Assembly: GCA_016195805.1 (NCBI GenBank)
Contig: JACPYT010000015.1
Coordinates: 124,001 to 188,000 of the forward strand
DNA from: Hydrogenophilales bacterium
Lineage (GTDB): Bacteria > Pseudomonadota > Gammaproteobacteria > Burkholderiales > Thiobacillaceae
Length of the DNA stretch: 64,000 nt
Reading direction: 5' to 3'
Each line of letters begins with the position of its first letter. Position 1 is the stretch's first letter. The notes beneath the pieces are model-generated. The model was not told where the DNA came from. It saw only the letters and a list, made by a program, of their open reading frames with translations, and did not search any database. The translations under genes and the position numbers were made by a program. Shown here in pieces: positions 1 to 64,000 of the stretch.

Positions 1-174
1 ATCCAGCTCGCGGTCGAGGTCTTCCAGCAGGCCATCCAGGTGCGGCGCCCGGCTCACCACGTAGCGCACCTGGTTTTTCACGTAGACCGCCTTGGCGAAC
101 GGGCACAGGTTGAGCCCGATGACCGCCTTTTCGATCCACTGTCGCATTGCCGCGATGACTTCCGCCTCGTCCAT
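1..174 (-). CDS. DUF1415 family protein, N-terminal part only
   Basis: Only the first 58 codons are in the window; the gene runs off the left edge. The visible N-terminus has the family's conserved stretch IGLNLCPFAKAV at about residues 18-29, an LCPFA motif typical of short DUF1415 proteins, followed by VRYVVS. The ATG lies at 172-174 on the minus strand. The family has no established function. The gene is divergent from alaS, with about 90 bases between the two start codons. Family assignment is from the motif alone because the rest is not visible. Confidence 0.75.
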   Translation of the reverse strand, partial: MDEAEVIAAMRQWIEKAVIGLNLCPFAKAVYVKNQVRYVVSRAPHLDGLLEDLDRELD

Positions 175-216
175 GTTCCCTGTCCTTGCTGCCTGTAAGG
201 CCGGAACTTTAACGGA

Positions 217-222
217 TACAAT
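217..222 (+). promoter_or_regulatory. possible -10 element for alaS
   Basis: TACAAT sits about 43 bases upstream of the alaS ATG in the short divergent region and is followed by an A/T-rich stretch. I cannot point to a convincing -35 hexamer at the right distance, so this is a weak call. Confidence 0.3.
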
Positions 223-264
223 GCTTTATTGTCCGACGTTCATGCATGAACCCAACCCAATACC

Positions 265-2883
<2,619 letters not shown>

Positions 2884-2961
2884 CAGCAGGTACAGATTTT
2901 GCTCAAATACCCGTTAAGTGCCTGAAAGCACGTTTCGTCACCTTGGGATCGTTTTCACACC

Positions 2962-4653
2962 ATGACATCACTGGCAGATAAATTCGCTTCGCGCCTGGCC
3001 CAACTGACGCCTTTTGGCAAACGCACCGACGACCCGCTGTCCAACCTCAAGACAGCCACCCGCTGGATCGAGAATCTGCCCATCGGCGATGCGTTCAAAT
3101 GCCAGGAAGCCATTCTCGCTGCGCTCAAGCGCTTCAACGAGAACTCGACGCAATATACGAAAGATCGCCTGGCCATCTTCATGCTGCTGGACGAAAAGTC
3201 CCGCGATCTGCAGGACACGCTGGTGCACCAGTACCTGCGCAATCCGCGCATGTCGCGCCCGGTCGAAAGCCAGCTCTGGCATGCCGTGTACGGCCTCTAC
3301 TGGGAAATCGCGCGCGGCTACCACACCTTCGTGCTGCACCTCAGCCGCGATGCGGGCAAAGCCCAGACTGAAGATGCGATCCCGATGATCACGCTGCGCT
3401 CCATCCGCACCTTTGGCCAATTGCTGAAATGGCGCGCCATCCGCTATCTGCCGGCGGGCGAGAAACTCTGGCAGCGGCTCCACAACCTGTATCGCATCGC
3501 CGAAACCGAGGGCTTTCATCGACAGACTCAGCGCGCTTACGCCGAGGATGCGGCCGACTGCAGCTGCGAGACCGCCTACCTGCATATCCTGATGCTGAAT
3601 CTGGCCAGCTCCGGCACGCTCTACCCCAGGCAGCTCGACCTGGTCGACCGCTGGCTGTGCAACTGGCACGGCATGCTCCAACTGGACAGCCGGATCGACA
3701 CCAATGTGCATAATTTCGTCGTCGATCTGTCGGCCGACCACGGTCCGCGCCGCGTGCGTAAACCCGATATCGACAAACCCCTGCGATTCTGGGCGACCGC
3801 AGACCTGCTGCAAAAACTGCAGGAACTGCATACGGCCCTGCAGGAAGGCAGCCCGCCGGCACAGCTTGGCCTGACGGAAACCGCACGCACGGCCGAAAGC
3901 CTCGAACTGCTCGAACATCTGCAGCACCAGTGGGCTTCGCTGGCCACGCGCGAACAGCGGCGTGCGCCGCGCGAGTCGGTCAAGCGGCTGGTCGACGTGA
4001 CCCATGGCCTGAATGCCATCATCGGCCAGATCAAGGCTGCCGACGCGCCCACCAGCGTCTCGCCCTACGGCACCGGGATCAATTACAACGAAGTCGACGA
4101 TGTTCAGGTATACGGGTTCATCACCGACCGCACGCGCGAACGCGTCTCGCAAATGACCTTGCCGGCCATCCAGCATTCGCCCGATGTCGAACGCTGGGTC
4201 ATGCACGATGAAAGCGAATTCGGGTATGGCGCCATCGTCGAATCGCGCGACAAGGACTGGTTGCGGGTCGGCGCGCTGATCGGCATCAAGTCGCATGACG
4301 CCCGCGAATGGCAAATCGGCATCGTGCGCCGCCTGTCCCGCCTCAACGACGACACCAGCTCGGTCGGCATCGAAACCCTGGCCGAAAAACCTACCCTGGC
4401 CATGCTGCACGATACCGTCACGCCGGGTTATACCGTCAACGGATTCGACAACAGCGGCGCCAGTCTGCCGCACCCCAGTCTGTGGCTGGATGGTGCGCAG
4501 AAGACCCTCATCATCGATCCGATCCATTTCACGCTGGGCAAGGTATTTCAGGTCCACAGTGGCGGGCAGGAACGGAAATTCATTGCCTTGGGCAACCCGA
4601 TTGAACGCAGCGAAGGCTGGACACGCGTCATTGCCGAACCGGTGAACAGCTGA
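2962..4653 (+). CDS. conserved protein of unknown function, 563 residues
   Basis: I do not recognise a named family. The protein is soluble-looking, with no signal peptide or membrane segment. The N-terminal two thirds are mostly helical (for example LAIFMLLDEKSRDLQDTLV). The C-terminal third (from about residue 390) is beta-rich and contains VGALIGIKS and WQIGIVRRLSRL, a pattern loosely reminiscent of PilZ-like or other small barrel domains; I treat that as suggestion only. It lies between alaS and a sigma54 response regulator, with about 200 bases before the latter. The position next to a pilus locus makes a surface or signalling role possible but nothing in the sequence proves it. Confidence 0.7.
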   Translation: MTSLADKFASRLAQLTPFGKRTDDPLSNLKTATRWIENLPIGDAFKCQEAILAALKRFNENSTQYTKDRLAIFMLLDEKSRDLQDTLVHQYLRNPRMSRPVESQLWHAVYGLYWEIARGYHTFVLHLSRDAGKAQTEDAIPMITLRSIRTFGQLLKWRAIRYLPAGEKLWQRLHNLYRIAETEGFHRQTQRAYAEDAADCSCETAYLHILMLNLASSGTLYPRQLDLVDRWLCNWHGMLQLDSRIDTNVHNFVVDLSADHGPRRVRKPDIDKPLRFWATADLLQKLQELHTALQEGSPPAQLGLTETARTAESLELLEHLQHQWASLATREQRRAPRESVKRLVDVTHGLNAIIGQIKAADAPTSVSPYGTGINYNEVDDVQVYGFITDRTRERVSQMTLPAIQHSPDVERWVMHDESEFGYGAIVESRDKDWLRVGALIGIKSHDAREWQIGIVRRLSRLNDDTSSVGIETLAEKPTLAMLHDTVTPGYTVNGFDNSGASLPHPSLWLDGAQKTLIIDPIHFTLGKVFQVHSGGQERKFIALGNPIERSEGWTRVIAEPVNS

Positions 4654-4849
4654 CCGTTCAGGGGTCCGCGGTCTCCCGCGCTGCAATCTTTCTTCGTTTG
4701 CGGCCAGAATCCACGCTCCGAATGTGCGTCCCGGTTTAACTTTCACCGGGTCTCTGGCACAATCGTCGAAAATCCGACACACGCGCGCAATAATTTCCCC
4801 TGTACGCAGATGCAGGCGCGCTTTCGGTACCAATCGACCTGGAGGATAT

Positions 4850-6280
4850 GTGGTCCAAACCAACAAGCCTAGCCTGCTGATCGTCGATGACGATCCGCTG
4901 ATCTCCGATACGCTCACCTATGTCCTGAGCAAGGACTTCGACATCTCCGCCGCCGAATCGCGCGCGCAGGTGAAAAGCCTGATGATGCAACTGGACGAGC
5001 CGCCGCAACTGGCCCTGGTCGACCTGGGCCTGCCGCCGCAGCCGCACAAGCCCGACGAAGGCTTCGCCCTGATCGCCGATCTGTTGAGCGTCTCGCCCAG
5101 CATCAAGATCCTGGTCCTCTCGGGCCAGAGCGACGAGGCCAATGCGCGCCACGCGCGCGCGCTGGGTGCGATCGATTTCGTCGCCAAGCCGTGCGAGCCC
5201 GAGCGGCTGAAATCGCTGCTGTTCAACGCGCTGCTGGTGCAGGACGCCGAGCGCAGCGCCGACAAGGCCCCGGCCCCGGCCAAGGACTCCGGCATCGTCG
5301 GCGACAGCCCGGCGATGGACAAGCTGCGCGAGCAGATCAAGCAGTATGCGGCGGCGCCGTTCCCGGTGCTGATCGAGGGCGAATCCGGCAGCGGCAAGGA
5401 ACGCGTCGCCTCCAGCCTGCACCAGCTGTCGCCGCGCTCGCACAAGCCCTATCTGGCGCTCAACTGCGCGGCGATCTCGCCGACGCTGGTCGAGCCCACC
5501 CTGTTCGGTTATGCCAAGGGCGCCTTCACCGGCGCCACCAGCGCGCGCGCCGGCTACTTCGAGGAGGCCGAAAACGGTACCCTGTTCCTCGACGAGATCG
5601 GCGAACTGCCGCTGGAACTGCAGGCCAAGCTGCTGCGCGTGCTGGAAAACGGCGAATACCAGCGCGTCGGCGAAACCCAGCCGCGCTTTTCCAACGCCCG
5701 CGTGGTCACCGCGACCAACCGCGACCTGCGCGCCGAGATCAAGGCCGGACGCTTCCGCGCCGACCTCTATCACCGGCTGTCGGTGTTCTCCATCGCGGTG
5801 CCACCGCTGCGCGAAATGGGGCGGGACAAGCTCACGCTGCTCAATCATTTCCGCGATTTCTACGCCCGCGAAGCCAAGAGCCAGCCGTTTTCGCTCGACC
5901 CTCGCGCGCAGCAGATGTGGGAGGACTACCACTTCCCCGGCAACGTGCGCGAATTGCGCAACATCGCCATCCGGCTGACCACCAAGTACCCCGGCATGGC
6001 GGTCAATGCGCAGCAGCTGGAAGCCGAACTCGATACCGATCAGGCCTATCCGCAGGAAATTCCCCTTGCCAACGACAGCAAGGCGCTGATCGAACTGGCG
6101 CGCAAGCAGTTGCAGACCCTGGCCAACTTCAACCTCGACGTCACCTTGCGCCAGTGGGAAAAAGCCTACGTCGAGGCCGCGCTCAACATGACCCACGGCA
6201 ACCTGTCGCAGGCCGCCAAGCTGCTCGGCATCAACCGCACCACGCTGTACAGCCGCATGCAAACGTACGGAACCGAGTAG
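4850..6280 (+). CDS. sigma54-dependent response regulator (PrsR/PilR-like)
   Basis: Two-component transcriptional activator working with sigma54. An N-terminal receiver domain carries the acidic pocket LIVDDD near residues 11-16, the phospho-acceptor D58 in LVDLGLP and the conserved lysine in AKP. The AAA+ domain has Walker A GESGSGKE (177-184), the sigma54-contacting GAFTGA (224-229) and Walker [12 protein letters not shown] Fis-type helix-turn-helix ends the protein ([16 protein letters not shown]). The GTG at 4850 is chosen over longer readings because GGAGG lies five bases upstream. The protein resembles PEP-CTERM-associated PrsR regulators. A membrane kinase without a regulator lies at 17337-19073, and an exact sigma54 promoter precedes the pilin gene at 19330; these are the likely partner and target (inference). 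The stop codon TAG is the first triplet of a structured repeat. Confidence 0.93.
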
Positions 6281-6543
6281 GGCGTGCTAATGCTCATTTC
6301 ACGCCTGCGACGAGTTCAATTTGGGTGCAGTCCGCGAAGCGTGACGCGCCGCAGTGCGATCACTGCAAGCGGCTCGCGACAAAGGAATGCGCCCAAATTG
6401 AATTCGTCCCTCCGGGTTTCCGCGAGAAAGCGCGTCTGCGGCGTTGCGCCGCTTGGCAAGGGATGGCCCTTGCCTGCGCGACACGCCTTGCATCCATCGC
6501 TTTCTCGCGGAAACGCAGACGCGAAATGAGCATTAGCACGCCC
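6278..6543. repeat. structured intergenic element, copy A
   Basis: Fills the whole gap between the response regulator and the next gene. Terminal arms 6280-6300 and 6523-6543 are a perfect 21-base inverted repeat. Inside are two arms. One is closed by near-complementary runs around 6309-6326 and 6388-6405, with an inner hairpin GCAGTG/CACTGC. The other is closed by a perfect 16-base repeat (6417-6432 with 6498-6513), with an inner hairpin around GGCAAGGG/CCCTTGCC. The layout is a three-way junction. Its core matches copies B (29088-29349) and C (45516-45708), in reverse orientation to B. The downstream GTG start at 6548 is only four bases beyond the element and has no visible Shine-Dalgarno sequence. 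Confidence 0.85.
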
Positions 6544-6547
6544 TCCC

Positions 6548-7858
6548 GTGTATTTTGACTATTTCGGTCTGAAAGAAGCGCCCTTCCGCATCACGCCGAA
6601 TACCGAATACTGGTATGCCGGCGGCCAGCGCGGGGAAATGCTCATGGCCCTGCTGTATGCCATCGGTCAGGGCGAAGGCATCATCAAGGTGGTCGGCGAA
6701 GTCGGCAGCGGCAAGACCATGCTGTGCCGCAAACTGGTCGCCCAGCTGCCCGACCGGGTCGACAGCGTCTACCTGGGCAATCCCACCTTGTCGCCCGACG
6801 ACATGCTGGCGGCGATTCTGGCCGATCTGGGTATCGACACGCCCGAAAACGGCCGCCAGGCGCGACTGACCCAGCTCAATGCCACCCTGCTGGCGCGCCA
6901 CGAAGCGGGCCGTCGCGTGGTGGTGTTCGTCGAGGAAGCGCAGGGCATCGCACTGGACAACCTGGAGTTCCTGCGGCTGCTGACCAACCTGGAAACGGCC
7001 ACCGACAAGCTGCTGCAGATCGTGCTGTTCGGTCAGCCCGAACTCGACGTGCAACTGGCCGATCCGCGCATACGCCAGTTGAAGGACCGCATCACGCTGA
7101 GCCTGAACCTGTCCCCGCTGACCGAATCCGAGGTCGCCGAGTACCTGCGCGCGCGTCTCGCGGTCGCCGGCTACCGCGGTCCCGATCTGTTTTCGCCCGC
7201 GCTGATCGCGCGCCTGGCGCATCTCTCGGGCGGCCTGTCACGCCGCATCAACGTGCTGGCGGACAAAACCCTGCTCGCCGCCTATGCCGGGCAGACCCAC
7301 ACGCTCGCCCCGGAACATCTGGACGCCGCGGCGGGCGACGCCGAAATCCAGTCGCCCGGGCAGGCCGGCCGTCGCCCCCGATTGCCGCGCTGGGCCTGGC
7401 TGAGTGCCGGCGTGGCGGCCGGACTCGGCCTGCTGGCGTTCGTTGTCTGGCAGGCCATGTCGCTGGCTGCCCGACCGCCCGCCAGGCAGCCGCAGGCAGC
7501 CAATGCGCTCCGCTCGCCCGCTGCCGCACCGGTTGCTCGCGTGACCGAACTCGCGCGGCAAACCCAGCGCTGGCTTGCCGCCGCCGCCCCCGAAACCCAC
7601 GTGATCCAGATCGCCTCGGCTAAAGAAGCCGCGCAGGCAGCCGTATTATTGGGTGGTTTGAACGCCGCCACGCCGCAGCCGGTGCGGGTGCTGCATGGTC
7701 TGAGCCGGGGCGCGCCCGCCTGGATGATCCTGGCAGGCGAGTTCCCCAACCGTGACGCAGCCGAGGCGGCATTGCGCACATTGCCCGCCGCGCCAGCAAG
7801 TACGCCGTTTCTGCGCACGGTCGGCAAAATGCGCAGCGTAGTCTTGCCAACGGAATGA
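6548..7858 (+). CDS. mshM: MSHA/ExeA-type AAA ATPase with membrane segment and SPOR-like C-terminus
   Basis: The N-terminus (YFDYFGLKEAPFRITP) and Walker A GEVGSGKT (50-57), followed by Walker B VVFVEEAQ, identify an ExeA/MshM-type AAA ATPase, a group linked to assembling secretins or pili at the cell wall. A single membrane segment lies near residues 280-300 (WAWLSAGVAAGLGLLAFVVW). The last about 85 residues start with HVIQIAS and contain WMILAGEF, resembling a peptidoglycan-binding SPOR domain. This order (ATPase, membrane, SPOR) is like DamX. It is the first gene of the pilus operon and overlaps the secretin gene by ATGA. GTG at 6548 gives the canonical family N-terminus. Gene name by analogy with the Vibrio MSHA locus. 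Confidence 0.88.
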   Translation: MYFDYFGLKEAPFRITPNTEYWYAGGQRGEMLMALLYAIGQGEGIIKVVGEVGSGKTMLCRKLVAQLPDRVDSVYLGNPTLSPDDMLAAILADLGIDTPENGRQARLTQLNATLLARHEAGRRVVVFVEEAQGIALDNLEFLRLLTNLETATDKLLQIVLFGQPELDVQLADPRIRQLKDRITLSLNLSPLTESEVAEYLRARLAVAGYRGPDLFSPALIARLAHLSGGLSRRINVLADKTLLAAYAGQTHTLAPEHLDAAAGDAEIQSPGQAGRRPRLPRWAWLSAGVAAGLGLLAFVVWQAMSLAARPPARQPQAANALRSPAAAPVARVTELARQTQRWLAAAAPETHVIQIASAKEAAQAAVLLGGLNAATPQPVRVLHGLSRGAPAWMILAGEFPNRDAAEAALRTLPAAPASTPFLRTVGKMRSVVLPTE

Positions 7859-9642
7859 AGATGGAAACTGCTGTGTTGAAACGCTCCGTATTGACGGGCC
7901 TGGCGCTGTCCAGCCTCGTGCTGGCGAGCGGCTGCGTTCCCCCGCGGGCGTTTGACACCTCGCCCGACCATATCACCCGGCCCAGCCCCGCAGCCGTTCC
8001 TGCCAGCCCGCCGCCCGCGCCGGTCAAGGCCGTGCCCGCGCTGTCTCCGCCCAAACCGGGTGTGCCGGTGCCGACTTATACCGTCGTGGTCAACGACGTG
8101 CCGGTGAAGGACCTGCTGTTTTCCATCGCACGCGACACCCAGTACAACATCGATCTGTATCCCGGCATCTCCGGGAACGTTTCGCTCAATGCCGTACAGG
8201 AGCCGTTGCCCGCCATTCTCGACCGCATTGCGCGGCAGGCCGACCTGCGCTACGAAATGAACGGCCGCACGGTGTCGATCATGCCCGACACCCCCTACGC
8301 CAAGACCTATACCGTCAATTACGTCAACGTCGCCCGCAACACGACCTCCAGCGTCGGCGTAGCGGCGCAGATCGCCAGCACCGGAGGCGGCATCGGCACG
8401 GGAACGGGGGCCGGCGGCGTCTCCGCCTCAGCCAGCGCGGGGAACTCCTCCACCACCACCGTCGCCAGCCAGTCGAACAGCGATCTGTGGACGGTACTGG
8501 CCGACAACATCCGCACTCTCCTCGCCGGCACGCGCGCGGTCACCCAGAGCACCGCGGAACGCGCCGCCCAACTGGACGCAGAAAAGGCCGAACGCGCCGA
8601 GCGGGTCTCGCAGGCCGAGGCCGCCAGCAAGGCCGGCCCGGGCGCGGCCAACCTGTTCACTGCCGCGTTTGCCAACCAGCCGACGGGCGACGGCAAATAC
8701 GACGTGGCGATCAACCCGGTCGCCGGCACCGTGACCGTTCTGGGCACCTCCAGGCAGCAGGAACTGGTGCAGCAGTACCTCGACCGCGTCATGCAGTCCG
8801 CCCAACGCCAGGTGCTGATCGAGGCAACCATCGTCGAGGTCACGCTCAAGGATCAGTACCGCGCCGGCATCGACTGGTCGAAAGCCCTGCAGGGCGCCAC
8901 CGGCTGGAAGATCACCACCTCCGCAGGCGGCGGCGCCAGCGCGCTGGCCGGAACGCTCTCGCCCTTCATCCAGGCCACCTACACCAATAGCGGCAACAAC
9001 GGCTTCACAGCTGCCATCGACCTGCTGGAATCGTTCGGCAAGACCCGGGTGCTCTCCAGCCCCAAGCTCATGGCGCTGAACAACCAGACCGCCCTGCTCA
9101 AGGTCGTCGACAATCTGGTTTACTTTTCCGTCCAGGCGCAGCAGGGAACGCTGTCTTCCTCCGGTTCGGTTCTGCAGCCCGCCACCTTCACGACCACGGC
9201 CCATACCGTGCCGGTAGGCGTCGTCATGTCGGTCTTGCCGCAAATCAACGAAAACGGCATGGTGTCGCTCACCGTACGTCCCACCATTTCGCGCAAGGTG
9301 GGCGATGCGACCGATCCGAATCCCAGCATTCCAGCCACCGTCCCCAACAAGATTCCCATCATCCAGGTGCGCGAAATGGAATCGCTGCTGCAGGTGCGCA
9401 GCGGCCAGACCGTGGTCCTCGGCGGCCTGATCCAGGACGACAGTGACAATGCCCGCGACGGTCTGCCGGTCCTGTCGCGCCCCGAGGGCATCGGCGCCCT
9501 GTTCGGCCAGCATGAACGCAAGAACAACCAGACCGAACTGGTGATCTTTCTGCGGCCCACCGTGGTGTCCAATCCCACGCTGGACAGCGATGAGTTGCGC
9601 CAATTCCAGCGCCTGCTTCCTGCGGCGCGGAGTACCCAGTGA
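7855..9642 (+). CDS. mshL: MSHA-type secretin, outer-membrane lipoprotein
   Basis: Forms the outer-membrane ring through which the pilus passes. A lipoprotein signal is visible (LVLASG followed by C at about residue 27). It is followed by a proline-rich linker and a secretin N-domain (PVKDLLFSIARDTQYNIDLYP). The C-terminal secretin core includes QRQVLIEATIVEVTL, SSPKLMALNNQTALLKVVDN and VRSGQTVVLGGLIQD. A glycine/serine-rich insert near residues 175-205 and an alanine-rich stretch near 220-265 lie between. The start codon overlaps the preceding stop (ATGA), showing translational coupling. Its 595 residues are typical for MshL/PilQ-like secretins. It acts with the following TPR protein and the inner-membrane PilM/N/O/P-like set. 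Confidence 0.93.
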   Translation: MKMETAVLKRSVLTGLALSSLVLASGCVPPRAFDTSPDHITRPSPAAVPASPPPAPVKAVPALSPPKPGVPVPTYTVVVNDVPVKDLLFSIARDTQYNIDLYPGISGNVSLNAVQEPLPAILDRIARQADLRYEMNGRTVSIMPDTPYAKTYTVNYVNVARNTTSSVGVAAQIASTGGGIGTGTGAGGVSASASAGNSSTTTVASQSNSDLWTVLADNIRTLLAGTRAVTQSTAERAAQLDAEKAERAERVSQAEAASKAGPGAANLFTAAFANQPTGDGKYDVAINPVAGTVTVLGTSRQQELVQQYLDRVMQSAQRQVLIEATIVEVTLKDQYRAGIDWSKALQGATGWKITTSAGGGASALAGTLSPFIQATYTNSGNNGFTAAIDLLESFGKTRVLSSPKLMALNNQTALLKVVDNLVYFSVQAQQGTLSSSGSVLQPATFTTTAHTVPVGVVMSVLPQINENGMVSLTVRPTISRKVGDATDPNPSIPATVPNKIPIIQVREMESLLQVRSGQTVVLGGLIQDDSDNARDGLPVLSRPEGIGALFGQHERKNNQTELVIFLRPTVVSNPTLDSDELRQFQRLLPAARSTQ

Positions 9643-10751
9643 GCCTGCTACTGAAAGCGCTGAAACAGGCCGAAACCGCACACCCGGGGCGACTTGGCGC
9701 GGACAGGCCTGATTCCGACCGAATCGAGGGTGACCTCGAACTGGAACCGGCCCTCCCCGGCACCGCGAAGGCGCGCGAATGGGTCGAACCGCCCGGCCTG
9801 CTGTTCGGCAACGGCGAATCCGTGCCCGGCGCGCACGCGGCGCCCCGACTGCGCTGGCCGCGGCTTTCGCTGGTGCCGCTCACCGCCTTGCTGGCGGTCC
9901 TGATCGCACTGGGCTACGGGGTGTACCTCTACTTCGCCCTGCAACCGCCGGCTGCCCTGCCACCGCCGCCGGCCATGGCCCATGTCGCTGCACCCGCCGC
10001 CGCGGCCCCAGCGCCACCTCAGCCTGCGCCGATCGCATTGCCCGCCACGCCCGTGCGCCATCCCGAACCTGCCGCCATAGCCGCCCGCGCAGCAGCCCGG
10101 CCCGTCACGCCGCCGGCCGACGACACGCGCCATGCGGCGGCGCCAGCACGCCACGCGCTGACGGCCACCCTACCCGTGTTCCAGCCCGACCTGCAGACGA
10201 ATCTGCTCACCCAGGCCTACGCCGCCTACCAGCGCGGCGCCTTGGCCGAAGCGCAACGGCTTTACACCCAGGCTGCCGCCCACAGGCCCAGTGTGGATGC
10301 GCTGCTGGGATTGGCAGCGATTGCGAGTGCGCAAAATCGCGACGCGGACGCCCAGCGCTTCTATCGCCAGGTGCTCGATCTCGACCCCCGCAATGCAGCC
10401 GCCCAGGGCGCCCTGCTCGACCTGCTGGGCAACACCGACAGCCAGGCCACCGAAAGCCGCCTGAAAACGCTGATCGAACGCGCCCCCAGCCCTGAGCTCT
10501 ACCAGACACTTGGCAATCTCTACGCCGGGCAAGGACGCTGGAACGACGCCCAGTCTGCCTACTTCGAGGCGTATCGGGGTGCGCCCGACAACGCCGATTA
10601 CGCCTTCAACCTGGCCGTCAGCCTCGACCAGTTGCAGCAGTATCCGAGCGCGCTGACGTATTACGAGAAAGCCCTCGCAGATAGCGGCGCACACCGCTAC
10701 GACCGCGCCCAGGCCGAAGCGCGCGTGCGGCAGCTGAAGTCGGTTCGATAA
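9639..10751 (+). CDS. mshN: TPR protein of the pilus operon (MshN-like)
   Basis: The N-terminus SLLLKALKQAE is the short cytoplasmic start seen in MshN/GspB-type proteins. A membrane segment (about residues 72-98, LTALLAVLIALGYGVYLYFAL) is followed by a long Ala/Pro-rich periplasmic linker. From about residue 185 to the end lie several tetratricopeptide repeats (LLTQAYAAYQRGALAEAQRLY, FYRQVLDLDPRNAAA, LYQTLGNLYAGQGRWNDAQ). It is likely a periplasmic scaffold for secretin or pilus assembly. The start is GTG at 9639, overlapping the secretin stop (GTGA). The exact MshN name is by position and architecture. Confidence 0.85.
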   Translation: MSLLLKALKQAETAHPGRLGADRPDSDRIEGDLELEPALPGTAKAREWVEPPGLLFGNGESVPGAHAAPRLRWPRLSLVPLTALLAVLIALGYGVYLYFALQPPAALPPPPAMAHVAAPAAAAPAPPQPAPIALPATPVRHPEPAAIAARAAARPVTPPADDTRHAAAPARHALTATLPVFQPDLQTNLLTQAYAAYQRGALAEAQRLYTQAAAHRPSVDALLGLAAIASAQNRDADAQRFYRQVLDLDPRNAAAQGALLDLLGNTDSQATESRLKTLIERAPSPELYQTLGNLYAGQGRWNDAQSAYFEAYRGAPDNADYAFNLAVSLDQLQQYPSALTYYEKALADSGAHRYDRAQAEARVRQLKSVR

Positions 10752-10760
10752 GAGCCCCGC

Positions 10761-12458
<1,698 letters not shown>

Positions 12459-12485
12459 GGACGGAGATGAGGGCACTGTCCGCAT

Positions 12486-12903
12486 GGCCTCGCAGGCTTC
12501 GCTTTTCGCCTGCGGGCGAGTCACTTTCTTTTGCTTCGCCAAAAGAAAGTGACCAAAGAAAAGGCGGCGCCAAATCGGCAGCGCTGAAGGGGAGCAACCC
12601 CGGGTACCGTCCACGCGTAATGCCAACTGCTCGCCCAACGCTGGCGCTCGCATGGGTGCCCCTTGTGTGTCGCCGAGAAGCGCAGCCGCCCGAGGAAAAA
12701 AGGGGCTGGGTGTCTGAGCTCCGCAGCAGAGCACGTTTTGTGTGCCCTGCCAGGGCGGGTTCCAGCCCCGCCTCGGGTGGCGAGCATCGCAGGGGAGCCG
12801 AAGGCCGACACACCAGAGGTGGCCTTTTCTTTGGTCACTTTCTTTTGGCCACGCAAAAGAAAGTAACTCGCCCGCAGGCGAAAAGCGAAGCCACCGCGAG
12901 GCC
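12486..12903. repeat. large palindromic repeat inside the pilus operon
   Basis: The 454-base gap between mshE and mshG is almost entirely one inverted repeat. The left arm, 12486-12565, is closely complementary to the right arm, 12822-12903. Each arm itself contains a nested palindrome of the form CACTTTCTTTTG/CAAAAGAAAGTG. The centre (about 12570-12820) holds no convincing gene. Similar CTTTCTTTTGG-containing repeats are widespread in proteobacterial intergenic DNA and often give rise to spurious small ORFs. The element lies between two genes of one operon and could end or attenuate transcription, or protect message ends (inference). Confidence 0.85.
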
Positions 12904-12912
12904 AGCCTAACC

Positions 12913-14118
12913 ATGCCCTTCTTCGACTACCGCGCCATCGACCAGACCGGCCGCAGCGTCCACGGCACCCTGTCGGCCGTCAACGACGTCGACCTCGAAC
13001 TGCGCCTGAAGCGCATGGGACTCGACCTCGTCACGCTGTCGGAGCTATCGCGCCAATACGCCCCCACCGGCCGCGAGCGGGTGACGCGGCGCGATCTGGT
13101 GACCTTCTGCATCCACATGCGCTACATCACCCGCGCAGGAATTCCGCTGCTCGAAGGCCTACGCGACCTGCGCGACAGCATGGAAAAACGCGGCTTCCGC
13201 GATGTGCTGACTGCGTTGCTGGAAGACCTGGAAGGCGGCAAGGTGCTGTCGCAGGCACTGGCGGCGCACCCCGCGGTATTCGGCGCCGTGTTCGTCCACA
13301 GCGTTCGCGCGGGCGAGCAGACCGGCCTGCTGGACACGGTGTTCGAGCGACTGGCCGAGTCGCTCAAATGGCAGGAGGAAGTCGCCGCCAAGGCCAAACG
13401 GCTGATGATTTATCCCGCGATGGTGCTGGCCGTCGTCGGCGCAGCCATCCTGTTCCTGCTGGTGTATCTGGTGCCGCAGGTGCTGGGCCTGGTCAAGACC
13501 ATGAACGTGGCACTGCCATTGCCGACGCTGATCCTGATGGCAATCTCGAATGCCCTGCGCTCGTACTGGCTGATCGGTCTTGCACTGGCGCTGGCATTGG
13601 GCATCGGGCTGCCGCTCTGGGTGAACAAGAGCGAAGCCGGGCACGAATGGTGGGACCGCACCCAGTTGCGACTGCCCGTCATCGGACCCATCGTGCAAAA
13701 GATCGTGCTGTCGCGCTTCACCAATACGCTGGCGATGATGTACCGCTCGGGCGTCACCGTACTGGAGGCCCTGCGCGCTTGTGAGATGGTCGCAGGCAAC
13801 CGGGTGATCGCCAGCGGCATCCGCCGTGCCGCGCAACAGATTGCGGACGGGCGCGGGCTGTCGGAAAGCTTCCAGTCGCTGGCGCTGTTTCCGCCGCTGG
13901 TGATCCGCATGCTGCGCGTGGGCGAAAGCACGGGCGCGCTCGACGAAGCGCTGGACAACGTGACGTTTTTCTACAACCGCGAAGTGCTCGACTCGATCGA
14001 AAACGGCCTCAGGGTTCTGGAACCGTTGCTCACGGCCATTCTGGGTCTGCTGCTCGGCGGCATCCTGGTGTCGGTGCTGTTGCCGATTTACGACCTGATC
14101 GGGAATCTGCCGCTGTGA
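12913..14118 (+). CDS. mshG: GspF/PilC-type inner-membrane platform protein
   Basis: Polytopic inner-membrane protein that couples the motor ATPase to pilin assembly. The 401 residues begin FFDYRAIDQTGRSVHGTLSA, the standard GspF-family start. They contain two T2SSF domains: the first near 70-190 with IHMRYITRAGIPLLEGLRDL, the second near 270-395 with SRFTNTLAMMYRSGVTVLEAL. Membrane segments lie near 172-195, 215-240 and at the C-terminus. ATG at 12913 is chosen because it opens the conserved N-terminus; longer readings would run through the upstream repeat. The stop TGA overlaps the next start. Confidence 0.95.
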   Translation: MPFFDYRAIDQTGRSVHGTLSAVNDVDLELRLKRMGLDLVTLSELSRQYAPTGRERVTRRDLVTFCIHMRYITRAGIPLLEGLRDLRDSMEKRGFRDVLTALLEDLEGGKVLSQALAAHPAVFGAVFVHSVRAGEQTGLLDTVFERLAESLKWQEEVAAKAKRLMIYPAMVLAVVGAAILFLLVYLVPQVLGLVKTMNVALPLPTLILMAISNALRSYWLIGLALALALGIGLPLWVNKSEAGHEWWDRTQLRLPVIGPIVQKIVLSRFTNTLAMMYRSGVTVLEALRACEMVAGNRVIASGIRRAAQQIADGRGLSESFQSLALFPPLVIRMLRVGESTGALDEALDNVTFFYNREVLDSIENGLRVLEPLLTAILGLLLGGILVSVLLPIYDLIGNLPL

Positions 14119-15617
14119 TGTTCGACCACCGCCTGCTTCTATTTGCCACACCCCGCCAGATCGGCATCCTCGACTGGCGTCCGGGACATATGCACTGGCT
14201 GGGCGAATTTCCGGCCAACACTGAAGGACTGGCTGCGTTCCGCAAAATCGTGGTCAGGCATGCGCAACTGCCCGTGCTGCTGGTGGCCGACACAGTCGAC
14301 GAGGATTACCGCAGCGAAATCCTGCCGCATGTGCAGGGACGCGCGCGCGACGAACTGCTGACGCGCAAGCTCAAGCAGGTATTCCGCAATACGCGCTTCA
14401 CCGGCGCGTGGCGGCAGACGCGCGAAGCAGCCGGGCGCCGCGACGACCGCTATCTGCTGGCGGCCCTGCCCGACGCCGAATGGCTGACCCCCTGGCTTAG
14501 CGTGCTGCACAACGAGCGCGTGCCGCTGGCTGGCGTCACGCCGCTGGCGCTGGCCTATCAGCATCTGCTGGAAAAATTGCGGGAACAGTCGTCGCACACC
14601 TTGCTGGCCTGCCGCCTCAACAACGGCTTGCGGCTGTCCTACTACCACAATGGTCTGCTGAGGTTTTCGCGCCTGATCGGCGGCGACGCCCCCACCCAGC
14701 TGCCAGGCAACGCGGCAGACGAAATTGCGAAAACGCAGCTCTATCTCAGCGGACAGCGTATCCTGCCGCGCGAAGCCCGGCTGCACGTGCTGCTGCTCGA
14801 CCCCACCGGCCAACTGGACAGCGCGCAGGCCCAGCTGAATGCCGACCCGGCATTCAGCACGCGCGTGATCGACATGCCCAGCCTCGCACGCGCATTGCGC
14901 ATTCCCGACGACTTCCTCGCCGCCACGCCGGAAGTCGCGCCGCTGGCGGCCATCGCCGGGGAAACGCTACAACTCAATCTGGCACCGCCCGAATTGTTGC
15001 AGCCCCACACCGAATTCCGCTGGCGGCGCGGCCTGCATGCGGCCGCCGGCATCGTCACAGTGCTGGGCCTGGGTCTCGCGGCCGCCTACTGGCTGCATGC
15101 CAGGGATCTGGACGACCAGACGCATCAGCTGGCCCAGCAGTACCAGCAGCTCGATGCCCGCTATCAAGCCATTGCCCGGACGTTTCCCACCCAGGCCATG
15201 GCGCCCGAGCAGATCGTCCAGACGGTGGGCCTGGCACGCCAGCTCAACAGCGCACAGACCGATGTGGCCGCACTCCTCGCGACCATCGGGCAGACCTTGC
15301 TTGCCACCCCCGACATCACGCTGGACAGCCTGAACTGGACCGATGAATCGCCGGTGCCGACCGGCGCAGTACGGGTCAGCCTCGATGCCGGACTGACCCC
15401 GTTCGATGGCAATTACCGGGCTGCCATGCAGCGCATCGAAGGATTCATGCACACTCTGCAGGCCATGCCCGGCGTGCAGGACGTGAGCCTGCGCAGCAGT
15501 CCCGTGAACGCCGACTCCAACAGCACGCTATCCGGTAAAACGCTCAATGTCGATGCGGCCGACGCGCCGACCGCACGTTTCAGCCTCAGCCTGCTTTTCC
15601 GTGAGGCCCGGCCATGA
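14118..15617 (+). CDS. mshI: PilM/GspL-plus-PilN-like pilus assembly protein (MshI-like)
   Basis: A 499-residue protein that appears to join a cytoplasmic actin-like half with a membrane-anchored half. Residues 1-300 contain short motifs such as LLACRLNNGLRLSYYHNGLL and DEIAKTQLYLSGQ, in the style of GspL/PilM or MshI. A single membrane helix follows near 305-325 (AAGIVTVLGLGLAAAYWL). The remaining part is periplasmic, with a coiled region (QTHQLAQQYQQLDARYQ) and a ferredoxin-like PilN/GspL C-terminus. The ATG at 14118 overlaps the preceding TGA; a GTG one codon earlier is also possible. It probably forms the inner-membrane alignment complex with the next two proteins. Confidence 0.8.
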   Translation: MFDHRLLLFATPRQIGILDWRPGHMHWLGEFPANTEGLAAFRKIVVRHAQLPVLLVADTVDEDYRSEILPHVQGRARDELLTRKLKQVFRNTRFTGAWRQTREAAGRRDDRYLLAALPDAEWLTPWLSVLHNERVPLAGVTPLALAYQHLLEKLREQSSHTLLACRLNNGLRLSYYHNGLLRFSRLIGGDAPTQLPGNAADEIAKTQLYLSGQRILPREARLHVLLLDPTGQLDSAQAQLNADPAFSTRVIDMPSLARALRIPDDFLAATPEVAPLAAIAGETLQLNLAPPELLQPHTEFRWRRGLHAAAGIVTVLGLGLAAAYWLHARDLDDQTHQLAQQYQQLDARYQAIARTFPTQAMAPEQIVQTVGLARQLNSAQTDVAALLATIGQTLLATPDITLDSLNWTDESPVPTGAVRVSLDAGLTPFDGNYRAAMQRIEGFMHTLQAMPGVQDVSLRSSPVNADSNSTLSGKTLNVDAADAPTARFSLSLLFREARP

Positions 15618-16216
15618 CCCACCCGCCCTTCGCCGTCCTCAAACTGCCGCTGCTGCTGCTGCTGGCGGCGCTGCTGCTGGCTGCCGGCGGCCTCCTGTGG
15701 GGCCAGCGCGAGGCAAAAGAAGCCGGAACGGCTTTGCAACGCCAGCAAACCGCACTCAACCAGGCACGCCAGCAACTCGACCGCAGCCGCCAGCAGCAGC
15801 AACTCATCGCCACCCATCTGGGCGATTACCGGACACTCGTGGCGCGCGGATTCGTTGGCGCGGAAGACCGCCTGGCGTGGATCGAAGCGGTGCAACTGGC
15901 CAACCGCGATGCCGGGCTCTATGGCCTGAACTATCGCCTGATGCCCCGCACACCCTCGCCTTCCGCCTTGGCACAGAATCTGCCGTTGGGACAGACCCGT
16001 ATGGTGCTCACCCTGCCGCTGCTGGTGGAAACCGATCTCACCCGTTTTCTCGATGCGCTCAAGACGCGCGCGCCCGGGGTGGTTCGCATCCAGGGCTGCC
16101 GCCTGTCGCGCCCGGACAATGCGCCGTTCGAGGCTGCCAACCGCCCGCATCTGCAGGCCGAATGCGACCTGCTCTGGTTTACCGTGGCGACGGCGACAGG
16201 GGGGCGTCATGAATAG
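15614..16216 (+). CDS. mshJ: PilO/MshJ-like pilus assembly protein
   Basis: A 200-residue bitopic protein: a membrane helix near residues 10-30 (LPLLLLLAALLLAAGGLLW), a coiled segment rich in Gln and Arg (LNQARQQLDRSRQQQQL), then a ferredoxin-like periplasmic domain. This architecture is that of PilO/GspM/MshJ. Sequence similarity in these families is low, so the call rests on topology and gene order. The start ATG overlaps the preceding stop (ATGA). The 3' end overlaps the next gene by eight bases. Confidence 0.75.
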   Translation: MTHPPFAVLKLPLLLLLAALLLAAGGLLWGQREAKEAGTALQRQQTALNQARQQLDRSRQQQQLIATHLGDYRTLVARGFVGAEDRLAWIEAVQLANRDAGLYGLNYRLMPRTPSPSALAQNLPLGQTRMVLTLPLLVETDLTRFLDALKTRAPGVVRIQGCRLSRPDNAPFEAANRPHLQAECDLLWFTVATATGGRHE

Positions 16217-16649
16217 ACGACCACCCGGATTCGGCGGCAACACGCTGGGCACGCGCGCAGCTTCCTGCGTCTGTGTGCTGGTGCTGTGCCTGGGCAGCAT
16301 CGGGACGGGCATAGCCGCGCCGGCCGATCCAGGTCGCCTGTTCTTCACCCCGGCGCAGCGAGCCCAGCTGGAAGACGCGCGCGCGCGCGACGTCACCCAA
16401 CCCGGTCCAGGCCAGCAGACTTCATCCGCCAGCGCCCCGGCGCCGTTGCGCTACGACGGCGTGGTCATCCGCTCCGACGGCAGGACCACACGCTGGATCG
16501 ATGGCAGGGTACGGCGTGACGGGGCTGCCGTGTCAGGTCTGAAACCCGGCCAAATCCGCGCCGACGGCAAAGTGTATGAGCCCTATCAGGTGTTGCGGCC
16601 AACTCCCAGCAATCCGGCCAAATCCGACATCAAGGAAACTGCCCCATGA
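16209..16649 (+). CDS. mshK: small exported pilus protein (MshK/PilP-like)
   Basis: 146 residues with an N-terminal signal sequence (about residues 15-37, ASCVCVLVLCLGSIGTGIAA) and a small periplasmic domain. That domain contains LRYDGVVIRSDGRTTRWIDGR and ADGKVYEPYQVLRP, a pattern seen in MshK/PilP/GspC-like proteins that bind the secretin. ATG at 16209 is chosen because it gives the signal sequence directly. The gene overlaps both neighbours by a few bases and is clearly part of the operon. Family assignment is mainly by position. Confidence 0.72.
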   Translation: MNRRPPGFGGNTLGTRAASCVCVLVLCLGSIGTGIAAPADPGRLFFTPAQRAQLEDARARDVTQPGPGQQTSSASAPAPLRYDGVVIRSDGRTTRWIDGRVRRDGAAVSGLKPGQIRADGKVYEPYQVLRPTPSNPAKSDIKETAP

Positions 16650-17362
16650 CCATCCAGCGCGGTTTCACCTTGATCGAGATGGCCATTGTGCTGGTCATCG
16701 TCACCATACTGATCGGCGGACTGGCGATGCCGCTATCGGCGCAGATCCAGGCGCGGCGGATTGCCGAGACCCGGCAGACCCTGCAGGAGGCGCGCGAGGC
16801 GCTCCTGGGGTATGCGATGACCCATCACGTCACAGCAGGAACGAACCACTACCTGCCCTGCCCCGACACCACCGGCGATGGCCACGAAGACCGGGTGGGC
16901 ACGGGCTGCGCGGGGCAGAGCGGCCTGCTGCCGTGGGTTGACCTGGGCATTGCACCGCAGGACGCGTGGGGCAACCGCCTGCACTATGCGGTCATTACGC
17001 AATTTGCCGACTCTGGCAGCGGGTTCTCTGCCAGTTCCACACTAGTGCCCCCCGACCCGATCGTCATCTGCAGCACGCACACCTGCGACAAATTAAACCC
17101 GGATGTCGCAGGGAAGGTCGTGTTTGTGCTGGTGTCCCACGGTCCCAACGGCTGGGGAGCGAACAACATCAACGGCACCACGCTGGCCGCGCCAACGGGC
17201 CTGGACGAAGTGGAGAACCTCAACGGGAACCTGATCTACATCAGCCGCTCGCCCACCAAACCCGATGCCGCAAGCGGCGAGTTCGACGACCTCACCAGCT
17301 GGGTGGCGCTTGACTACCTGATTCCCCGTGTCTGCCCTACGGGGTCGGACTGCTCGCCGTAG
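16646..17362 (+). CDS. type IV prepilin-like protein
   Basis: A 238-residue protein with a very short, positively charged leader (MTIQRG) and the prepilin peptidase site G/FTLIE, then a hydrophobic helix (MAIVLVIVTILIGGLAMPL). The mature part has several cysteines (CPDTTGDG, CAGQ, ICSTHTCDK and two at the C-terminus) that could form disulfides. Its place at the end of the assembly operon suggests a minor pilin or tip protein rather than the main subunit. The start overlaps the preceding stop (ATGA). Its last 26 bases overlap the end of the convergent histidine kinase gene. Confidence 0.88.
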   Translation: MTIQRGFTLIEMAIVLVIVTILIGGLAMPLSAQIQARRIAETRQTLQEAREALLGYAMTHHVTAGTNHYLPCPDTTGDGHEDRVGTGCAGQSGLLPWVDLGIAPQDAWGNRLHYAVITQFADSGSGFSASSTLVPPDPIVICSTHTCDKLNPDVAGKVVFVLVSHGPNGWGANNINGTTLAAPTGLDEVENLNGNLIYISRSPTKPDAASGEFDDLTSWVALDYLIPRVCPTGSDCSP

Positions 17363-19073
17363 CCTGCAAGCGGAACGTCACCCGTCCTGCCTGATTGTCG
17401 GACAGTTCCAGCCGGAACCCCGAGCGCGCGGCCTGGCGCGCGGCCTGATACAGCCCCACACCGAGCCCGAAATCCGACGCCACCGGGCTGAGGAACAGGT
17501 TGCGGGCCACATGTTCAGGTGCCGGTGCACCGCTGTCGGTCACCGTCAGGCTCACCAGCGGATGCAGCGTCAGGCGCACCTCCACCGCGACGCCCGGCTG
17601 GCCCTGCCGTTTGCGCAGCGCATTGGTCAGCAGATTGTCGACCACGCTGTCGAACAGGTCCTGCGGCAGCGGCGTGTCGTCGACCGCCTCGGCGAAGAAC
17701 TGCACGTCGTCGTGTTCGTAGCGCGTCTGCAGCGCTGCCCACCACGCTTGCGCAGCACTATGCGCGACATCCATTTCAGCCGGCTGCTTGAGCTTGTCGA
17801 CGGTCTGCGACAGGCGCGCCGCGAGTTGCGGCAGTTGGCGTTTCATCAGTGCCCGCAGGCGTTCGCTGTCTTCGGGGGTCGAGGTATCCGCAGCGGCGAG
17901 CAGGGTTTTAAGCGATTGCAGAATGTTCTTCACGTCATGCGTCAGGCGCGCGCCAGTGTCGTGGATGGCCTGGCTGTAGGCCTGTTCGCGCAGCGTCTGT
18001 TCGCGTACCTTGGCGGCGTAGAAATAACCGAGCAGTTGCGACAGCAAGCGCACGTGCAGCGCCAGCGCGGGAGTGAGCGGACGCGTCGACTGCCAGGTCA
18101 GGTTGAGGCCGTGGAAGGCGTGGCTCACGGCATGTTCGGCGGGCTCGCCGAAACTGCCTTCGCCGCGCGCCGCCTGCCAGCGCCCCCCGCGGATCCAGGT
18201 CAACTCGTGCAGATCGGACAGCGCGTCGCGCACGAAGGATTCCGGATCACGCTCGCGTTCGGCCAGTGTCGCCAACCGCTGCGCCCAGCCTTCGAACGGC
18301 AGGCCCACCGACAGCAGATAGCGCGACGTCACCTGTCCCAGCCCGGCGAACCCGGCGCGCGGATTCCATAGCCACGACAAGGCCACCAACAGCGCCGCCA
18401 TCCCCAGCAGGGTCTGCACCAGCGCCCACGCATAACTCACCTTAGCCACCGCCACTACGGCGAATACGCCCAGCGCCATCACCATGATGAGCAGCGACAG
18501 CATGAGACCGTAAATGAAATCGAGCGTCGACGAGGCACTGCGCTGCCGGCTGGCGGGCAGAAACAGGACCGCCAGCGGCAGCAGCGGCAGGCCGTAACGC
18601 ACAGCTGTGCGCAGCTCATCGGGCAGCGAAGTACCGCCGAGGCTTTGCGGCAACACCCAGGCCAGCAGCAGGGCAAGCAGGTAGGCCAGCGCCAGCAGAT
18701 ACGCAAGGCGCTGGCCGCGCTCGTTTTGCGACGCCGCCACCGCCCCCACCAGCCCCGCCAAGATCGCCAGCCACAGGGCCATCACCCAGGTGCTGTCCAC
18801 CAACACCAGCAGCGCGGCCATGGCAAACACCGGCAGCGCCAGCCGCGGCTCGATGCGGGCTTCGCTGCGCACCAGCGGCTGCCACAACAGAAACAGGCCG
18901 TAATGCGCCAGCAGGAAAGCACGCGTCACCGTCGTATCGGCATCGAACACCACCGCAGCATGCAGGGCCAGCAGCATCAGGCCCAGCCAGCGCCCGGGCG
19001 CCACGCGCGTGAAATACGTAGCCAGCGAGGTCAGCCAGGCCAGGGGCGGGGCGGTTGCGGCGCGTTCGGTCAT
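17337..19073 (-). CDS. membrane sensor histidine kinase (PrsK-like)
   Basis: 578 residues. The N-terminal half holds about seven hydrophobic segments (for example ALPVFAMAALLVLVDSTWVM). The cytoplasmic kinase half has an H-box with phospho-acceptor H379 (LTHDVKN), an N-box (VVDNLLTNALRKR), a short G1 (DSGAPAPE) and a G2 (FGLGVGLY). The layout resembles the kinases that pair with PrsR regulators in PEP-CTERM or exopolysaccharide loci, but it is shorter than I would expect for PrsK. The only response regulator in the window, at 4850-6280, has no adjacent kinase, so these two probably form a pair (inference). The gene is divergent from the pilin gene at 19330 and its 3' end overlaps the prepilin gene by 26 bases. 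Confidence 0.85.
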   Translation of the reverse strand: MTERAATAPPLAWLTSLATYFTRVAPGRWLGLMLLALHAAVVFDADTTVTRAFLLAHYGLFLLWQPLVRSEARIEPRLALPVFAMAALLVLVDSTWVMALWLAILAGLVGAVAASQNERGQRLAYLLALAYLLALLLAWVLPQSLGGTSLPDELRTAVRYGLPLLPLAVLFLPASRQRSASSTLDFIYGLMLSLLIMVMALGVFAVVAVAKVSYAWALVQTLLGMAALLVALSWLWNPRAGFAGLGQVTSRYLLSVGLPFEGWAQRLATLAERERDPESFVRDALSDLHELTWIRGGRWQAARGEGSFGEPAEHAVSHAFHGLNLTWQSTRPLTPALALHVRLLSQLLGYFYAAKVREQTLREQAYSQAIHDTGARLTHDVKNILQSLKTLLAAADTSTPEDSERLRALMKRQLPQLAARLSQTVDKLKQPAEMDVAHSAAQAWWAALQTRYEHDDVQFFAEAVDDTPLPQDLFDSVVDNLLTNALRKRQGQPGVAVEVRLTLHPLVSLTVTDSGAPAPEHVARNLFLSPVASDFGLGVGLYQAARQAARSGFRLELSDNQAGRVTFRLQATASSPTP

Positions 19074-19274
19074 GTGCGGGGAATCGGGAAGGAATGCAGG
19101 AAGCTCAGCATGCCACTGCTAACGGCATTCCGCCCCGGAAATGGAGGACACACATACGCCCGGTCTGACGGAAACCCGGCACGGGCGTCGTATTTTCGTC
19201 AAAACAGTGCTGCTTCCGATGCATTTGATCGTGGTTTTTCATTAACAATCAAAATATTACACCAGGTCGATAGG

Positions 19275-19290
19275 TGGCACATATTTTGCA
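19275..19290 (+). promoter_or_regulatory. sigma54 (-24/-12) promoter of the pilin gene
   Basis: TGGCACATATTTTGCA matches the sigma54 consensus, with GG and GC exactly ten bases apart and all the usual flanking bases. It lies 40 bases before the pilin ATG, giving a leader of about 30 bases. Inverted repeats upstream that could bind an activator include GGAATGC/GCATTCC (19091-19131) and ACGCCCG/CGGGCGT just downstream of those. The regulator at 4850 and sigma54 itself at 25637 are in the same window. Confidence 0.9.
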
Positions 19291-19329
19291 TATTGGCCCA
19301 ACAGGCAATAACAACCGGAGAGCCCCACC

Positions 19330-19983
19330 ATGCCGCACCCCCATTTCGCGCGACGCCAGTCGGGCTTCACCCTGATCGAGATCGCCATCGTGCTGGTCAT
19401 CATTGGCCTGCTGCTGGGCGGCATCCTCAAGGGGCAGGAACTGATCAACAGCGCCCGGGTGAAGAATCTCGCCACTGATTTTCGCAACATCCCCGTGTTC
19501 ATCTACGGCTACCAGGACAAATTCAAGGCGCTGCCCGGAGATGATCCCGCTGCTCAAGCACATCTTGGCACCTCGGCATCACAAGGCGCCACGCCCCCCG
19601 CTGGTGATGGCGTCATCGCTGGCATCTGGGACAGCACGACCCAGACGGACGAATCCTACCTGTTCTGGCAACACGTCCGCTTGGCTGGCCTCGCCCCCGG
19701 TTCCACCACGCTCGGGGCCACCGATTATCAACAACACAATGCCGTCGGCGGCGTTGTCGGCGTCCAGAGCGCCGCACCGTTCACGGGCATGACCGGGACC
19801 TACTTCATCTGCTCCGGCAGCATACCCGGCAAATATGCCAAGCAACTCGACAGCCAACTGGATGACGGCAACACCGCGACGGGCTCGCTGATGGTCGGCA
19901 CTGTCACGAGCCCAGCGGGTGCACCGACGGCAACCGCGAGCATTGTCGACTCTACAACCTACACCGTCTGCATAGGCGTCTGA
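19330..19983 (+). CDS. type IV pilin-like protein under sigma54 control
   Basis: 217 residues with a 12-residue leader ending in G/FTLIE, the prepilin peptidase site, then a classic pilin helix (IAIVLVIIGLLLGGILKGQ). The mature domain is Gly/Ala/Thr-rich, with a pair of cysteines (FICSG near residue 162 and one close to the C-terminus) that could close a disulfide loop. An exact sigma54 promoter lies 40 bases upstream and a strong terminator follows, so it is a single-gene transcript. That suggests a highly or conditionally expressed major subunit of the pilus assembled by the operon at 6.5-17.4 kb (inference). GGAG precedes the ATG. Confidence 0.88.
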   Translation: MPHPHFARRQSGFTLIEIAIVLVIIGLLLGGILKGQELINSARVKNLATDFRNIPVFIYGYQDKFKALPGDDPAAQAHLGTSASQGATPPAGDGVIAGIWDSTTQTDESYLFWQHVRLAGLAPGSTTLGATDYQQHNAVGGVVGVQSAAPFTGMTGTYFICSGSIPGKYAKQLDSQLDDGNTATGSLMVGTVTSPAGAPTATASIVDSTTYTVCIGV

Positions 19984-19995
19984 TCTCCACGCCCG

Positions 19996-20018
19996 GCCCG
20001 CTTCGGCGGGCTTTTTTG
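19996..20018 (+). terminator. intrinsic terminator after the pilin gene
   Basis: GCCCGC, TTCG loop, GCGGGC, then six T. It stands 13 bases after the pilin stop. Read on the other strand it also falls just past the 3' end of the convergent antiporter gene, but without a good T run there. Confidence 0.92.
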
Positions 20019-20025
20019 TTGCCGC

Positions 20026-22008
20026 CTATCCCTGCAGCACCCTGAACTCCGCTGCCGCCAAGCCATCGGCGGCACCGCGCAGCACCAGCACGTCGCCCAC
20101 CTGGATGCGGGCCTCGGGCTGGGGGTCGACGCCGGTGATCCCCTGGCGGCGGATCGCCACCACCTCGACCAGCAGCTCGTCCAGTTTCAACTCTTCCAGG
20201 GTGTGCCCGGGTGCGGCCGCCCCCTGCGTGACCAGCACGGTATGCAGCCGCGGCTGCGCTTCCTGATCGAGCTCATCGTCGACGTCGCTGGCGCCGCGGA
20301 AAAAACCGCGCATCATAGCGTAGCGCGTTTCGCGCACCTCGCGGATCCGTTTCAGCACCTGGCTTAATGGCACGCCCAGCAGCATCAGCGCGTGCGAGGC
20401 CAGCATCAGCGAGCCTTCCATCACTTCGGACACCACTTCGGCCGCGCCCGCCGCTTTCAGCGCGTCGATATGGGTGTCGTCGATGGTGCGCACCACCACC
20501 GGCAGTTCCGGCCGCAGGTCACGGACATGGCGCAGGATGGCCATGCTGGAGGGCAGATCCGAATACGTCACCACGATGGCCTGAGCACGGCTCAAGCCCG
20601 CGGCGACCAGCACTTCGCGGCGGCTGGCGTCGCCATAGATGACGCTGACGCCGGACGCGGCCACCGCGCGGATGCGCTCGGGGTCGGCGTCGAGCGCGAT
20701 GAAGGTGATGCCCTCGGCCTCCAGCAGGCGCGCCAGATTCTGGCCGCTGCGGCCGTAGCCGCAGACGATCACGTGCTTTGACTTGCCGAAAGTCTTGACC
20801 GCGATGTCGTGCACCTCCTTGGCGCGGCCAGCCCATTCACTGCCCGCGATCAGCCGGGTCAGCACGTCCATGCGGTGGATCAGGAATGGGGCGACCAGCA
20901 TCGACAGCACCATGGCCGCCAGCACCGGCTGGGTGATAGGGGCACCCAGCAGATTGAGGTCGGCCGCCTGGGCCAGCAGCACGAAGCCGAATTCGCCCGC
21001 CTGCGCCAGCCCCAGCGCAGTGCGCACCGCAGTGGGGCGGGCGCTGCCAAAGGCCATGGCCAGGCCGGCGACCAGCACGCCCTTGCCGACGACGATCGCG
21101 GCGACCAGCAGCACGACGTCGACCCAATTCAGCATGACCTGTACCAGGTCGAGCCGCATCCCGATGGTGACGAAGAACAGCCCCAGCAGGACGTCGCGGA
21201 AAGGCTTGATGTCGTCTTCCACCTGATAGCGGTATTCGGTTTCGGAAATCAGCATGCCGGCCAGGAACGCACCGAGCGCCAGCGACAGGCCGGCTCTCTC
21301 GGTGAGGAACGCCAGGCCCAGCGTGAACAGCAAAAGATTGAGCGTGAAGAGTTCGGGTGACTTGCGTCCCGCCACCCACTGAAACCACGGACGCATGATG
21401 CGCTGTCCGACGAACAGCAGAAAACCCAGCACCACCACCGCCTTCAACATGGCCAGCGCCAGTTCGGTCGCCATGGCGTCCGATTGCTTGGCAAACGCCG
21501 GCACCAGGATCAGCAGCGGCACCACGGCCAGATCCTGGAACAGCAGCGCGCCGAAGATCTGGCGCCCGTGCGGCGTCTGGATCTCCAGCCGTTCGGCCAG
21601 CAGCTTGGACACGATGGCCGTGGACGACATCGACATGATGCCGCCCAGCGCCAGCGCCGCGAGCAGAGGCAAATGCAGCAGCCAGGCGATCGCCGTGGTG
21701 AGCGCGACGGTCAGCACGACCTGCGCGCCGCCGAAACCGAACACCGTCATGCGCATGGCCATCAGGCGCGCCAGACTGAATTCCAGGCCGATCGAAAACA
21801 TCAGGAACACCACGCCGAATTCGGCCAGGTAGCGCGCCTCTTCGCTATCCGGAATCCAGCCCAGCGCGAAGGGACCGATGGCAATGCCGGTCACCAGATA
21901 GCCGAGCATGGTCGGCAGGCGCAGAGCGCGTGCCGCAGCAGCCACCAGCACGGCGACCGCAAGCAGAATCAGAACGAGCTGGAGGCTGCTATGCATACGA
22001 TCTTTCAT
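20026..22008 (-). CDS. Kef-type monovalent cation:proton antiporter (CPA2) with TrkA domains
   Basis: 660 residues. About twelve membrane segments (residues 5-375) form a CPA2 transporter domain (LGYLVTGIAIGPFALGW, SMSSTAIVSKLLAERLEI). A cytoplasmic TrkA-N/RCK nucleotide-binding domain follows with GYGRSG near residue 415. A TrkA-C domain ends the protein (IQVGDVLVLRG). The family exports K+ or Na+ in exchange for protons and is gated by nucleotide or thiol signals. The start is uncertain: the ATG at 22008 lies inside a REP-like repeat, and an ATG four codons later (HSSLQLVLILL) is equally plausible. No clear Shine-Dalgarno sequence is seen for either. The gene is convergent with the pilin gene. 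Confidence 0.9.
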   Translation of the reverse strand: MKDRMHSSLQLVLILLAVAVLVAAAARALRLPTMLGYLVTGIAIGPFALGWIPDSEEARYLAEFGVVFLMFSIGLEFSLARLMAMRMTVFGFGGAQVVLTVALTTAIAWLLHLPLLAALALGGIMSMSSTAIVSKLLAERLEIQTPHGRQIFGALLFQDLAVVPLLILVPAFAKQSDAMATELALAMLKAVVVLGFLLFVGQRIMRPWFQWVAGRKSPELFTLNLLLFTLGLAFLTERAGLSLALGAFLAGMLISETEYRYQVEDDIKPFRDVLLGLFFVTIGMRLDLVQVMLNWVDVVLLVAAIVVGKGVLVAGLAMAFGSARPTAVRTALGLAQAGEFGFVLLAQAADLNLLGAPITQPVLAAMVLSMLVAPFLIHRMDVLTRLIAGSEWAGRAKEVHDIAVKTFGKSKHVIVCGYGRSGQNLARLLEAEGITFIALDADPERIRAVAASGVSVIYGDASRREVLVAAGLSRAQAIVVTYSDLPSSMAILRHVRDLRPELPVVVRTIDDTHIDALKAAGAAEVVSEVMEGSLMLASHALMLLGVPLSQVLKRIREVRETRYAMMRGFFRGASDVDDELDQEAQPRLHTVLVTQGAAAPGHTLEELKLDELLVEVVAIRRQGITGVDPQPEARIQVGDVLVLRGAADGLAAAEFRVLQG

Positions 22009-22097
22009 GGGCTTTAGCCCATATCAAAGTCGGAGTCCTCTTGTAGGACATATATCTATTCATGGGCCTCAGCCCTTGTTTTCAGTTGGAGTCGCCC
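22006..22097 (-). repeat. two tandem copies of a short REP-like repeat
   Basis: On the minus strand each unit reads about GACTCC(G/A)ACT, a short spacer, then a GGGC...GCCC palindrome followed by CATGAA. Copy 1 overlaps the start of the antiporter gene, so its CATGAAAGATCGTA supplies the candidate start codon. Copy 2 (about 22060-22097) is more diverged. A third copy is at 37236-37281 at the start of tcdA. Confidence 0.7.
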
Positions 22098-22154
22098 TTC
22101 CGGAATCCCGGCGAAACGCGGCTGGAAAGGCAGGCTTTAGTATACTTGCCGACC

Positions 22155-23141
22155 ATGCGACCCCAACCCATCTCCAACGAACATTTGCTCGCGCTCGCGC
22201 GTCAGGTGCTCGATATCGAAGCCGACGCCTTGCGCGCCCTATCCACCCGGCTCGACGCCGGTTTTGCAGAAGCCGTGCAGCTGATCCTGGCGTGCCGCGG
22301 CCGCGTGGTAGTGTCGGGGATGGGCAAGTCCGGCCATGTCGGCGGCAAGATCGCTGCCACCCTGGCCTCCACCGGGACCCCCGCTTTTTTCATGCATCCG
22401 GGCGAAGCCAGCCACGGCGACCTCGGCATGATCGCGCACGACGACGTGGTGCTGGCGCTGTCGAACTCGGGCGAAAGCAACGAGATCGTCAGCATCGTGC
22501 CGCTCATCAAGCGGCGCGGCGCCAGGCTCATCGCGATGACCGGCAACCCCGGCTCGACCATGGCGCGGGAAGCCGACGTGCATCTCAATGCCGCAGTCGA
22601 CAAGGAAGCCTGCCCGCTCAACCTGGCGCCCACCGCGAGCACCACCGCGGCGCTCGCGCTGGGCGACGCATTGGCCGTGGCGCTGCTGGATGCGCGCGGC
22701 TTTTCGGCCGACGACTTTGCCCGCACCCATCCGGGCGGCAGCCTGGGCCGACGGCTGCTCATTCATGTGCGCGACGTCATGCATACCGGCGATGAGCTGC
22801 CGAAGATCGATCGCGACGCCTCGCTCAAGGATGCCCTGCTCGAAATGACCCGCAAGGGACTCGGCATGACTGCCGTGGTCGACGCGACCGGTAAAGTGGT
22901 GGGCGTATTCACCGACGGCGACCTGCGGCGCGCGCTCGAGCATGCACTCGACCTGCAGCAGGCGCGGGTGACCGACCTGATGACCAAAAACCCGAAGACG
23001 ATCCGCGCGGACGAACTCGCCGTCGCGGCAGTGGAAAAAATGGACACGCTGAAAATCAATGGCCTGCTGGTGGTCGATGCCGACAACATTCTGATGGGCG
23101 CGCTCAATATGCACGACCTGCTGAAAGCGGGGGTGGTGTGA
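22155..23141 (+). CDS. kdsD: arabinose-5-phosphate isomerase
   Basis: Converts ribulose-5-phosphate to arabinose-5-phosphate, the first step of Kdo synthesis for LPS. 328 residues: an N-terminal SIS sugar-isomerase domain with VVVSGMGKSGHVGGKIAATLASTGTPA and SNSGESNEI, then two CBS domains (RDVMHTGDELPKI, and DLMTKNPKTI to the end). The length and order are those of KdsD. ATG at 22155 is chosen because it gives the usual N-terminus; TATACT nine bases upstream could be a -10 only for a start further downstream or a leaderless message. It is the first gene of the LPS cluster and overlaps kdsC by one base (TGATG). Confidence 0.95.
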   Translation: MRPQPISNEHLLALARQVLDIEADALRALSTRLDAGFAEAVQLILACRGRVVVSGMGKSGHVGGKIAATLASTGTPAFFMHPGEASHGDLGMIAHDDVVLALSNSGESNEIVSIVPLIKRRGARLIAMTGNPGSTMAREADVHLNAAVDKEACPLNLAPTASTTAALALGDALAVALLDARGFSADDFARTHPGGSLGRRLLIHVRDVMHTGDELPKIDRDASLKDALLEMTRKGLGMTAVVDATGKVVGVFTDGDLRRALEHALDLQQARVTDLMTKNPKTIRADELAVAAVEKMDTLKINGLLVVDADNILMGALNMHDLLKAGVV

Positions 23142-23683
23142 TGACGGCCGAGGTAATTGATGCAGCCCTGATCACACGCGCGCAAAAAATCCGGCTGATC
23201 GCGTTCGACGTCGACGGCGTGATGACCGACGGCACGCTGTTCCTGGCCGACGACGGACAGGAATACAAGGGCTTCAACTCGCTCGACGGCCATGGCCTGA
23301 AAATGCTCAAGGGCAGCGGCGTGCAACTCGCCATCATCACCGGGCGCAGCTCGCGCGTGGTGGAACACCGTGCCAGGAATCTCGGCATCGAGATCATCCA
23401 CCAGGGCGCGCACGACAAGCTGGTGGTGTACGAAGCACTCTGCCGCGAGTTGAACATCGACTGCGAAGCCACTGCCTACATGGGCGACGACGTGGTCGAT
23501 CTGCCGGTGATGCGGCGTGCCGGTCTGGCGATCACCGTGCCGGCCGCGCCCGAACTGGTCAAGTCATACAGCCATTACACCACCACGCGCGAAGCCGGGC
23601 ACGGTGCGGTGCGCGAGGCCTGTGAGTTCCTGATGCGCGCGCAGGGCACGCTGGACGCGGCATTGGCGCCGTACCTGAAATGA
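23141..23683 (+). CDS. kdsC: 3-deoxy-D-manno-octulosonate 8-phosphate phosphatase
   Basis: HAD-superfamily phosphatase that releases Kdo from Kdo-8-phosphate. 180 residues, normal for KdsC. The catalytic motif FDVDGVMTDG is near residue 22, followed by IITGRSS and, later, YMGDDVVDLPVM. Small alpha/beta proteins of this family form tetramers. The ATG overlaps the kdsD stop; GTG one codon upstream is a less likely alternative. It lies 46 bases before lptC. Confidence 0.95.
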   Translation: MTAEVIDAALITRAQKIRLIAFDVDGVMTDGTLFLADDGQEYKGFNSLDGHGLKMLKGSGVQLAIITGRSSRVVEHRARNLGIEIIHQGAHDKLVVYEALCRELNIDCEATAYMGDDVVDLPVMRRAGLAITVPAAPELVKSYSHYTTTREAGHGAVREACEFLMRAQGTLDAALAPYLK

Positions 23684-23729
23684 CCGCTCACGCACGGCGC
23701 GCTTTGAACGCCGCCCATCCGGGAACGGC

Positions 23730-24305
23730 ATGATCTCACGCGGGCCACTGTGGCTGCCGCTGGCCATCTTGCTGCTACTGGCCGCACTCAGCTTCTGGAT
23801 CGAGCGTTTGGTGGAAAGCCCGGCCAACGGCAGTGCGTCGCCCACCCGGACCGATCCCGAAGGCATCATGGAAAACTTCAATGCGATGCGCACGGACATG
23901 ACAGGCAAACCGCAGTACCGTCTGACTGCAAAAAAACTGCGGCATTATTCGAACAGCAAATTCACCGAACTGGAATCGCCCCGCTTCACGCAGCTGGACG
24001 CGCAATCTGGCGACGTGAGCGCCGTGGCCAGCCAGGCGACCGTGTCCCCCGATGGCAACGAAGTGGATCTGCGTGGCAACGTTCTGGTGGAGCGTGCCGC
24101 CCACGCGGGACAGTCGCTCATGACCGTGCGTTCGGCGCGGCTGCTGGTTTACCCCGAACGCGACCAGTTGCGTTCGCCGGGGCCGGTGGAAATTCACGAT
24201 GCCACCCTGAATGCGAGCGCGGATACGATGGCGTACGACGCCAAGCTGCGCATCCTCAAACTGACAGGACGGGTACACGCCCGCTATATTTCCGGAAAAG
24301 GCTGA
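23730..24305 (+). CDS. lptC: LPS export protein LptC
   Basis: Inner-membrane anchored, periplasmic component that takes LPS from LptBFG and passes it to LptA. 191 residues: one N-terminal membrane helix (LWLPLAILLLLAALSFWIE) and a periplasmic beta-jellyroll with YRLTAKKLRHYSNSKFTELESPRF and VDLRGNVLV. Primary sequence varies in this family, but the context between kdsC and lptA is diagnostic. The lptA ATG follows four bases after its stop. Confidence 0.93.
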   Translation: MISRGPLWLPLAILLLLAALSFWIERLVESPANGSASPTRTDPEGIMENFNAMRTDMTGKPQYRLTAKKLRHYSNSKFTELESPRFTQLDAQSGDVSAVASQATVSPDGNEVDLRGNVLVERAAHAGQSLMTVRSARLLVYPERDQLRSPGPVEIHDATLNASADTMAYDAKLRILKLTGRVHARYISGKG

Positions 24306-24309
24306 CGCC

Positions 24310-24846
24310 ATGAAAAGATTGAACATGAGGGTTTATGCGGTGCTGTGCGCCGCCCTGCTGGCCACCTCCGCGCATGCGGAAAAGGCCGACCGCGACAAAC
24401 CGGTCAACCTTGAAGCGGACACGGTCACGCTCGACGACATCAAGAAAATCAGCGTCTACCAGGGCAATGTGGTGCTGAGCCAGGGCACGCTGATGCTGCG
24501 CGCCGATCGCGTGCAGGTGACCCAGAACGCAGACGGCCTCGACAAGGTCAGCGCCACCGGCCGCCCCGTGGCGTTTCGCCAGAAGGTCGATGGCCGCGAC
24601 GAGTTCATCGAAGGCTACGCCGACCGCATCGAATACGACGGCGTCACCAGCCAGCTCGACCTGATCGGCCAGGCGCAGCTGCGTCGCGGCAGCGACGAAC
24701 TGCACGGCGCACAGATCTCCTACAACGCCAATACCGGATTCTATAAAGTCGTCGGCCAGCCCAACGCAAAAACCCCGAGCGGCCGCGTGCGCGCCGTGAT
24801 CCGTCCGAAACCGCGTACCCCCGAACAGCCCGCAGCCAAACCATGA
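24310..24846 (+). CDS. lptA: periplasmic LPS bridge protein LptA
   Basis: 178 residues with a signal peptide ending ATSAHA near residue 23, then an OstA/LptA jellyroll (PVNLEADTVTLDD, GNVVLSQGTLMLRADRVQV, EGYADRIEYDG). It polymerises into the bridge that carries LPS across the periplasm to LptD. The C-terminus is a positively charged tail. The stop overlaps the lptB start (ATGA). Confidence 0.95.
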   Translation: MKRLNMRVYAVLCAALLATSAHAEKADRDKPVNLEADTVTLDDIKKISVYQGNVVLSQGTLMLRADRVQVTQNADGLDKVSATGRPVAFRQKVDGRDEFIEGYADRIEYDGVTSQLDLIGQAQLRRGSDELHGAQISYNANTGFYKVVGQPNAKTPSGRVRAVIRPKPRTPEQPAAKP

Positions 24847-25565
24847 GCCAGATTACCGTCCAGGGCCTGCGCAAGACGTACGGCAAGCGCACCGTGGTGC
24901 ACGACGTTTCCTTCGACGTCAGAAGCGGCGAAGTCGTCGGCCTGCTCGGGCCCAACGGCGCCGGCAAGACTACCTGTTTTTACATGGTGGTCGGACTGGT
25001 CGCCGCCGACGGCGGCAGCGTGCAAATGGATACGCACGACCTCACCCACATGGCGATCCACCAGCGCGCGCGGCTGGGCCTGTCCTACCTGCCGCAGGAA
25101 CCCTCGATCTTCCGCAAGATGACGGTGGAAGAAAACATCCGCGCCATTCTGGAGCTCAAGCCCTACAGCAAGTCCGAGCGCGAGGAGCACCTCGACAATC
25201 TGCTGGAAGACCTGCACATCGCCCACCTGCGCGAGGCATCGGCGGTCAGCCTGTCCGGCGGCGAACGGCGGCGCGTGGAAATCGCCCGCGCGCTGGCGAT
25301 CAACCCGCGCTTCATCCTGCTCGACGAACCGTTTGCCGGGGTCGACCCCATTGCAGTGCTCGACATCCAGAAGCTGGTGCATTTCCTCATCGAGCGCGAC
25401 ATCGGCGTGCTGATCACCGACCACAACGTGCGCGAAACCCTGGGCATCTGCGATCGCGCCTACATCATCAACGAAGGCCGTGTGCTGATTGCGGGCACGC
25501 CCGACCTCATCATCCAGGACGACAACGCCCGCAAGGTCTATCTGGGCGAAAATTTCCGCCTGTAA
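24843..25565 (+). CDS. lptB: LPS export ABC transporter ATP-binding protein
   Basis: Cytoplasmic ATPase of the LptB2FG transporter. 240 residues with Walker A LLGPNGAGKTT, Q-loop SYLPQEPSIF, signature LSGGERRRVEIARAL, Walker B FILLDEPFAGVD and the H-loop in TDHNVRETL. The partner genes lptF and lptG are not in the window, as is usual. It lies between lptA and rpoN. Confidence 0.97.
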   Translation: MSQITVQGLRKTYGKRTVVHDVSFDVRSGEVVGLLGPNGAGKTTCFYMVVGLVAADGGSVQMDTHDLTHMAIHQRARLGLSYLPQEPSIFRKMTVEENIRAILELKPYSKSEREEHLDNLLEDLHIAHLREASAVSLSGGERRRVEIARALAINPRFILLDEPFAGVDPIAVLDIQKLVHFLIERDIGVLITDHNVRETLGICDRAYIINEGRVLIAGTPDLIIQDDNARKVYLGENFRL

Positions 25566-25636
25566 GGATCGCCCCCTCTTGCGAATCGCGTTAAACTGGC
25601 CTCAAGCCGGCACGCTTTTTGCCGTAGTCAAGATTC

Positions 25637-27070
25637 ATGAAACACAGCCTTCAACTCAAGCTTGGTCAACATCTCACGCTGACACCCCAACTGCAGCAGT
25701 CGATCCGACTGCTGCAGTTGTCGACGCTGGAACTGAACCAGGAACTGGAGCAGATGCTGCAGGACAACCCCCTGCTGGAGCGCGAGGACGAGGACGAAGC
25801 CAGTTACGCGACGGCCGAGGCGCCGGCGCATACGGCCGAGGCCGAAGCGCAAAGCACGGAAACGGCGCTGCCCGAGCATACCGAGTCGGAGCCTGTCACC
25901 GCGCTGGATGACTCCGACTGGAACGATTACAGCGTGGCCAGCGGCGATGACGAAGACAACGATTACACCCAGGGCTCGATATCGGGCGCCACCCTGCGCG
26001 AGCACCTGTTGAACCAGTTGATCGTCAGCCCGCTCACGCTGCGCGACCGCACCCTGGTTGCCGCGCTGATCGACGACCTGGACGATGCGGGTTTCCTGAC
26101 CCAGCCGCTGGAAGACATTACCGCCAGCCTACAAGCCGAACTCGAGGAGCTCGAGCCCGAAGAACTCGAAACCGCCCTCAAGCACCTGCAGAACATGGAT
26201 CCGACCGGGGTCGGCGCACGCAACCTGGCCGAGTGCCTGACCCTGCAACTGCGCGCGCTGCCCCCGGACACGCCCGCGCGCGACGCGGCCATGCGGCTGA
26301 CCGCGCATTACCTGGATCTGCTCGCCGCGCGCGATGTCGGCAAGCTGAAGAAGATGCTTGGCATCGACGATGCCACGCTGCGCGCCGCGCGCGCCCTGAT
26401 CCTGTCCCTGAACCCGCGTCCGGGCGCAGCCTTCGGCGCGGACGACACGCACTACGTGATCCCCGACGTCTACGTGCGCAAGGTCAAGGGCATGTGGATC
26501 GCCAGCCTCAATGCCGATGCCATGCCCAAGCTGCGCGTCAATCGCGTCTATGCCGACATCCTGTCGCGCCACCGCGAAAGCGGCGGCAGCCAGCTCGCCA
26601 GCCAGCTGCAGGAAGCACGCTGGCTGATCAAGAACGTGCAGCAGCGCTTCGATACCATCCTGCGCGTCTCGCAAGCCATCGTCGATCGCCAGAAGCAATT
26701 CTTCGAGCACGGCGAAGTGGCGATGCGCCCGTTGGTGCTGCGCGAGATCGCCGATGCGGTGGAACTGCACGAATCGACCATTTCGCGCGTCACCACGCAA
26801 AAGTACATGATGACGCCGCGCGGCCTGTACGAACTGAAATACTTTTTCGGCAGCCATGTTTCCACCGACAGCGGCGGCGCCTGTTCCTCGACCGCCATTC
26901 GCGCCCTCATCAAGCAGCTGGTGGCCGCCGAAAGCGCCAAGAAACCGCTGTCCGATGGCCAGTTGGCCGAGGTGCTGGGTCAGCAGGGCATCGTGGTGGC
27001 CCGCCGCACGGTCGCCAAATATCGCGAATCGCTGCAGATTCCGCCCGCCAACATGCGTCGCGCACTTTGA
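25637..27070 (+). CDS. rpoN: RNA polymerase sigma54 factor
   Basis: Directs RNA polymerase to -24/-12 promoters and needs an AAA+ activator to open DNA. The Gln/Leu-rich region I starts the 477-residue protein (QHLTLTPQLQQSIRLLQL). An acidic region II follows (about residues 50-115), then the core-binding and helix-turn-helix regions (EIADAVELHESTISRVTTQKYM). The RpoN box ARRTVAKYRE is at 455-464. A likely user of this factor in the window is the promoter at 19275-19290, with the activator at 4850-6280. It is followed by hpf, the classical order. Confidence 0.98.
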   Translation: MKHSLQLKLGQHLTLTPQLQQSIRLLQLSTLELNQELEQMLQDNPLLEREDEDEASYATAEAPAHTAEAEAQSTETALPEHTESEPVTALDDSDWNDYSVASGDDEDNDYTQGSISGATLREHLLNQLIVSPLTLRDRTLVAALIDDLDDAGFLTQPLEDITASLQAELEELEPEELETALKHLQNMDPTGVGARNLAECLTLQLRALPPDTPARDAAMRLTAHYLDLLAARDVGKLKKMLGIDDATLRAARALILSLNPRPGAAFGADDTHYVIPDVYVRKVKGMWIASLNADAMPKLRVNRVYADILSRHRESGGSQLASQLQEARWLIKNVQQRFDTILRVSQAIVDRQKQFFEHGEVAMRPLVLREIADAVELHESTISRVTTQKYMMTPRGLYELKYFFGSHVSTDSGGACSSTAIRALIKQLVAAESAKKPLSDGQLAEVLGQQGIVVARRTVAKYRESLQIPPANMRRAL

Positions 27071-27225
27071 TCGCAAAGGTTTTTCCGGTCCCATCACCTG
27101 AAAGCCTGCGCCACGCTTGAATGTGCCGGGCTTTCGTCCCACAATGAAATCGAGCACAGGCAATCGCTCCTGGAAGTGCGGCAGCAAGGCGACTTCCGGT
27201 TATTTCAGCAGACTGAGGAGGTTCT

Positions 27226-27561
27226 ATGAATTTGACGATTTCCGGCCACCACCTGGAGGTGACCCCAGCCATCCGCGACTACGTTTCCGAGAAACTCGAC
27301 CGCGTCAAACGCCATTTCGACCATGTCATCAACATGACGGTCATCTTGCAGGTGGAAAAACTGGTGCACAAGGTGGAAGCCACGCTGCACGTCAAGGGCC
27401 ATGACTTTCACGCCCACAGCGAGGATGGCAACATGTACGCCGCGATCGATCTTCTGGCCGACAAACTGGATCGCCAGATCGTCAGGCACAAGGAAAAAAC
27501 CTCGAACGTCCACCAGGGGGGTGGCGCACTGAAACACCAACCGTCGGAAAGCCCCGCCTGA
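27226..27561 (+). CDS. hpf: ribosome hibernation promoting factor, short form
   Basis: 111 residues starting MNLTISGHHLEVTPAIRDYV, the conserved HPF/RaiA beginning, with EKLDRVKRHFDHVI and the typical HAHSEDGNMYAAIDLLADKLDRQI. Binds the 30S decoding centre and helps form inactive ribosome dimers in stationary phase. AGGAGG five bases before the ATG is a strong ribosome site. Standing directly after rpoN is the common proteobacterial order. No long-HPF C-terminal domain is present. Confidence 0.95.
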   Translation: MNLTISGHHLEVTPAIRDYVSEKLDRVKRHFDHVINMTVILQVEKLVHKVEATLHVKGHDFHAHSEDGNMYAAIDLLADKLDRQIVRHKEKTSNVHQGGGALKHQPSESPA

Positions 27562-27588
27562 CGTCGCATTCCGGAAGCAAGCCCCCTG

Positions 27589-27625
27589 CGCCCGAAGGTC
27601 TCAGACAGCCCTTCGGGCGTATAAT
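27589..27625 (+). promoter_or_regulatory. hairpin followed by a -10 box before ptsN
   Basis: CGCCCGAAGG (27589-27598) pairs with CCTTCGGGCG (27610-27619), a perfect ten-base stem. It is followed at once by TATAAT (27620-27625), a perfect -10 hexamer. The stem may end the rpoN-hpf transcript (there is no T run), while the -10 would start ptsN-hprK about 35 bases before the ptsN ATG. No clear -35 is seen. Confidence 0.5.
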
Positions 27626-27664
27626 CTGCAGTGCCGGACCCCTCTTCCCCGGCTGTGCACAGGC

Positions 27665-28120
27665 ATGAACCTAATCGCCCCCCTCGTCACCCCTGACACC
27701 ACCTTGCTGGATATCAGCCTCACCAGCAAGAAGAAACTGTTCGAACACGCAGCCGACCTGTTCGCCCGGACCTACGGCCTCAAAGCCTCCGACATCTTCA
27801 CCAGTCTGTTCGAACGCGAACGCCTGGGATCGACTGCACTCGGCCATGGGATTGCCATCCCGCACGGACGCATCAAGGGCCTGAAGGATGCATGCGGCGC
27901 ATTTTATCGACTGGGGAACCCGCTCGAGTTCGACGCCCCCGACAATCAGCCGGTGAGCTTGTGCTTCATCCTGCTGGTCCCCAAGGATGCCAACGAGCGG
28001 CACCTGCAGATTCTGGGCGAACTGGCACAGTTGTTCGGCGACGAGGCCATGCGCGCAAGAATGCTGGGCGCCGCGACCCCGCCCGATCTGATCGCACTGC
28101 TCAAGTCATGGTCAAGCTGA
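27665..28120 (+). CDS. ptsN: nitrogen-PTS EIIA protein
   Basis: PTS fructose-type EIIA domain of the regulatory nitrogen PTS. 151 residues with the phosphorylated histidine H67 in GIAIPHGR. It controls K+ transport and stress responses in other proteobacteria through its phosphorylation state. The neighbour is HPr kinase, and no sugar permease is nearby, so the role is regulatory. HprK begins 16 bases downstream. Confidence 0.96.
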   Translation: MNLIAPLVTPDTTLLDISLTSKKKLFEHAADLFARTYGLKASDIFTSLFERERLGSTALGHGIAIPHGRIKGLKDACGAFYRLGNPLEFDAPDNQPVSLCFILLVPKDANERHLQILGELAQLFGDEAMRARMLGAATPPDLIALLKSWSS

Positions 28121-28136
28121 GTGCACAGGCCGCCGC

Positions 28137-29090
28137 ATGGATGGCCAGTTAAACCACGTTTCGGTCGAAACCCTGTTCCGCGATCTGGCGGATCAGCTCG
28201 GCCTGCAATGGGTGGCCGGACGCAACGGAGGGGAGCGTACCTTGTCATCCGAAACCATCCAGAAACCGACGCTGGCGCTCATCGGGCATCTGAATTTCGT
28301 TCACCCCAACCGGGTTCAGGTACTGGGCTGTGCCGAAATGGACTATCTGCGCGACCTGTCCGAGCCCAGCCTGCAGGAAGCCATCAACCACCTGTTTTCG
28401 AATGAGCTCGCGGCCATCGTCATTTCCAATGGCGAGGCCGTCCCGCCGGTCCTGAGCGAGACGGCCGAGCGCACCGGGACGCCCCTGTTCACCTCGACGC
28501 TGTCCAGTCCGGTCCTGATGTCCTATCTGGGCCATTACCTGACGCAAAGCCTGGCCGAGACGAGCTCGCTGCATGGCGTGTTTCTCGAAGTGCTGGGAAT
28601 GGGCGTCATGATCAAGGGCGATGCCGGCGTCGGCAAGAGCGAGCTGGCGCTGGAACTCGTCACGCGCGGCCACCGCCTGGTGGCCGACGACGTCGTCGAA
28701 CTCAAGCATGTCGCGCCGGAAACGCTCGAAGGCACCTGCCCGGCGCTGCTGCGCGATTTTCTGGAAGTACGCGGCCTCGGCATTCTCAACATCCGCTTCC
28801 TGTTCGGCGAAACAGCGGTCAAACTGCAAAAGAACCTCAGGCTGATCGTCGAACTGGTGCATCCGGAGGAAGTCGGCGAGGTCGGGCTCAACCGCCTCGA
28901 CATGGTGGCCTCGGCCGAAACCATTCTCGGCGTCGCCATCCCCAAGGTGCGCATTCCGGTTGCGGCAGGCCGCAACCTTGCGGTGCTGGTCGAGGTAGCC
29001 GTACGCAACCACATCCTCAAGAGCCGCGGCATCAACCCGGTCGAACAGTTCATCAAGCGCCAGCAGGCCGCCATCGACGGAGACAGTTAG
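28137..29090 (+). CDS. hprK: HPr kinase/phosphorylase
   Basis: Bifunctional enzyme that phosphorylates and dephosphorylates a serine of HPr-type proteins. 317 residues with a variable N-terminal domain and a kinase domain with Walker A GDAGVGKS (161-168) followed by RGHRLVADDVVEL. The signature LEVRGLGILNIR and C-terminal AAGRNLAVLVEVAVRNHILK complete the family pattern. In betaproteobacteria it is typically next to ptsN, as here. Its TAG stop is the first triplet of structured element B. Confidence 0.96.
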   Translation: MDGQLNHVSVETLFRDLADQLGLQWVAGRNGGERTLSSETIQKPTLALIGHLNFVHPNRVQVLGCAEMDYLRDLSEPSLQEAINHLFSNELAAIVISNGEAVPPVLSETAERTGTPLFTSTLSSPVLMSYLGHYLTQSLAETSSLHGVFLEVLGMGVMIKGDAGVGKSELALELVTRGHRLVADDVVELKHVAPETLEGTCPALLRDFLEVRGLGILNIRFLFGETAVKLQKNLRLIVELVHPEEVGEVGLNRLDMVASAETILGVAIPKVRIPVAAGRNLAVLVEVAVRNHILKSRGINPVEQFIKRQQAAIDGDS

Positions 29091-29349
29091 GGCATCAAGA
29101 ATGAATAAGTTGAATATTCGTTGCTTCGAATTCGCGATGGATGCAAGGCGCCGCCCAATGTCGTTCATTGGGCAAGGCTTGCAACGCCGCAGACGCGCGA
29201 ATTCGAGGCAACCCTCCGGGCCGGTGCGTCTGTGCGCACATCTCTTTGTCGCAAGCCGCTTGTTGTGAATGACACAACGGCGCGCCTTGCTTCGCGGCCT
29301 GCACGCAAAGACGTGCCGGCGAATGTCCAACTTATTTATTCTTGACGCC
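29088..29349. repeat. structured intergenic element, copy B
   Basis: Fills the hprK-rapZ gap. Outer arms 29091-29120 and 29320-29349 pair over 30 positions: 26 Watson-Crick, two G-T and two A-C. Inner arm 1 is closed by 29124-29136 with 29196-29208 and holds a hairpin CCCAATG/CATTGGG (29154-29172). Inner arm 2 is closed by runs near 29219-29235 and 29304-29320 and holds GTTGTG/CACAAC. The same segments occur in copy A in the opposite orientation, with different but still paired hairpin stems. rapZ starts two bases after the element and has no visible Shine-Dalgarno sequence. Confidence 0.85.
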
Positions 29350-29351
29350 TA

Positions 29352-30188
29352 ATGCAGATCGTTCTGGTATCGGGCTTGTCGGGTTCGGGCAAAAGCATCG
29401 CCATCGCGGTGCTGGAAGACGTCGGCTACTACTGCGTCGACAACCTGCCGCTGGCCATGCTGCAGCCCCTGGTCGATTACCTGCAGCGCGAGGGGCATGA
29501 ACGCATCGCCATTGCCATCGACGCCCGCAGCAGCGCGAGCTTTTCGCAGCTGCCGCAGATCGCGGAAGCCCTGCGCAATCAGGGCGCGGACCTGCGGGTC
29601 ATTTTCCTCGAAGCCAAGACGCTGACCCTGGTCCAGCGCTTTTCCGAAACGCGGCGCCGGCATCCGCTCTCCAGCGACACGGTTTCGCTGCAGGAAGCCA
29701 TCCAGCTCGAACGCGAGATGCTCGCCGACATCGCGCCGCTGGCGCACCGCATCGACACCAGCGACCTCTCTGCCGCGGCGCTGCGCCTCTGGATCAAGGA
29801 CCTGATCGGGCAGGACCGCTCGCGCATCACGCTGCTGTTCGAGTCCTTCGGCTTCAAGCACGGCATCCCGCTCGACGCCGACCTGGTGTTCGACGTACGC
29901 TGCCTGCCCAACCCGCACTATGTCGCCGAGCTGCGTCCGCTCACCGGGCGCGACCAGCCGGTCAAGGACTTTCTCGAAGACAGCCCCAACGCCATGGCGC
30001 TGCTGGCGGACATCCGCGGCTTCGTCGAGAACTGGCTGCCGTGCTTCATTCGCGACCACCGCGCCTATCTGACGGTCGCCATCGGCTGCACCGGCGGCCA
30101 GCACCGCAGCGTGTATTTTGCGGAGACGCTGGCCGCCGCCTTCCGCGAACGCGAGCAGGTGCTGGTGCGGCACCGCGAATTGTCCTGA
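29352..30188 (+). CDS. rapZ: RNase adapter protein RapZ
   Basis: 278 residues with N-terminal P-loop GLSGSGKS (8-15), the motif YYCVDNLP, and a C-terminal RNA-binding domain with [14 protein letters not shown]. In enterobacteria RapZ presents the GlmZ small RNA to RNase E and senses glucosamine-6-phosphate. Whether that small-RNA circuit exists here is unknown. The start ATG is fixed by the conserved [14 protein letters not shown]. It lies in the usual ptsN-hprK-rapZ order and overlaps the next start (TGATG). Confidence 0.95.
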
Positions 30189-30550
30189 TGCTGCTGCGCG
30201 CGGGCGATGCGGCAGTCCTCCTCGCAGGAACGGGACTCGTCGTCGCGCTGACCCTGTATGCCTGGGGCGGTGTGCAAGGCGACACCGCCGTCATCCGCGC
30301 AGCCGGCCGGGTGATTGAAACCACCTCGCTCGCCCACGCCCGACTGTTTTCCGTCAATGGCCCGCTCGGCACGACGCAGATCGAAATCCAGCCCGGCCGC
30401 GCCCGCATCGCGCGCGACCCGTCGCCGCGCCAGTTGTGCGTCAAGCAAGGCTGGCTGACGCAGTCCGGCCAGGCGGCGTTGTGCCTGCCCAATCAGGTCA
30501 GCCTCGAAATCCGCGGCCGCACCTCTGCCTATGACACGCTCGGTTATTGA
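30188..30550 (+). CDS. NusG domain II-containing small membrane-anchored protein
   Basis: 120 residues: an N-terminal membrane helix (AAVLLAGTGLVVALTLYAW) and a beta-rich outside domain with TTQIEIQPGRARIARDPSPRQLCVKQGWL and SLEIRG. This is the stand-alone NusG domain II family, often found beside S-component-like 'Gx' membrane proteins, as here. The function is not established. The start overlaps the rapZ stop; the stop codon itself sits inside a perfect hairpin (30541-30580). Confidence 0.8.
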   Translation: MLLRAGDAAVLLAGTGLVVALTLYAWGGVQGDTAVIRAAGRVIETTSLAHARLFSVNGPLGTTQIEIQPGRARIARDPSPRQLCVKQGWLTQSGQAALCLPNQVSLEIRGRTSAYDTLGY

Positions 30551-30580
30551 TGGGAAACTTGAGCTTCCCATCAATAACCG
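30541..30580. other. perfect 16-base-pair hairpin across a stop codon
   Basis: 30541-30556 pairs perfectly with 30565-30580 around an eight-base loop. The stop codon of the NusG-domain gene (30548-30550) lies within the left stem. No T run follows, so it is not a standard intrinsic terminator. It could block 3' exonucleases or slow ribosomes at termination (inference). Confidence 0.8.
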
Positions 30581-30589
30581 GCCGCTTTA

Positions 30590-31219
30590 ATGCTCATTGA
30601 CCCGAAACGCCGTGCAGCTTGTGAACGGCCAGTCCATGCAAGGCGTAGCTGCGCTCGTCAAGACGATTCGTTTCGGATCAATATCGAGTTGCCGGTCAGC
30701 GACGCCGACCGCCGCATCGCGCGGCTGGCGGCGCTGGCGATCGGCCTCACGCTGGCGGAAGCCGCGCTGCCGAGTCCGGTACCGGGGGTGAAGCCGGGGC
30801 TCGCCAACATCGTCATCCTGCTGGTGCTGCTGCAGCACGGGTGGCGCACGGCCGCCTGGGTGTCGGGCCTGCGCGTGCTGGCCGGCGGCCTGCTGCTGGG
30901 CAGCCTGTTTGCACCGGGTTTCTGGCTGTCATGCGCCGGTGCGCTGGTCAGCCTGACCGTACTGGCGCTGGCACGTCACCTGCCCAGCCGACATTTCGGC
31001 CCGGTCAGCCTGTCGGTGCTGGCGGCGTTCGGGCACATCGGCGGGCAGCTTGCCCTGGTGGGCGTGTGGCTGCTGCCAGGTGCCGCACTGATCAAGCTGC
31101 TACCGATATTTGCCGCAGCCGCGCTGGTTTTTGGCACGGTCAACGGCGTGATCGTGACGCGCATGCTTGCCGCCCCTGCACCAGCCGGGCGACAATCCGC
31201 GCCATGCACCCTCCCTTGA
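30590..31219 (+). CDS. Gx transporter family membrane protein (Hpre_diP_synt_I type)
   Basis: A very hydrophobic protein with about five membrane segments ([39 protein letters not shown]). It carries the [15 protein letters not shown] signature of the family once called heptaprenyl diphosphate synthase component I, now regarded as S-component-like transporters. The start is uncertain: ATG at 30590 lies in a small inverted-repeat element and the first about 33 residues look non-native. A TTG at 30689 would begin just before the conserved part. Its neighbours are the NusG-domain protein and ubiX. The substrate is unknown. Confidence 0.75.
30597..30681. repeat. small nested inverted-repeat element
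   Basis: TTGACCCGAAACG (30597-30609) is complementary at 12 of 13 positions to 30669-30681. GCAGCT/AGCTGC forms a second stem inside. It overlaps the first codons of the longest reading of the membrane-protein gene, which makes that start doubtful. It may be a reduced relative of the larger structured elements, though no long sequence match is visible. Confidence 0.55.
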
Positions 31220-31821
31220 ATACCGTTACCCTTGCGCTGTCCGGCGCATCCGGCATGGCCTATGGCCTGCGTCTGCTCGAATGCCTGCTGGCGGCCGACC
31301 TGCAGGTCACCCTACTGGTGTCGCAGGCGGCGCACATCGTCGCCAAGCAGGAACTCGGCGTGGCACTGCCCGCGCGCGCCGGCGACCTAGAAAAGCAGCT
31401 GTCCGAAGGCCTCAATGTACGCGACGGCCAACTCCGCGTATTCGGCCGCGAGGACTGGAATGCGCCGGTCGCGTCCGGTTCCAATCCGGCCGATGCGATG
31501 GTGGTCTGCCCGTGTTCGATGGGCACGCTTGCCGCCATCGCCCACGGCCTGTCCGACAACCTGATCGAGCGCGCGGCCGACGTGATGCTGAAGGAGCAGA
31601 AGAAGCTGATCCTCGTTCCGCGCGAAGCGCCGTTTTCTACGCTGCACCTGGAGAACATGCTGGCGCTGTCGCGGATGAATGCGGTGATTCTGCCCGCCAA
31701 TCCCGGTTTCTATCATCGTCCGCAGTCGGTCGAGGACATCGTCGACTTCATCGTCGCGCGCATTCTCGACCAGCTGGGCATCCAGCACGCATTGATGGCG
31801 CGCTGGGGCGAGGACCGGTGA
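31204..31821 (+). CDS. ubiX: flavin prenyltransferase UbiX
   Basis: Attaches a dimethylallyl group to FMN to make the prenylated flavin cofactor used by UbiD decarboxylase in ubiquinone synthesis. 205 residues starting with the conserved [17 protein letters not shown], with a central [28 protein letters not shown] and [20 protein letters not shown] at 31204 gives this normal N-terminus; it overlaps the upstream gene by 16 bases. ubiD is not in the window. Confidence 0.96.
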
Positions 31822-31826
31822 GCGCC

Positions 31827-32429
31827 ATGCCCAAGCAATCCAGGCCCGAGCAATCCAGACTCCCGCTGTTCCCGCTCAATACCGTGGTGTTCCCCGGGGG
31901 GCGGATGCCGCTGCGGATCTTCGAACAGCGCTATCTGGACATGATCAAGCAGGCCATCGCCGACAACACGCCGTTCGGCATCTGCGCCATCCGCGAAGGC
32001 ACGGAAACCGGCACCCCGGCGGTTCCCTACCCGATCGGCACCCGCGTACACGTCACCGGATGGGACATGCCGGAAACCGGCATCCTGCATATCGATACCC
32101 AGGCGCAGGAACGCTTCGTCATTCGCAGCCTCCACACCGAACCCAATGGCCTGCTGATCGGCACGGTGGACGAGGTCAGCGCCGAACCCGCGACGGCCGT
32201 GCCGCGCGAGCTTGAACTTGCCATCGAAATCCTGCGCCATATCATCGACGAATACGGCGCCGACCGTTTTCCCGCCCCGCACGACTTCGATAATGCCGCG
32301 TGGGTGGGCTACCGGCTGTCCGAAGTCCTGCCGCTCAAACTCTCCATCAAGCAAAACCTGCTGGAAATGAACGACAGCGTGACGCGCCTGCGCATCCTCG
32401 CCGGCTTCATCAAGAAGCAGATCAACTGA
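31827..32429 (+). CDS. LON substrate-binding domain protein
   Basis: 200 residues consisting of a Lon N-terminal domain without protease or ATPase parts: LPLFPLNTVVFPGGRMPLRIFEQRYLDMI followed by FGICAIREG. Such stand-alone proteins are common in proteobacteria and have no settled function; binding of unfolded peptides is an inference. ATG at 31827 is favoured, with GTG at 31818 as alternative. Its stop overlaps the start of the next gene. Confidence 0.88.
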   Translation: MPKQSRPEQSRLPLFPLNTVVFPGGRMPLRIFEQRYLDMIKQAIADNTPFGICAIREGTETGTPAVPYPIGTRVHVTGWDMPETGILHIDTQAQERFVIRSLHTEPNGLLIGTVDEVSAEPATAVPRELELAIEILRHIIDEYGADRFPAPHDFDNAAWVGYRLSEVLPLKLSIKQNLLEMNDSVTRLRILAGFIKKQIN

Positions 32430-32974
32430 TGGCGCGCTTCTATCCTGCGCTCGAAGAAAAACATCGCGCCTTCATCGCCGCGCAGAAGATTTTCTTCACT
32501 GCCACCGGCACCGCCGAAAGCCACCTCAACCTGTCGCCCAAGGGCATGGACAGCCTGCGCGTGCTGTCCGACCGGCGCGTCGCCTACCTCGACCTCACCG
32601 GCAGCGGCAACGAAACCGCCGCGCATCTGGCGCACGATGGCCGCATGACGATGATGTGGTGCAGCTTCGACGCCGACCCGCTGATCCTGCGCCTGTACGG
32701 TCGCGGCCGCGCCGTGCGCCGGCAGGATCCCGAATGGGGCGGACTCCGCCGCCACTTTTCCGCGCTGCCCGGCGAGCGCCAGCTCATCGTGCTCGACGTC
32801 GAATCGGTGCAAACCTCCTGCGGCTACGCCGTGCCCCAGTACACCTATCGCGGCGAGCGCGACACCCTGGCGCGCTGGGCCGAGAAAAAGGGCGCGGTGG
32901 GTTTGCTGGATTACTGGCGCGAGAAAAACCGGGTCAGCATCGACGGCCTGCCGACGGGCCTGCTGGAGGACTGA
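32429..32974 (+). CDS. pyridoxamine 5'-phosphate oxidase-fold protein
   Basis: 181 residues in the split-barrel flavin-binding fold: FFTATGTAESHLNLSPKGMDSLRVL, LTGSGNETAAHL and MMWCSFDADPLILRLYG, which match the family often annotated as pyridoxamine 5'-phosphate oxidase-like. A cofactor (FMN or F420-like) and substrate are not shown by the sequence. The start overlaps the upstream stop (TGATG). Confidence 0.85.
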   Translation: MARFYPALEEKHRAFIAAQKIFFTATGTAESHLNLSPKGMDSLRVLSDRRVAYLDLTGSGNETAAHLAHDGRMTMMWCSFDADPLILRLYGRGRAVRRQDPEWGGLRRHFSALPGERQLIVLDVESVQTSCGYAVPQYTYRGERDTLARWAEKKGAVGLLDYWREKNRVSIDGLPTGLLED

Positions 32975-33009
32975 GGCGAGCCCGTTCCGCAGGCAGGCCG
33001 CAGTGCTTC

Positions 33010-34923
33010 TCAGAAGCCGAACATGTGATCCAGGGAGAAGGCCGTATCGCCGTCGAGGGCGCCGTGATAGCCGAACAGCCGGCACGTCGCGTCGCGGATG
33101 ATGACGTAGGCGCCGGCCCCGGCGCGCCCCCTGGCTTCGGCATCGAACATTTCCCGATAGCGCCAAAGCAGGGAGCCGCCGCACGGAATCTGCACCTGCC
33201 GAAGCGCGACTTCGCGGCCCAGCGCATCGTACAGGGCGAGCGTTGTGGTGGACATGGCGTGCCAAGGCGTCGACGCCGAATAGATCAGGTGGCAGAAGGT
33301 ATCCAGCGGGTCGTCAGCCAGGCGCAGGAACAGGCGGGTGCTGAGTCCGGGCGGGGCGCTCGCATAGGACTGCGGCTCGTTCCTGTAGGTCAGCACGGTA
33401 TTGAACATATGCGCACCGAAGCTGGTTTCGGCGATATGTCCGCTGGCCTTCTGCGTGTAGCGGAACAGGCTGTGGAGCCAGCCATCGGCCGAGCCGCCCT
33501 GGCTGAATTCATACACCAGCTCCACGTGGCCGTAGCCGCTCGGCAAGGTCAGTCCCTGCTCGCGCAGGAAACCGCCGAGATCGAACTCGGTCTCGGCGCT
33601 GCGCGGCAGGCAGCCCAGCGCATGGCGCGCCACCTCGGCGCCAGTCGCGTCGTAGAGGATGACCATGAGGGGCAGGTCCTGCTGCGCGGTGGACATCGGC
33701 GTGGGCTGCAGGAGGCTGTCCCATTGTGCGGTCGGCAGGATCGGCGCGGGCAGGATGTAGCCCTTGCCCATCAGCGCGCCCAACTTGGGGATCACCGGGT
33801 CGGCGACCAGGTCGTTGCGTTCCACATTGGCATGCGCAATGCGGCTGCGTCCGTTCTTCGCATGCACTTCGTAGCGCGGCCGCACGAAATACCGGCCCGC
33901 CTGGACCTCGATCTGCTGCGGCCAGCGCGCCTGCGGCAGCAGCGTGGCAACCTCCAGCGGGTAGCTGGCGAAAGGCGGGATTTCCTCGTCCAGCCAGGCG
34001 ATTTCCTCGCTTCCCATCAGGTTCACCCCGATGCCCCGCTTCGGGATCGTCACCGGATGGCTGTTCTGGATCCACAGCACGACGGTCTCATCGGACTTCG
34101 GCGCGGGCAAACCGGCATACAGATCCGAGGGCCAGGCATTCGCATCGTGGGTGCAGGAAAGCTTCGTGGGATCGTCGCCGTAGGTGTCGAGCGCATATTT
34201 GACGACGTCATGTCCCGCCACGCCCAGCACGTGCATGAACAGCGAGCCGGTGAATTCACCGAGGTTGAAGCGTCGGCGCACCGCCTGGCTGTCCACCACA
34301 AGACTGGCACCCGGTGCGGGAATCGCATCCTGCCACTGGGCCAGCACCCCGCCCGCCTGGTCGAACAGGCAAAACCACACCGCAGGCGGCTTGGGTGCAC
34401 CCCAGCCTGTCCAGTAGTCGGACGTCACGATGCGCGTGTGCCAGCCCTGGGCGTCGCGCAGCAGCGCGAAGTTGGTGGCGAAGTTGAGTGGATCGAGATA
34501 GCGCCGGCGATTCGTGAGCATCTCGTCGGGGATCCGGATCTCGTCCAGGCTGACGATGTCCGTCCCCGCCGGGACTAGATGACCCATCTGCGCAATCAGG
34601 CGCTTCGCATCAAACGCAACGACGAACAGGATGGAAGCCTGTGTTCCCTGCAAGCGGGTCACCGGCTGGGTCTCGTGTCCCAGCACGGTCCTGCCCAGGT
34701 CTTCCAGCCGCTGAACGAACACGCCCCGCAGATCCAGCGCGGACGGATCCTGGAACTCGAAAAAACCTTCCGCCATGCCAAGGGGATCGTAGACGGCCAC
34801 CGGCCCGCGTCCCAGTTTGGCCATCAGGGCGGCCGCCTTGTCGACCGTCAGGGGATGGCCCAGTGCCTTGAAGAAACTGCTCCCACCCTTGGCATTGCTG
34901 AATGTTTCGATTTTGATCGGCAT
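33010..34923 (-). CDS. protein of unknown function, 637 residues
   Basis: I do not recognise this family. There is no signal peptide and no clear membrane segment. The sequence is rich in aromatic and beta-forming segments. Several phrases recur in similar form, for example VWFCLFDQAGGVLAQWQDAIPAPGASL, LMVILYDATGAEVARHALGCLP and TLALYDALGREVALRQVQIPCGGSL. Each has the form 'LYD.xG.EVA..xxxxPxGxSL', which suggests three repeated beta-sandwich-like units. The gene runs in the same direction as the upstream ELM1-like gene but is 190 bases from it. ATG at 34923 is preceded by only a weak ribosome site. Codon use looks like that of its neighbours. Confidence 0.75.
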   Translation of the reverse strand: MPIKIETFSNAKGGSSFFKALGHPLTVDKAAALMAKLGRGPVAVYDPLGMAEGFFEFQDPSALDLRGVFVQRLEDLGRTVLGHETQPVTRLQGTQASILFVVAFDAKRLIAQMGHLVPAGTDIVSLDEIRIPDEMLTNRRRYLDPLNFATNFALLRDAQGWHTRIVTSDYWTGWGAPKPPAVWFCLFDQAGGVLAQWQDAIPAPGASLVVDSQAVRRRFNLGEFTGSLFMHVLGVAGHDVVKYALDTYGDDPTKLSCTHDANAWPSDLYAGLPAPKSDETVVLWIQNSHPVTIPKRGIGVNLMGSEEIAWLDEEIPPFASYPLEVATLLPQARWPQQIEVQAGRYFVRPRYEVHAKNGRSRIAHANVERNDLVADPVIPKLGALMGKGYILPAPILPTAQWDSLLQPTPMSTAQQDLPLMVILYDATGAEVARHALGCLPRSAETEFDLGGFLREQGLTLPSGYGHVELVYEFSQGGSADGWLHSLFRYTQKASGHIAETSFGAHMFNTVLTYRNEPQSYASAPPGLSTRLFLRLADDPLDTFCHLIYSASTPWHAMSTTTLALYDALGREVALRQVQIPCGGSLLWRYREMFDAEARGRAGAGAYVIIRDATCRLFGYHGALDGDTAFSLDHMFGF

Positions 34924-35113
34924 GAAGATTTCCGGTTGGATTCGCTTCGCGGAGCCCCATGGCGCCAGAGGGAATCCGCGAATGAAAGGACATGAACCCT
35001 CGAATCTTAAAGGGCTTGCCAGCTTGGCACAAATCGCGCCCGCGTCTGATCCGACGCAATGCGTGCAGGAACCTGCAACCAGATGAAGCCGGGCGACGCC
35101 GGAAGATTACGGC

Positions 35114-36070
35114 TCAGGAATTCCCAAGACGATTGCGTATTTCCCGAGCAACCCTGCCGACATCGTCAAGCGCAGGGTAGCTCCAGCTTTCCAGCGTCCC
35201 GGTAAAAGGCCGCGTATACCCCCCCGCACGCATGGCCTCGTGAAACAGCCGAAACTTCCGGTTGCCGCCTTCCAGTTCCACCACAAAGACGGGCTTGCCG
35301 GTGGTGCAGGCTTCCGAAACCATGTTGACCGAATCCGCCGTCACCACGATGGTGTCCGCCAGCGCGAGGTAGGCGAGATAGGGATTTTCGCCCGTACCGT
35401 CCCAGATGTAGGCGGGGGTGTGCGCCAGCGCGTCACGCAATGCGGCTTCCACTTCGGCCCCGGTGCGGCGCGACGGGGTGAGGAGAATCCCCGCGCCGGT
35501 CGATGCCGACAGGGCGGCGAGCTGCTCGCCCAATGCCCGGCCAATCTCGGGCGTCAGGCGATAGCATTTGTTGGTGCCGCCAACCAGAACCGCCACGCGC
35601 GGCCGCGGCAGGTAGGCGAACTTTTCTGCGAAACGCGCCCCGGCCTCGTGGATGCGCGTCGGCGTGATCGTATGCAGGCCACCCAGCGTAGGGATGACAT
35701 TCGGACGATTGCAGCGGTCATGCTGCGGCGTGACGATGACGTCGAATTCGTCGTAGGCGGTGTGCGGATCCTGGATGCGGATATTGAACGTGCGCCCGCC
35801 GCTGGCGCGCTTGATGGCCAGCGCCACCGCGACGGTCAGCCGCCCGGTGCCGATCACCACGTCCGGCCAGGGCGGTTCGATGGCATCGCTGCCCGGGCCC
35901 AGAAAACGCAGGGGCGCCAGCCACAGCTGCGGCGGCAGGTGCTTCCAGGGCGCGACCGGCTCGAGGCGTTTCTGCACCACGTCCAGCCCCAATGCCTGGG
36001 CCAGGCCGAGGGATTGATTGTCCATGCCCGGCACGCCAACGGTCAGAACCCAACAGGTCTTGGCTTGCAT
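35114..36070 (-). CDS. ELM1-like protein (GT-B-fold, DUF1022)
   Basis: 318 residues matching the 'mitochondrial fission ELM1' family: VLTVGVPGMDNQSLGLAQALGL at the start, IGTGRLTVAVALAIKRASGG, VLVGGTNKCYRLTPE and the C-terminal DTIVVTADSVNMVSEACTTGKPV. The fold is related to glycosyltransferases, and bacterial members often lie near LPS or cell-surface genes. The name comes from a plant protein and does not imply fission here. The substrate is unknown. Confidence 0.88.
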   Translation of the reverse strand: MQAKTCWVLTVGVPGMDNQSLGLAQALGLDVVQKRLEPVAPWKHLPPQLWLAPLRFLGPGSDAIEPPWPDVVIGTGRLTVAVALAIKRASGGRTFNIRIQDPHTAYDEFDVIVTPQHDRCNRPNVIPTLGGLHTITPTRIHEAGARFAEKFAYLPRPRVAVLVGGTNKCYRLTPEIGRALGEQLAALSASTGAGILLTPSRRTGAEVEAALRDALAHTPAYIWDGTGENPYLAYLALADTIVVTADSVNMVSEACTTGKPVFVVELEGGNRKFRLFHEAMRAGGYTRPFTGTLESWSYPALDDVGRVAREIRNRLGNS

Positions 36071-36265
36071 CGCGTGTTATCCGTATGAGTATCCAGTCGA
36101 TTTCGCACGCGACATGGTACGTGAAGCCAGACCCTGCGGTGTCGTCACTGTGCAGAAGATTTCTGTGTAGCCTGCAACAGAATGGCACCGAGCGCTACGA
36201 CCTTGGGGGTCCGGGGTAAACTTGGCACACACCCCGGCACCACCCCGCCGGATACAGGAGACTGC

Positions 36266-36472
36266 ATGATGAAATGGACCCTGATTCCGCTTGCACTGAG
36301 CCTGGCCGCCTGCGACGCCACGCCACCGCCGCAGCCCAAAACCGCCCCCACGCCGAACCCAGTATTCCAGACGCAGATTCAGGAGATGAAGAAAGCGCGG
36401 GCAGTTGAAGGTCAGGTGATGGATGCGGCGCAGGCGCAACGCAAGCAGATCGACGACGCCACACAGCAATAG
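36266..36472 (+). CDS. small lipoprotein
   Basis: 68 residues with a clear lipobox (LSLAAC, cysteine at about residue 17) after a short signal helix (WTLIPLALSL). A Pro-rich spacer and a charged helical tail follow (QIQEMKKARAVEGQVMDAAQAQRKQID). AGGAG precedes the ATG by five bases. It would be anchored to a membrane with a short coiled segment outside. I do not recognise a family; the size suits a structural or complex-stabilising lipoprotein. Confidence 0.82.
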   Translation: MMKWTLIPLALSLAACDATPPPQPKTAPTPNPVFQTQIQEMKKARAVEGQVMDAAQAQRKQIDDATQQ

Positions 36473-36500
36473 CGCACATGCGCGCGGCGGCCGAAGCAGC

Positions 36501-37289
36501 CTAGGGTTGCGCAATCAGCCGCTGCACCACGGCCCCCGCCAGCATCAGCCCGAACAGCGGCGGCATGTAGCTGATGGTGCCGTTGACCGCGCGGGCGCGC
36601 CCGCGCCCCTCGACCGGCTGCGGCGGCAAGGGCGCGCGCCCGGGCTCGTCGGAAAACACGGTGAGCACGCCTTTGGGAATGCCACGCTTCCTGAGCCGCT
36701 TGCGCATCACCGAGGCGAGCGGGCACATTTCGGTCTTCGAAATGTCGGCGATCCGGATGCGGGTGGGGTCGAGCTTGTTGCCGGCCCCCATGCTGGAGGC
36801 GACCTTGAGGCCGCGCTCGACGCTGCTGGCGACCAGCGCGACCTTGCAGTTGAGCGAGTCGATGCAGTCGATGACGAAATCGACGTCGGCCGGCACGATG
36901 TCGGCCACGGTTTCCGGAATCAGGAATTCCCGGATCACGCTGAGTTCGCACTCAGGGTTGATGTCACGGATGCGCGCCGCCATCAGTTCCGCTTTCGGCT
37001 GCCCCACGGTGGAGAGCAGCGCAGGCAACTGGCGGTTGATGTTCGACACGGCGACCACATCGTGGTCGATCAAGGTCAGCCGTCCCACCCCGGCACGCGC
37101 CAGCGCCTCGGCGCAATACGATCCGACCCCGCCCAGCCCCGCCACCAGCACGTGCGCACGGGCAAGCCGCGCCTGCTCGCCGGCATCGAGCAGAATCCGG
37201 GTGCGTTCAAATTGCGGCAGCAGTGCTGCGTCTATACGATCTTTCACGGGATTTATCCCATCGAAAGTCGGAGTCTCCTTGTGAGGCAT
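36501..37289 (-). CDS. tcdA: tRNA threonylcarbamoyladenosine dehydratase
   Basis: ThiF/E1-like enzyme that cyclises t6A at position 37 of ANN-decoding tRNAs using ATP. 262 residues with FERTRILLDAGEQARLARAHVLVAGLGGVGSYCAEALARAG, the nucleotide-binding loop, and DFVIDCIDSLNCKVAL further on. The N-terminal about 14 codons derive from a REP-like repeat, so GTG at 37247 is an alternative. ATG at 37289 has GGGGAG upstream. It is divergent from DUF2905, with only 16 bases between the two start codons as called. Confidence 0.93.
   Translation of the reverse strand: MPHKETPTFDGINPVKDRIDAALLPQFERTRILLDAGEQARLARAHVLVAGLGGVGSYCAEALARAGVGRLTLIDHDVVAVSNINRQLPALLSTVGQPKAELMAARIRDINPECELSVIREFLIPETVADIVPADVDFVIDCIDSLNCKVALVASSVERGLKVASSMGAGNKLDPTRIRIADISKTEMCPLASVMRKRLRKRGIPKGVLTVFSDEPGRAPLPPQPVEGRGRARAVNGTISYMPPLFGLMLAGAVVQRLIAQP
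37236..37281 (-). repeat. REP-like repeat, third copy, at the start of tcdA
   Basis: On the minus strand: GGAGACTCCGACTT, a short spacer, GGGATAAATCCC palindrome, then GTGAAAGATCGTATA. It is nearly the same as the copy at the antiporter start (22006-22047). In both, a tiny ATG-GGN-TAA reading frame precedes the gene's possible start. Confidence 0.7.
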
Positions 37290-37305
37290 CGGCTAAAATC
37301 TCCCC

Positions 37306-37506
37306 ATGATGAAATGGCTGGTGACACTCGTTCTGGCGTTATTGGTATTGGGCCTGCTCACGCCCTGGCTCAACCGCCTGGGGCTGGGCCGGCTGCCTGG
37401 CGATATTCAGGTCCGACATAAACGAGGCGTATTCTACTTCCCCTTCGCCAGCGTCATTCTCACGTCGCTGGCGCTCTCGCTGCTCGTCCATCTGTTCGGC
37501 CGATGA
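37306..37506 (+). CDS. DUF2905 family small membrane protein
   Basis: 66 residues with two membrane helices (LVTLVLALLVLGLLTPWL and SVILTSLALSLLVHLF) joined by the family hallmark LGRLPGDIQVRHKRGVFYFPFAS. DUF2905 proteins are widespread and have no known function. It starts at ATG 37306 and lies 34 bases before greB. Confidence 0.9.
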   Translation: MMKWLVTLVLALLVLGLLTPWLNRLGLGRLPGDIQVRHKRGVFYFPFASVILTSLALSLLVHLFGR

Positions 37507-37540
37507 ACAAGGCGCCTGCCCAAAGGATGCCTTATCCCAA

Positions 37541-38101
37541 ATGAATAAAGCCTTCGTCAAGGAAACCGACGCTGCGGACGCCGACGAGGACGACCTCGCC
37601 GCGCCGGCGCTGCCTGCCGGGTCGAAGAATTACATGACGCCCGCGGGCTACGCGCAGCTTGATGCCGAATTCAACCAGCTGTGGAAGGTCGAGCGCCCCA
37701 GGCTGGTGGAAACCATCTCCTGGGCGGCAAGCAACGGCGACCGCTCGGAAAACGGCGACTACATCTACGGCAAGAAGCGGCTGCGCGAGGTCGATCGCCG
37801 CATCCGTTTTTTATCCAAGCGACTGGAACACGCCGAGGTCGTCGACCCCGCCCGGCGCGAAGCCACCGACCAGGTGTTCTTCGGCGCCACCGTCACGGTC
37901 GCCGATCAGGACGGCATCGAGGCCACCTACGCCATCGTCGGCATCGACGAGGCCGACGCCGGGCGCGGCCGCATCGCGTGGATCTCGCCGATGGCGCGCG
38001 CGCTGCTGAAGGCGCGCGAAGGCGACACCGTCAGCGTGCAGACGCCGGAAGGACGACGCGAGGTGGAAATCGTCGAAGTGCGCTACCAGGCGATCGATTG
38101 A
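37541..38101 (+). CDS. greB: transcript cleavage factor GreB
   Basis: Rescues backtracked RNA polymerase by stimulating RNA cleavage. 186 residues: an acidic N-terminal extension of about 28 residues, then the coiled-coil domain (YMTPAGYAQLDAEFNQLWKVERP, SENGDYIYGKKRLREVDRRIRFLSKRL). The coiled-coil tip carries the NGD/ENGDY acids used in catalysis. The C-terminal FKBP-like domain ends with REVEIVEVRYQ. The coil has the GreB rather than GreA wording. Confidence 0.95.
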   Translation: MNKAFVKETDAADADEDDLAAPALPAGSKNYMTPAGYAQLDAEFNQLWKVERPRLVETISWAASNGDRSENGDYIYGKKRLREVDRRIRFLSKRLEHAEVVDPARREATDQVFFGATVTVADQDGIEATYAIVGIDEADAGRGRIAWISPMARALLKAREGDTVSVQTPEGRREVEIVEVRYQAID

Positions 38102-38311
38102 GCGGAGTGCGCGCGTTGTCGTGTCCCCTGCTCGGTCAATACCGAGGGGGATGTCAACAGAAAAAAGGAAGTTCATTCCATTACAGGGAAGGGCTTTCCT
38201 TCGGCCTAAGCAGCCGTGTAAGGGCAGATCGGTCGCCCTGTTCACGATTCATATTTGTGCAATGCGGTGTGTCTAAGCTGGCCTACAAGACAAACCACAT
38301 TCCTTGCCACC

Positions 38312-39586
38312 ATGAATATGCTGCGCGCCCTGCGGCACCGGAATTTCCGCCTGTTCTTTTTTGGGCAAGGCACATCCCTGATCGGAACCTGGATACAGCA
38401 AGCCGCGATGAGTTGGCTGGTATATCGTCTCACGGGTTCAACCCTGCTGCTTGGATTCACTGCCTTCGCAGGGCAGATTCCCATCTTGCTGCTGGCGCCC
38501 GTTGCGGGTGTTTGGTCTGACCGGTTCGATCGCCGGAAACTATGGTTGGGCACGCAGGTGCTATCCTTGCTGCAGGCATTGGCGTTGGCAGGACTGGCCT
38601 TCAGCGGTTTCGTGGCGGTCTGGCACATTGTGGTCATGGCGGTCCTGCTGGGCATCATCACAGCCTTTGAAACACCCATTCGCCAGTCCATGATGACTCA
38701 CATGGTGGATGACCAGAGCGACCTTACCAATGCGATCGCCCTCAACTCTTTCACGGTCAACGTCGCGAGGCTCCTCGGTCCGACCATCGCTGGGCTTGTA
38801 ATCGCGCTTGTAGGCGAGGCTACCTGTTTTCTATTGAACGGTCTGTCTTACGTGGCCGTTATCGTCGCACTGCTCAGCATGCGCGTATCGCAGGAGCGCA
38901 GCTCAAAACATGGGGTCGCCTGCACCCTGAAGGACGGATTGGCGTACGCCTTCAACGCTGTGGAAATACGCGGCTCATTGCTTTTCCTCGCCTTGGTGAG
39001 CTTCATGGCAACGCCCTATCTCGTCTTGCTCCCTGTTTACGCGAAAGACGTGTTCCATGGGAGCGCGCAGACACTGGGCTTCCTCATGAGCTCTGCGGGC
39101 CTGGGCGCGATTGTTGGAACCGTCTTCTTGGCGTCGCGCAAGAATGTCGGAAAGCTGCGGAGTGTCACCCTGCTGGCGGGAACGTGTGCGGGCATTGCCC
39201 TCATGGGTTTCGCCTTGTCGACAACTCTCTGGGTATCGTTACTGCTGATGGGGCTCGTGGGGTTTGGGGTCGTAGTCACCGCAGCGTCTACCAATATGTC
39301 GTTGCAGACGGCCGTCGAAGGACGCTTCCGCGGGCGCGTGATGGCAATGTATACGATTGCCTATCTCGGCGTGTCGCCCCTTGGCGGCCTCGCCGCGGGC
39401 GTGCTGGCCGATCACATTGGCACGCCCGATGCGCTGTTTACGGGTGGTCTGCTCTGCGCGCTGGGCGGCCTTGCCTTTTCGCGCAACCTTCTACGTGACC
39501 TCGTGCGTGCACCATTCCGGCAAGGTCAACGAAACGGGGCACGTCGCCTCGATCTGGGTGCCCCGACCACGGTGATGCCCGCGTAA
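38312..39586 (+). CDS. MFS exporter (EntS/MFS_3 type)
   Basis: 424 residues with about twelve membrane segments and the MFS_3 start LRHRNFRLFFFGQGTSLIGTWIQQAAMSWLVYRLTGS, then GVWSDRFDRRKL (motif A-like) and FETPIRQSMMTHMV. Such transporters export siderophores or drugs by proton antiport; the substrate is unknown. ATG at 38312 gives the family N-terminus; a longer start at 38255 is less likely. The DNA from about 38.1 to 39.9 kb has visibly more A/T at third positions than its neighbours, suggesting later arrival. Greb and the downstream genes are otherwise housekeeping. Confidence 0.9.
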   Translation: MNMLRALRHRNFRLFFFGQGTSLIGTWIQQAAMSWLVYRLTGSTLLLGFTAFAGQIPILLLAPVAGVWSDRFDRRKLWLGTQVLSLLQALALAGLAFSGFVAVWHIVVMAVLLGIITAFETPIRQSMMTHMVDDQSDLTNAIALNSFTVNVARLLGPTIAGLVIALVGEATCFLLNGLSYVAVIVALLSMRVSQERSSKHGVACTLKDGLAYAFNAVEIRGSLLFLALVSFMATPYLVLLPVYAKDVFHGSAQTLGFLMSSAGLGAIVGTVFLASRKNVGKLRSVTLLAGTCAGIALMGFALSTTLWVSLLLMGLVGFGVVVTAASTNMSLQTAVEGRFRGRVMAMYTIAYLGVSPLGGLAAGVLADHIGTPDALFTGGLLCALGGLAFSRNLLRDLVRAPFRQGQRNGARRLDLGAPTTVMPA

Positions 39587-39591
39587 TCTGC

Positions 39592-39767
39592 TTAAATGGC
39601 GCCGTCCTTGCGCGTGCAGAGTTCCGAGCCGCGTTCGTACGCGATGAGCGAGGGGTCCAGCTGATGGATCAAACCGCCCCGGCTTGGTGGGCGAGCGTAA
39701 GCCACAGGATTCGCGTCCACTTTGGCCGAGGTGCGGCCGATCCGAACGGTTGAGAAGAAGGCCTGCT
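39592..39767 (-). pseudogene. possible remnant of a coding sequence, C-terminal end only
   Basis: Read on the minus strand, the 176 bases up to a TAA at 39592-39594 give about 58 codons without a stop and with protein-like composition (contains FFSTVRIGRTSAKVDANPV and HQLDPSLIAYERGSELC). No start codon or ribosome site is seen, and upstream codons contain a stop. It may be the end of a lost gene convergent with the MFS gene. I do not recognise the family. The rest of the gap to 39877 shows no gene. Confidence 0.35.
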
Positions 39768-39877
39768 CAGAGACTGATCACGGACATCAATCAAACGATG
39801 TGATTGAAACATCCCGATGCAGTTCTGCCCATCAATTGACCCATCCATTCACGCATTACGCCTGAACCCAGCCTGGC

Positions 39878-40720
39878 TCAATGCAACGCGCTGGCCAACA
39901 AGCGCCGATAGCGGCTCACCAGTTCGCCGCCGCCCAGCAGGTTGAATACCGACAGCAGGGTCTTGCGGCCGATGTCATCCTCGAAGTCGCGGTCGCGGCG
40001 CACGATTTCCAGCAGTTGGTCCATGCCCGCTTCGTACTGCCCGGCGGCAACCAGAAGGTTGGCGAGCTTCAGCCGCGCGTCCAGGTCGTTTTCATTCGCC
40101 GCCACCCGCGCAAGCAGTGCGGCCTGGTCTTCGCCGGCCGCCCCCATGAACTGCAGGCGGGCCTTCAGGGCAGGCACACGCGGATCGACGTCCTCCGGCA
40201 CGCTGCCGATCAGGCGACGGGCTTCCTCGGCCTCGTTCAGGTCGAGCATGATTTCCGCCGCGTCGAGCCGCACGCCGAGGTGGCCGGGATCGATTTTCGA
40301 GGCCTCGGCCAGCAACTTCAGCGCGCCGGAAATATCGCCGGTCATGCGTGCAGTCGCTGCCTGCTGGCGCAGTTCGTCGGCCGGGCTGGGAATGAGGCGA
40401 TCGAGGAAAGCCCGCACCTCGCCTTCCGGCAGCGCGCCGGAAAACTCGTCGACCGGCTCGCCGTTGACGAAGGCCTTGACGCTTGGAATGCCGCGCACGC
40501 CGTAGCGCGCGGCGAGTTCCTGGTTGTCGTCTGAATTGATCTTGGCAAGCAGGAACTTGCCGCCGTATTCGGCCGCAAGTTTCTCCAGGATGGGCTTGAG
40601 TGATTTGCACGGGCCGCACCAGGGCGCCCAGAAATCGACCACCACCGGGCGGTGCTTCGATTCCTCGAGAACGTGTTGCGTGAAATCGGCAAGGCCAACG
40701 TCGAGTGCATGTTCAGACAT
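39878..40720 (-). CDS. cnoX: thioredoxin-TPR co-chaperone CnoX (YbbN)
   Basis: 280 residues: an N-terminal thioredoxin domain with active site WCGPC (34-38) and cis-proline motif GIPSVKAF, then TPR-like helices to the C-terminus (GALKLLAEASKIDPG, LANLLVAAGQYEAGMDQLLEIVRRD). CnoX protects folding proteins from oxidation and hands them to GroEL. Enterobacterial CnoX lacks the full CxxC; here both cysteines are present, so reductase activity is possible. It lies 41 bases after purB on the same strand. Confidence 0.93.
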   Translation of the reverse strand: MSEHALDVGLADFTQHVLEESKHRPVVVDFWAPWCGPCKSLKPILEKLAAEYGGKFLLAKINSDDNQELAARYGVRGIPSVKAFVNGEPVDEFSGALPEGEVRAFLDRLIPSPADELRQQAATARMTGDISGALKLLAEASKIDPGHLGVRLDAAEIMLDLNEAEEARRLIGSVPEDVDPRVPALKARLQFMGAAGEDQAALLARVAANENDLDARLKLANLLVAAGQYEAGMDQLLEIVRRDRDFEDDIGRKTLLSVFNLLGGGELVSRYRRLLASALH

Positions 40721-40761
40721 GTGAACTCCGCTTCAATCTTTCGGGCCGCATCAATCCCCGC

Positions 40762-42273
<1,512 letters not shown>

Positions 42274-43035
42274 TCAGTGTCCTGCGTTGCTTGCCGCGCG
42301 CTGCGGGAAAACCAGGAGGCAGGCGAAGATGAACACGATGATCGCCGCCGATGCCGAGTAGCGGCTCAACGCCTCGCCGCCGGCGCTGGCCGGCTTGTCG
42401 AGAAAATCGCCCACCACCGCGCCCAGAGGGCGGCTCAGGATGAACGCGGCCCAGAACAGCAGGGTTCTCGAGATCTTCGTCCAGAAGTAGGCCGCGACCA
42501 CCAGCGCCAGAAGCATGCTGAAAACAAGGGCGCCCCCGGCATAGCCCAGCCCCGCCGTATCAGCGGTCCAGTCGCCCAGCGCGGTGCCCAGCGTCTGCGA
42601 GAACATGATCGTGATCCAGTAAAACACCTCCGCCCTGGGCGAACGGATGCTGTCGACGGCAATCGAGCCGAGGGTCCGGTACCAGATCGCCAGCGACGCC
42701 ATCAACAAGGCAAACAGCAGCGATGCGCCGCCTGCATAGCCGATTCCGAGCGAACGATCGGCAAAGTCGGCCAGCGTCGTGCCGACGGTCGTCGTCGCAA
42801 GGATGGTCGTCCAGTAAAGCCAGGGACTGAACCGGTCGGCCTTGATCTGTGCGGCCACCATCACGATAAAAATCGCCGCGAATATCAGGGTGCCGCGCAG
42901 GTAGCCCAGGTTCATCGACATCGACACCGCGTCGCCGCCCGTCTCGCCCAGCGTCGTCGCGGCGATCTTGATGATCCAGAACATCAGCGTGACTTCGGGC
43001 ACCTTGCTCAAGGCGTGTTCAACGGTCTGATTCAT
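42274..43035 (-). CDS. four-repeat membrane protein (COG4705-like)
   Basis: 253 residues with about eight membrane helices in four similar pairs. Each pair carries the pattern (T)LG-x-x-x-(G/A)D...LGYAGG: TTLGETGGDAVSMSMNLGYLRG, TTVGTTLADFADRSLGIGYAGG, QTLGTALGDWTADTAGLGYAGG and RPLGAVVGDFLDKPASAGG. Two of the four Gly/Asp motifs are complete. The protein matches the uncharacterised membrane-anchored COG4705 group; no function is known. The buried Asp/Thr residues recurring by pseudo-symmetry suggest an ion path (inference). Confidence 0.8.
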   Translation of the reverse strand: MNQTVEHALSKVPEVTLMFWIIKIAATTLGETGGDAVSMSMNLGYLRGTLIFAAIFIVMVAAQIKADRFSPWLYWTTILATTTVGTTLADFADRSLGIGYAGGASLLFALLMASLAIWYRTLGSIAVDSIRSPRAEVFYWITIMFSQTLGTALGDWTADTAGLGYAGGALVFSMLLALVVAAYFWTKISRTLLFWAAFILSRPLGAVVGDFLDKPASAGGEALSRYSASAAIIVFIFACLLVFPQRAASNAGH

Positions 43036-43300
43036 GGCTCATCTCTCCGGATTTGCGACAGGTTCAGCGGCAGCTGCGATCGTGCGACAAGCACTTGTGC
43101 GGAGAGTTCGCTCCCATGCAACCGGCATCGTTGCTGACGCCCCTTTCGCCCGTATGGCCGGTCCGGCCAGTCAGCGACACCGCCCCTCGATCGTTCCCGA
43201 CAACCCGAATACGCATGGATGCATGGGCAGCGGCTTCATCGCCACCGCGCCATGACCGTTCGGCCGTGGCACCCCGCGCGGCACGCTCTACAATCCACGC
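43036..43300. other. divergent intergenic region without a visible gene
   Basis: 265 bases between the four-repeat membrane protein and the DedA gene, which are transcribed away from each other. A few short reading frames exist but none has protein-like content or a ribosome site. CTACAAT about 10 bases before the DedA start may be a -10 element. I see no strong hairpin or operator. Confidence 0.5.
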
Positions 43301-43858
43301 ATGGATATTGTCGCCCTCATCGCGCAGTACGGCTACGTCGCCGTATTTCTCGGCGCCCTGTTCGAAGGCGAATCCGTGCTGTTGCTGGCCGGCTATGCGG
43401 CCCATCGCGGCTATCTCGATTTTGCCGTGCTGACGGGCGTGGCGGGGATGGGCGCGATGACGGGCGACCAGTTCTTTTTCTGGCTCGGTCGCCGCCACGG
43501 TCAGACACTGCTGCTGCGCCGACCGGCCCTGCGTGGCAAGGTCGACCATGCGCTCGATCTCATCCAGCGACACCCGGCGGGCGTCATTCTGGCGATGCGC
43601 TTCATGTGGGGCTTGCGCATCGCGCTGCCGGTCGCAGTCGGGCTGAGCGGCGTGACCCGCTGGCGCTTTTTCTGGCTCGATCTTGCCTCCGCCGCGTTGT
43701 GGGCCCCCTTGGTGGGCGGTGTCGGCTACCTGTTCGGGGCCCTGCTGAGCACCCATCTGGCCGTGCTGCATCGGATCGAACACTGGGTTATGCTCGGCTT
43801 CGTGGTCGCCGTGCTGGCCTTGCGCGGTTTTCTGCATTCACGTCATACCCGATCATGA
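43301..43858 (+). CDS. DedA family membrane protein
   Basis: 185 residues with the DedA start IALIAQYGYVAVFLGALFEGESVLLLAGYAAHRGYL, an EGE motif, and MTGDQFFFWLGRRHG, RHPAGVILAMRFMWGLRIALPVAVGLSGV. DedA proteins are proposed undecaprenyl-phosphate or phospholipid flippases needed for envelope stability. Four or five membrane segments are visible. The stop overlaps the next start (ATGA). Confidence 0.92.
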   Translation: MDIVALIAQYGYVAVFLGALFEGESVLLLAGYAAHRGYLDFAVLTGVAGMGAMTGDQFFFWLGRRHGQTLLLRRPALRGKVDHALDLIQRHPAGVILAMRFMWGLRIALPVAVGLSGVTRWRFFWLDLASAALWAPLVGGVGYLFGALLSTHLAVLHRIEHWVMLGFVVAVLALRGFLHSRHTRS

Positions 43859-44535
43859 AACTGCTGCTGCCCTATCCGCACCGTGAGCTTCACCCCGTTG
43901 CCCGCCTGCGGGCATGGCACCGCTTGACGCTTGCGCTGACGCTCGGCGTTGCGGGTGCGGCATCGACGCAGGCCGCAGGCTGGGAAACCCGGCTGCTGGT
44001 CGGCTGGCTGGCCGGCAGCATGGCGTATCTGCTGCTGGTATGGTGGGGCGTGGGGCGGCTCGACATCGCCCATACCCGGCTGCGTGCGTCCAGCGAGGAC
44101 CCCGGCGCCACCGCGCTGTATGTCGCGCTGGTCGCGGCGTCGTGGGTCAGCCTGATTGGCGTGCTGCTGGTCACCGATGCGGCCAAGACTTCGACGGGCA
44201 TGGTGCGCGGATTGCACATCGGCCTCGCGCTCGGCGCGCTGGCATCGACCTGGCTCCTGATCCAGACCCTGTTCGCGCTACGTTATGCGCGCCACTACTA
44301 CCGGTCGCATGCGGGCAAGGACACGGGCGGCCTGGCGTTTCCCGGTGCGGCGCCGCGCTACGCCGATTTTGCGTATTTCGCGGCGGTCATCGGCATGACC
44401 TCGCAGGTAGCCGACGTCGCGATCACCACGACGGCGATGCGCCGGCTGGTGCTGGTGCACGGCCTGGTGTCGTTCGGCTTCAATCTGCTGGTGCTGGCGC
44501 TGACGATCAACCTCGTCGCCAGCGCGCTGGGGTAG
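43855..44535 (+). CDS. DUF1345 family membrane protein
   Basis: 226 residues with six hydrophobic segments and the DUF1345 pattern WWGVGRLDIAHTRLRASSEDPGATALYVALVAASWVSL, then TLFALRYARHYYR and DFAYFAAVIGMTSQVADVAITTTAMRRLVLVHGLVSF. The function is unknown. It overlaps the DedA stop, so the two are translated from one message. Confidence 0.88.
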   Translation: MKLLLPYPHRELHPVARLRAWHRLTLALTLGVAGAASTQAAGWETRLLVGWLAGSMAYLLLVWWGVGRLDIAHTRLRASSEDPGATALYVALVAASWVSLIGVLLVTDAAKTSTGMVRGLHIGLALGALASTWLLIQTLFALRYARHYYRSHAGKDTGGLAFPGAAPRYADFAYFAAVIGMTSQVADVAITTTAMRRLVLVHGLVSFGFNLLVLALTINLVASALG

Positions 44536-44567
44536 GCGCGGTCAAACGCTGCGCCTATCGCGCTGAG

Positions 44568-45161
44568 TCAAACGGTTCGTCGATCTCGAACGGCCTGCGC
44601 CAGCGTGCCGCTGTCGACGTACTCAAGCTCGCCGCCGACCGGCACCCCGCGCGCCAGCCGGCTCACTTTCAAACCGCGCGCCTTCAGCAATTCGCCGATG
44701 GTGTGTGCGGTGGCCTCGCCTTCCGGGGTGAAGTTAGTCGCCAGGATCACTTCCTCGACCACGCCGTCGAGCGCACGGCTGATCAGCCGGTCGAGATGGA
44801 TCTCGCGCGGACCGATGCCGTCGAGCGGCGAGAGCCGCCCCATCAGCACGAAATACAGGCCGCCGTAGCTTTGCGTGGCTTCCATCATGTTGAAGTCGGC
44901 CGGCATCTCGACCACCGCCAGCTGCCGCTTGTCGCGGTTCGGACTGGCGCACACCTCGCATACTTCAGCCTCGGAAAAGTTGTTGCACAGGCGGCAATGA
45001 TGCAGGTGCGTCAGCGCATGGTTGAGCGCGCCCGCCAGCGCCTCCGCGCCGCGCCGGTCGCGCTGCAGCAGGTGATAGGCCATGCGCGCCGCCGACTTCG
45101 GGCCGACCCCGGGCAGCACGCGCAGGGCGGTGATCAGGTTTTCCAGCGCGGCAGGCTGCAC
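44568..45161 (-). CDS. recR: recombination protein RecR
   Basis: Works with RecF and RecO to load RecA at gaps. 197 residues: N-terminal helix-hairpin-helix [17 protein letters not shown], a four-cysteine zinc finger (C-x2-C ... C-x2-C in CRLCNN and CEVCAS) and a TOPRIM domain ([19 protein letters not shown]). GTG at 45161 is the only start that fits the conserved beginning, as a stop lies just upstream. It follows ybaB by 17 bases in the usual dnaX-ybaB-recR order. Confidence 0.95.
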
Positions 45162-45178
45162 GACGATGCCTTAAGCGT

Positions 45179-45505
45179 TCAGAACGGCAGCTTCATCCCT
45201 GGCGGAATCGGCAGGCCGGCGGTCACGCTGCCCATCTTTTCCTGTACCGTGGATTCGACCTTGCGCACCGCGTCGTTCACCGCCGCGGCCACCAGGTCTT
45301 CGAGCATTTCCTTGTCGTCGCCCATCAGGCTGGGATCGATGGTGACGCGGCGCACGTCGTACTTGCAGGTCATCACCACCTTGACCATGCCGGCGCCGCT
45401 CTGTCCCTCGATTTCGATTTCGGCCAGCTTGGCCTGCATCTTGGCCATGTTTTCCTGCACCTGCTGGACCTGCTTCATCATGTTGCCGATGCCGCCCTTC
45501 ATCAT
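45179..45505 (-). CDS. ybaB: YbaB/EbfC family nucleoid-associated protein
   Basis: 108 residues: a Met/Gln-rich helix ([26 protein letters not shown]), a beta core ([20 protein letters not shown]) and a C-terminal helix. Binds DNA as a dimer and is nearly always between dnaX and recR. ATG at 45505 has AGGAG seven bases upstream, itself standing right after structured element C. Confidence 0.95.
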
Positions 45506-45515
45506 GTTGATTCTC

Positions 45516-45708
45516 CTAGTGCCCTGAGTCGGGAATATGTTGATCGAGTGCCCGCATGGCACGCTGGCCGGATCGATGGAAATGTCGAAATCTTTCGCAG
45601 GCCAGGCGCAAACCGCAGCCAGGTTGGATACCTGGCGAGGATTTGCAACGCCGCATGCGGAAGATTCTCGACATTTCCATTCGACATATTCCCGGCTCAG
45701 GGCACTAG
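45516..45708. repeat. structured intergenic element, copy C
   Basis: Lies between dnaX and ybaB. Outer arms 45516-45540 and 45684-45708 match as a 25-base inverted repeat with one G-T pair. Inner arm 1 is closed by 45577-45598 with 45656-45679 and holds CCAGGT/ACCTGG; inner arm 2 is short and holds GTGCC/GGCAC. The core TTGCAACGCCGCATGCG matches copies A and B. The right arm contains the last four dnaX codons and its stop, so the C-terminus of DnaX is encoded by the element. Confidence 0.85.
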
Positions 45709-47409
45709 CGGCTGTATGGTCGATGCGTCGATCTGGCCGCCAAACTGGTCGACCAGCTCACGCACGAATGGATCCGATTCGATGGCCGCCACGGCTTCCG
45801 CCTGGCGCGCTTCCTTGATGCGCGTGCGCACCTGCTGTGGGGTCTGCTCGGCCGCCGCGCCGATCTCGAACGTCACCTGGAGCGTCGCGCCGTACTTGTC
45901 GCGCAGCGCGCCCACCAGCTTGTCCTGATAGGTACGATCGAGCAGGTGTTTATGCGCCTCGCCCACACGCAGCGTCACCGCAGCGCCGGTCTGCGACACC
46001 AGTTCGCAATGGTCGGCCAGCATCTTGGCCATGCCGCCGAGGCGCAGTTCGGCCACCACGGCGAGCCAGTCCCAGGCACCCCGCGGGCTCGGTTCGTTCG
46101 CAACCAGCGTGGCAACAGATGGCGGATTCGGCTCCGGCGCAGTTGCCAGTTCGGCTGGCGCGGCGACGGCACGCGTCGCCACTTCGGGCGCAGGCGCAGG
46201 AGACGGGCTGGATGTCGCGGCCGGCGCAGCAGCACGCGGCGGCGGCTCGGCACGCGCGACGGGCGCGACACGCACCGGCGCAGGGCGGTCCGCATTGGCC
46301 GCTCCCGGCGCAAAAGCCAGCATGCGCAACAGCGTCATGCAGAACCCGGAAAACTCGTCCGGCGCATACGGCAGGTCGCGGCGGCCGTTCAGCGCAATCT
46401 GGTAATACAGTTGCACGGTTTCGGCGTCCAGCTGCGCGGCGGCAGCCTGCATGCGCTCGGCGTCCATGCCGCTTTCCACCCCGCCCGGGGCGTGCAGCAG
46501 GAGCGCCAACTGGGTGAGCAGGTTGCCGAGGTCCTGCAGCGCGGCGTCGAAGGCGATGCCGCGCTCGGCCAGTTGCCTCGCCTGCGCCAGCAGTGCATCG
46601 CCATCATGTGCCGCCAGTGCGTCGAGCAGATCGAACAGGTAATCGCGCCGCACCGTGCCGAGCATGGCCTCGACCGCGGCCGCCTCGACCTTGCCACCGC
46701 CATAGGCGATCGCCTGGTCGGTGAGCGACAGCGCATCGCGCATGCTGCCGGCGGCCGCGCGCGCCAGCAGGTTCAGCGCCGCCGGCTCGCAGGCAACGTT
46801 TTCCTGCTCCAGCACCTCGCCCAGGTGCTGCGCCACCAGTGCGGGCGGCATCGGCTTCAGGTTGAACTGCAGGCAGCGGCTCAGCACCGTCACCGGAATC
46901 TTCTGTGGGTCGGTGGTCGCGAGGATGAATTTCACATGCGCCGGCGGCTCTTCCAGAGTCTTCAGCATGGAGTTGAACGCCGGCTTCGACAGCATGTGCA
47001 CTTCGTCGATGATGTAGACCTTGTAGCGCCCCACCGTCGGCGCGTATTGCGCGTTGTCGAGCACCTCGCGCATGTTGTCGACGCCGGTGTTCGACGCCGC
47101 ATCGAGTTCCAGCAGATCGACGAAGCGGCCGGCATCGATCTGCGTACAGGCCGAGCACACGCCGCACGGCGTGGCGGTGACGCCGGTCTCGCAGTTGAGA
47201 CATTTGGCGAGAATGCGTGCCAGCGTGGTCTTGCCGACCCCGCGCGTGCCGGTCAGCAGATAGGCATGATGCAGACGGCCTTGCGTGAGCGCATTCGACA
47301 GCGCCTGGACGACGTGTTCCTGCCCCTTGAGGTCGGCAAACGCGCGCGGACGCCATTTGCGGGCCAGGGCCACGGCCGGTGAGGAGGATTCGCCGAACAG
47401 ATCAGTCAT
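45697..47409 (-). CDS. dnaX: DNA polymerase III subunits gamma and tau
   Basis: Clamp-loader ATPase of the replisome. 570 residues with the start [27 protein letters not shown], Walker A GTRGVGKT, zinc cysteines ([19 protein letters not shown]), Walker B IIDEVHML and SRC motif [11 protein letters not shown] long Ala/Pro-rich linker (about 365-440) separates the tau C-terminal domain. ATG at 47409 gives the usual N-terminus. No classical slippery sequence for making gamma is evident on reading. The last residues (PLVP) come from element C. Confidence 0.96.
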
Positions 47410-47468
47410 CGGGTCGATTTTATCAGAGCGGCGGATCACCCTGACCGACCTGCCAAGGCATTCAGCGG

Positions 47469-48011
47469 TTAAAAATAATAAGCAAAACGGATTTGCTGGA
47501 AATCGATGCCATCGTTGGGCGATTTGAGGTCGGCATTGGACAGATGCTGGAACCGATAGCCCAGATCGAGCTGGCCCTTGTCACCGAAAACCAGCCCGAC
47601 ACCCAGATGATCGCCGAACTGGAAGGCGCTGCCCAGATCGCGGCCGGCATTCACGTGGGTATCGCTGATGAGATGGAAGCCGATGGCACCTTCCACGTAA
47701 GGCTTGACGCCGCCGGCCTTGGGCTGGAAGCGGAACACCGGAGCAAAGCCGACATCCCAGATTCCCTTGCCGCCCGCGTCGGTGCTGTGCCAGTGGCCCA
47801 CCGACGCTTCCCAGTAGCCGCTCAGGTACCAGTTGCCGTCGGTGAACCATTTGCGGTCCCACTGGCGCGTCAGGCTGATCTGGACCATCGTGGTCGAATC
47901 ATCGCCCCAGCCTCCTTCGACGGCGATGCCGTCGGCGGCCCGGCTGGAAGAAGCCAGCCCCAAACCTGCAACCAGCAACAGAACGAGGTGTCCCTTCATC
48001 TCGATGCCCAT
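47469..48011 (-). CDS. pagL: lipid A 3-O-deacylase PagL
   Basis: Outer-membrane beta-barrel that removes the 3-O acyl chain of lipid A and so lowers endotoxicity. About 180 residues with a signal peptide (MKGHLVLLLVAGLGLASSSRA, cleaved before ADG) and amphipathic strands. The catalytic His-Ser pair is in YRFQHLSNADL, and a conserved Asn/Asp run follows (SPNDGIDFQQIRF). Start at 48011 or 47999; neither has a strong ribosome site. It sits between the 4.5S RNA gene and dnaX, an unusual place. Confidence 0.9.
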   Translation of the reverse strand: MGIEMKGHLVLLLVAGLGLASSSRAADGIAVEGGWGDDSTTMVQISLTRQWDRKWFTDGNWYLSGYWEASVGHWHSTDAGGKGIWDVGFAPVFRFQPKAGGVKPYVEGAIGFHLISDTHVNAGRDLGSAFQFGDHLGVGLVFGDKGQLDLGYRFQHLSNADLKSPNDGIDFQQIRFAYYF

Positions 48012-48052
48012 TGAAAAAATAGACAACTGAATTGTAGACAACTGGAATGAGG

Positions 48053-48149
48053 TGGCGAGCCAGAACCCCGGCACTGGCATCGGTCGCTGGGGCTGCTTCC
48101 TTCCGGACCTGACCCGATTCACAACTTAGCCATGCGGGGAGGCCCGCCA
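48053..48149 (-). ncRNA. ffs: signal recognition particle 4.5S RNA
   Basis: Read on the minus strand, the core GGTCAGGTCCGGAAGGAAGC with the following AGCC is the universal SRP RNA domain IV tip that binds Ffh. The flanks pair into a long hairpin: 48053-48061 with 48141-48149 and successive helices inward. The length of about 97 bases fits the short bacterial form. It lies just upstream of pagL and dnaX on the same strand. Confidence 0.95.
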
Positions 48150-48174
48150 TGTGCATTTTAACCCGGAAGCGCGC

Positions 48175-49251
48175 CTATTCCTCATCCGCCGGGGTGGTCA
48201 GCCGGCGTTTATTCACGGCATCGGCCAGCATCCGCAGCAGCGGAATGGTGTCATCCCAACCAATGCAGGCATCGGTGATCGACTTGGCGTATTCCAGCGG
48301 CTGGCCGGCGACCAGATCCTGGCGGCCCGGATTGATATGGCTTTCGACCATCGCCCCGATGATGCGCGCATCACCGCCGGCCACCTGCGCCGCGACGTCG
48401 GCAGCGACGTCGATCTGGCGCTGGTACTGCTTGCTCGAGTTGGCGTGCGAGAAATCGATCATCAACTGCTGGCGCAGGCCGGCGGCGGCCAGCTCGCCGC
48501 ACGCCAACGCGACGCTCGCCGCATCGTAGTTGGGCGCCTTGCCGCCGCGCAGGATGACGTGGGTATCCTCGTTGCCGGAGGTGCTGAACACGCCGACATG
48601 GCCCGACTTGGTGACGGAAATGAAATGGTGACGCGCGGCGGCCGCCTTGATCGCATCGACCGCAATCCTGAGGCTGCCGTCGGTGCCGTTCTTGAATCCT
48701 ACCGGGCACGACAGGCCCGAGGCCAGCTGGCGGTGCGACTGCGACTCGGTAGTGCGGGCGCCGATCGCACCCCAGCTCACCAGGTCGGCGATGTACTGCG
48801 GCGAGATCAGGTCGAGGAACTCGGTCGCGCACGGCAGACCGATTTCGTTGATTTCGAGCAGCAGCTTGCGCGCCAGCCGCAGGCCCTCGTTGATGTCGAA
48901 GCTCTCGTCCAGATGCGGATCGTTGATCAGCCCCTTCCAGCCCACGGTGGTGCGCGGCTTCTCGAAGTACACGCGCATCACGATGACGAGATCGTGCGCA
49001 AGCTCGTCGGCCAGCGGCTTCAGCTTGCGCGCATAATCGAGCGCGGCGGCCGGATCGTGGATCGAACACGGGCCGACGACGACGAACATGCGGTCGTCCG
49101 CGCCGCGCAGCACGTCGTGAATGGCGCTGCGTGCATGCGCCACATGCGCCAGCACGGTTTCGTTGGCGCGCAGCTCGCGCATGACCTGCATCGGGGCAAG
49201 CAGTTCGCCGCTTTGCTCGATGCGGGTGTCGTCGGTTCGGGTGGCAGACAT
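48175..49251 (-). CDS. aroG: 3-deoxy-7-phosphoheptulonate synthase, class I, Phe-sensitive type
   Basis: First enzyme of the shikimate pathway (PEP + erythrose-4-phosphate). 358 residues with FVVVGPCSIHDP, KPRTTVGWKGLINDPHLDESFDINEGL, GARTTESQSHR and the C-terminal IGWDDT. This wording is that of the AroG/AroF/AroH group. ATG at 49251 has GGAG about nine bases upstream. A Phe-rich leader peptide and a terminator stand just upstream, indicating attenuation by charged tRNA-Phe/Tyr. Confidence 0.95.
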   Translation of the reverse strand: MSATRTDDTRIEQSGELLAPMQVMRELRANETVLAHVAHARSAIHDVLRGADDRMFVVVGPCSIHDPAAALDYARKLKPLADELAHDLVIVMRVYFEKPRTTVGWKGLINDPHLDESFDINEGLRLARKLLLEINEIGLPCATEFLDLISPQYIADLVSWGAIGARTTESQSHRQLASGLSCPVGFKNGTDGSLRIAVDAIKAAAARHHFISVTKSGHVGVFSTSGNEDTHVILRGGKAPNYDAASVALACGELAAAGLRQQLMIDFSHANSSKQYQRQIDVAADVAAQVAGGDARIIGAMVESHINPGRQDLVAGQPLEYAKSITDACIGWDDTIPLLRMLADAVNKRRLTTPADEE

Positions 49252-49293
49252 GTTCAGGCTCCGGTTTATGTGCTTTGATCGCGGCGGCTTAAA

Positions 49294-49321
49294 CAAAAAA
49301 ACCGCCAGGGGCTGGCGGTTT
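49294..49321 (-). terminator. attenuator terminator upstream of aroG
   Basis: On the minus strand: AAACCGCCAG, CCC loop, CTGGCGGTTT, then T run. It stands between the leader peptide and the aroG ribosome site. A segment of the leader (AGGCGGT) can instead pair with ACCGCC of the terminator, giving a possible antiterminator. Confidence 0.85.
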
Positions 49322-49343
49322 CGTCAAGGCGTTGCTGCTCGTC

Positions 49344-49412
49344 TCAGCGCCTCCCGACCGCCTGTGGCGTGGGATAAAAGCGGCTAAAAAAGAACTTTGC
49401 GGCACGAATCAT
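49344..49412 (-). CDS. Phe-rich leader peptide for aroG attenuation
   Basis: A 22-residue reading frame from ATG 49412 to TGA at 49344 contains FFFSRFY, three consecutive Phe codons followed by Phe and Tyr. It ends about 23 bases before the terminator. This is the form of the enterobacterial phe operon leader (pheA, pheST). When charged tRNA-Phe is scarce, the ribosome would stall at these codons and favour the antiterminator. The ribosome site is weak, and if the -10 call at 49420 is right the message would be nearly leaderless. The leader call rests on composition and position. Confidence 0.75.
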   Translation of the reverse strand: MIRAAKFFFSRFYPTPQAVGRR

Positions 49413-49419
49413 GCATGGC

Positions 49420-49449
49420 AGTCTACCAAAATCAGGTGGAGTCCGCCAA
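49420..49449 (-). promoter_or_regulatory. possible promoter for the aroG leader
   Basis: On the minus strand TTGGCG (49444-49449), 18 bases, then TAGACT (49420-49425) with an extended TG one base before. The predicted start would fall at about the leader ATG, which is unusual and lowers confidence. Confidence 0.4.
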
Positions 49450-49545
49450 GCGCCGTCCAGCCGGCCGGGATCGCCCCGAATCCGGACAGCGCAGCCATGA
49501 CGTCCGTATCGAGCAGAGGGAGAAAACAATGGGAGAAGTGTGGAA

Positions 49546-52500
49546 ATGATGGCGAACGCGACAGACAACCAACACGCCGGTCAGGAATTGCGGCGCGACA
49601 AGCGCTTCCAGGTCTCGCAGGCCGCCATCATCACGCAGCCGGGCTACACCGAGATCGCCTGCGAGATTCGCGATTTCTGCCAGGGCGGCCTGTTCCTCAA
49701 GTTCACCAACCCGGATGCGGCGATCACCGCGCTGGCCAAGCGCGCCGACGCGGCGGTGGAAATCGTCTTCACCCCGGTTTCGATCAATACCACCCAGACC
49801 TTCCGCGTGCCTGCACAGCTCAAGCGCCTGAGCCCGCTCGGGGTCGGGGTCGCATTTGCCCGCCAACCGGTCGATGCGCTGCGTGCGCTGCAAAGGCTGC
49901 GCATGGCGGGACACCGGCAAAAACTGGCCGCCCTGCCCGCCTCCACCGCACATCCCCAGTTACGCGAAGCCAGCACCACTCTGCTGAGCGAAACCCTGCT
50001 GCAGGTGCACGACCAGATCATGCGCAACCTGGGCGACAAGCTGAGTGCGGCAGCCGTGCAAGCCTCCGGCATAGCCGAACACAGCGGATTGCTGAGCGCC
50101 GTGCACGAATTCGCCAACCACGCGCCGGCGGTGCAGACTCGTTTTGTACAGGGCGTGCTCGATGCGCTGAAGCAGGCGCGGCCGGTACAAACGCAGGCCA
50201 CCCGCGACACCCTGGAGGGCGGACTGGCGCTGGTCGACGAGCTGGACTTCGAGGACTGGCTCGCCACCTCGAGCGAAGCCAACAAGCTGGAAGAGCAGTT
50301 CCGCGAGCAACTCTCGGACATCGAACCGCGCATCGGCCAGCTGTTCGGCTTTGCCTGCGATCACAGCAACAACCCCTTCGGCCCGGCGGTGATCGGCCAT
50401 GCCTACCGCGGCGCGCTGCAGGATGTACCCGTGCTGGCCCGTGCACGCCAGGTCGCCTACGCCACGTTGCGCGACGTGCTGGCCGAGCAGCTGGCGCCGC
50501 TGTATGCCGAACTGCTGGCCCTGCTGCCGGTCTCCGAGGCCGAGGTCGATCGACATCAACCCGTGTTGAAGCCACAGCCGCAGCACGAAGCCCCGCCGTC
50601 AGCCTCTGAAGCCGCCCCCATGCCGGCGACAGCATCCGCCCCCACTGCGTCGCCGCAACCGGGCACCCTCAGCCGCCTGACCGGCTCGCTGCTGGATTTC
50701 TTCCGTGGCCAGCCGGCATCCGCCCCCGCCGCGTCGGCGCCGATGGGCGCAACGGGAGCCGCTACAGGCAGCGCCATGCCGGGTTACGCCCCGCAAGGCC
50801 TGCCGGCTGGCGGTGGCGCGGGTCAACCCATGATGGCAGGTGCACCCAGCGTGGCGCATTCGCCGGTGCTGCAGCGCCTGGCTGCTGCCGGCGCGCTGCC
50901 GCCCACCGTCACCCACGAAATGCAGCGCTCGGTCGACATGTTCGGCGCGCTGTTCGACACCATGCACGCCGAGAAATCGGTCAGCGAAGGCATGCGGCCG
51001 TTCTTCCAGCAACTGGAAACCAGCCTCATCAAGCTGGCGATGTCCGACCCGCAGTTTCTGAGCTCGCCCGCCCATCCGGCGCACAAGGTTCTGAACACCC
51101 TCGACCGCATCAGCATGGTGGCGGGCGATGACGGCAAAATCACGGACGCGCGCCTGCTGCGGCTGATGAGCCGCTGGACCGACCGCATCAACGCCGAAGC
51201 CGACAAGAATCCGGGCGTGTTCGAAGAAGCGCGCACCCAGCTGGAACGCGTGGTCAAGCCGCTGCTGAACGAACGCGCCGCGCGCGTGTTCCGCCTGCAG
51301 GAAATGTGCGAGGGTCGCCAGAGCGCGGAAGTCTCCAAGCAGCGCATCCTGCGCGACCTGCTGGCACGGCTGGACGAGCGTGCGGTGCCCAATGCCGTCA
51401 TCGAACTGCTGAACGGCGGCTGGCGCAACGTGCTGCTGATGGCCGAGATGCGCCACGGCATCGACAGCGCGGAAGCGCGCGAGGCCTGGCAGGTGCTGCA
51501 GCTGCTGTGCACCTGGCTGGACGCGGATTCCGCCGAGCCGCCCAAGACGCCGCAGATCCAGACCCTGCTGCAGCACATCGACCAGGCCCTGACCCATGTG
51601 TGCGCCGACAAGTTCGCGCAGGACCGCATCGTCGACCAGCTCGCCGCCGCGCTGTTCGACGAAGGCAAGTCGAAGCAGCAGCACACGCCGATCGCCGCCC
51701 GCCTCGACGACGCCGCCAGCGAACCGCTCTCCGACGTGCAGGACAACCTGGCCGAACGCCTGCGCGTCGGCGACTGGCTGCAGTTCAAGTCGCTCGACGC
51801 CCCGCTCAACCTGATCTGGATCGGCGACCAGCCGCCGGTATACGTGTTCGCCAATTATCGCGGCATCAAGAAACTCGACCTCAAGCGCCAGGACCTGCTG
51901 CAGTCGCTGGAAGACGGCGCGGCGCAATGGACCGAAGACCTGGAGCTGCCGCTGATGGACCGTTCCTACAGCGCAATGATCCAGAAAATGCAACGCGACC
52001 TCTTGTGGCAGGCCTCGCACGACCCCGCCACCGGACTCCCCAACCGCAAGAGTTTCTTCCGCGCCATCCGCCGCAACTGGCTGCGCAGCCAAGCGGGGGA
52101 CGGCGGTTACGCCATCGGTGTGATCCAGTTCGACATCAGCCATCCCGCAGGTGAAGTTGCCGGGGTCGAGATCCGCACCCCCATCCTGCGCGATTATGCG
52201 CAGATCATCCCCACGCTGCTGCCGCCCAATGCACTGCTCGCACGGGCGGGCGAATCCGGCATCGCGTTCTGGATCGAGGCAGCCGGCCAGGCCTCGGCGC
52301 AGGCGCAGGCCGAGGCCCTGCTGCACGCAGTGACCGCCCAGGCCCAGGAAATCAACGGCACCCGCTACCGCGTGCAGGCCGCGGCCGGCCTGGCCTGGAC
52401 CCGCGACAGCATCAGCCCCGAAGCCTATTACGACAACGCCAACGCCGCCTGCGCACGCGCGCGCGAATCCGGCGTGTCCGTCCTGCCCTACAACAGCGAA

Positions 52501-53277
52501 GCCGAGGACAGCGGCATGCTGGCGCTGGCGGAATGGGCGCACGAACTGACCGCCATCCTCGCCAACAACCAGCTCAGCCTCAATTGCCAGCCGGTGGCCG
52601 CCGCGGCCGACGCCGCGCGTACCCCGCTGTATTACGAAGTGCTGTTGCACCCCACCGCAGAGGGCGAACGCAGCATCGCCACGCGCGACCTCATTGCCGT
52701 GGCCGAACGCCTGCAGCGCATCACCGAAATCGACCGCTGGGTGGTGCGCCACGTCCTGCATTGGATGCGCGCGCACACCGACACGCTCGCGCGGATCGGC
52801 GGACTGTCGATCAATCTGTCCGGGCAGTCGGTCACCAACCCGCTGTTCCTGAAGTACCTGCTGGCCGAACTGGCGCGCGGCGACCTCCCCGGCGACAAGC
52901 TGATATTCGAGATCAGCGAAGCCGATGCCGTCGAGGGCCATGCCCAGACCCAGCTGTTCATGCGCCAGCTGCAGCGCCACGGCTGCCGCTTCACCCTCGA
53001 CGAGTTTGGCGCCGGCACCAGTTCCTACACCAGCCTGAAGAGCATGAAGCTGGATTACCTGAAGCTCGACCGCACCCTGGTGCGCGAAATCGGCACCAGC
53101 ATGATCGACGAGGCGCTGGTGCGCTCGATTCTTGAAACGGGCAGCTTCCTCGGGATCAAGACGGTGGCGGGGTTTGTCGAGGATGCGGAGGCGCTGGCGA
53201 AGCTGGGGGAGATGGGGGTGGATTGTGTGCAGGGGTATTTGATCGGGGAGCCGAGGCCGCTGGAGACGCTGGCCTGA
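49546..53277 (+). CDS. PilZ-DUF1631-degenerate GGDEF-EAL protein
   Basis: 1243 residues in four parts. A PilZ-like domain opens it (about 15-115, RRDKRFQVSQAAIITQ). A long DUF1631 region spans about 135-790, including RLAAAGALPPTVTHEMQRSV and a Pro/Ala-rich linker. A GGDEF-type domain starts near 826 (DPATGLPNRKSFF), and an EAL-type domain runs from about 1020 to the end. The GGDEF site reads RAGESGIAF instead of GG(D/E)EF, and EAL is EVL with DEFG for DDFG. INLSGQSV, EISE and QGYLIGEP are kept. So cyclase activity is unlikely, while c-di-GMP binding remains possible. ATG at 49546 is chosen for the GGGAGAAG upstream; nearby GTG/ATG codons are alternatives. Confidence 0.9.
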   Translation: MMANATDNQHAGQELRRDKRFQVSQAAIITQPGYTEIACEIRDFCQGGLFLKFTNPDAAITALAKRADAAVEIVFTPVSINTTQTFRVPAQLKRLSPLGVGVAFARQPVDALRALQRLRMAGHRQKLAALPASTAHPQLREASTTLLSETLLQVHDQIMRNLGDKLSAAAVQASGIAEHSGLLSAVHEFANHAPAVQTRFVQGVLDALKQARPVQTQATRDTLEGGLALVDELDFEDWLATSSEANKLEEQFREQLSDIEPRIGQLFGFACDHSNNPFGPAVIGHAYRGALQDVPVLARARQVAYATLRDVLAEQLAPLYAELLALLPVSEAEVDRHQPVLKPQPQHEAPPSASEAAPMPATASAPTASPQPGTLSRLTGSLLDFFRGQPASAPAASAPMGATGAATGSAMPGYAPQGLPAGGGAGQPMMAGAPSVAHSPVLQRLAAAGALPPTVTHEMQRSVDMFGALFDTMHAEKSVSEGMRPFFQQLETSLIKLAMSDPQFLSSPAHPAHKVLNTLDRISMVAGDDGKITDARLLRLMSRWTDRINAEADKNPGVFEEARTQLERVVKPLLNERAARVFRLQEMCEGRQSAEVSKQRILRDLLARLDERAVPNAVIELLNGGWRNVLLMAEMRHGIDSAEAREAWQVLQLLCTWLDADSAEPPKTPQIQTLLQHIDQALTHVCADKFAQDRIVDQLAAALFDEGKSKQQHTPIAARLDDAASEPLSDVQDNLAERLRVGDWLQFKSLDAPLNLIWIGDQPPVYVFANYRGIKKLDLKRQDLLQSLEDGAAQWTEDLELPLMDRSYSAMIQKMQRDLLWQASHDPATGLPNRKSFFRAIRRNWLRSQAGDGGYAIGVIQFDISHPAGEVAGVEIRTPILRDYAQIIPTLLPPNALLARAGESGIAFWIEAAGQASAQAQAEALLHAVTAQAQEINGTRYRVQAAAGLAWTRDSISPEAYYDNANAACARARESGVSVLPYNSEAEDSGMLALAEWAHELTAILANNQLSLNCQPVAAAADAARTPLYYEVLLHPTAEGERSIATRDLIAVAERLQRITEIDRWVVRHVLHWMRAHTDTLARIGGLSINLSGQSVTNPLFLKYLLAELARGDLPGDKLIFEISEADAVEGHAQTQLFMRQLQRHGCRFTLDEFGAGTSSYTSLKSMKLDYLKLDRTLVREIGTSMIDEALVRSILETGSFLGIKTVAGFVEDAEALAKLGEMGVDCVQGYLIGEPRPLETLA

Positions 53278-53282
53278 GGCCT

Positions 53283-53480
53283 TGCCTCAAGCGGCTGTCA
53301 TTGCGAGGCGCGCAGCGGCGAAGCATACGATTCCACATGCACTTTAGTGCGTAGTGGATCGGAGTCCTTTAGGGCAATCCAGTGAATGCTCGCATGCTGC
53401 AGTTCGCGTAGCACTCAGCTTTCAGCACCGTTCGTGCTGAGCTTGTCGAAGCACTGTCGATAGTAGACGGGATATTCGCA
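53283..53480. repeat. short intergenic repeats of common proteobacterial type
   Basis: About 200 bases after the DUF1631 gene contain GTCATTGCGAGGCGCGCAGC with a nearby GCAATCC, and a GTTCGTGCTGAGCTTGTCGA segment. Both resemble dispersed intergenic repeats seen across proteobacteria. No gene is visible. Confidence 0.6.
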
Positions 53481-53482
53481 AG

Positions 53483-54088
53483 ACTGCTGACCGTTGGCCG
53501 GGGGTAGCCCGGCAGCTAGTCACTTTTCTTGTCTCGCCAAGAAAAGTAACCAAAAGAAGGCGACCCCGACAGCCCCGAATTCCCGAAAATCGAGCCCGTC
53601 GAACGGGCGGCGAAGAACTCGCCCCGCCTTGCTATTTTTAATTGGTTTTTTGTGAGCTGGGCTCAAACACCTTCGCCGCTGATCCGCCCGGCAGGCTCGA
53701 TTTCCGGCGGGACTGTGAGGGGAAAATCAAAACCAGGTCCGTGATGACAGGGCGGTTTGAGTAACCCCGAGGACGCAACAGCCCCACTGCGAAGCATTCG
53801 ATCAGATTTGCAACGGTTGCGCATTGGCAAACTGGTTTTGACTTTTCTCCCCTTACGGACCCGCCGAAGATCAAGTGCGGCGGGTGGATCAGCGGCAAAG
53901 GTGTTTGAGCCCCGCTCACAAAAATAAAATCAGCCCAGCAAAAGCGGGGCGAGTTCTTTGCCGCCCACCCGACGCGCTTGATCTTCGGGAATTCGGGGAT
54001 GTCGGGGTGCCCTTCTTTTGGTTCCTTTTCTTGGGCAAGCAAGAAAAGGGACTTGCCGCCGGGCAACCCCCGGCCAACAGTCAGCAGT
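53483..54088. repeat. 606-base giant palindrome
   Basis: Arms of about 254 bases, 53483-53736 and 53832-54088, are complementary along almost their whole length, with a centre of about 95 bases. Recognisable pairs include CCGAATTCCCGAA, CAAAAGAAGG and GAAGAACTCGCCCCGC on both sides. Small frames inside are by-products of the symmetry. It lies between two convergent genes (a c-di-GMP-type protein and tldD) and is related in style, not closely in sequence, to the repeat at 12486-12903. Confidence 0.88.
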
Positions 54089-54148
54089 TAAGCTCATGTA
54101 GGGCGCAATAACCAAAGGGCATTGCGCCGCATTTTCAATAAGCCGGCT

Positions 54149-55621
54149 TTACGCCGTCCCGCCCACCGTCAACCCATCAATCCGCAACGTCGGCTGCCCC
54201 ACGCCGACCGGCACGCTCTGCCCTTCCTTGCCGCACGTTCCCACACCCGAATCCATCTCCATGTCGTTGCCGATCATGCTCACACGCGTCAGAGCGTCGG
54301 GGCCGTTGCCGATCAGGGTGGCGCCTTTCACGGGATAGGTGATCTTGCCGTCTTCGATCATGTAGGCCTCGGCGGCGGAGAAGACGAATTTGCCGCTGGT
54401 GATGTCGACCTGGCCGCCGCCGAAGTTGACGGCGTAGAGGCCGTTCTTCACCGAGGCGATGATTTCGTGGGGGTTCTTGTCGCCGCCGAGCATGAGGGTG
54501 TTGGTCATGCGCGGCATGGTGAGGTGGGCGTACGACTCGCGGCGTGCGTTGCCGGTGATGGGCATGCCCATCAGGCGCGCGTTCATCATGTCCTGCATGT
54601 AGCCGGTGAGGATGCCGTCTTCGATCAGGGGGGTGCGCTGGGTGGGGTTGCCTTCGTCGTCGACGTTGAGCGAACCGCGTCTGAGCGGGATGGTGCCGTC
54701 GTCAATGACGGTGACGCCGGGTGCCGCGACACGCTCGCCGATGCGGCCGGAGAAGGCCGAGCTGCCCTTGCGGTTGAAGTCGCCTTCGAGACCGTGGCCG
54801 ATGGCTTCGTGCAGCAGGATGCCGGGCCAGCCTGAACCGAGGACGACGGTCATGGTGCCGGCGGGCGCGGGGCGGGCGTCGAGGTTGACCATGGCCTGGT
54901 GCACGGCCTGGCGCGCGTATTTTTCGAGGATGTCGTCGGTGAAGTAGCTGTAGTCGAAGCGGCCGCCGCCGCCGCCGCTGCCCTGTTCGCGGCGGCCGTC
55001 CTGTTCTGCGATGACCTGCAGCGACAGGCGCACCAGCGGGCGCACGTCGGCGGCGAGATGGCCGTCGGAACGCGCGACGAAGATGACTTCGTATTCGGAG
55101 GCGAGGCTCGCCATCACCTGGATGACGCGCGGGTCCATGGCGCGCGCCTTCTTCTCCAGGCGCTCCAGCAGCGCGACCTTGTCGGCGTCGGCCAGCGAGA
55201 CCAGCGGGTCGACCGCGTTGTACAGCACGCGGCCCTCGCCGCGCTGCACCATGCCGAAGCTGCGGTGCTGGCCGGCACGCGCGATCGCGCGGGTGGCGTC
55301 GGCGGCGGCGCCGAGCGCATCGAGGCTGATGTCGTCGGAATAGGCGAAGGCGGTTTTTTCCCCCGAAATCGCGCGCACGCCGACGCCCTGGTCGATGTTG
55401 AAGCTGCCGGATTTGACCTGGCCTTCTTCCAGGCTCCAGCCTTCGGAACGGCTGTACTGGAAATACAGGTCGGCGTAGTCGACGTCGTGGGTGAGCAGGC
55501 GGCCGAACACCGGCGCCAGCTTGTCGGCGTCGAGCCCGTTCGGCGTCAGGAGCGTCGCCTCGGCTGAATGGAACAACTGCTCGGCGGTCTGGATGGGTAC
55601 GAAGGCGTCGGTGGGATTCAT
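54149..55621 (-). CDS. tldD: metalloprotease TldD
   Basis: 490 residues. TldD and its partner TldE/PmbA form a heterodimeric zinc protease that matures peptides such as microcin B17 and CcdA. The HExxxH-type motif is [12 protein letters not shown] near residue 265, and [19 protein letters not shown] closes the protein. An N-terminal [18 protein letters not shown] is typical. The partner gene pmbA is not in the window. It runs 18 bases after the hydrolase gene on the same strand. Confidence 0.96.
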
Positions 55622-55639
55622 GATGTGTCCTGGCTGGCT

Positions 55640-56605
55640 TTACTTGTGGGCAGGTGCGCCCCCGTTCGGGGATGAGCGCTTGGCGACCGTGCGGCGCTCG
55701 ACCACGTCGACCTGGATCTGCTGGCACTGGATGAAGCGGTGCTGCAGCGCGGGCAGGCTCTTCCTGAGGCTGGCCTGGTAGGCCGGGTTGATGTTGGCGA
55801 TGACGACGCCCGAGCCGCGCGGCAGGCGGTCGAGCACCACGCCCCACGGGTCGACGATCATGCTGTCGCCGTGGGTTTCGCGGCCCGACAGATGGTAGCC
55901 GCCCTGCGCCGGCGCGACCACGTAGGCGAGGTTCTCGATCGCGCGCGCGCGGATCAGCGTCTCGAAATGCGCGCGTCCGGTGGTGGCGGTGAACGCCGAC
56001 GGCACCACGACGATGTCGACGTCGGGCATGGCGCGGTACAGTTCGGGGAAGCGCAGGTCGTAGCAGATCGACAGGCCGATGCGGCCGAACGGGCTGTTGA
56101 CGACGACCACCCTGTCGCCCGGCTCGATCAGCTTGGCTTCCTGGTAGCGCTCGTTGCCGAGGTCGAGGCCGAACAGGTGGATCTTGTCGTAGCGCGCCAC
56201 CTGCTTGCCGCGCTCGTCGTACACCAGGCAGCTGTTGCGCACCTTGTTCGCCGCGCCGGCTTCCAGCGGCACCGAGCCGCCGACCAGCCAGATATGGTGC
56301 TTCTTCGCCATGCGTGCGAGGAAGGACTGGATCGGGCCGTGGCCTTCGGCTTCGCGCACCTTCACCACGTCGGCATCCTTCATCCCCATGATGCAGAAGA
56401 ATTCCGGCAGCACGATCAGCCGCGCGCCCGCCTCGACCGCCAGTTCGATCAGCCGTTCGGCCTCGGCCAGATTAGCCGGGACGTTGGGGCCCGATGCCAT
56501 CTGGATGGCCGCCACACGCACGGTGCCCGCCTGCGGGGCCGGCTTCTTGACTTGTGCCCCCTTGGAACGGGCAACGGTGGTTTTAGCGGGTTTTCTTGTC
56601 GTCAT
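55640..56605 (-). CDS. carbon-nitrogen hydrolase (Nit2/omega-amidase-like)
   Basis: 321 residues in the nitrilase superfamily with the catalytic triad Glu in VLPEFFCIMG, Lys in YDKIHLFGLD and Cys in GLSICYDLRFPEL. An N-terminal Lys/Pro-rich extension of about 27 residues precedes the hydrolase domain. Members of this branch often remove deaminated glutathione or omega-amides, and bacterial copies are commonly found next to yhdP and tldD, as here. ATG at 56605 is chosen; a GTG 15 bases upstream would overlap yhdP. Confidence 0.93.
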   Translation of the reverse strand: MTTRKPAKTTVARSKGAQVKKPAPQAGTVRVAAIQMASGPNVPANLAEAERLIELAVEAGARLIVLPEFFCIMGMKDADVVKVREAEGHGPIQSFLARMAKKHHIWLVGGSVPLEAGAANKVRNSCLVYDERGKQVARYDKIHLFGLDLGNERYQEAKLIEPGDRVVVVNSPFGRIGLSICYDLRFPELYRAMPDVDIVVVPSAFTATTGRAHFETLIRARAIENLAYVVAPAQGGYHLSGRETHGDSMIVDPWGVVLDRLPRGSGVVIANINPAYQASLRKSLPALQHRFIQCQQIQVDVVERRTVAKRSSPNGGAPAHK

Positions 56606-56620
56606 GGTCGGGTTCCACAA

Positions 56621-59600
56621 TCAGGGTTCGGACACTGGATTTTCAGTTTTGGCCTTCGTCTTGGACAGTCGCTGGACGTCGGGAGCCTGCCACGCGCCGG
56701 TCACCATGTATTCCTGGCTGATGACCTCCTCGATCGGATCGCGCAACAGCTTTTGCGCGGCCAGCGCGCCCACCCCGGCCAACGGCCCGCCGAGCAGGGC
56801 ACCGGCCACGGCCACGCCTTCGGACAGTTTCGGGATCACTTTCACCCGCAGCTGCACGGTTTCCTGGTTGAGGTCGGCAAGGCCCGACATGTTGACCTTG
56901 GCTGCCGGCCCGCGCATCTTGAAATCGTCGCTGTAGACCACGCCGCGCGCAATCCGTAGCGTGGCGCCGATATCGTCGAAGGCATAGCCCTCATTGAAGA
57001 TATCACGGAAATCGAAGTTCAACCGGCGCGGCAGCGATTGCAGGCTCAACACGCCGAGCAGCTTGCCGGCACCGGGATCGATCTTGAGGAACTGTCCGCT
57101 CTTCGCCTTGAAATCGAGCTGCCCCGCCAGCGTGGACAACGCGAAATCGGCAGGCGAACCTTCCCAGGTGGCGTTGCCCTGGATGTCGGCGGTCCCGCGT
57201 TTGAGCGTATCGGGATAGCCGAAGCGCGCCAGCATCTTGCCCGCATCGAGCACATCCAGGCTCAGGTCGGCACGGGTTTCGCCCGTACCGCTGTCACGCC
57301 ACAGGCCGCTCATGCGGAACACGCTGTCGGGATGCGTCAACTGCAGGCTGTCGATCATCAGCCCTTGCGGCGCGCCGTGTGCCACGGCTTCCAGCCGTCC
57401 GAGCGCACGGTCCTGCAGCCGGAAATCGTCCACCGTCACGTCCAGCATCGGGAAATCCGAGGCTTTCATGTTGAGGCCCGCTTCCGTGCCGGCAGGCGGC
57501 AGCCGGGCTGGAATGGTCAATTCCCTGAACTGCGCCGACACCCGCGCAGGCTGGTCCCCTGCCGGGCGATAGGTGAGTACGCCATTCACGCCACGTCCGC
57601 TCACCTGGGTGCGCAACAGCCCGCCGCGGGTGCGCCCCTGCAGGCGCACATCCGAGTAGCGCCGCCCCATCAGGTCGAAGGCGTCGAAGCTCAGGTCGAT
57701 CGCCGACAGCGGCAAGGTCTGGCCGCTGTCGCCGCCAGGCAACAAGCCCATCCAGCCCGAGATATCCAGGCCGCGCCCGCTGCCGGCCAGTCGCAGCCCC
57801 GGTTCTCCAGGCATCACGGCCCGCCCGCCGAAACGGATCTCGCCCCGGCCGAAGCGCCCGTCTGCCGTGCTGCGCCAGATTGCGCCCACGATCTTGCCGA
57901 GTTGCACTTCGTGCAATGGGCCGTCGCTGAGCGGCTGGCTGGTCGCCACCAGCGGCAGCGGTTGCGCAGCCGCTTTTGCCAGCGGCGCCGGCAGGCTGCT
58001 GCCCAGCCCGACCAGGTCGGACTCGACACGGATGCGCTCGCCCACCGGCTCCAGATCGAGCTGGCCGCGCCATGCCGCCTGTCCCGACAATTGATCCTTC
58101 CACGCAGCGCCGAGCCAGGCGGTCAGGCCCGTCGCCGTGGCACGCCCCTGCGCCAGAATCTGCACCTGACCGGCACGGGTCTGCGTGTCGACGCGCAGCG
58201 GGCCGCCGAGAAACTGCGCGGCGATGTTTTTCGCGCTCAGGCTGTTCCCGGTGAAATTGATGTCGCCACGCACCTGGTCCAGCCGCGGCAGGGCGGGCGG
58301 CAGCAAGGTATCCCCCTGAAACGACAGGCGACCGGCCAGCGTGGTGTCGTGGCTGCGGCGCAGCGGTATCTGCAGGCTGAGAGCGAGTTTCATCGGCCCG
58401 CTGCCGGCCAGCGTGTCGGTGAAACCGTGCAGCCGCCCGCCGACCGGGCTCGTGTTGGCGAAGCGGATGAAGTCCTGGACGGGGCCATTGGCCTGGCCAT
58501 CGACGCGCAGTTGCTCGTCGTGATGCAGCAGGTCCGGGATCACGGCCTTCACTTGCGACAAGGTCGCGCCGTAAATCCGCGCCTGGCTGGAGGTCACCTC
58601 CATCGTCCTGCCCTGGAACAGCAGGCGCGCCCGGATGCCGTCGATGCGCGGCCAGCCCGGCACATAGTCGATCACGCCATCCTGCACCTGCGCGTCGACG
58701 CGGAACACGCCATTGCCCCGGTCAAACGGAAATTGCGTCAGGTCGCCTTTCAGGTTCAGCTGCATATCGTCGGAATGCCCGGTCACCACCGCCTGTTTCA
58801 CCCAATTGACCGTGAGGTCGCCGACCTGCTTCGGCAGGTAGCGGTACACCGCCGTGCCGTCGGCGCGGCTCAGGTGCGCCGTCAGATCGATGACGCCGCG
58901 CTGGCCCGGGATCAGTTCATAGAAACCCTTCGCCGTACCGGCCATGTCCGGGTTGGCGAATGCCAGGTCGCCCAGCGTCAGGCGGTGGCCGCGCGACGTT
59001 TTTGCCCATTTGCCGCGCGCATGCAGACTGTCGATCGCGAACGAAGGTTCGCGGAACAGGCCGGGCAGACTCAGTTTCATCTGCTGCGAATCGATCTCGA
59101 ACACGCCGGCGCGCGCATCGCCCTCGATCCGTCCGCTCAGGTTGCTCAGGCCCGGCTGGTTATCGACCGCCGTCACGCCCAGCCCGCTGAAGTGGGCGGC
59201 GACGCTGAAATTATTCAGCCCGGGCTGCGCGCCGTCCCAGCGAAACCGCAACAGGTCGAAGTGGCCTTGCGGCTGCAGGGTTTGCAGGCGCGCACGCAGG
59301 GCCTCGTCCATCGGCAGGCTCGGCAGAAGCGCTTGCCAGCCGCCCAGGCTGAGCGCCTGGGCCGTGATTTCGTGTGACGTGCCCCCCCACGACACGCCCG
59401 CATTGAACGGTGCGCCCAGGGGCGCGCCCGGGCGGGCCACCCGCAGATTTTCAAATGCCACGCGCTGTCCTTCCGGGCCGCGCTGCCACATCGCCTGGCC
59501 ACGTACCTGCGCCAGCCGCAACGCAGGCAGGCCGTCACCCAACACCGCTGCGACGTCATGCAGTTCAAGCGCGGCCGTCACGCCGACCAGCGCGCCGCGC

Positions 59601-60409
59601 GCCATCTCGAACTGCATGTTCAGCGCGCCCCAACCCTGTTGCGGTTGATACGGCAACGCCAGCCAGGCTGCGAGGCGCGGAAACGACACGCCCGCCACGG
59701 TCGCATCGACGGTACCGTTCCAGCTCTTGAGGTCGTCTACATGGCGTGCGCGCAGTTTCGCCACGACCTCCAGCGGCCGCGCCAGGCTGGCCGGCGGAAT
59801 GGCACGCACTTGCAGGCGATGGGTCCGCAGTACATTGACCAGGGTGAAATCGACCGCCGTCAGGGTGAGCGGCGGGGCGTTGCGCACTTCGTCGAGCCAG
59901 GTGAGCGTGGCACCGCCGGCATGCACCTGCCCCTGTCGCAGCAACCAGCTGGAAAACCCGCTATCCGGGGCGGCCGGATTGACCGGGATGCCGCCGACGT
60001 AGAAATGTCCGTCGCGTGCGCGCCGCACGCCGAGCACCAAGCCTTGAAGTTCGATCCGATTGAAGCGGGGTTCCAGAAACAGCAACGAACGCCAGGCAAA
60101 TGCAGCCTCGAGTTCGGGCAGGTACAGCGCCGGATGGCCCTGCCGGTCATACAGGCGCACGCCCTGCAGACGGAATTCGGGGCGCGCCTGCTGCCACACG
60201 CCCGACACCGCTTCCAGCGTCACCCGCTGCCCCAGCGCGCGCGACATGAGGTTGGCCACCGTGTCGCGGTGCGTGGCGATATTCGGCAACACCCAGAAAT
60301 ACATCAGCGCCGCCACCGTGGCAAAGCCCACGGCAGCCAATGCCAGCAGGGCGACCAGCCAGCGCGAGGCGCGGCGCAGGAACAGGGATAAGGCGGGGGA
60401 AACGGTCAT
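56621..60409 (-). CDS. yhdP: YhdP family AsmA-like protein
   Basis: 1262 residues with one N-terminal membrane helix (WLVALLALAAVGFATVAALMYFWVL) and a huge periplasmic region of repeating beta-strands. Characteristic phrases include LEAVSGVWQQARPEFRLQGVRLYD, DGTAVYRYLPKQ and, at the end, AAQKLLRDPIEEVISQEYMVTGAW. YhdP is one of the AsmA-like proteins that move phospholipids between the membranes in other proteobacteria. It is transcribed in the order yhdP, hydrolase, tldD. Confidence 0.94.
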   Translation of the reverse strand: MTVSPALSLFLRRASRWLVALLALAAVGFATVAALMYFWVLPNIATHRDTVANLMSRALGQRVTLEAVSGVWQQARPEFRLQGVRLYDRQGHPALYLPELEAAFAWRSLLFLEPRFNRIELQGLVLGVRRARDGHFYVGGIPVNPAAPDSGFSSWLLRQGQVHAGGATLTWLDEVRNAPPLTLTAVDFTLVNVLRTHRLQVRAIPPASLARPLEVVAKLRARHVDDLKSWNGTVDATVAGVSFPRLAAWLALPYQPQQGWGALNMQFEMARGALVGVTAALELHDVAAVLGDGLPALRLAQVRGQAMWQRGPEGQRVAFENLRVARPGAPLGAPFNAGVSWGGTSHEITAQALSLGGWQALLPSLPMDEALRARLQTLQPQGHFDLLRFRWDGAQPGLNNFSVAAHFSGLGVTAVDNQPGLSNLSGRIEGDARAGVFEIDSQQMKLSLPGLFREPSFAIDSLHARGKWAKTSRGHRLTLGDLAFANPDMAGTAKGFYELIPGQRGVIDLTAHLSRADGTAVYRYLPKQVGDLTVNWVKQAVVTGHSDDMQLNLKGDLTQFPFDRGNGVFRVDAQVQDGVIDYVPGWPRIDGIRARLLFQGRTMEVTSSQARIYGATLSQVKAVIPDLLHHDEQLRVDGQANGPVQDFIRFANTSPVGGRLHGFTDTLAGSGPMKLALSLQIPLRRSHDTTLAGRLSFQGDTLLPPALPRLDQVRGDINFTGNSLSAKNIAAQFLGGPLRVDTQTRAGQVQILAQGRATATGLTAWLGAAWKDQLSGQAAWRGQLDLEPVGERIRVESDLVGLGSSLPAPLAKAAAQPLPLVATSQPLSDGPLHEVQLGKIVGAIWRSTADGRFGRGEIRFGGRAVMPGEPGLRLAGSGRGLDISGWMGLLPGGDSGQTLPLSAIDLSFDAFDLMGRRYSDVRLQGRTRGGLLRTQVSGRGVNGVLTYRPAGDQPARVSAQFRELTIPARLPPAGTEAGLNMKASDFPMLDVTVDDFRLQDRALGRLEAVAHGAPQGLMIDSLQLTHPDSVFRMSGLWRDSGTGETRADLSLDVLDAGKMLARFGYPDTLKRGTADIQGNATWEGSPADFALSTLAGQLDFKAKSGQFLKIDPGAGKLLGVLSLQSLPRRLNFDFRDIFNEGYAFDDIGATLRIARGVVYSDDFKMRGPAAKVNMSGLADLNQETVQLRVKVIPKLSEGVAVAGALLGGPLAGVGALAAQKLLRDPIEEVISQEYMVTGAWQAPDVQRLSKTKAKTENPVSEP

Positions 60410-60443
60410 AAATTACGGTTCTCGGAACCGCTGATTCTATGCG

Positions 60444-60479
60444 TTTACCCGTGTTTTGCGGCGGCAAGACACGGGTAAA
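60444..60479. other. perfect 11-base-pair hairpin between hslR and yhdP
   Basis: TTTACCCGTGT (60444-60454) is fully complementary to ACACGGGTAAA (60469-60479) around a 14-base loop. It follows the hslR stop on the minus strand. No T run is present, so its action as a terminator is doubtful. Confidence 0.7.
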
Positions 60480-60486
60480 TTCCCGC

Positions 60487-60885
60487 TCATTCGCCCGTGA
60501 AGCGATGGATCTGCCGCCGGTCGCGCTTGGTGGGCCGCCCCTTGATCGCGGCGGCCGGGCTGGCGGCCAGCTTGCGGTCGCTGGCCTGCTGCTGGCGGCG
60601 CGCATGACTGCCCGGGTCTTCCGCGTACAGCGCCTGCGCCGCCGGCGCCGGACCGCGCTGCATGGCCAGGGCCTGCACCGTCAGCATCCATTCGACCTCG
60701 CCGAGGCGAATCTCCAGCCGGTCGCCCGGCTTCACGTCGCGCGCGGGCTTGACGCGCTCACCGTTGAGCTTCACCCGTCCGTTGTCGATCGCCTGGGTGG
60801 CCAGGCTGCGGGTCTTGAAAAAACGCGCCGCCCACAGCCATTTGTCGAGCCGCATGCGGTCGAGCGGCGTTCTGTCAGTCGGCAT
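60487..60885 (-). CDS. hslR: heat-shock RNA-binding protein Hsp15
   Basis: 132 residues with an S4 RNA-binding domain (RLDKWLWAARFFKTRSLATQAIDNGRVKLNGERVKPARDVKPGDRLEI) and a basic C-terminal tail (KGRPTKRDRRQIHRF). Hsp15 binds nascent-chain-bearing 50S subunits and returns them to translation. It overlaps the end of the LysR gene by 11 bases on the same strand, so the two may share a message. Confidence 0.94.
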   Translation of the reverse strand: MPTDRTPLDRMRLDKWLWAARFFKTRSLATQAIDNGRVKLNGERVKPARDVKPGDRLEIRLGEVEWMLTVQALAMQRGPAPAAQALYAEDPGSHARRQQQASDRKLAASPAAAIKGRPTKRDRRQIHRFTGE

Positions 60886-61780
60886 CGATCATCCCCGCAA
60901 ACACCCCGGGCTTCGTCAGCGTCCGCATGAACCAGTCGAGCGCGCGTCCCGCTTCGCCGCTACGCCACGCCAGGTGCAGGGTTTCGCGTGGGTTGCCGCC
61001 GCCCCATTCGCAGCGCACCAGACGGCCGGCTGCCACCTCGTGTTCGGCCAGCCAGCGCGGCAGCGAGCCCACCCCCAGCCCGGCCTGCTGGGCGGCCAGT
61101 TTGCTTGGCAGATCGGCCACCGTCAGGCGGGCCTGCTGCTGCAGCCAGCCCGCGCTGCGCAACGGCAGGTTGCGTGCAGTGTCGGCGATCACCACCGCGC
61201 GGTGCGCCGCAATGTCGGTCTGGCTGAGCGGTTTTTTGAGGCGCGCCAACGGATGCTGCGGTGCCACGCAGAACACGAATTCGACGCTGCCCAACACACG
61301 GGTGCGGAGGCCGCCGCCGGCCGGCGCATCGCCGCCCGCGATCGCCAGGTCGGCGCAACCGGACGCGAGCGCATCCCAGCTGCCCGCCAGCACCTCGTGA
61401 CGCAGCCTGACCTCGGTCGTCCGCCCCTGGCGATAAAATGCATCGAGCACCGGCAACAGCGGCGCGACGGGCAGGATGCCCTCCACCGCCAGGGTGAACT
61501 GCGGCTCCCAGCCGCCCGCCACCTGCCGTGCCTTGTCCTCCAGCGCCTGCGCGGCGCCCAGCAGCGCCCGCCCCTCGTCCAGCAACAGGCGGCCCGCCGG
61601 GGTGAAGCGCGCGCGATGGCCGGAGCGATCGAACAGCAATGCGTCGAGATCGGCTTCGATCTGCTGCACGGCGTAGGTCAGCGAGGACGGCGCGCGCCCC
61701 AGCTCCTCGGCAGCGCGCGCAAACGAGCCTTTGCGGTCGATGGCATCGAGGATGGCCAGCGCCTCCAGGGTCAGCGGCAT
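60875..61780 (-). CDS. LysR family transcriptional regulator
   Basis: 301 residues: an N-terminal winged helix-turn-helix (LEALAILDAIDRKGSFARAAEELGRAPSSLTYAVQQIEADL) and a LysR substrate domain (FTLAVEGILPVAPLLPVLDAFY). Its divergent neighbour encodes a pirin, and the 109-base gap contains a T-N11-A-type palindrome (AACTTGAATTAGTT). It is likely to control the pirin gene (inference). Confidence 0.92.
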   Translation of the reverse strand: MPLTLEALAILDAIDRKGSFARAAEELGRAPSSLTYAVQQIEADLDALLFDRSGHRARFTPAGRLLLDEGRALLGAAQALEDKARQVAGGWEPQFTLAVEGILPVAPLLPVLDAFYRQGRTTEVRLRHEVLAGSWDALASGCADLAIAGGDAPAGGGLRTRVLGSVEFVFCVAPQHPLARLKKPLSQTDIAAHRAVVIADTARNLPLRSAGWLQQQARLTVADLPSKLAAQQAGLGVGSLPRWLAEHEVAAGRLVRCEWGGGNPRETLHLAWRSGEAGRALDWFMRTLTKPGVFAGMIDAD

Positions 61781-61818
61781 GTTCGAATAACTTGAATTAG
61801 TTGATCGAATTGTGCCGG

Positions 61819-61847
61819 TTTTACTCGTTGAAAACCATGCCTATAGT
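61819..61847 (+). promoter_or_regulatory. likely promoter of the pirin gene
   Basis: TTTTAC (61819-61824), 17 bases, TATAGT (61842-61847). The LysR-type palindrome ends about 15 bases upstream of the -35, a usual place for activation. Confidence 0.55.
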
Positions 61848-61889
61848 CACTCCATCGCCTGAACGTCAGGCCAACCGCAGGACTGCATC

Positions 61890-62588
61890 ATGCTCACCGT
61901 ACGCAAATCGTCCGAACGCGGCCATGCCAACCATGGCTGGCTCGACAGTTATCACACCTTCTCGTTTTCGAGTTACCGCGACCCCGACTGGATGGGCTTC
62001 GGCCCCCTGCGCGTGATCAACGACGACCGCATCGCGCCGGGCGCGGGTTTCCCGACCCACAGCCACCAGGACATGGAAATCGTCACCTGGGTGCTGGCGG
62101 GCGCGCTCGAACACAAGGACTCGCTCGGCAACGGCGGCGTGATCCGTCCCGGCGAATTGCAGCGCATGCGCGCCGGGCATGGCATCGCCCACAGCGAGTA
62201 CAACGCGTCGAAGACCGAACCCGTGCATCTGCTGCAGATCTGGATCGAGCCGGATGCCTACGGGTTGGAACCCGGTTACGAACAGATCGCCTTTGCCCCC
62301 GAGAGCCTGCAGGGCCAGCTGCGGCTGATTGCGTCGAACGACGGCCGCGACGGCTCGGTGACGATCCACCAGGATGCCGCCATCCTCGCGGGCCGCCTCG
62401 CGACGGGCGATCGCGTCACCCTGAATGTTGCACCGGGGCGCCGCGCCTGGCTGCATGTGGCGACCGGCCGGGTCAAGGTGCAGGGCTATCCGCTGGAAGC
62501 CGGCGATGCGTTGGCGATCCGTTTCGAATCCGCAGTCGACATCGAAGCGCTGGAACCCAGCGAACTGGTCAGCTTCGACCTTCCCTGA
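61890..62588 (+). CDS. pirin family protein (YhhW-like)
   Basis: 232 residues of the bicupin pirin family: HANHGWLDSYHTFSFSSYRDPDWMGFGPLRVINDD at the start, with metal ligands in FPTHSHQDMEIVTWVLAGALEHKDSLGNGG (three His and a Glu). E. coli YhhW has quercetinase activity; the physiological substrate here is unknown. Divergent LysR regulator upstream. Confidence 0.93.
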   Translation: MLTVRKSSERGHANHGWLDSYHTFSFSSYRDPDWMGFGPLRVINDDRIAPGAGFPTHSHQDMEIVTWVLAGALEHKDSLGNGGVIRPGELQRMRAGHGIAHSEYNASKTEPVHLLQIWIEPDAYGLEPGYEQIAFAPESLQGQLRLIASNDGRDGSVTIHQDAAILAGRLATGDRVTLNVAPGRRAWLHVATGRVKVQGYPLEAGDALAIRFESAVDIEALEPSELVSFDLP

Positions 62589-62595
62589 ACGCTGC

Positions 62596-62646
62596 CGGGG
62601 CTGCGACCGTCCGGCCGCAGCCCCGATACAATTCCCCACTTTTTTT
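62596..62646 (+). terminator. probable terminator after the pirin gene
   Basis: CGGGGCTGCG (62596-62605) pairs perfectly with CGCAGCCCCG (62616-62625). A run of seven T follows 15 bases later, further than normal. The hairpin is the only candidate end between the pirin and reductase genes. Confidence 0.5.
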
Positions 62647-62662
62647 GATGCAAGGACCCGTC

Positions 62663-63232
62663 ATGCCCAAGATTCTCGCTTTTTCCGGCAGCCTCCGCCG
62701 CGACTCCTGGAACCGCAAGCTCATCCGGGCCGCGGTGGACGCCACCCGCGCCGCAGGCGGCGAGGTCACCCTGATCGACTTGGCGGATTATCCGCTGCCG
62801 CTCATGGACGAGGACCTCGAAGCGCGCGACGGTCTGCCCGCCAACGCCCAGCGCCTGAAGGCCCTGTTCAAGTCGCATGATGCCCTGCTGATCGCGAGTC
62901 CCGAATACAACAGCTCGATGCCGCCGCTGCTGAAGAACACGCTCGACTGGGTGTCGCGCGAATGGCAGGGCGAGTCGGGGCTGGTGCCTTACCAGGACAA
63001 GGTCGCCGCCCTCCTCGCCGCCTCGCCCGGCCAGTTCGGCGGCATGCGCATGCTGCCGCACCTGCGCCAGGTCCTGAACACGCTGGGCGTGCTGGTGCTG
63101 CCCGGCCAGTTCTCGCTGCCGCACGCCGAGACCGCGTTCGACGCCGAGAGCGGTGCGCTGAAATCGCCAGCGCGACTACACAGCCTGGTGCTGGAACTGG
63201 TGAACACCACAGCCGCCCTGAAGCAGGCATGA
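62663..63232 (+). CDS. NADPH-dependent FMN reductase family protein
   Basis: 189 residues in the flavodoxin-like fold: ILAFSGSLRRDSWNRKLIRAA, LPLMDEDLEA, LLIASPEYNSSMPPLLKNTLDWVSR and FGGMRMLPHLRQVLNTLGVLVLP. These are the FMN- and quinone-reductase motifs of the ArsH/ChrR-like group. Substrate not shown by sequence. It follows the pirin gene by 74 bases and ends in a strong terminator. Confidence 0.92.
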   Translation: MPKILAFSGSLRRDSWNRKLIRAAVDATRAAGGEVTLIDLADYPLPLMDEDLEARDGLPANAQRLKALFKSHDALLIASPEYNSSMPPLLKNTLDWVSREWQGESGLVPYQDKVAALLAASPGQFGGMRMLPHLRQVLNTLGVLVLPGQFSLPHAETAFDAESGALKSPARLHSLVLELVNTTAALKQA

Positions 63233-63260
63233 AAAAAGCGCCGGTCGCCCGGCGCTTTTT
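63233..63260. terminator. bidirectional intrinsic terminator
   Basis: AAAAAGCGCCGG, short loop, CCGGCGCTTTTT. T runs on both strands serve both the reductase gene and the convergent PEP-CTERM gene. Confidence 0.92.
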
Positions 63261-63278
63261 CTCCGAGGTCTGAGTTGA

Positions 63279-63914
63279 TCAGGCCAGTTTGCGGCGCGCA
63301 GCAAGACCAACCAAACCCAGACCGGCCAGCAGCATGGCGTAGGTATCAGCCTCGGGAACGGGAGCTGATCCGCCGAAATAACCGCTTGTGACCTGGGTAC
63401 TGAGGCCGGCGACATGCGCCGCGAAGTACACGTTGCCCTCGCCCGCGTTTCCGGTTGAGAGGTTCACGTAGTCCAGGGGCGTATCGCCGGAAATGCCCGT
63501 GATGCTGAACATCAGCGGATCCTTGCGGTCATTCCCGGGCCCGTTGACAACAGAGATGAAATTGCCGAAACCGTCCTGATTCATCGTGGACTGCACAGCC
63601 CAGGTTGCGTCCAGCCCGGTGATGTTGGCAGACGACATGCTGAGCGCTGTATTGAAACCGAACGAGTCGATGCCGTAATTGGTGCCCGTGTGGCTGCTCA
63701 GGGGCGCAAGGGTCTGGACGAGAAAATCGATGTTGCCGTTGACGTTGTCCGATATCGTCACCTGGAGAAAATTCTGCCCGTCCAGATAGGGGGAGGCATT
63801 GATATTCGACTGGTCAAGAAAGTAGGAAACGGACAACGCATGCGCGGGCGCGGACGAAAAGGCCGCAACCACAAACAGTGCCGCAAGGGCACCGGGAAAC
63901 TTGATCGCCTTCAT
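63279..63914 (-). CDS. PEP-CTERM sorting-signal protein
   Basis: 211 residues with a signal peptide (ALAALFVVAAFSSAPAHA), a Gly/Asn/Ser-rich beta domain and the C-terminal PEP-CTERM signal VPEADTYAMLLAGLGLVGLAARRK (motif, membrane helix, Arg-rich tail). The signal is cut by an exosortase, which is not in this window. The P-E-P is VPEA-type, an accepted variant. GGAGGAG five bases before ATG 63914 fixes the start. Its role (probably surface- or matrix-associated) is unknown. Confidence 0.9.
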   Translation of the reverse strand: MKAIKFPGALAALFVVAAFSSAPAHALSVSYFLDQSNINASPYLDGQNFLQVTISDNVNGNIDFLVQTLAPLSSHTGTNYGIDSFGFNTALSMSSANITGLDATWAVQSTMNQDGFGNFISVVNGPGNDRKDPLMFSITGISGDTPLDYVNLSTGNAGEGNVYFAAHVAGLSTQVTSGYFGGSAPVPEADTYAMLLAGLGLVGLAARRKLA

Positions 63915-64000
63915 TGTTTCTCCTCCAATGAGCATTCGTATCGATTATTTGTTTATTTTATTTTGGCACGCGAAGCGCACATCCATTTCCCGGTGAATCA

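Follow-up and report, generated by a model that had tools for sequence, protein, structure and literature searches.

Three short stretches, designated A, B, and C, lie within a 64,000-nucleotide window (the whole stretch of Hydrogenophilales DNA analyzed here) and were described in an initial annotation as intergenic elements that represent either a structured RNA that is conserved or a structured DNA element that is mobile and encodes no protein of its own. The locus raises the question of whether these elements move, which part of them is conserved, and in what form the conserved part is selected. Our re-reading of the sequence agreed with the description of their sequences, coordinates, and inner stems: GGCAAGGG/CCCTTGCC in A, CCCAATG/CATTGGG in B, and CCAGGT/ACCTGG in C each pair, and A is reversed relative to B, as had been noted, and also relative to C (Table 1). 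Folded with DNA parameters and compared with dinucleotide shuffles, A, B, and C gave z scores of -13.0, -7.3, and -13.2, respectively, with none of the 200 shuffles of each folding as well. A is preceded by a sigma-54 regulator gene and followed by an AAA-SPOR gene, B separates hprK from rapZ, and C is situated at the end of dnaX, followed by ybaB. Across the window, Rfam 15 returned SRP RNA only, the bacterial small SRP RNA (RF00169) being located at 48051-48148 on the minus strand.

Empty sites and target duplication

The flanks of A, B, and C were matched in 54, 54, and 52 of the 56 genomes of the genus, respectively. Among the best 30 loci read per element, the site was empty in 26 of 30 for A (4 filled), in 27 of 29 for B (2 filled; one further locus was set aside as another copy), and in 28 of 30 for C (2 filled). 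The joints of all three elements are compatible with insertion at a TA that is then present on either side; for A, the right side reads TC here and TA in the ortholog L113. These empty sites in relatives support the mobile-element half of the initial reading, and it is nearly certain that A, B, and C are insertions of a mobile element. Several junctions carried other traces. A decayed remnant of C was found at the dnaX/ybaB junction of G011 (L413), and in three relatives (L410-L412; G014, G013, and G022) an unrelated insert of ~170 bases, with ends like ACCACAGAGACACRGAG, lies between the same two genes that flank A; the core model found no core match in this insert. The A junction of G023 (L414/L124) reads GAGTAGGGCGTGTACC and may be a deletion scar of A.

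The initial statement that the elements start at a TAG held for A and B, where the TAG results from insertion at TA with G as the first element base and serves as the stop codon of the upstream gene (as judged from open reading frame [ORF] ends), and failed for C. The latter has no stop codon at its start and is placed within the last codons of dnaX (minus strand), where it swaps the terminal GEST for VP and provides the stop (45697-45711); the product ends in IQPLVP here, versus IQPLGEST, with the gene overlapping ybaB, in the four empty-site relatives read. In GC-rich genes, TA is rare outside stop codons, which would account for the TAG at element starts.

Table 1. Positions of elements A, B, and C and of their parts within the window
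Feature	Position	Strand	Basis
Left TA (target) of A; forms the TAG stop of the upstream gene with the first G	6278..6279		empty sites
Element A (dimer); sense strand is minus	6280..6543	-	sequence, fold, empty sites
A outer stem (terminal inverted repeat), left half, inner limit approximate	6280..6310		fold; outer stem in 50 copies
Arm II of A, degenerate inverted core	6339..6380	+	model R1, 12.9 bits, E 0.12, weak
Mini-hairpin CCC-TCC-GGG between arms of A	6408..6416		sequence, fold
Arm I core of A	6434..6497	-	model R1, 70.3 bits; A among 49 training sequences
A outer stem, right half, inner limit approximate	6513..6543		fold; outer stem in 50 copies
Left TA of element B	29088..29089		empty-site comparison
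Element B (dimer)	29090..29349	+	sequence, fold, empty sites
Arm I core of B	29137..29194	+	model R1, 60.1 bits; training sequence
Mini-hairpin CCC-TCC-GGG between arms of B	29212..29220		sequence, fold
Arm II of B, degenerate inverted core	29248..29290	-	model R1, 15.3 bits, E 0.023
Right TA of element B	29350..29351		empty-site comparison
Left TA of element C	45517..45518		empty-site comparison
Element C (one core), in the last codons of dnaX	45519..45705	+	sequence, fold, empty sites
Core of C	45595..45658	+	model R1, 42.7 bits; training sequence
Right TA of element C	45706..45707		empty-site comparison

Target sites were also read in other hosts. From 126 pattern matches examined, 85 had paired ends; 83 remained once bounded elements with a score below 15 or a length above 350 had been dropped, and 82 were checked, one more lying at a record edge. 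TA was found at both ends in 30 of these, an identical TNA in 20, and neither in 32. The 50 of 82 elements with TA or an identical TNA at both ends compare with a mean of 12.3 and a largest value of 20 in 300 trials with swapped right ends. Collectively, the elements are short, multi-copy, bounded by terminal inverted repeats and target duplications, and inserted at sites that are empty in relatives, as are miniature inverted-repeat transposable elements (MITEs); their ends, TA duplication, absence of an ORF, and copy number match those of MITEs (PMC10969869).

Gene context was derived from ORF proxies rather than gene calls. Of 83 bounded elements, 8 lay inside an ORF and 16 had no neighbor on one side, whereas the other 59 were situated between convergent (23), same-strand (27), or divergent (9) ORFs; 35 of these 59 were within 30 bases of an ORF edge. 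Monomers exhibited no clear orientation preference (sense with the left gene in 22 of 32), rendering their orientation uninformative as a test of read-through.

A shared core between differing ends

Element sizes fell into two clusters, with monomers of about 150-180 bp carrying one core hairpin and dimers of about 250-280 bp carrying two inverted cores parted by a mini-hairpin such as CCC-TCC-GGG. In the sense orientation, the core consensus is UGC-[AA]-GGCG-C-P3-[GC.]-P4-[AA]-P3'-G-[CAA]-CGCC-GCA, in which P3 comprises 5 pairs followed by a GC-rich bulge and P4, and AA and CAA form bulges. Since 22 of these bases are set by the scan pattern, their invariance in our alignment (A2) is not evidence of conservation. 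We therefore also consider a pattern-free set, in which 21 second cores, lying in dimers on the strand opposite to the first, and 15 further model matches were reduced to 24 non-redundant sequences; although these matches come from a model favoring the consensus, every base of GGCG and of CAACG was present in 23/23 or 24/24 of them. The second base of the AA bulge was kept in 21/22 and the first in 16/22, and the CC after CAACG in 17/23 and 17/22. The second arm of dimers is an inverted core, often degenerate; it is weak in the window, where unrelated-looking R1 matches reached 14.4 bits and stray matches an E value of 0.041 (Table 1), and strong elsewhere, as in L274, both cores of which match the full pattern. 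A kink-turn reading of a GA/GA motif beside UGC was set aside, as by eye it fits some copies only. Rfam 15 returned only tRNA and tmRNA in 15 element loci, and a single chance-level match in the region of element A at E values up to 1; no known family thus matched the element above its gathering cut-off.

The ends are far less uniform. Our own genome holds at least four end families, namely those of A (GGGCGTG/GGGCCTG), B (GGGCATCAAGAATG), C (GTGCCCTGAG), and a fourth at C5:118782 (GAGCCTGTTTCAGTAG). When the 16-base ends of the 82 elements, all of which have the core because the scan selected for it, were compared at their best offset, the median pairwise identity was 0.50 versus 0.44 in shuffled ends, and 15% of pairs exceeded the shuffled 99% level. 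The ends fell into 23 groups, the largest with 23 elements. Families of ends thus exist, and most pairs of elements share none. A comparison of 18-mers that ignored offsets (0.28 versus 0.25) had suggested fully unrelated ends, a view overturned by the offset-aware count.

The phenomenon is larger than first described, and further copies occur both within and outside the genus. In our own genome (2.96 Mb in 18 contigs), the core model combined with BLAST queries A, B, and C found at least 13 cores, and core-less remnants with ends lie at C16:86375 and C3:107985. In the latter region (L019), only the fused ends TAGGGCGTGTTAACGCCCTA are left, as if the inside had been deleted. In the copy at C9:61526-61844 (about 2827-3145 of L009), arm II is interrupted by ~50 additional bases, perhaps a further small insertion. 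With A as the query, copies were present in 32 of 60 relatives (29 of 36 within the genus, our own included, and 3 of 24 outside); A-type ends were also found in the record of Thiobacillus denitrificans UBA2410 (L255). Of 398 genomes sampled from the phylum, 85 were positive with the core model at E ≤0.001, with 13 candidates scored per genome, so that copy numbers from this survey are lower bounds. A scan for the 22-base core pattern, with each species represented by a single genome, gave at least 118 matching stretches, against a chance expectation of about 1 to 4 by a hand estimate made without a control scan. Among the 80 matches listed, many belonged to Burkholderiales, and others to Streptomyces sp. 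NBRC 110028, Acidobacteria, Omnitrophota, Planctomycetota, Lentisphaerae, and Desulfovibrionaceae, as judged from record titles, and several records of metagenome-assembled genomes could be misbinned. The listed Streptomyces copies lie on contigs of up to 1.1 Mb, one of them near a tRNA. Viral contigs yielded one match, an intact core (L408, 1597-1661; IMGVR_UViG_2643221609_000002), and such a contig is a possible vehicle for the element. Plasmids yielded one weak match in one search, with no annotated feature beneath it.

Strand-specific pairing and its explanations

The structured-RNA half of the initial reading was likewise supported, by covariation over 49 cores and by a wobble bias in P3 and in both dimer arms. 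Neither of the two outcomes named in the initial annotation as speaking against its reading, a lack of copies in relatives and a lack of covariation, was observed. In alignment A2, the basis of model R1 (46 of 49 non-redundant scan sequences plus the three window copies), the named structure scored 0.355 versus 0.117 for shuffles and 0.055-0.119 for slid structures, although leaving out L207, L227, and L292 (odd flank, deletion, irregular stem) and adding the window copies may favor structure in this score. Cells changed on both sides numbered 184 versus 75 in shuffles; the count of pairs altered on either side together (13 versus 12.4) was not above them. As many as four Watson-Crick types were seen at P3 pairs. 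When all 49 scan sequences were anchored to fixed bases, positions 1-5 of P3 were Watson-Crick in 41, 32, 37, 29, and 38 cases, and G·T occurred 18 times and A·C 8 times, seven of the latter at position 4.

A folded RNA predicts an excess of G·T over A·C in P3, whereas a function in double-stranded DNA or copying from arm to arm predicts equality. With both mismatch types handled in the same way, the observed ratio was 26:6 (P = 2.7e-4) in 63 cores limited to less than 75% identity, 40:8 in a set of 90 cores, and 75:17 in one of 148. The excess was smaller in the model alignment, a selection of 100 loci (7:3 in arm I, 3:0 in arm II, and 9:1 in others). P4 showed no clear strand bias (9:6 at the 75% limit, 15:11 and 19:11, and 10:11 in arm I). 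In the inner arms of 50 full A-type dimers, the ratio was 19:5 in arm I and 10:46 in arm II, so that the second arm of this family has a bias opposite to that of the first, and in 16 B-type dimers it was 14:5 and 1:6. These dimer cells are not independent; counted as distinct column-types of the inner arms, 32 followed the expected direction versus 17, a moderate difference. The outer stems were mixed, both in A-type (52:33, 11:19, and 18:22) and in B-type dimers (11:14, 9:5, and 11:9), and a 3-pair block of the A type outside the model gave 5:11. The excess of G·T over A·C in P3 suggests that one strand has been selected to fold. From this bias, which is absent in P4, we infer RNA as the working form, although a mutation bias linked to transcription could mimic selection.

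On these grounds, we consider it reasonably probable that A, B, and C belong to a non-autonomous, MITE-like element, probably moved by IS5-family transposases, that carries a conserved structured RNA module selected as a folded strand. Such elements would insert at TA (TNA in other hosts) and duplicate the target, with DDE transposases of the IS5 family acting in trans on diverse ends. The core would be the selected part, and the ends would follow whichever transposase is at hand. Selection of the core in a folded, single-stranded form, most probably RNA arising from read-through, is the simplest account of ends that mostly differ around a core that does not. A palindromic dimer would offer a correctly oriented core whichever neighbor is transcribed, and the core may have a partner, through protein binding or catalysis. 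The insertion itself, the TA or TNA at both ends in excess of the swapped control, the covariation, and the strand bias of P3 are observed, whereas the IS5-family mover, the transcription of the core, and its function are putative.

We consider it unlikely that the core is a site for RNase III or another RNase that tunes the mRNA of neighboring genes in the manner of Correia (NEMIS) elements. The TA target, the size class, and the RNA hairpin are all shared with those elements, whose hairpins (CREE) are bound in mRNA by RNase III according to an excerpt of PMC2649163, but an exact search found neither of the Correia core-end motifs CCGGTACGG and TCAGGACAA in A, B, or C, and RNase III alone would presumably leave the conserved AA and CAA bulges unexplained. 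It seems still less plausible that the elements are ordinary MITEs in which palindromic ends yield the hairpin as a mere side effect and all copies owe the core to descent from a recent common element, even though the ends, TA duplication, lack of an ORF, and copy number are all MITE-like and some end classes are related (the 15% of pairs above the shuffled level). Most end pairs are barely more similar than shuffled ones, yet the core persists in records of several phyla, and the P3 pairs change on both sides with a strand bias. Moreover, in the MITEs compared in one study, the parts conserved with the autonomous partner are the ends, as stated in an excerpt of PMC3852290.

We give an equally low weight to the idea that the folded form is single-stranded DNA recognized by a strand-specific transposase (IS200/IS605 or REP/RAYT) or a recombinase, although the strand-specific pairing of P3 would suit any single strand. 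Bulged, conserved hairpins are also a feature of the substrates of such enzymes; however, the long inverted ends and the duplicated TA or TNA, the latter with a matching N in 20 of 82 elements, point to a double-strand DDE mechanism. Arm-to-arm correction at the DNA level, by template switching in palindromes and without selection for structure, is very improbable; it fits the outer stems, which vary in both halves and have no uniform strand pattern, but predicts neither the 26:6 bias of P3 nor the retention of fixed unpaired bulges (AA and CAA).

Probable movers and likeness to known systems

In our favored reading of a MITE-like element with an RNA module, DDE transposases of the IS5 family acting in trans are the probable movers, because several end classes look like IS5-family ends. 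Groups of this family target TA, TNA, or YTAR. Among IS5-type elements detected via PF01609, L322, from the same genus and with ends TTAGGGCAATGCTGAATAAGTCC, resembles L220 and L259, and the ends of L407 (GGAACCTCTGCAAAA) resemble those of L360 and L274; for other end classes, no partner was found among the loci compared. Our own genome has no DDE_Tnp_1 match, and neither do 6 of 16 core-rich genomes, including G462, G296, and G434. An IS630-type mover was discarded, since our own genome lacks a match to DDE_3 (PF13358). In G462, a single contig, none of the 83 end matches formed a pair at IS spacing; by hand count, 35 pairs were ≤270 bases apart (one only 49) and 13 matches were unpaired. The mover would accordingly be absent from that genome, diverged, or of another kind. 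Searches of 118 element loci (0.84 Mb) with 15 transposase queries found no autonomous element near the cores at E ≤1e-8, and, conversely, 60 DDE_Tnp_1 loci contained two marginal core matches (E 0.0003 and 0.021), so that the core does not belong to the transposase elements themselves. Neither our own genome nor G462 yielded an autonomous element whose ends match those of the copies it hosts.

A bolder reading, possible and somewhat against the odds, is that of a selfish RNA module, conserved across phyla, which hitches onto the ends of many transposons and whose palindromic two-core form works from either strand. If true, it would follow, in bacteria, the logic of a transposon satellite with an RNA cargo, either protein-binding or catalytic. 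Short palindromic repeats are usually seen as by-products of transposon ends; here, the inside looks selected. Should the core be an RNA that has a partner, it would constitute an RNA family absent from Rfam 15 and residing on mobile DNA, and the two-core form would explain why the direction of insertion need not matter. Term and sequence-string searches of the openly licensed literature found no description of such an element or core.

Among known systems, IS5-family MITEs are likewise short, without a known ORF, and bounded by inverted ends with TA or TNA duplication, the ends of several of the present classes being like those of IS5-type elements found in the same genus and elsewhere; the present elements differ from them in their common structured core, in ends that mostly differ, and in an own genome devoid of DDE_Tnp_1 matches. 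The CREE/NEMIS of Neisseria share insertion at TA, a size of up to about 157 bp, and, in CREE, a transcript hairpin (excerpt of PMC2649163). Unlike them, A, B, and C lack the Correia motifs, and the present family occurs in records of several phyla and has a two-core dimer. ERIC and RUP, palindromic intergenic TA elements without a protein, are alike in this general description. REP/REPIN elements with RAYT share inverted hairpin pairs as the dispersing unit, whereas the present elements are set apart by long inverted ends and TA duplication.
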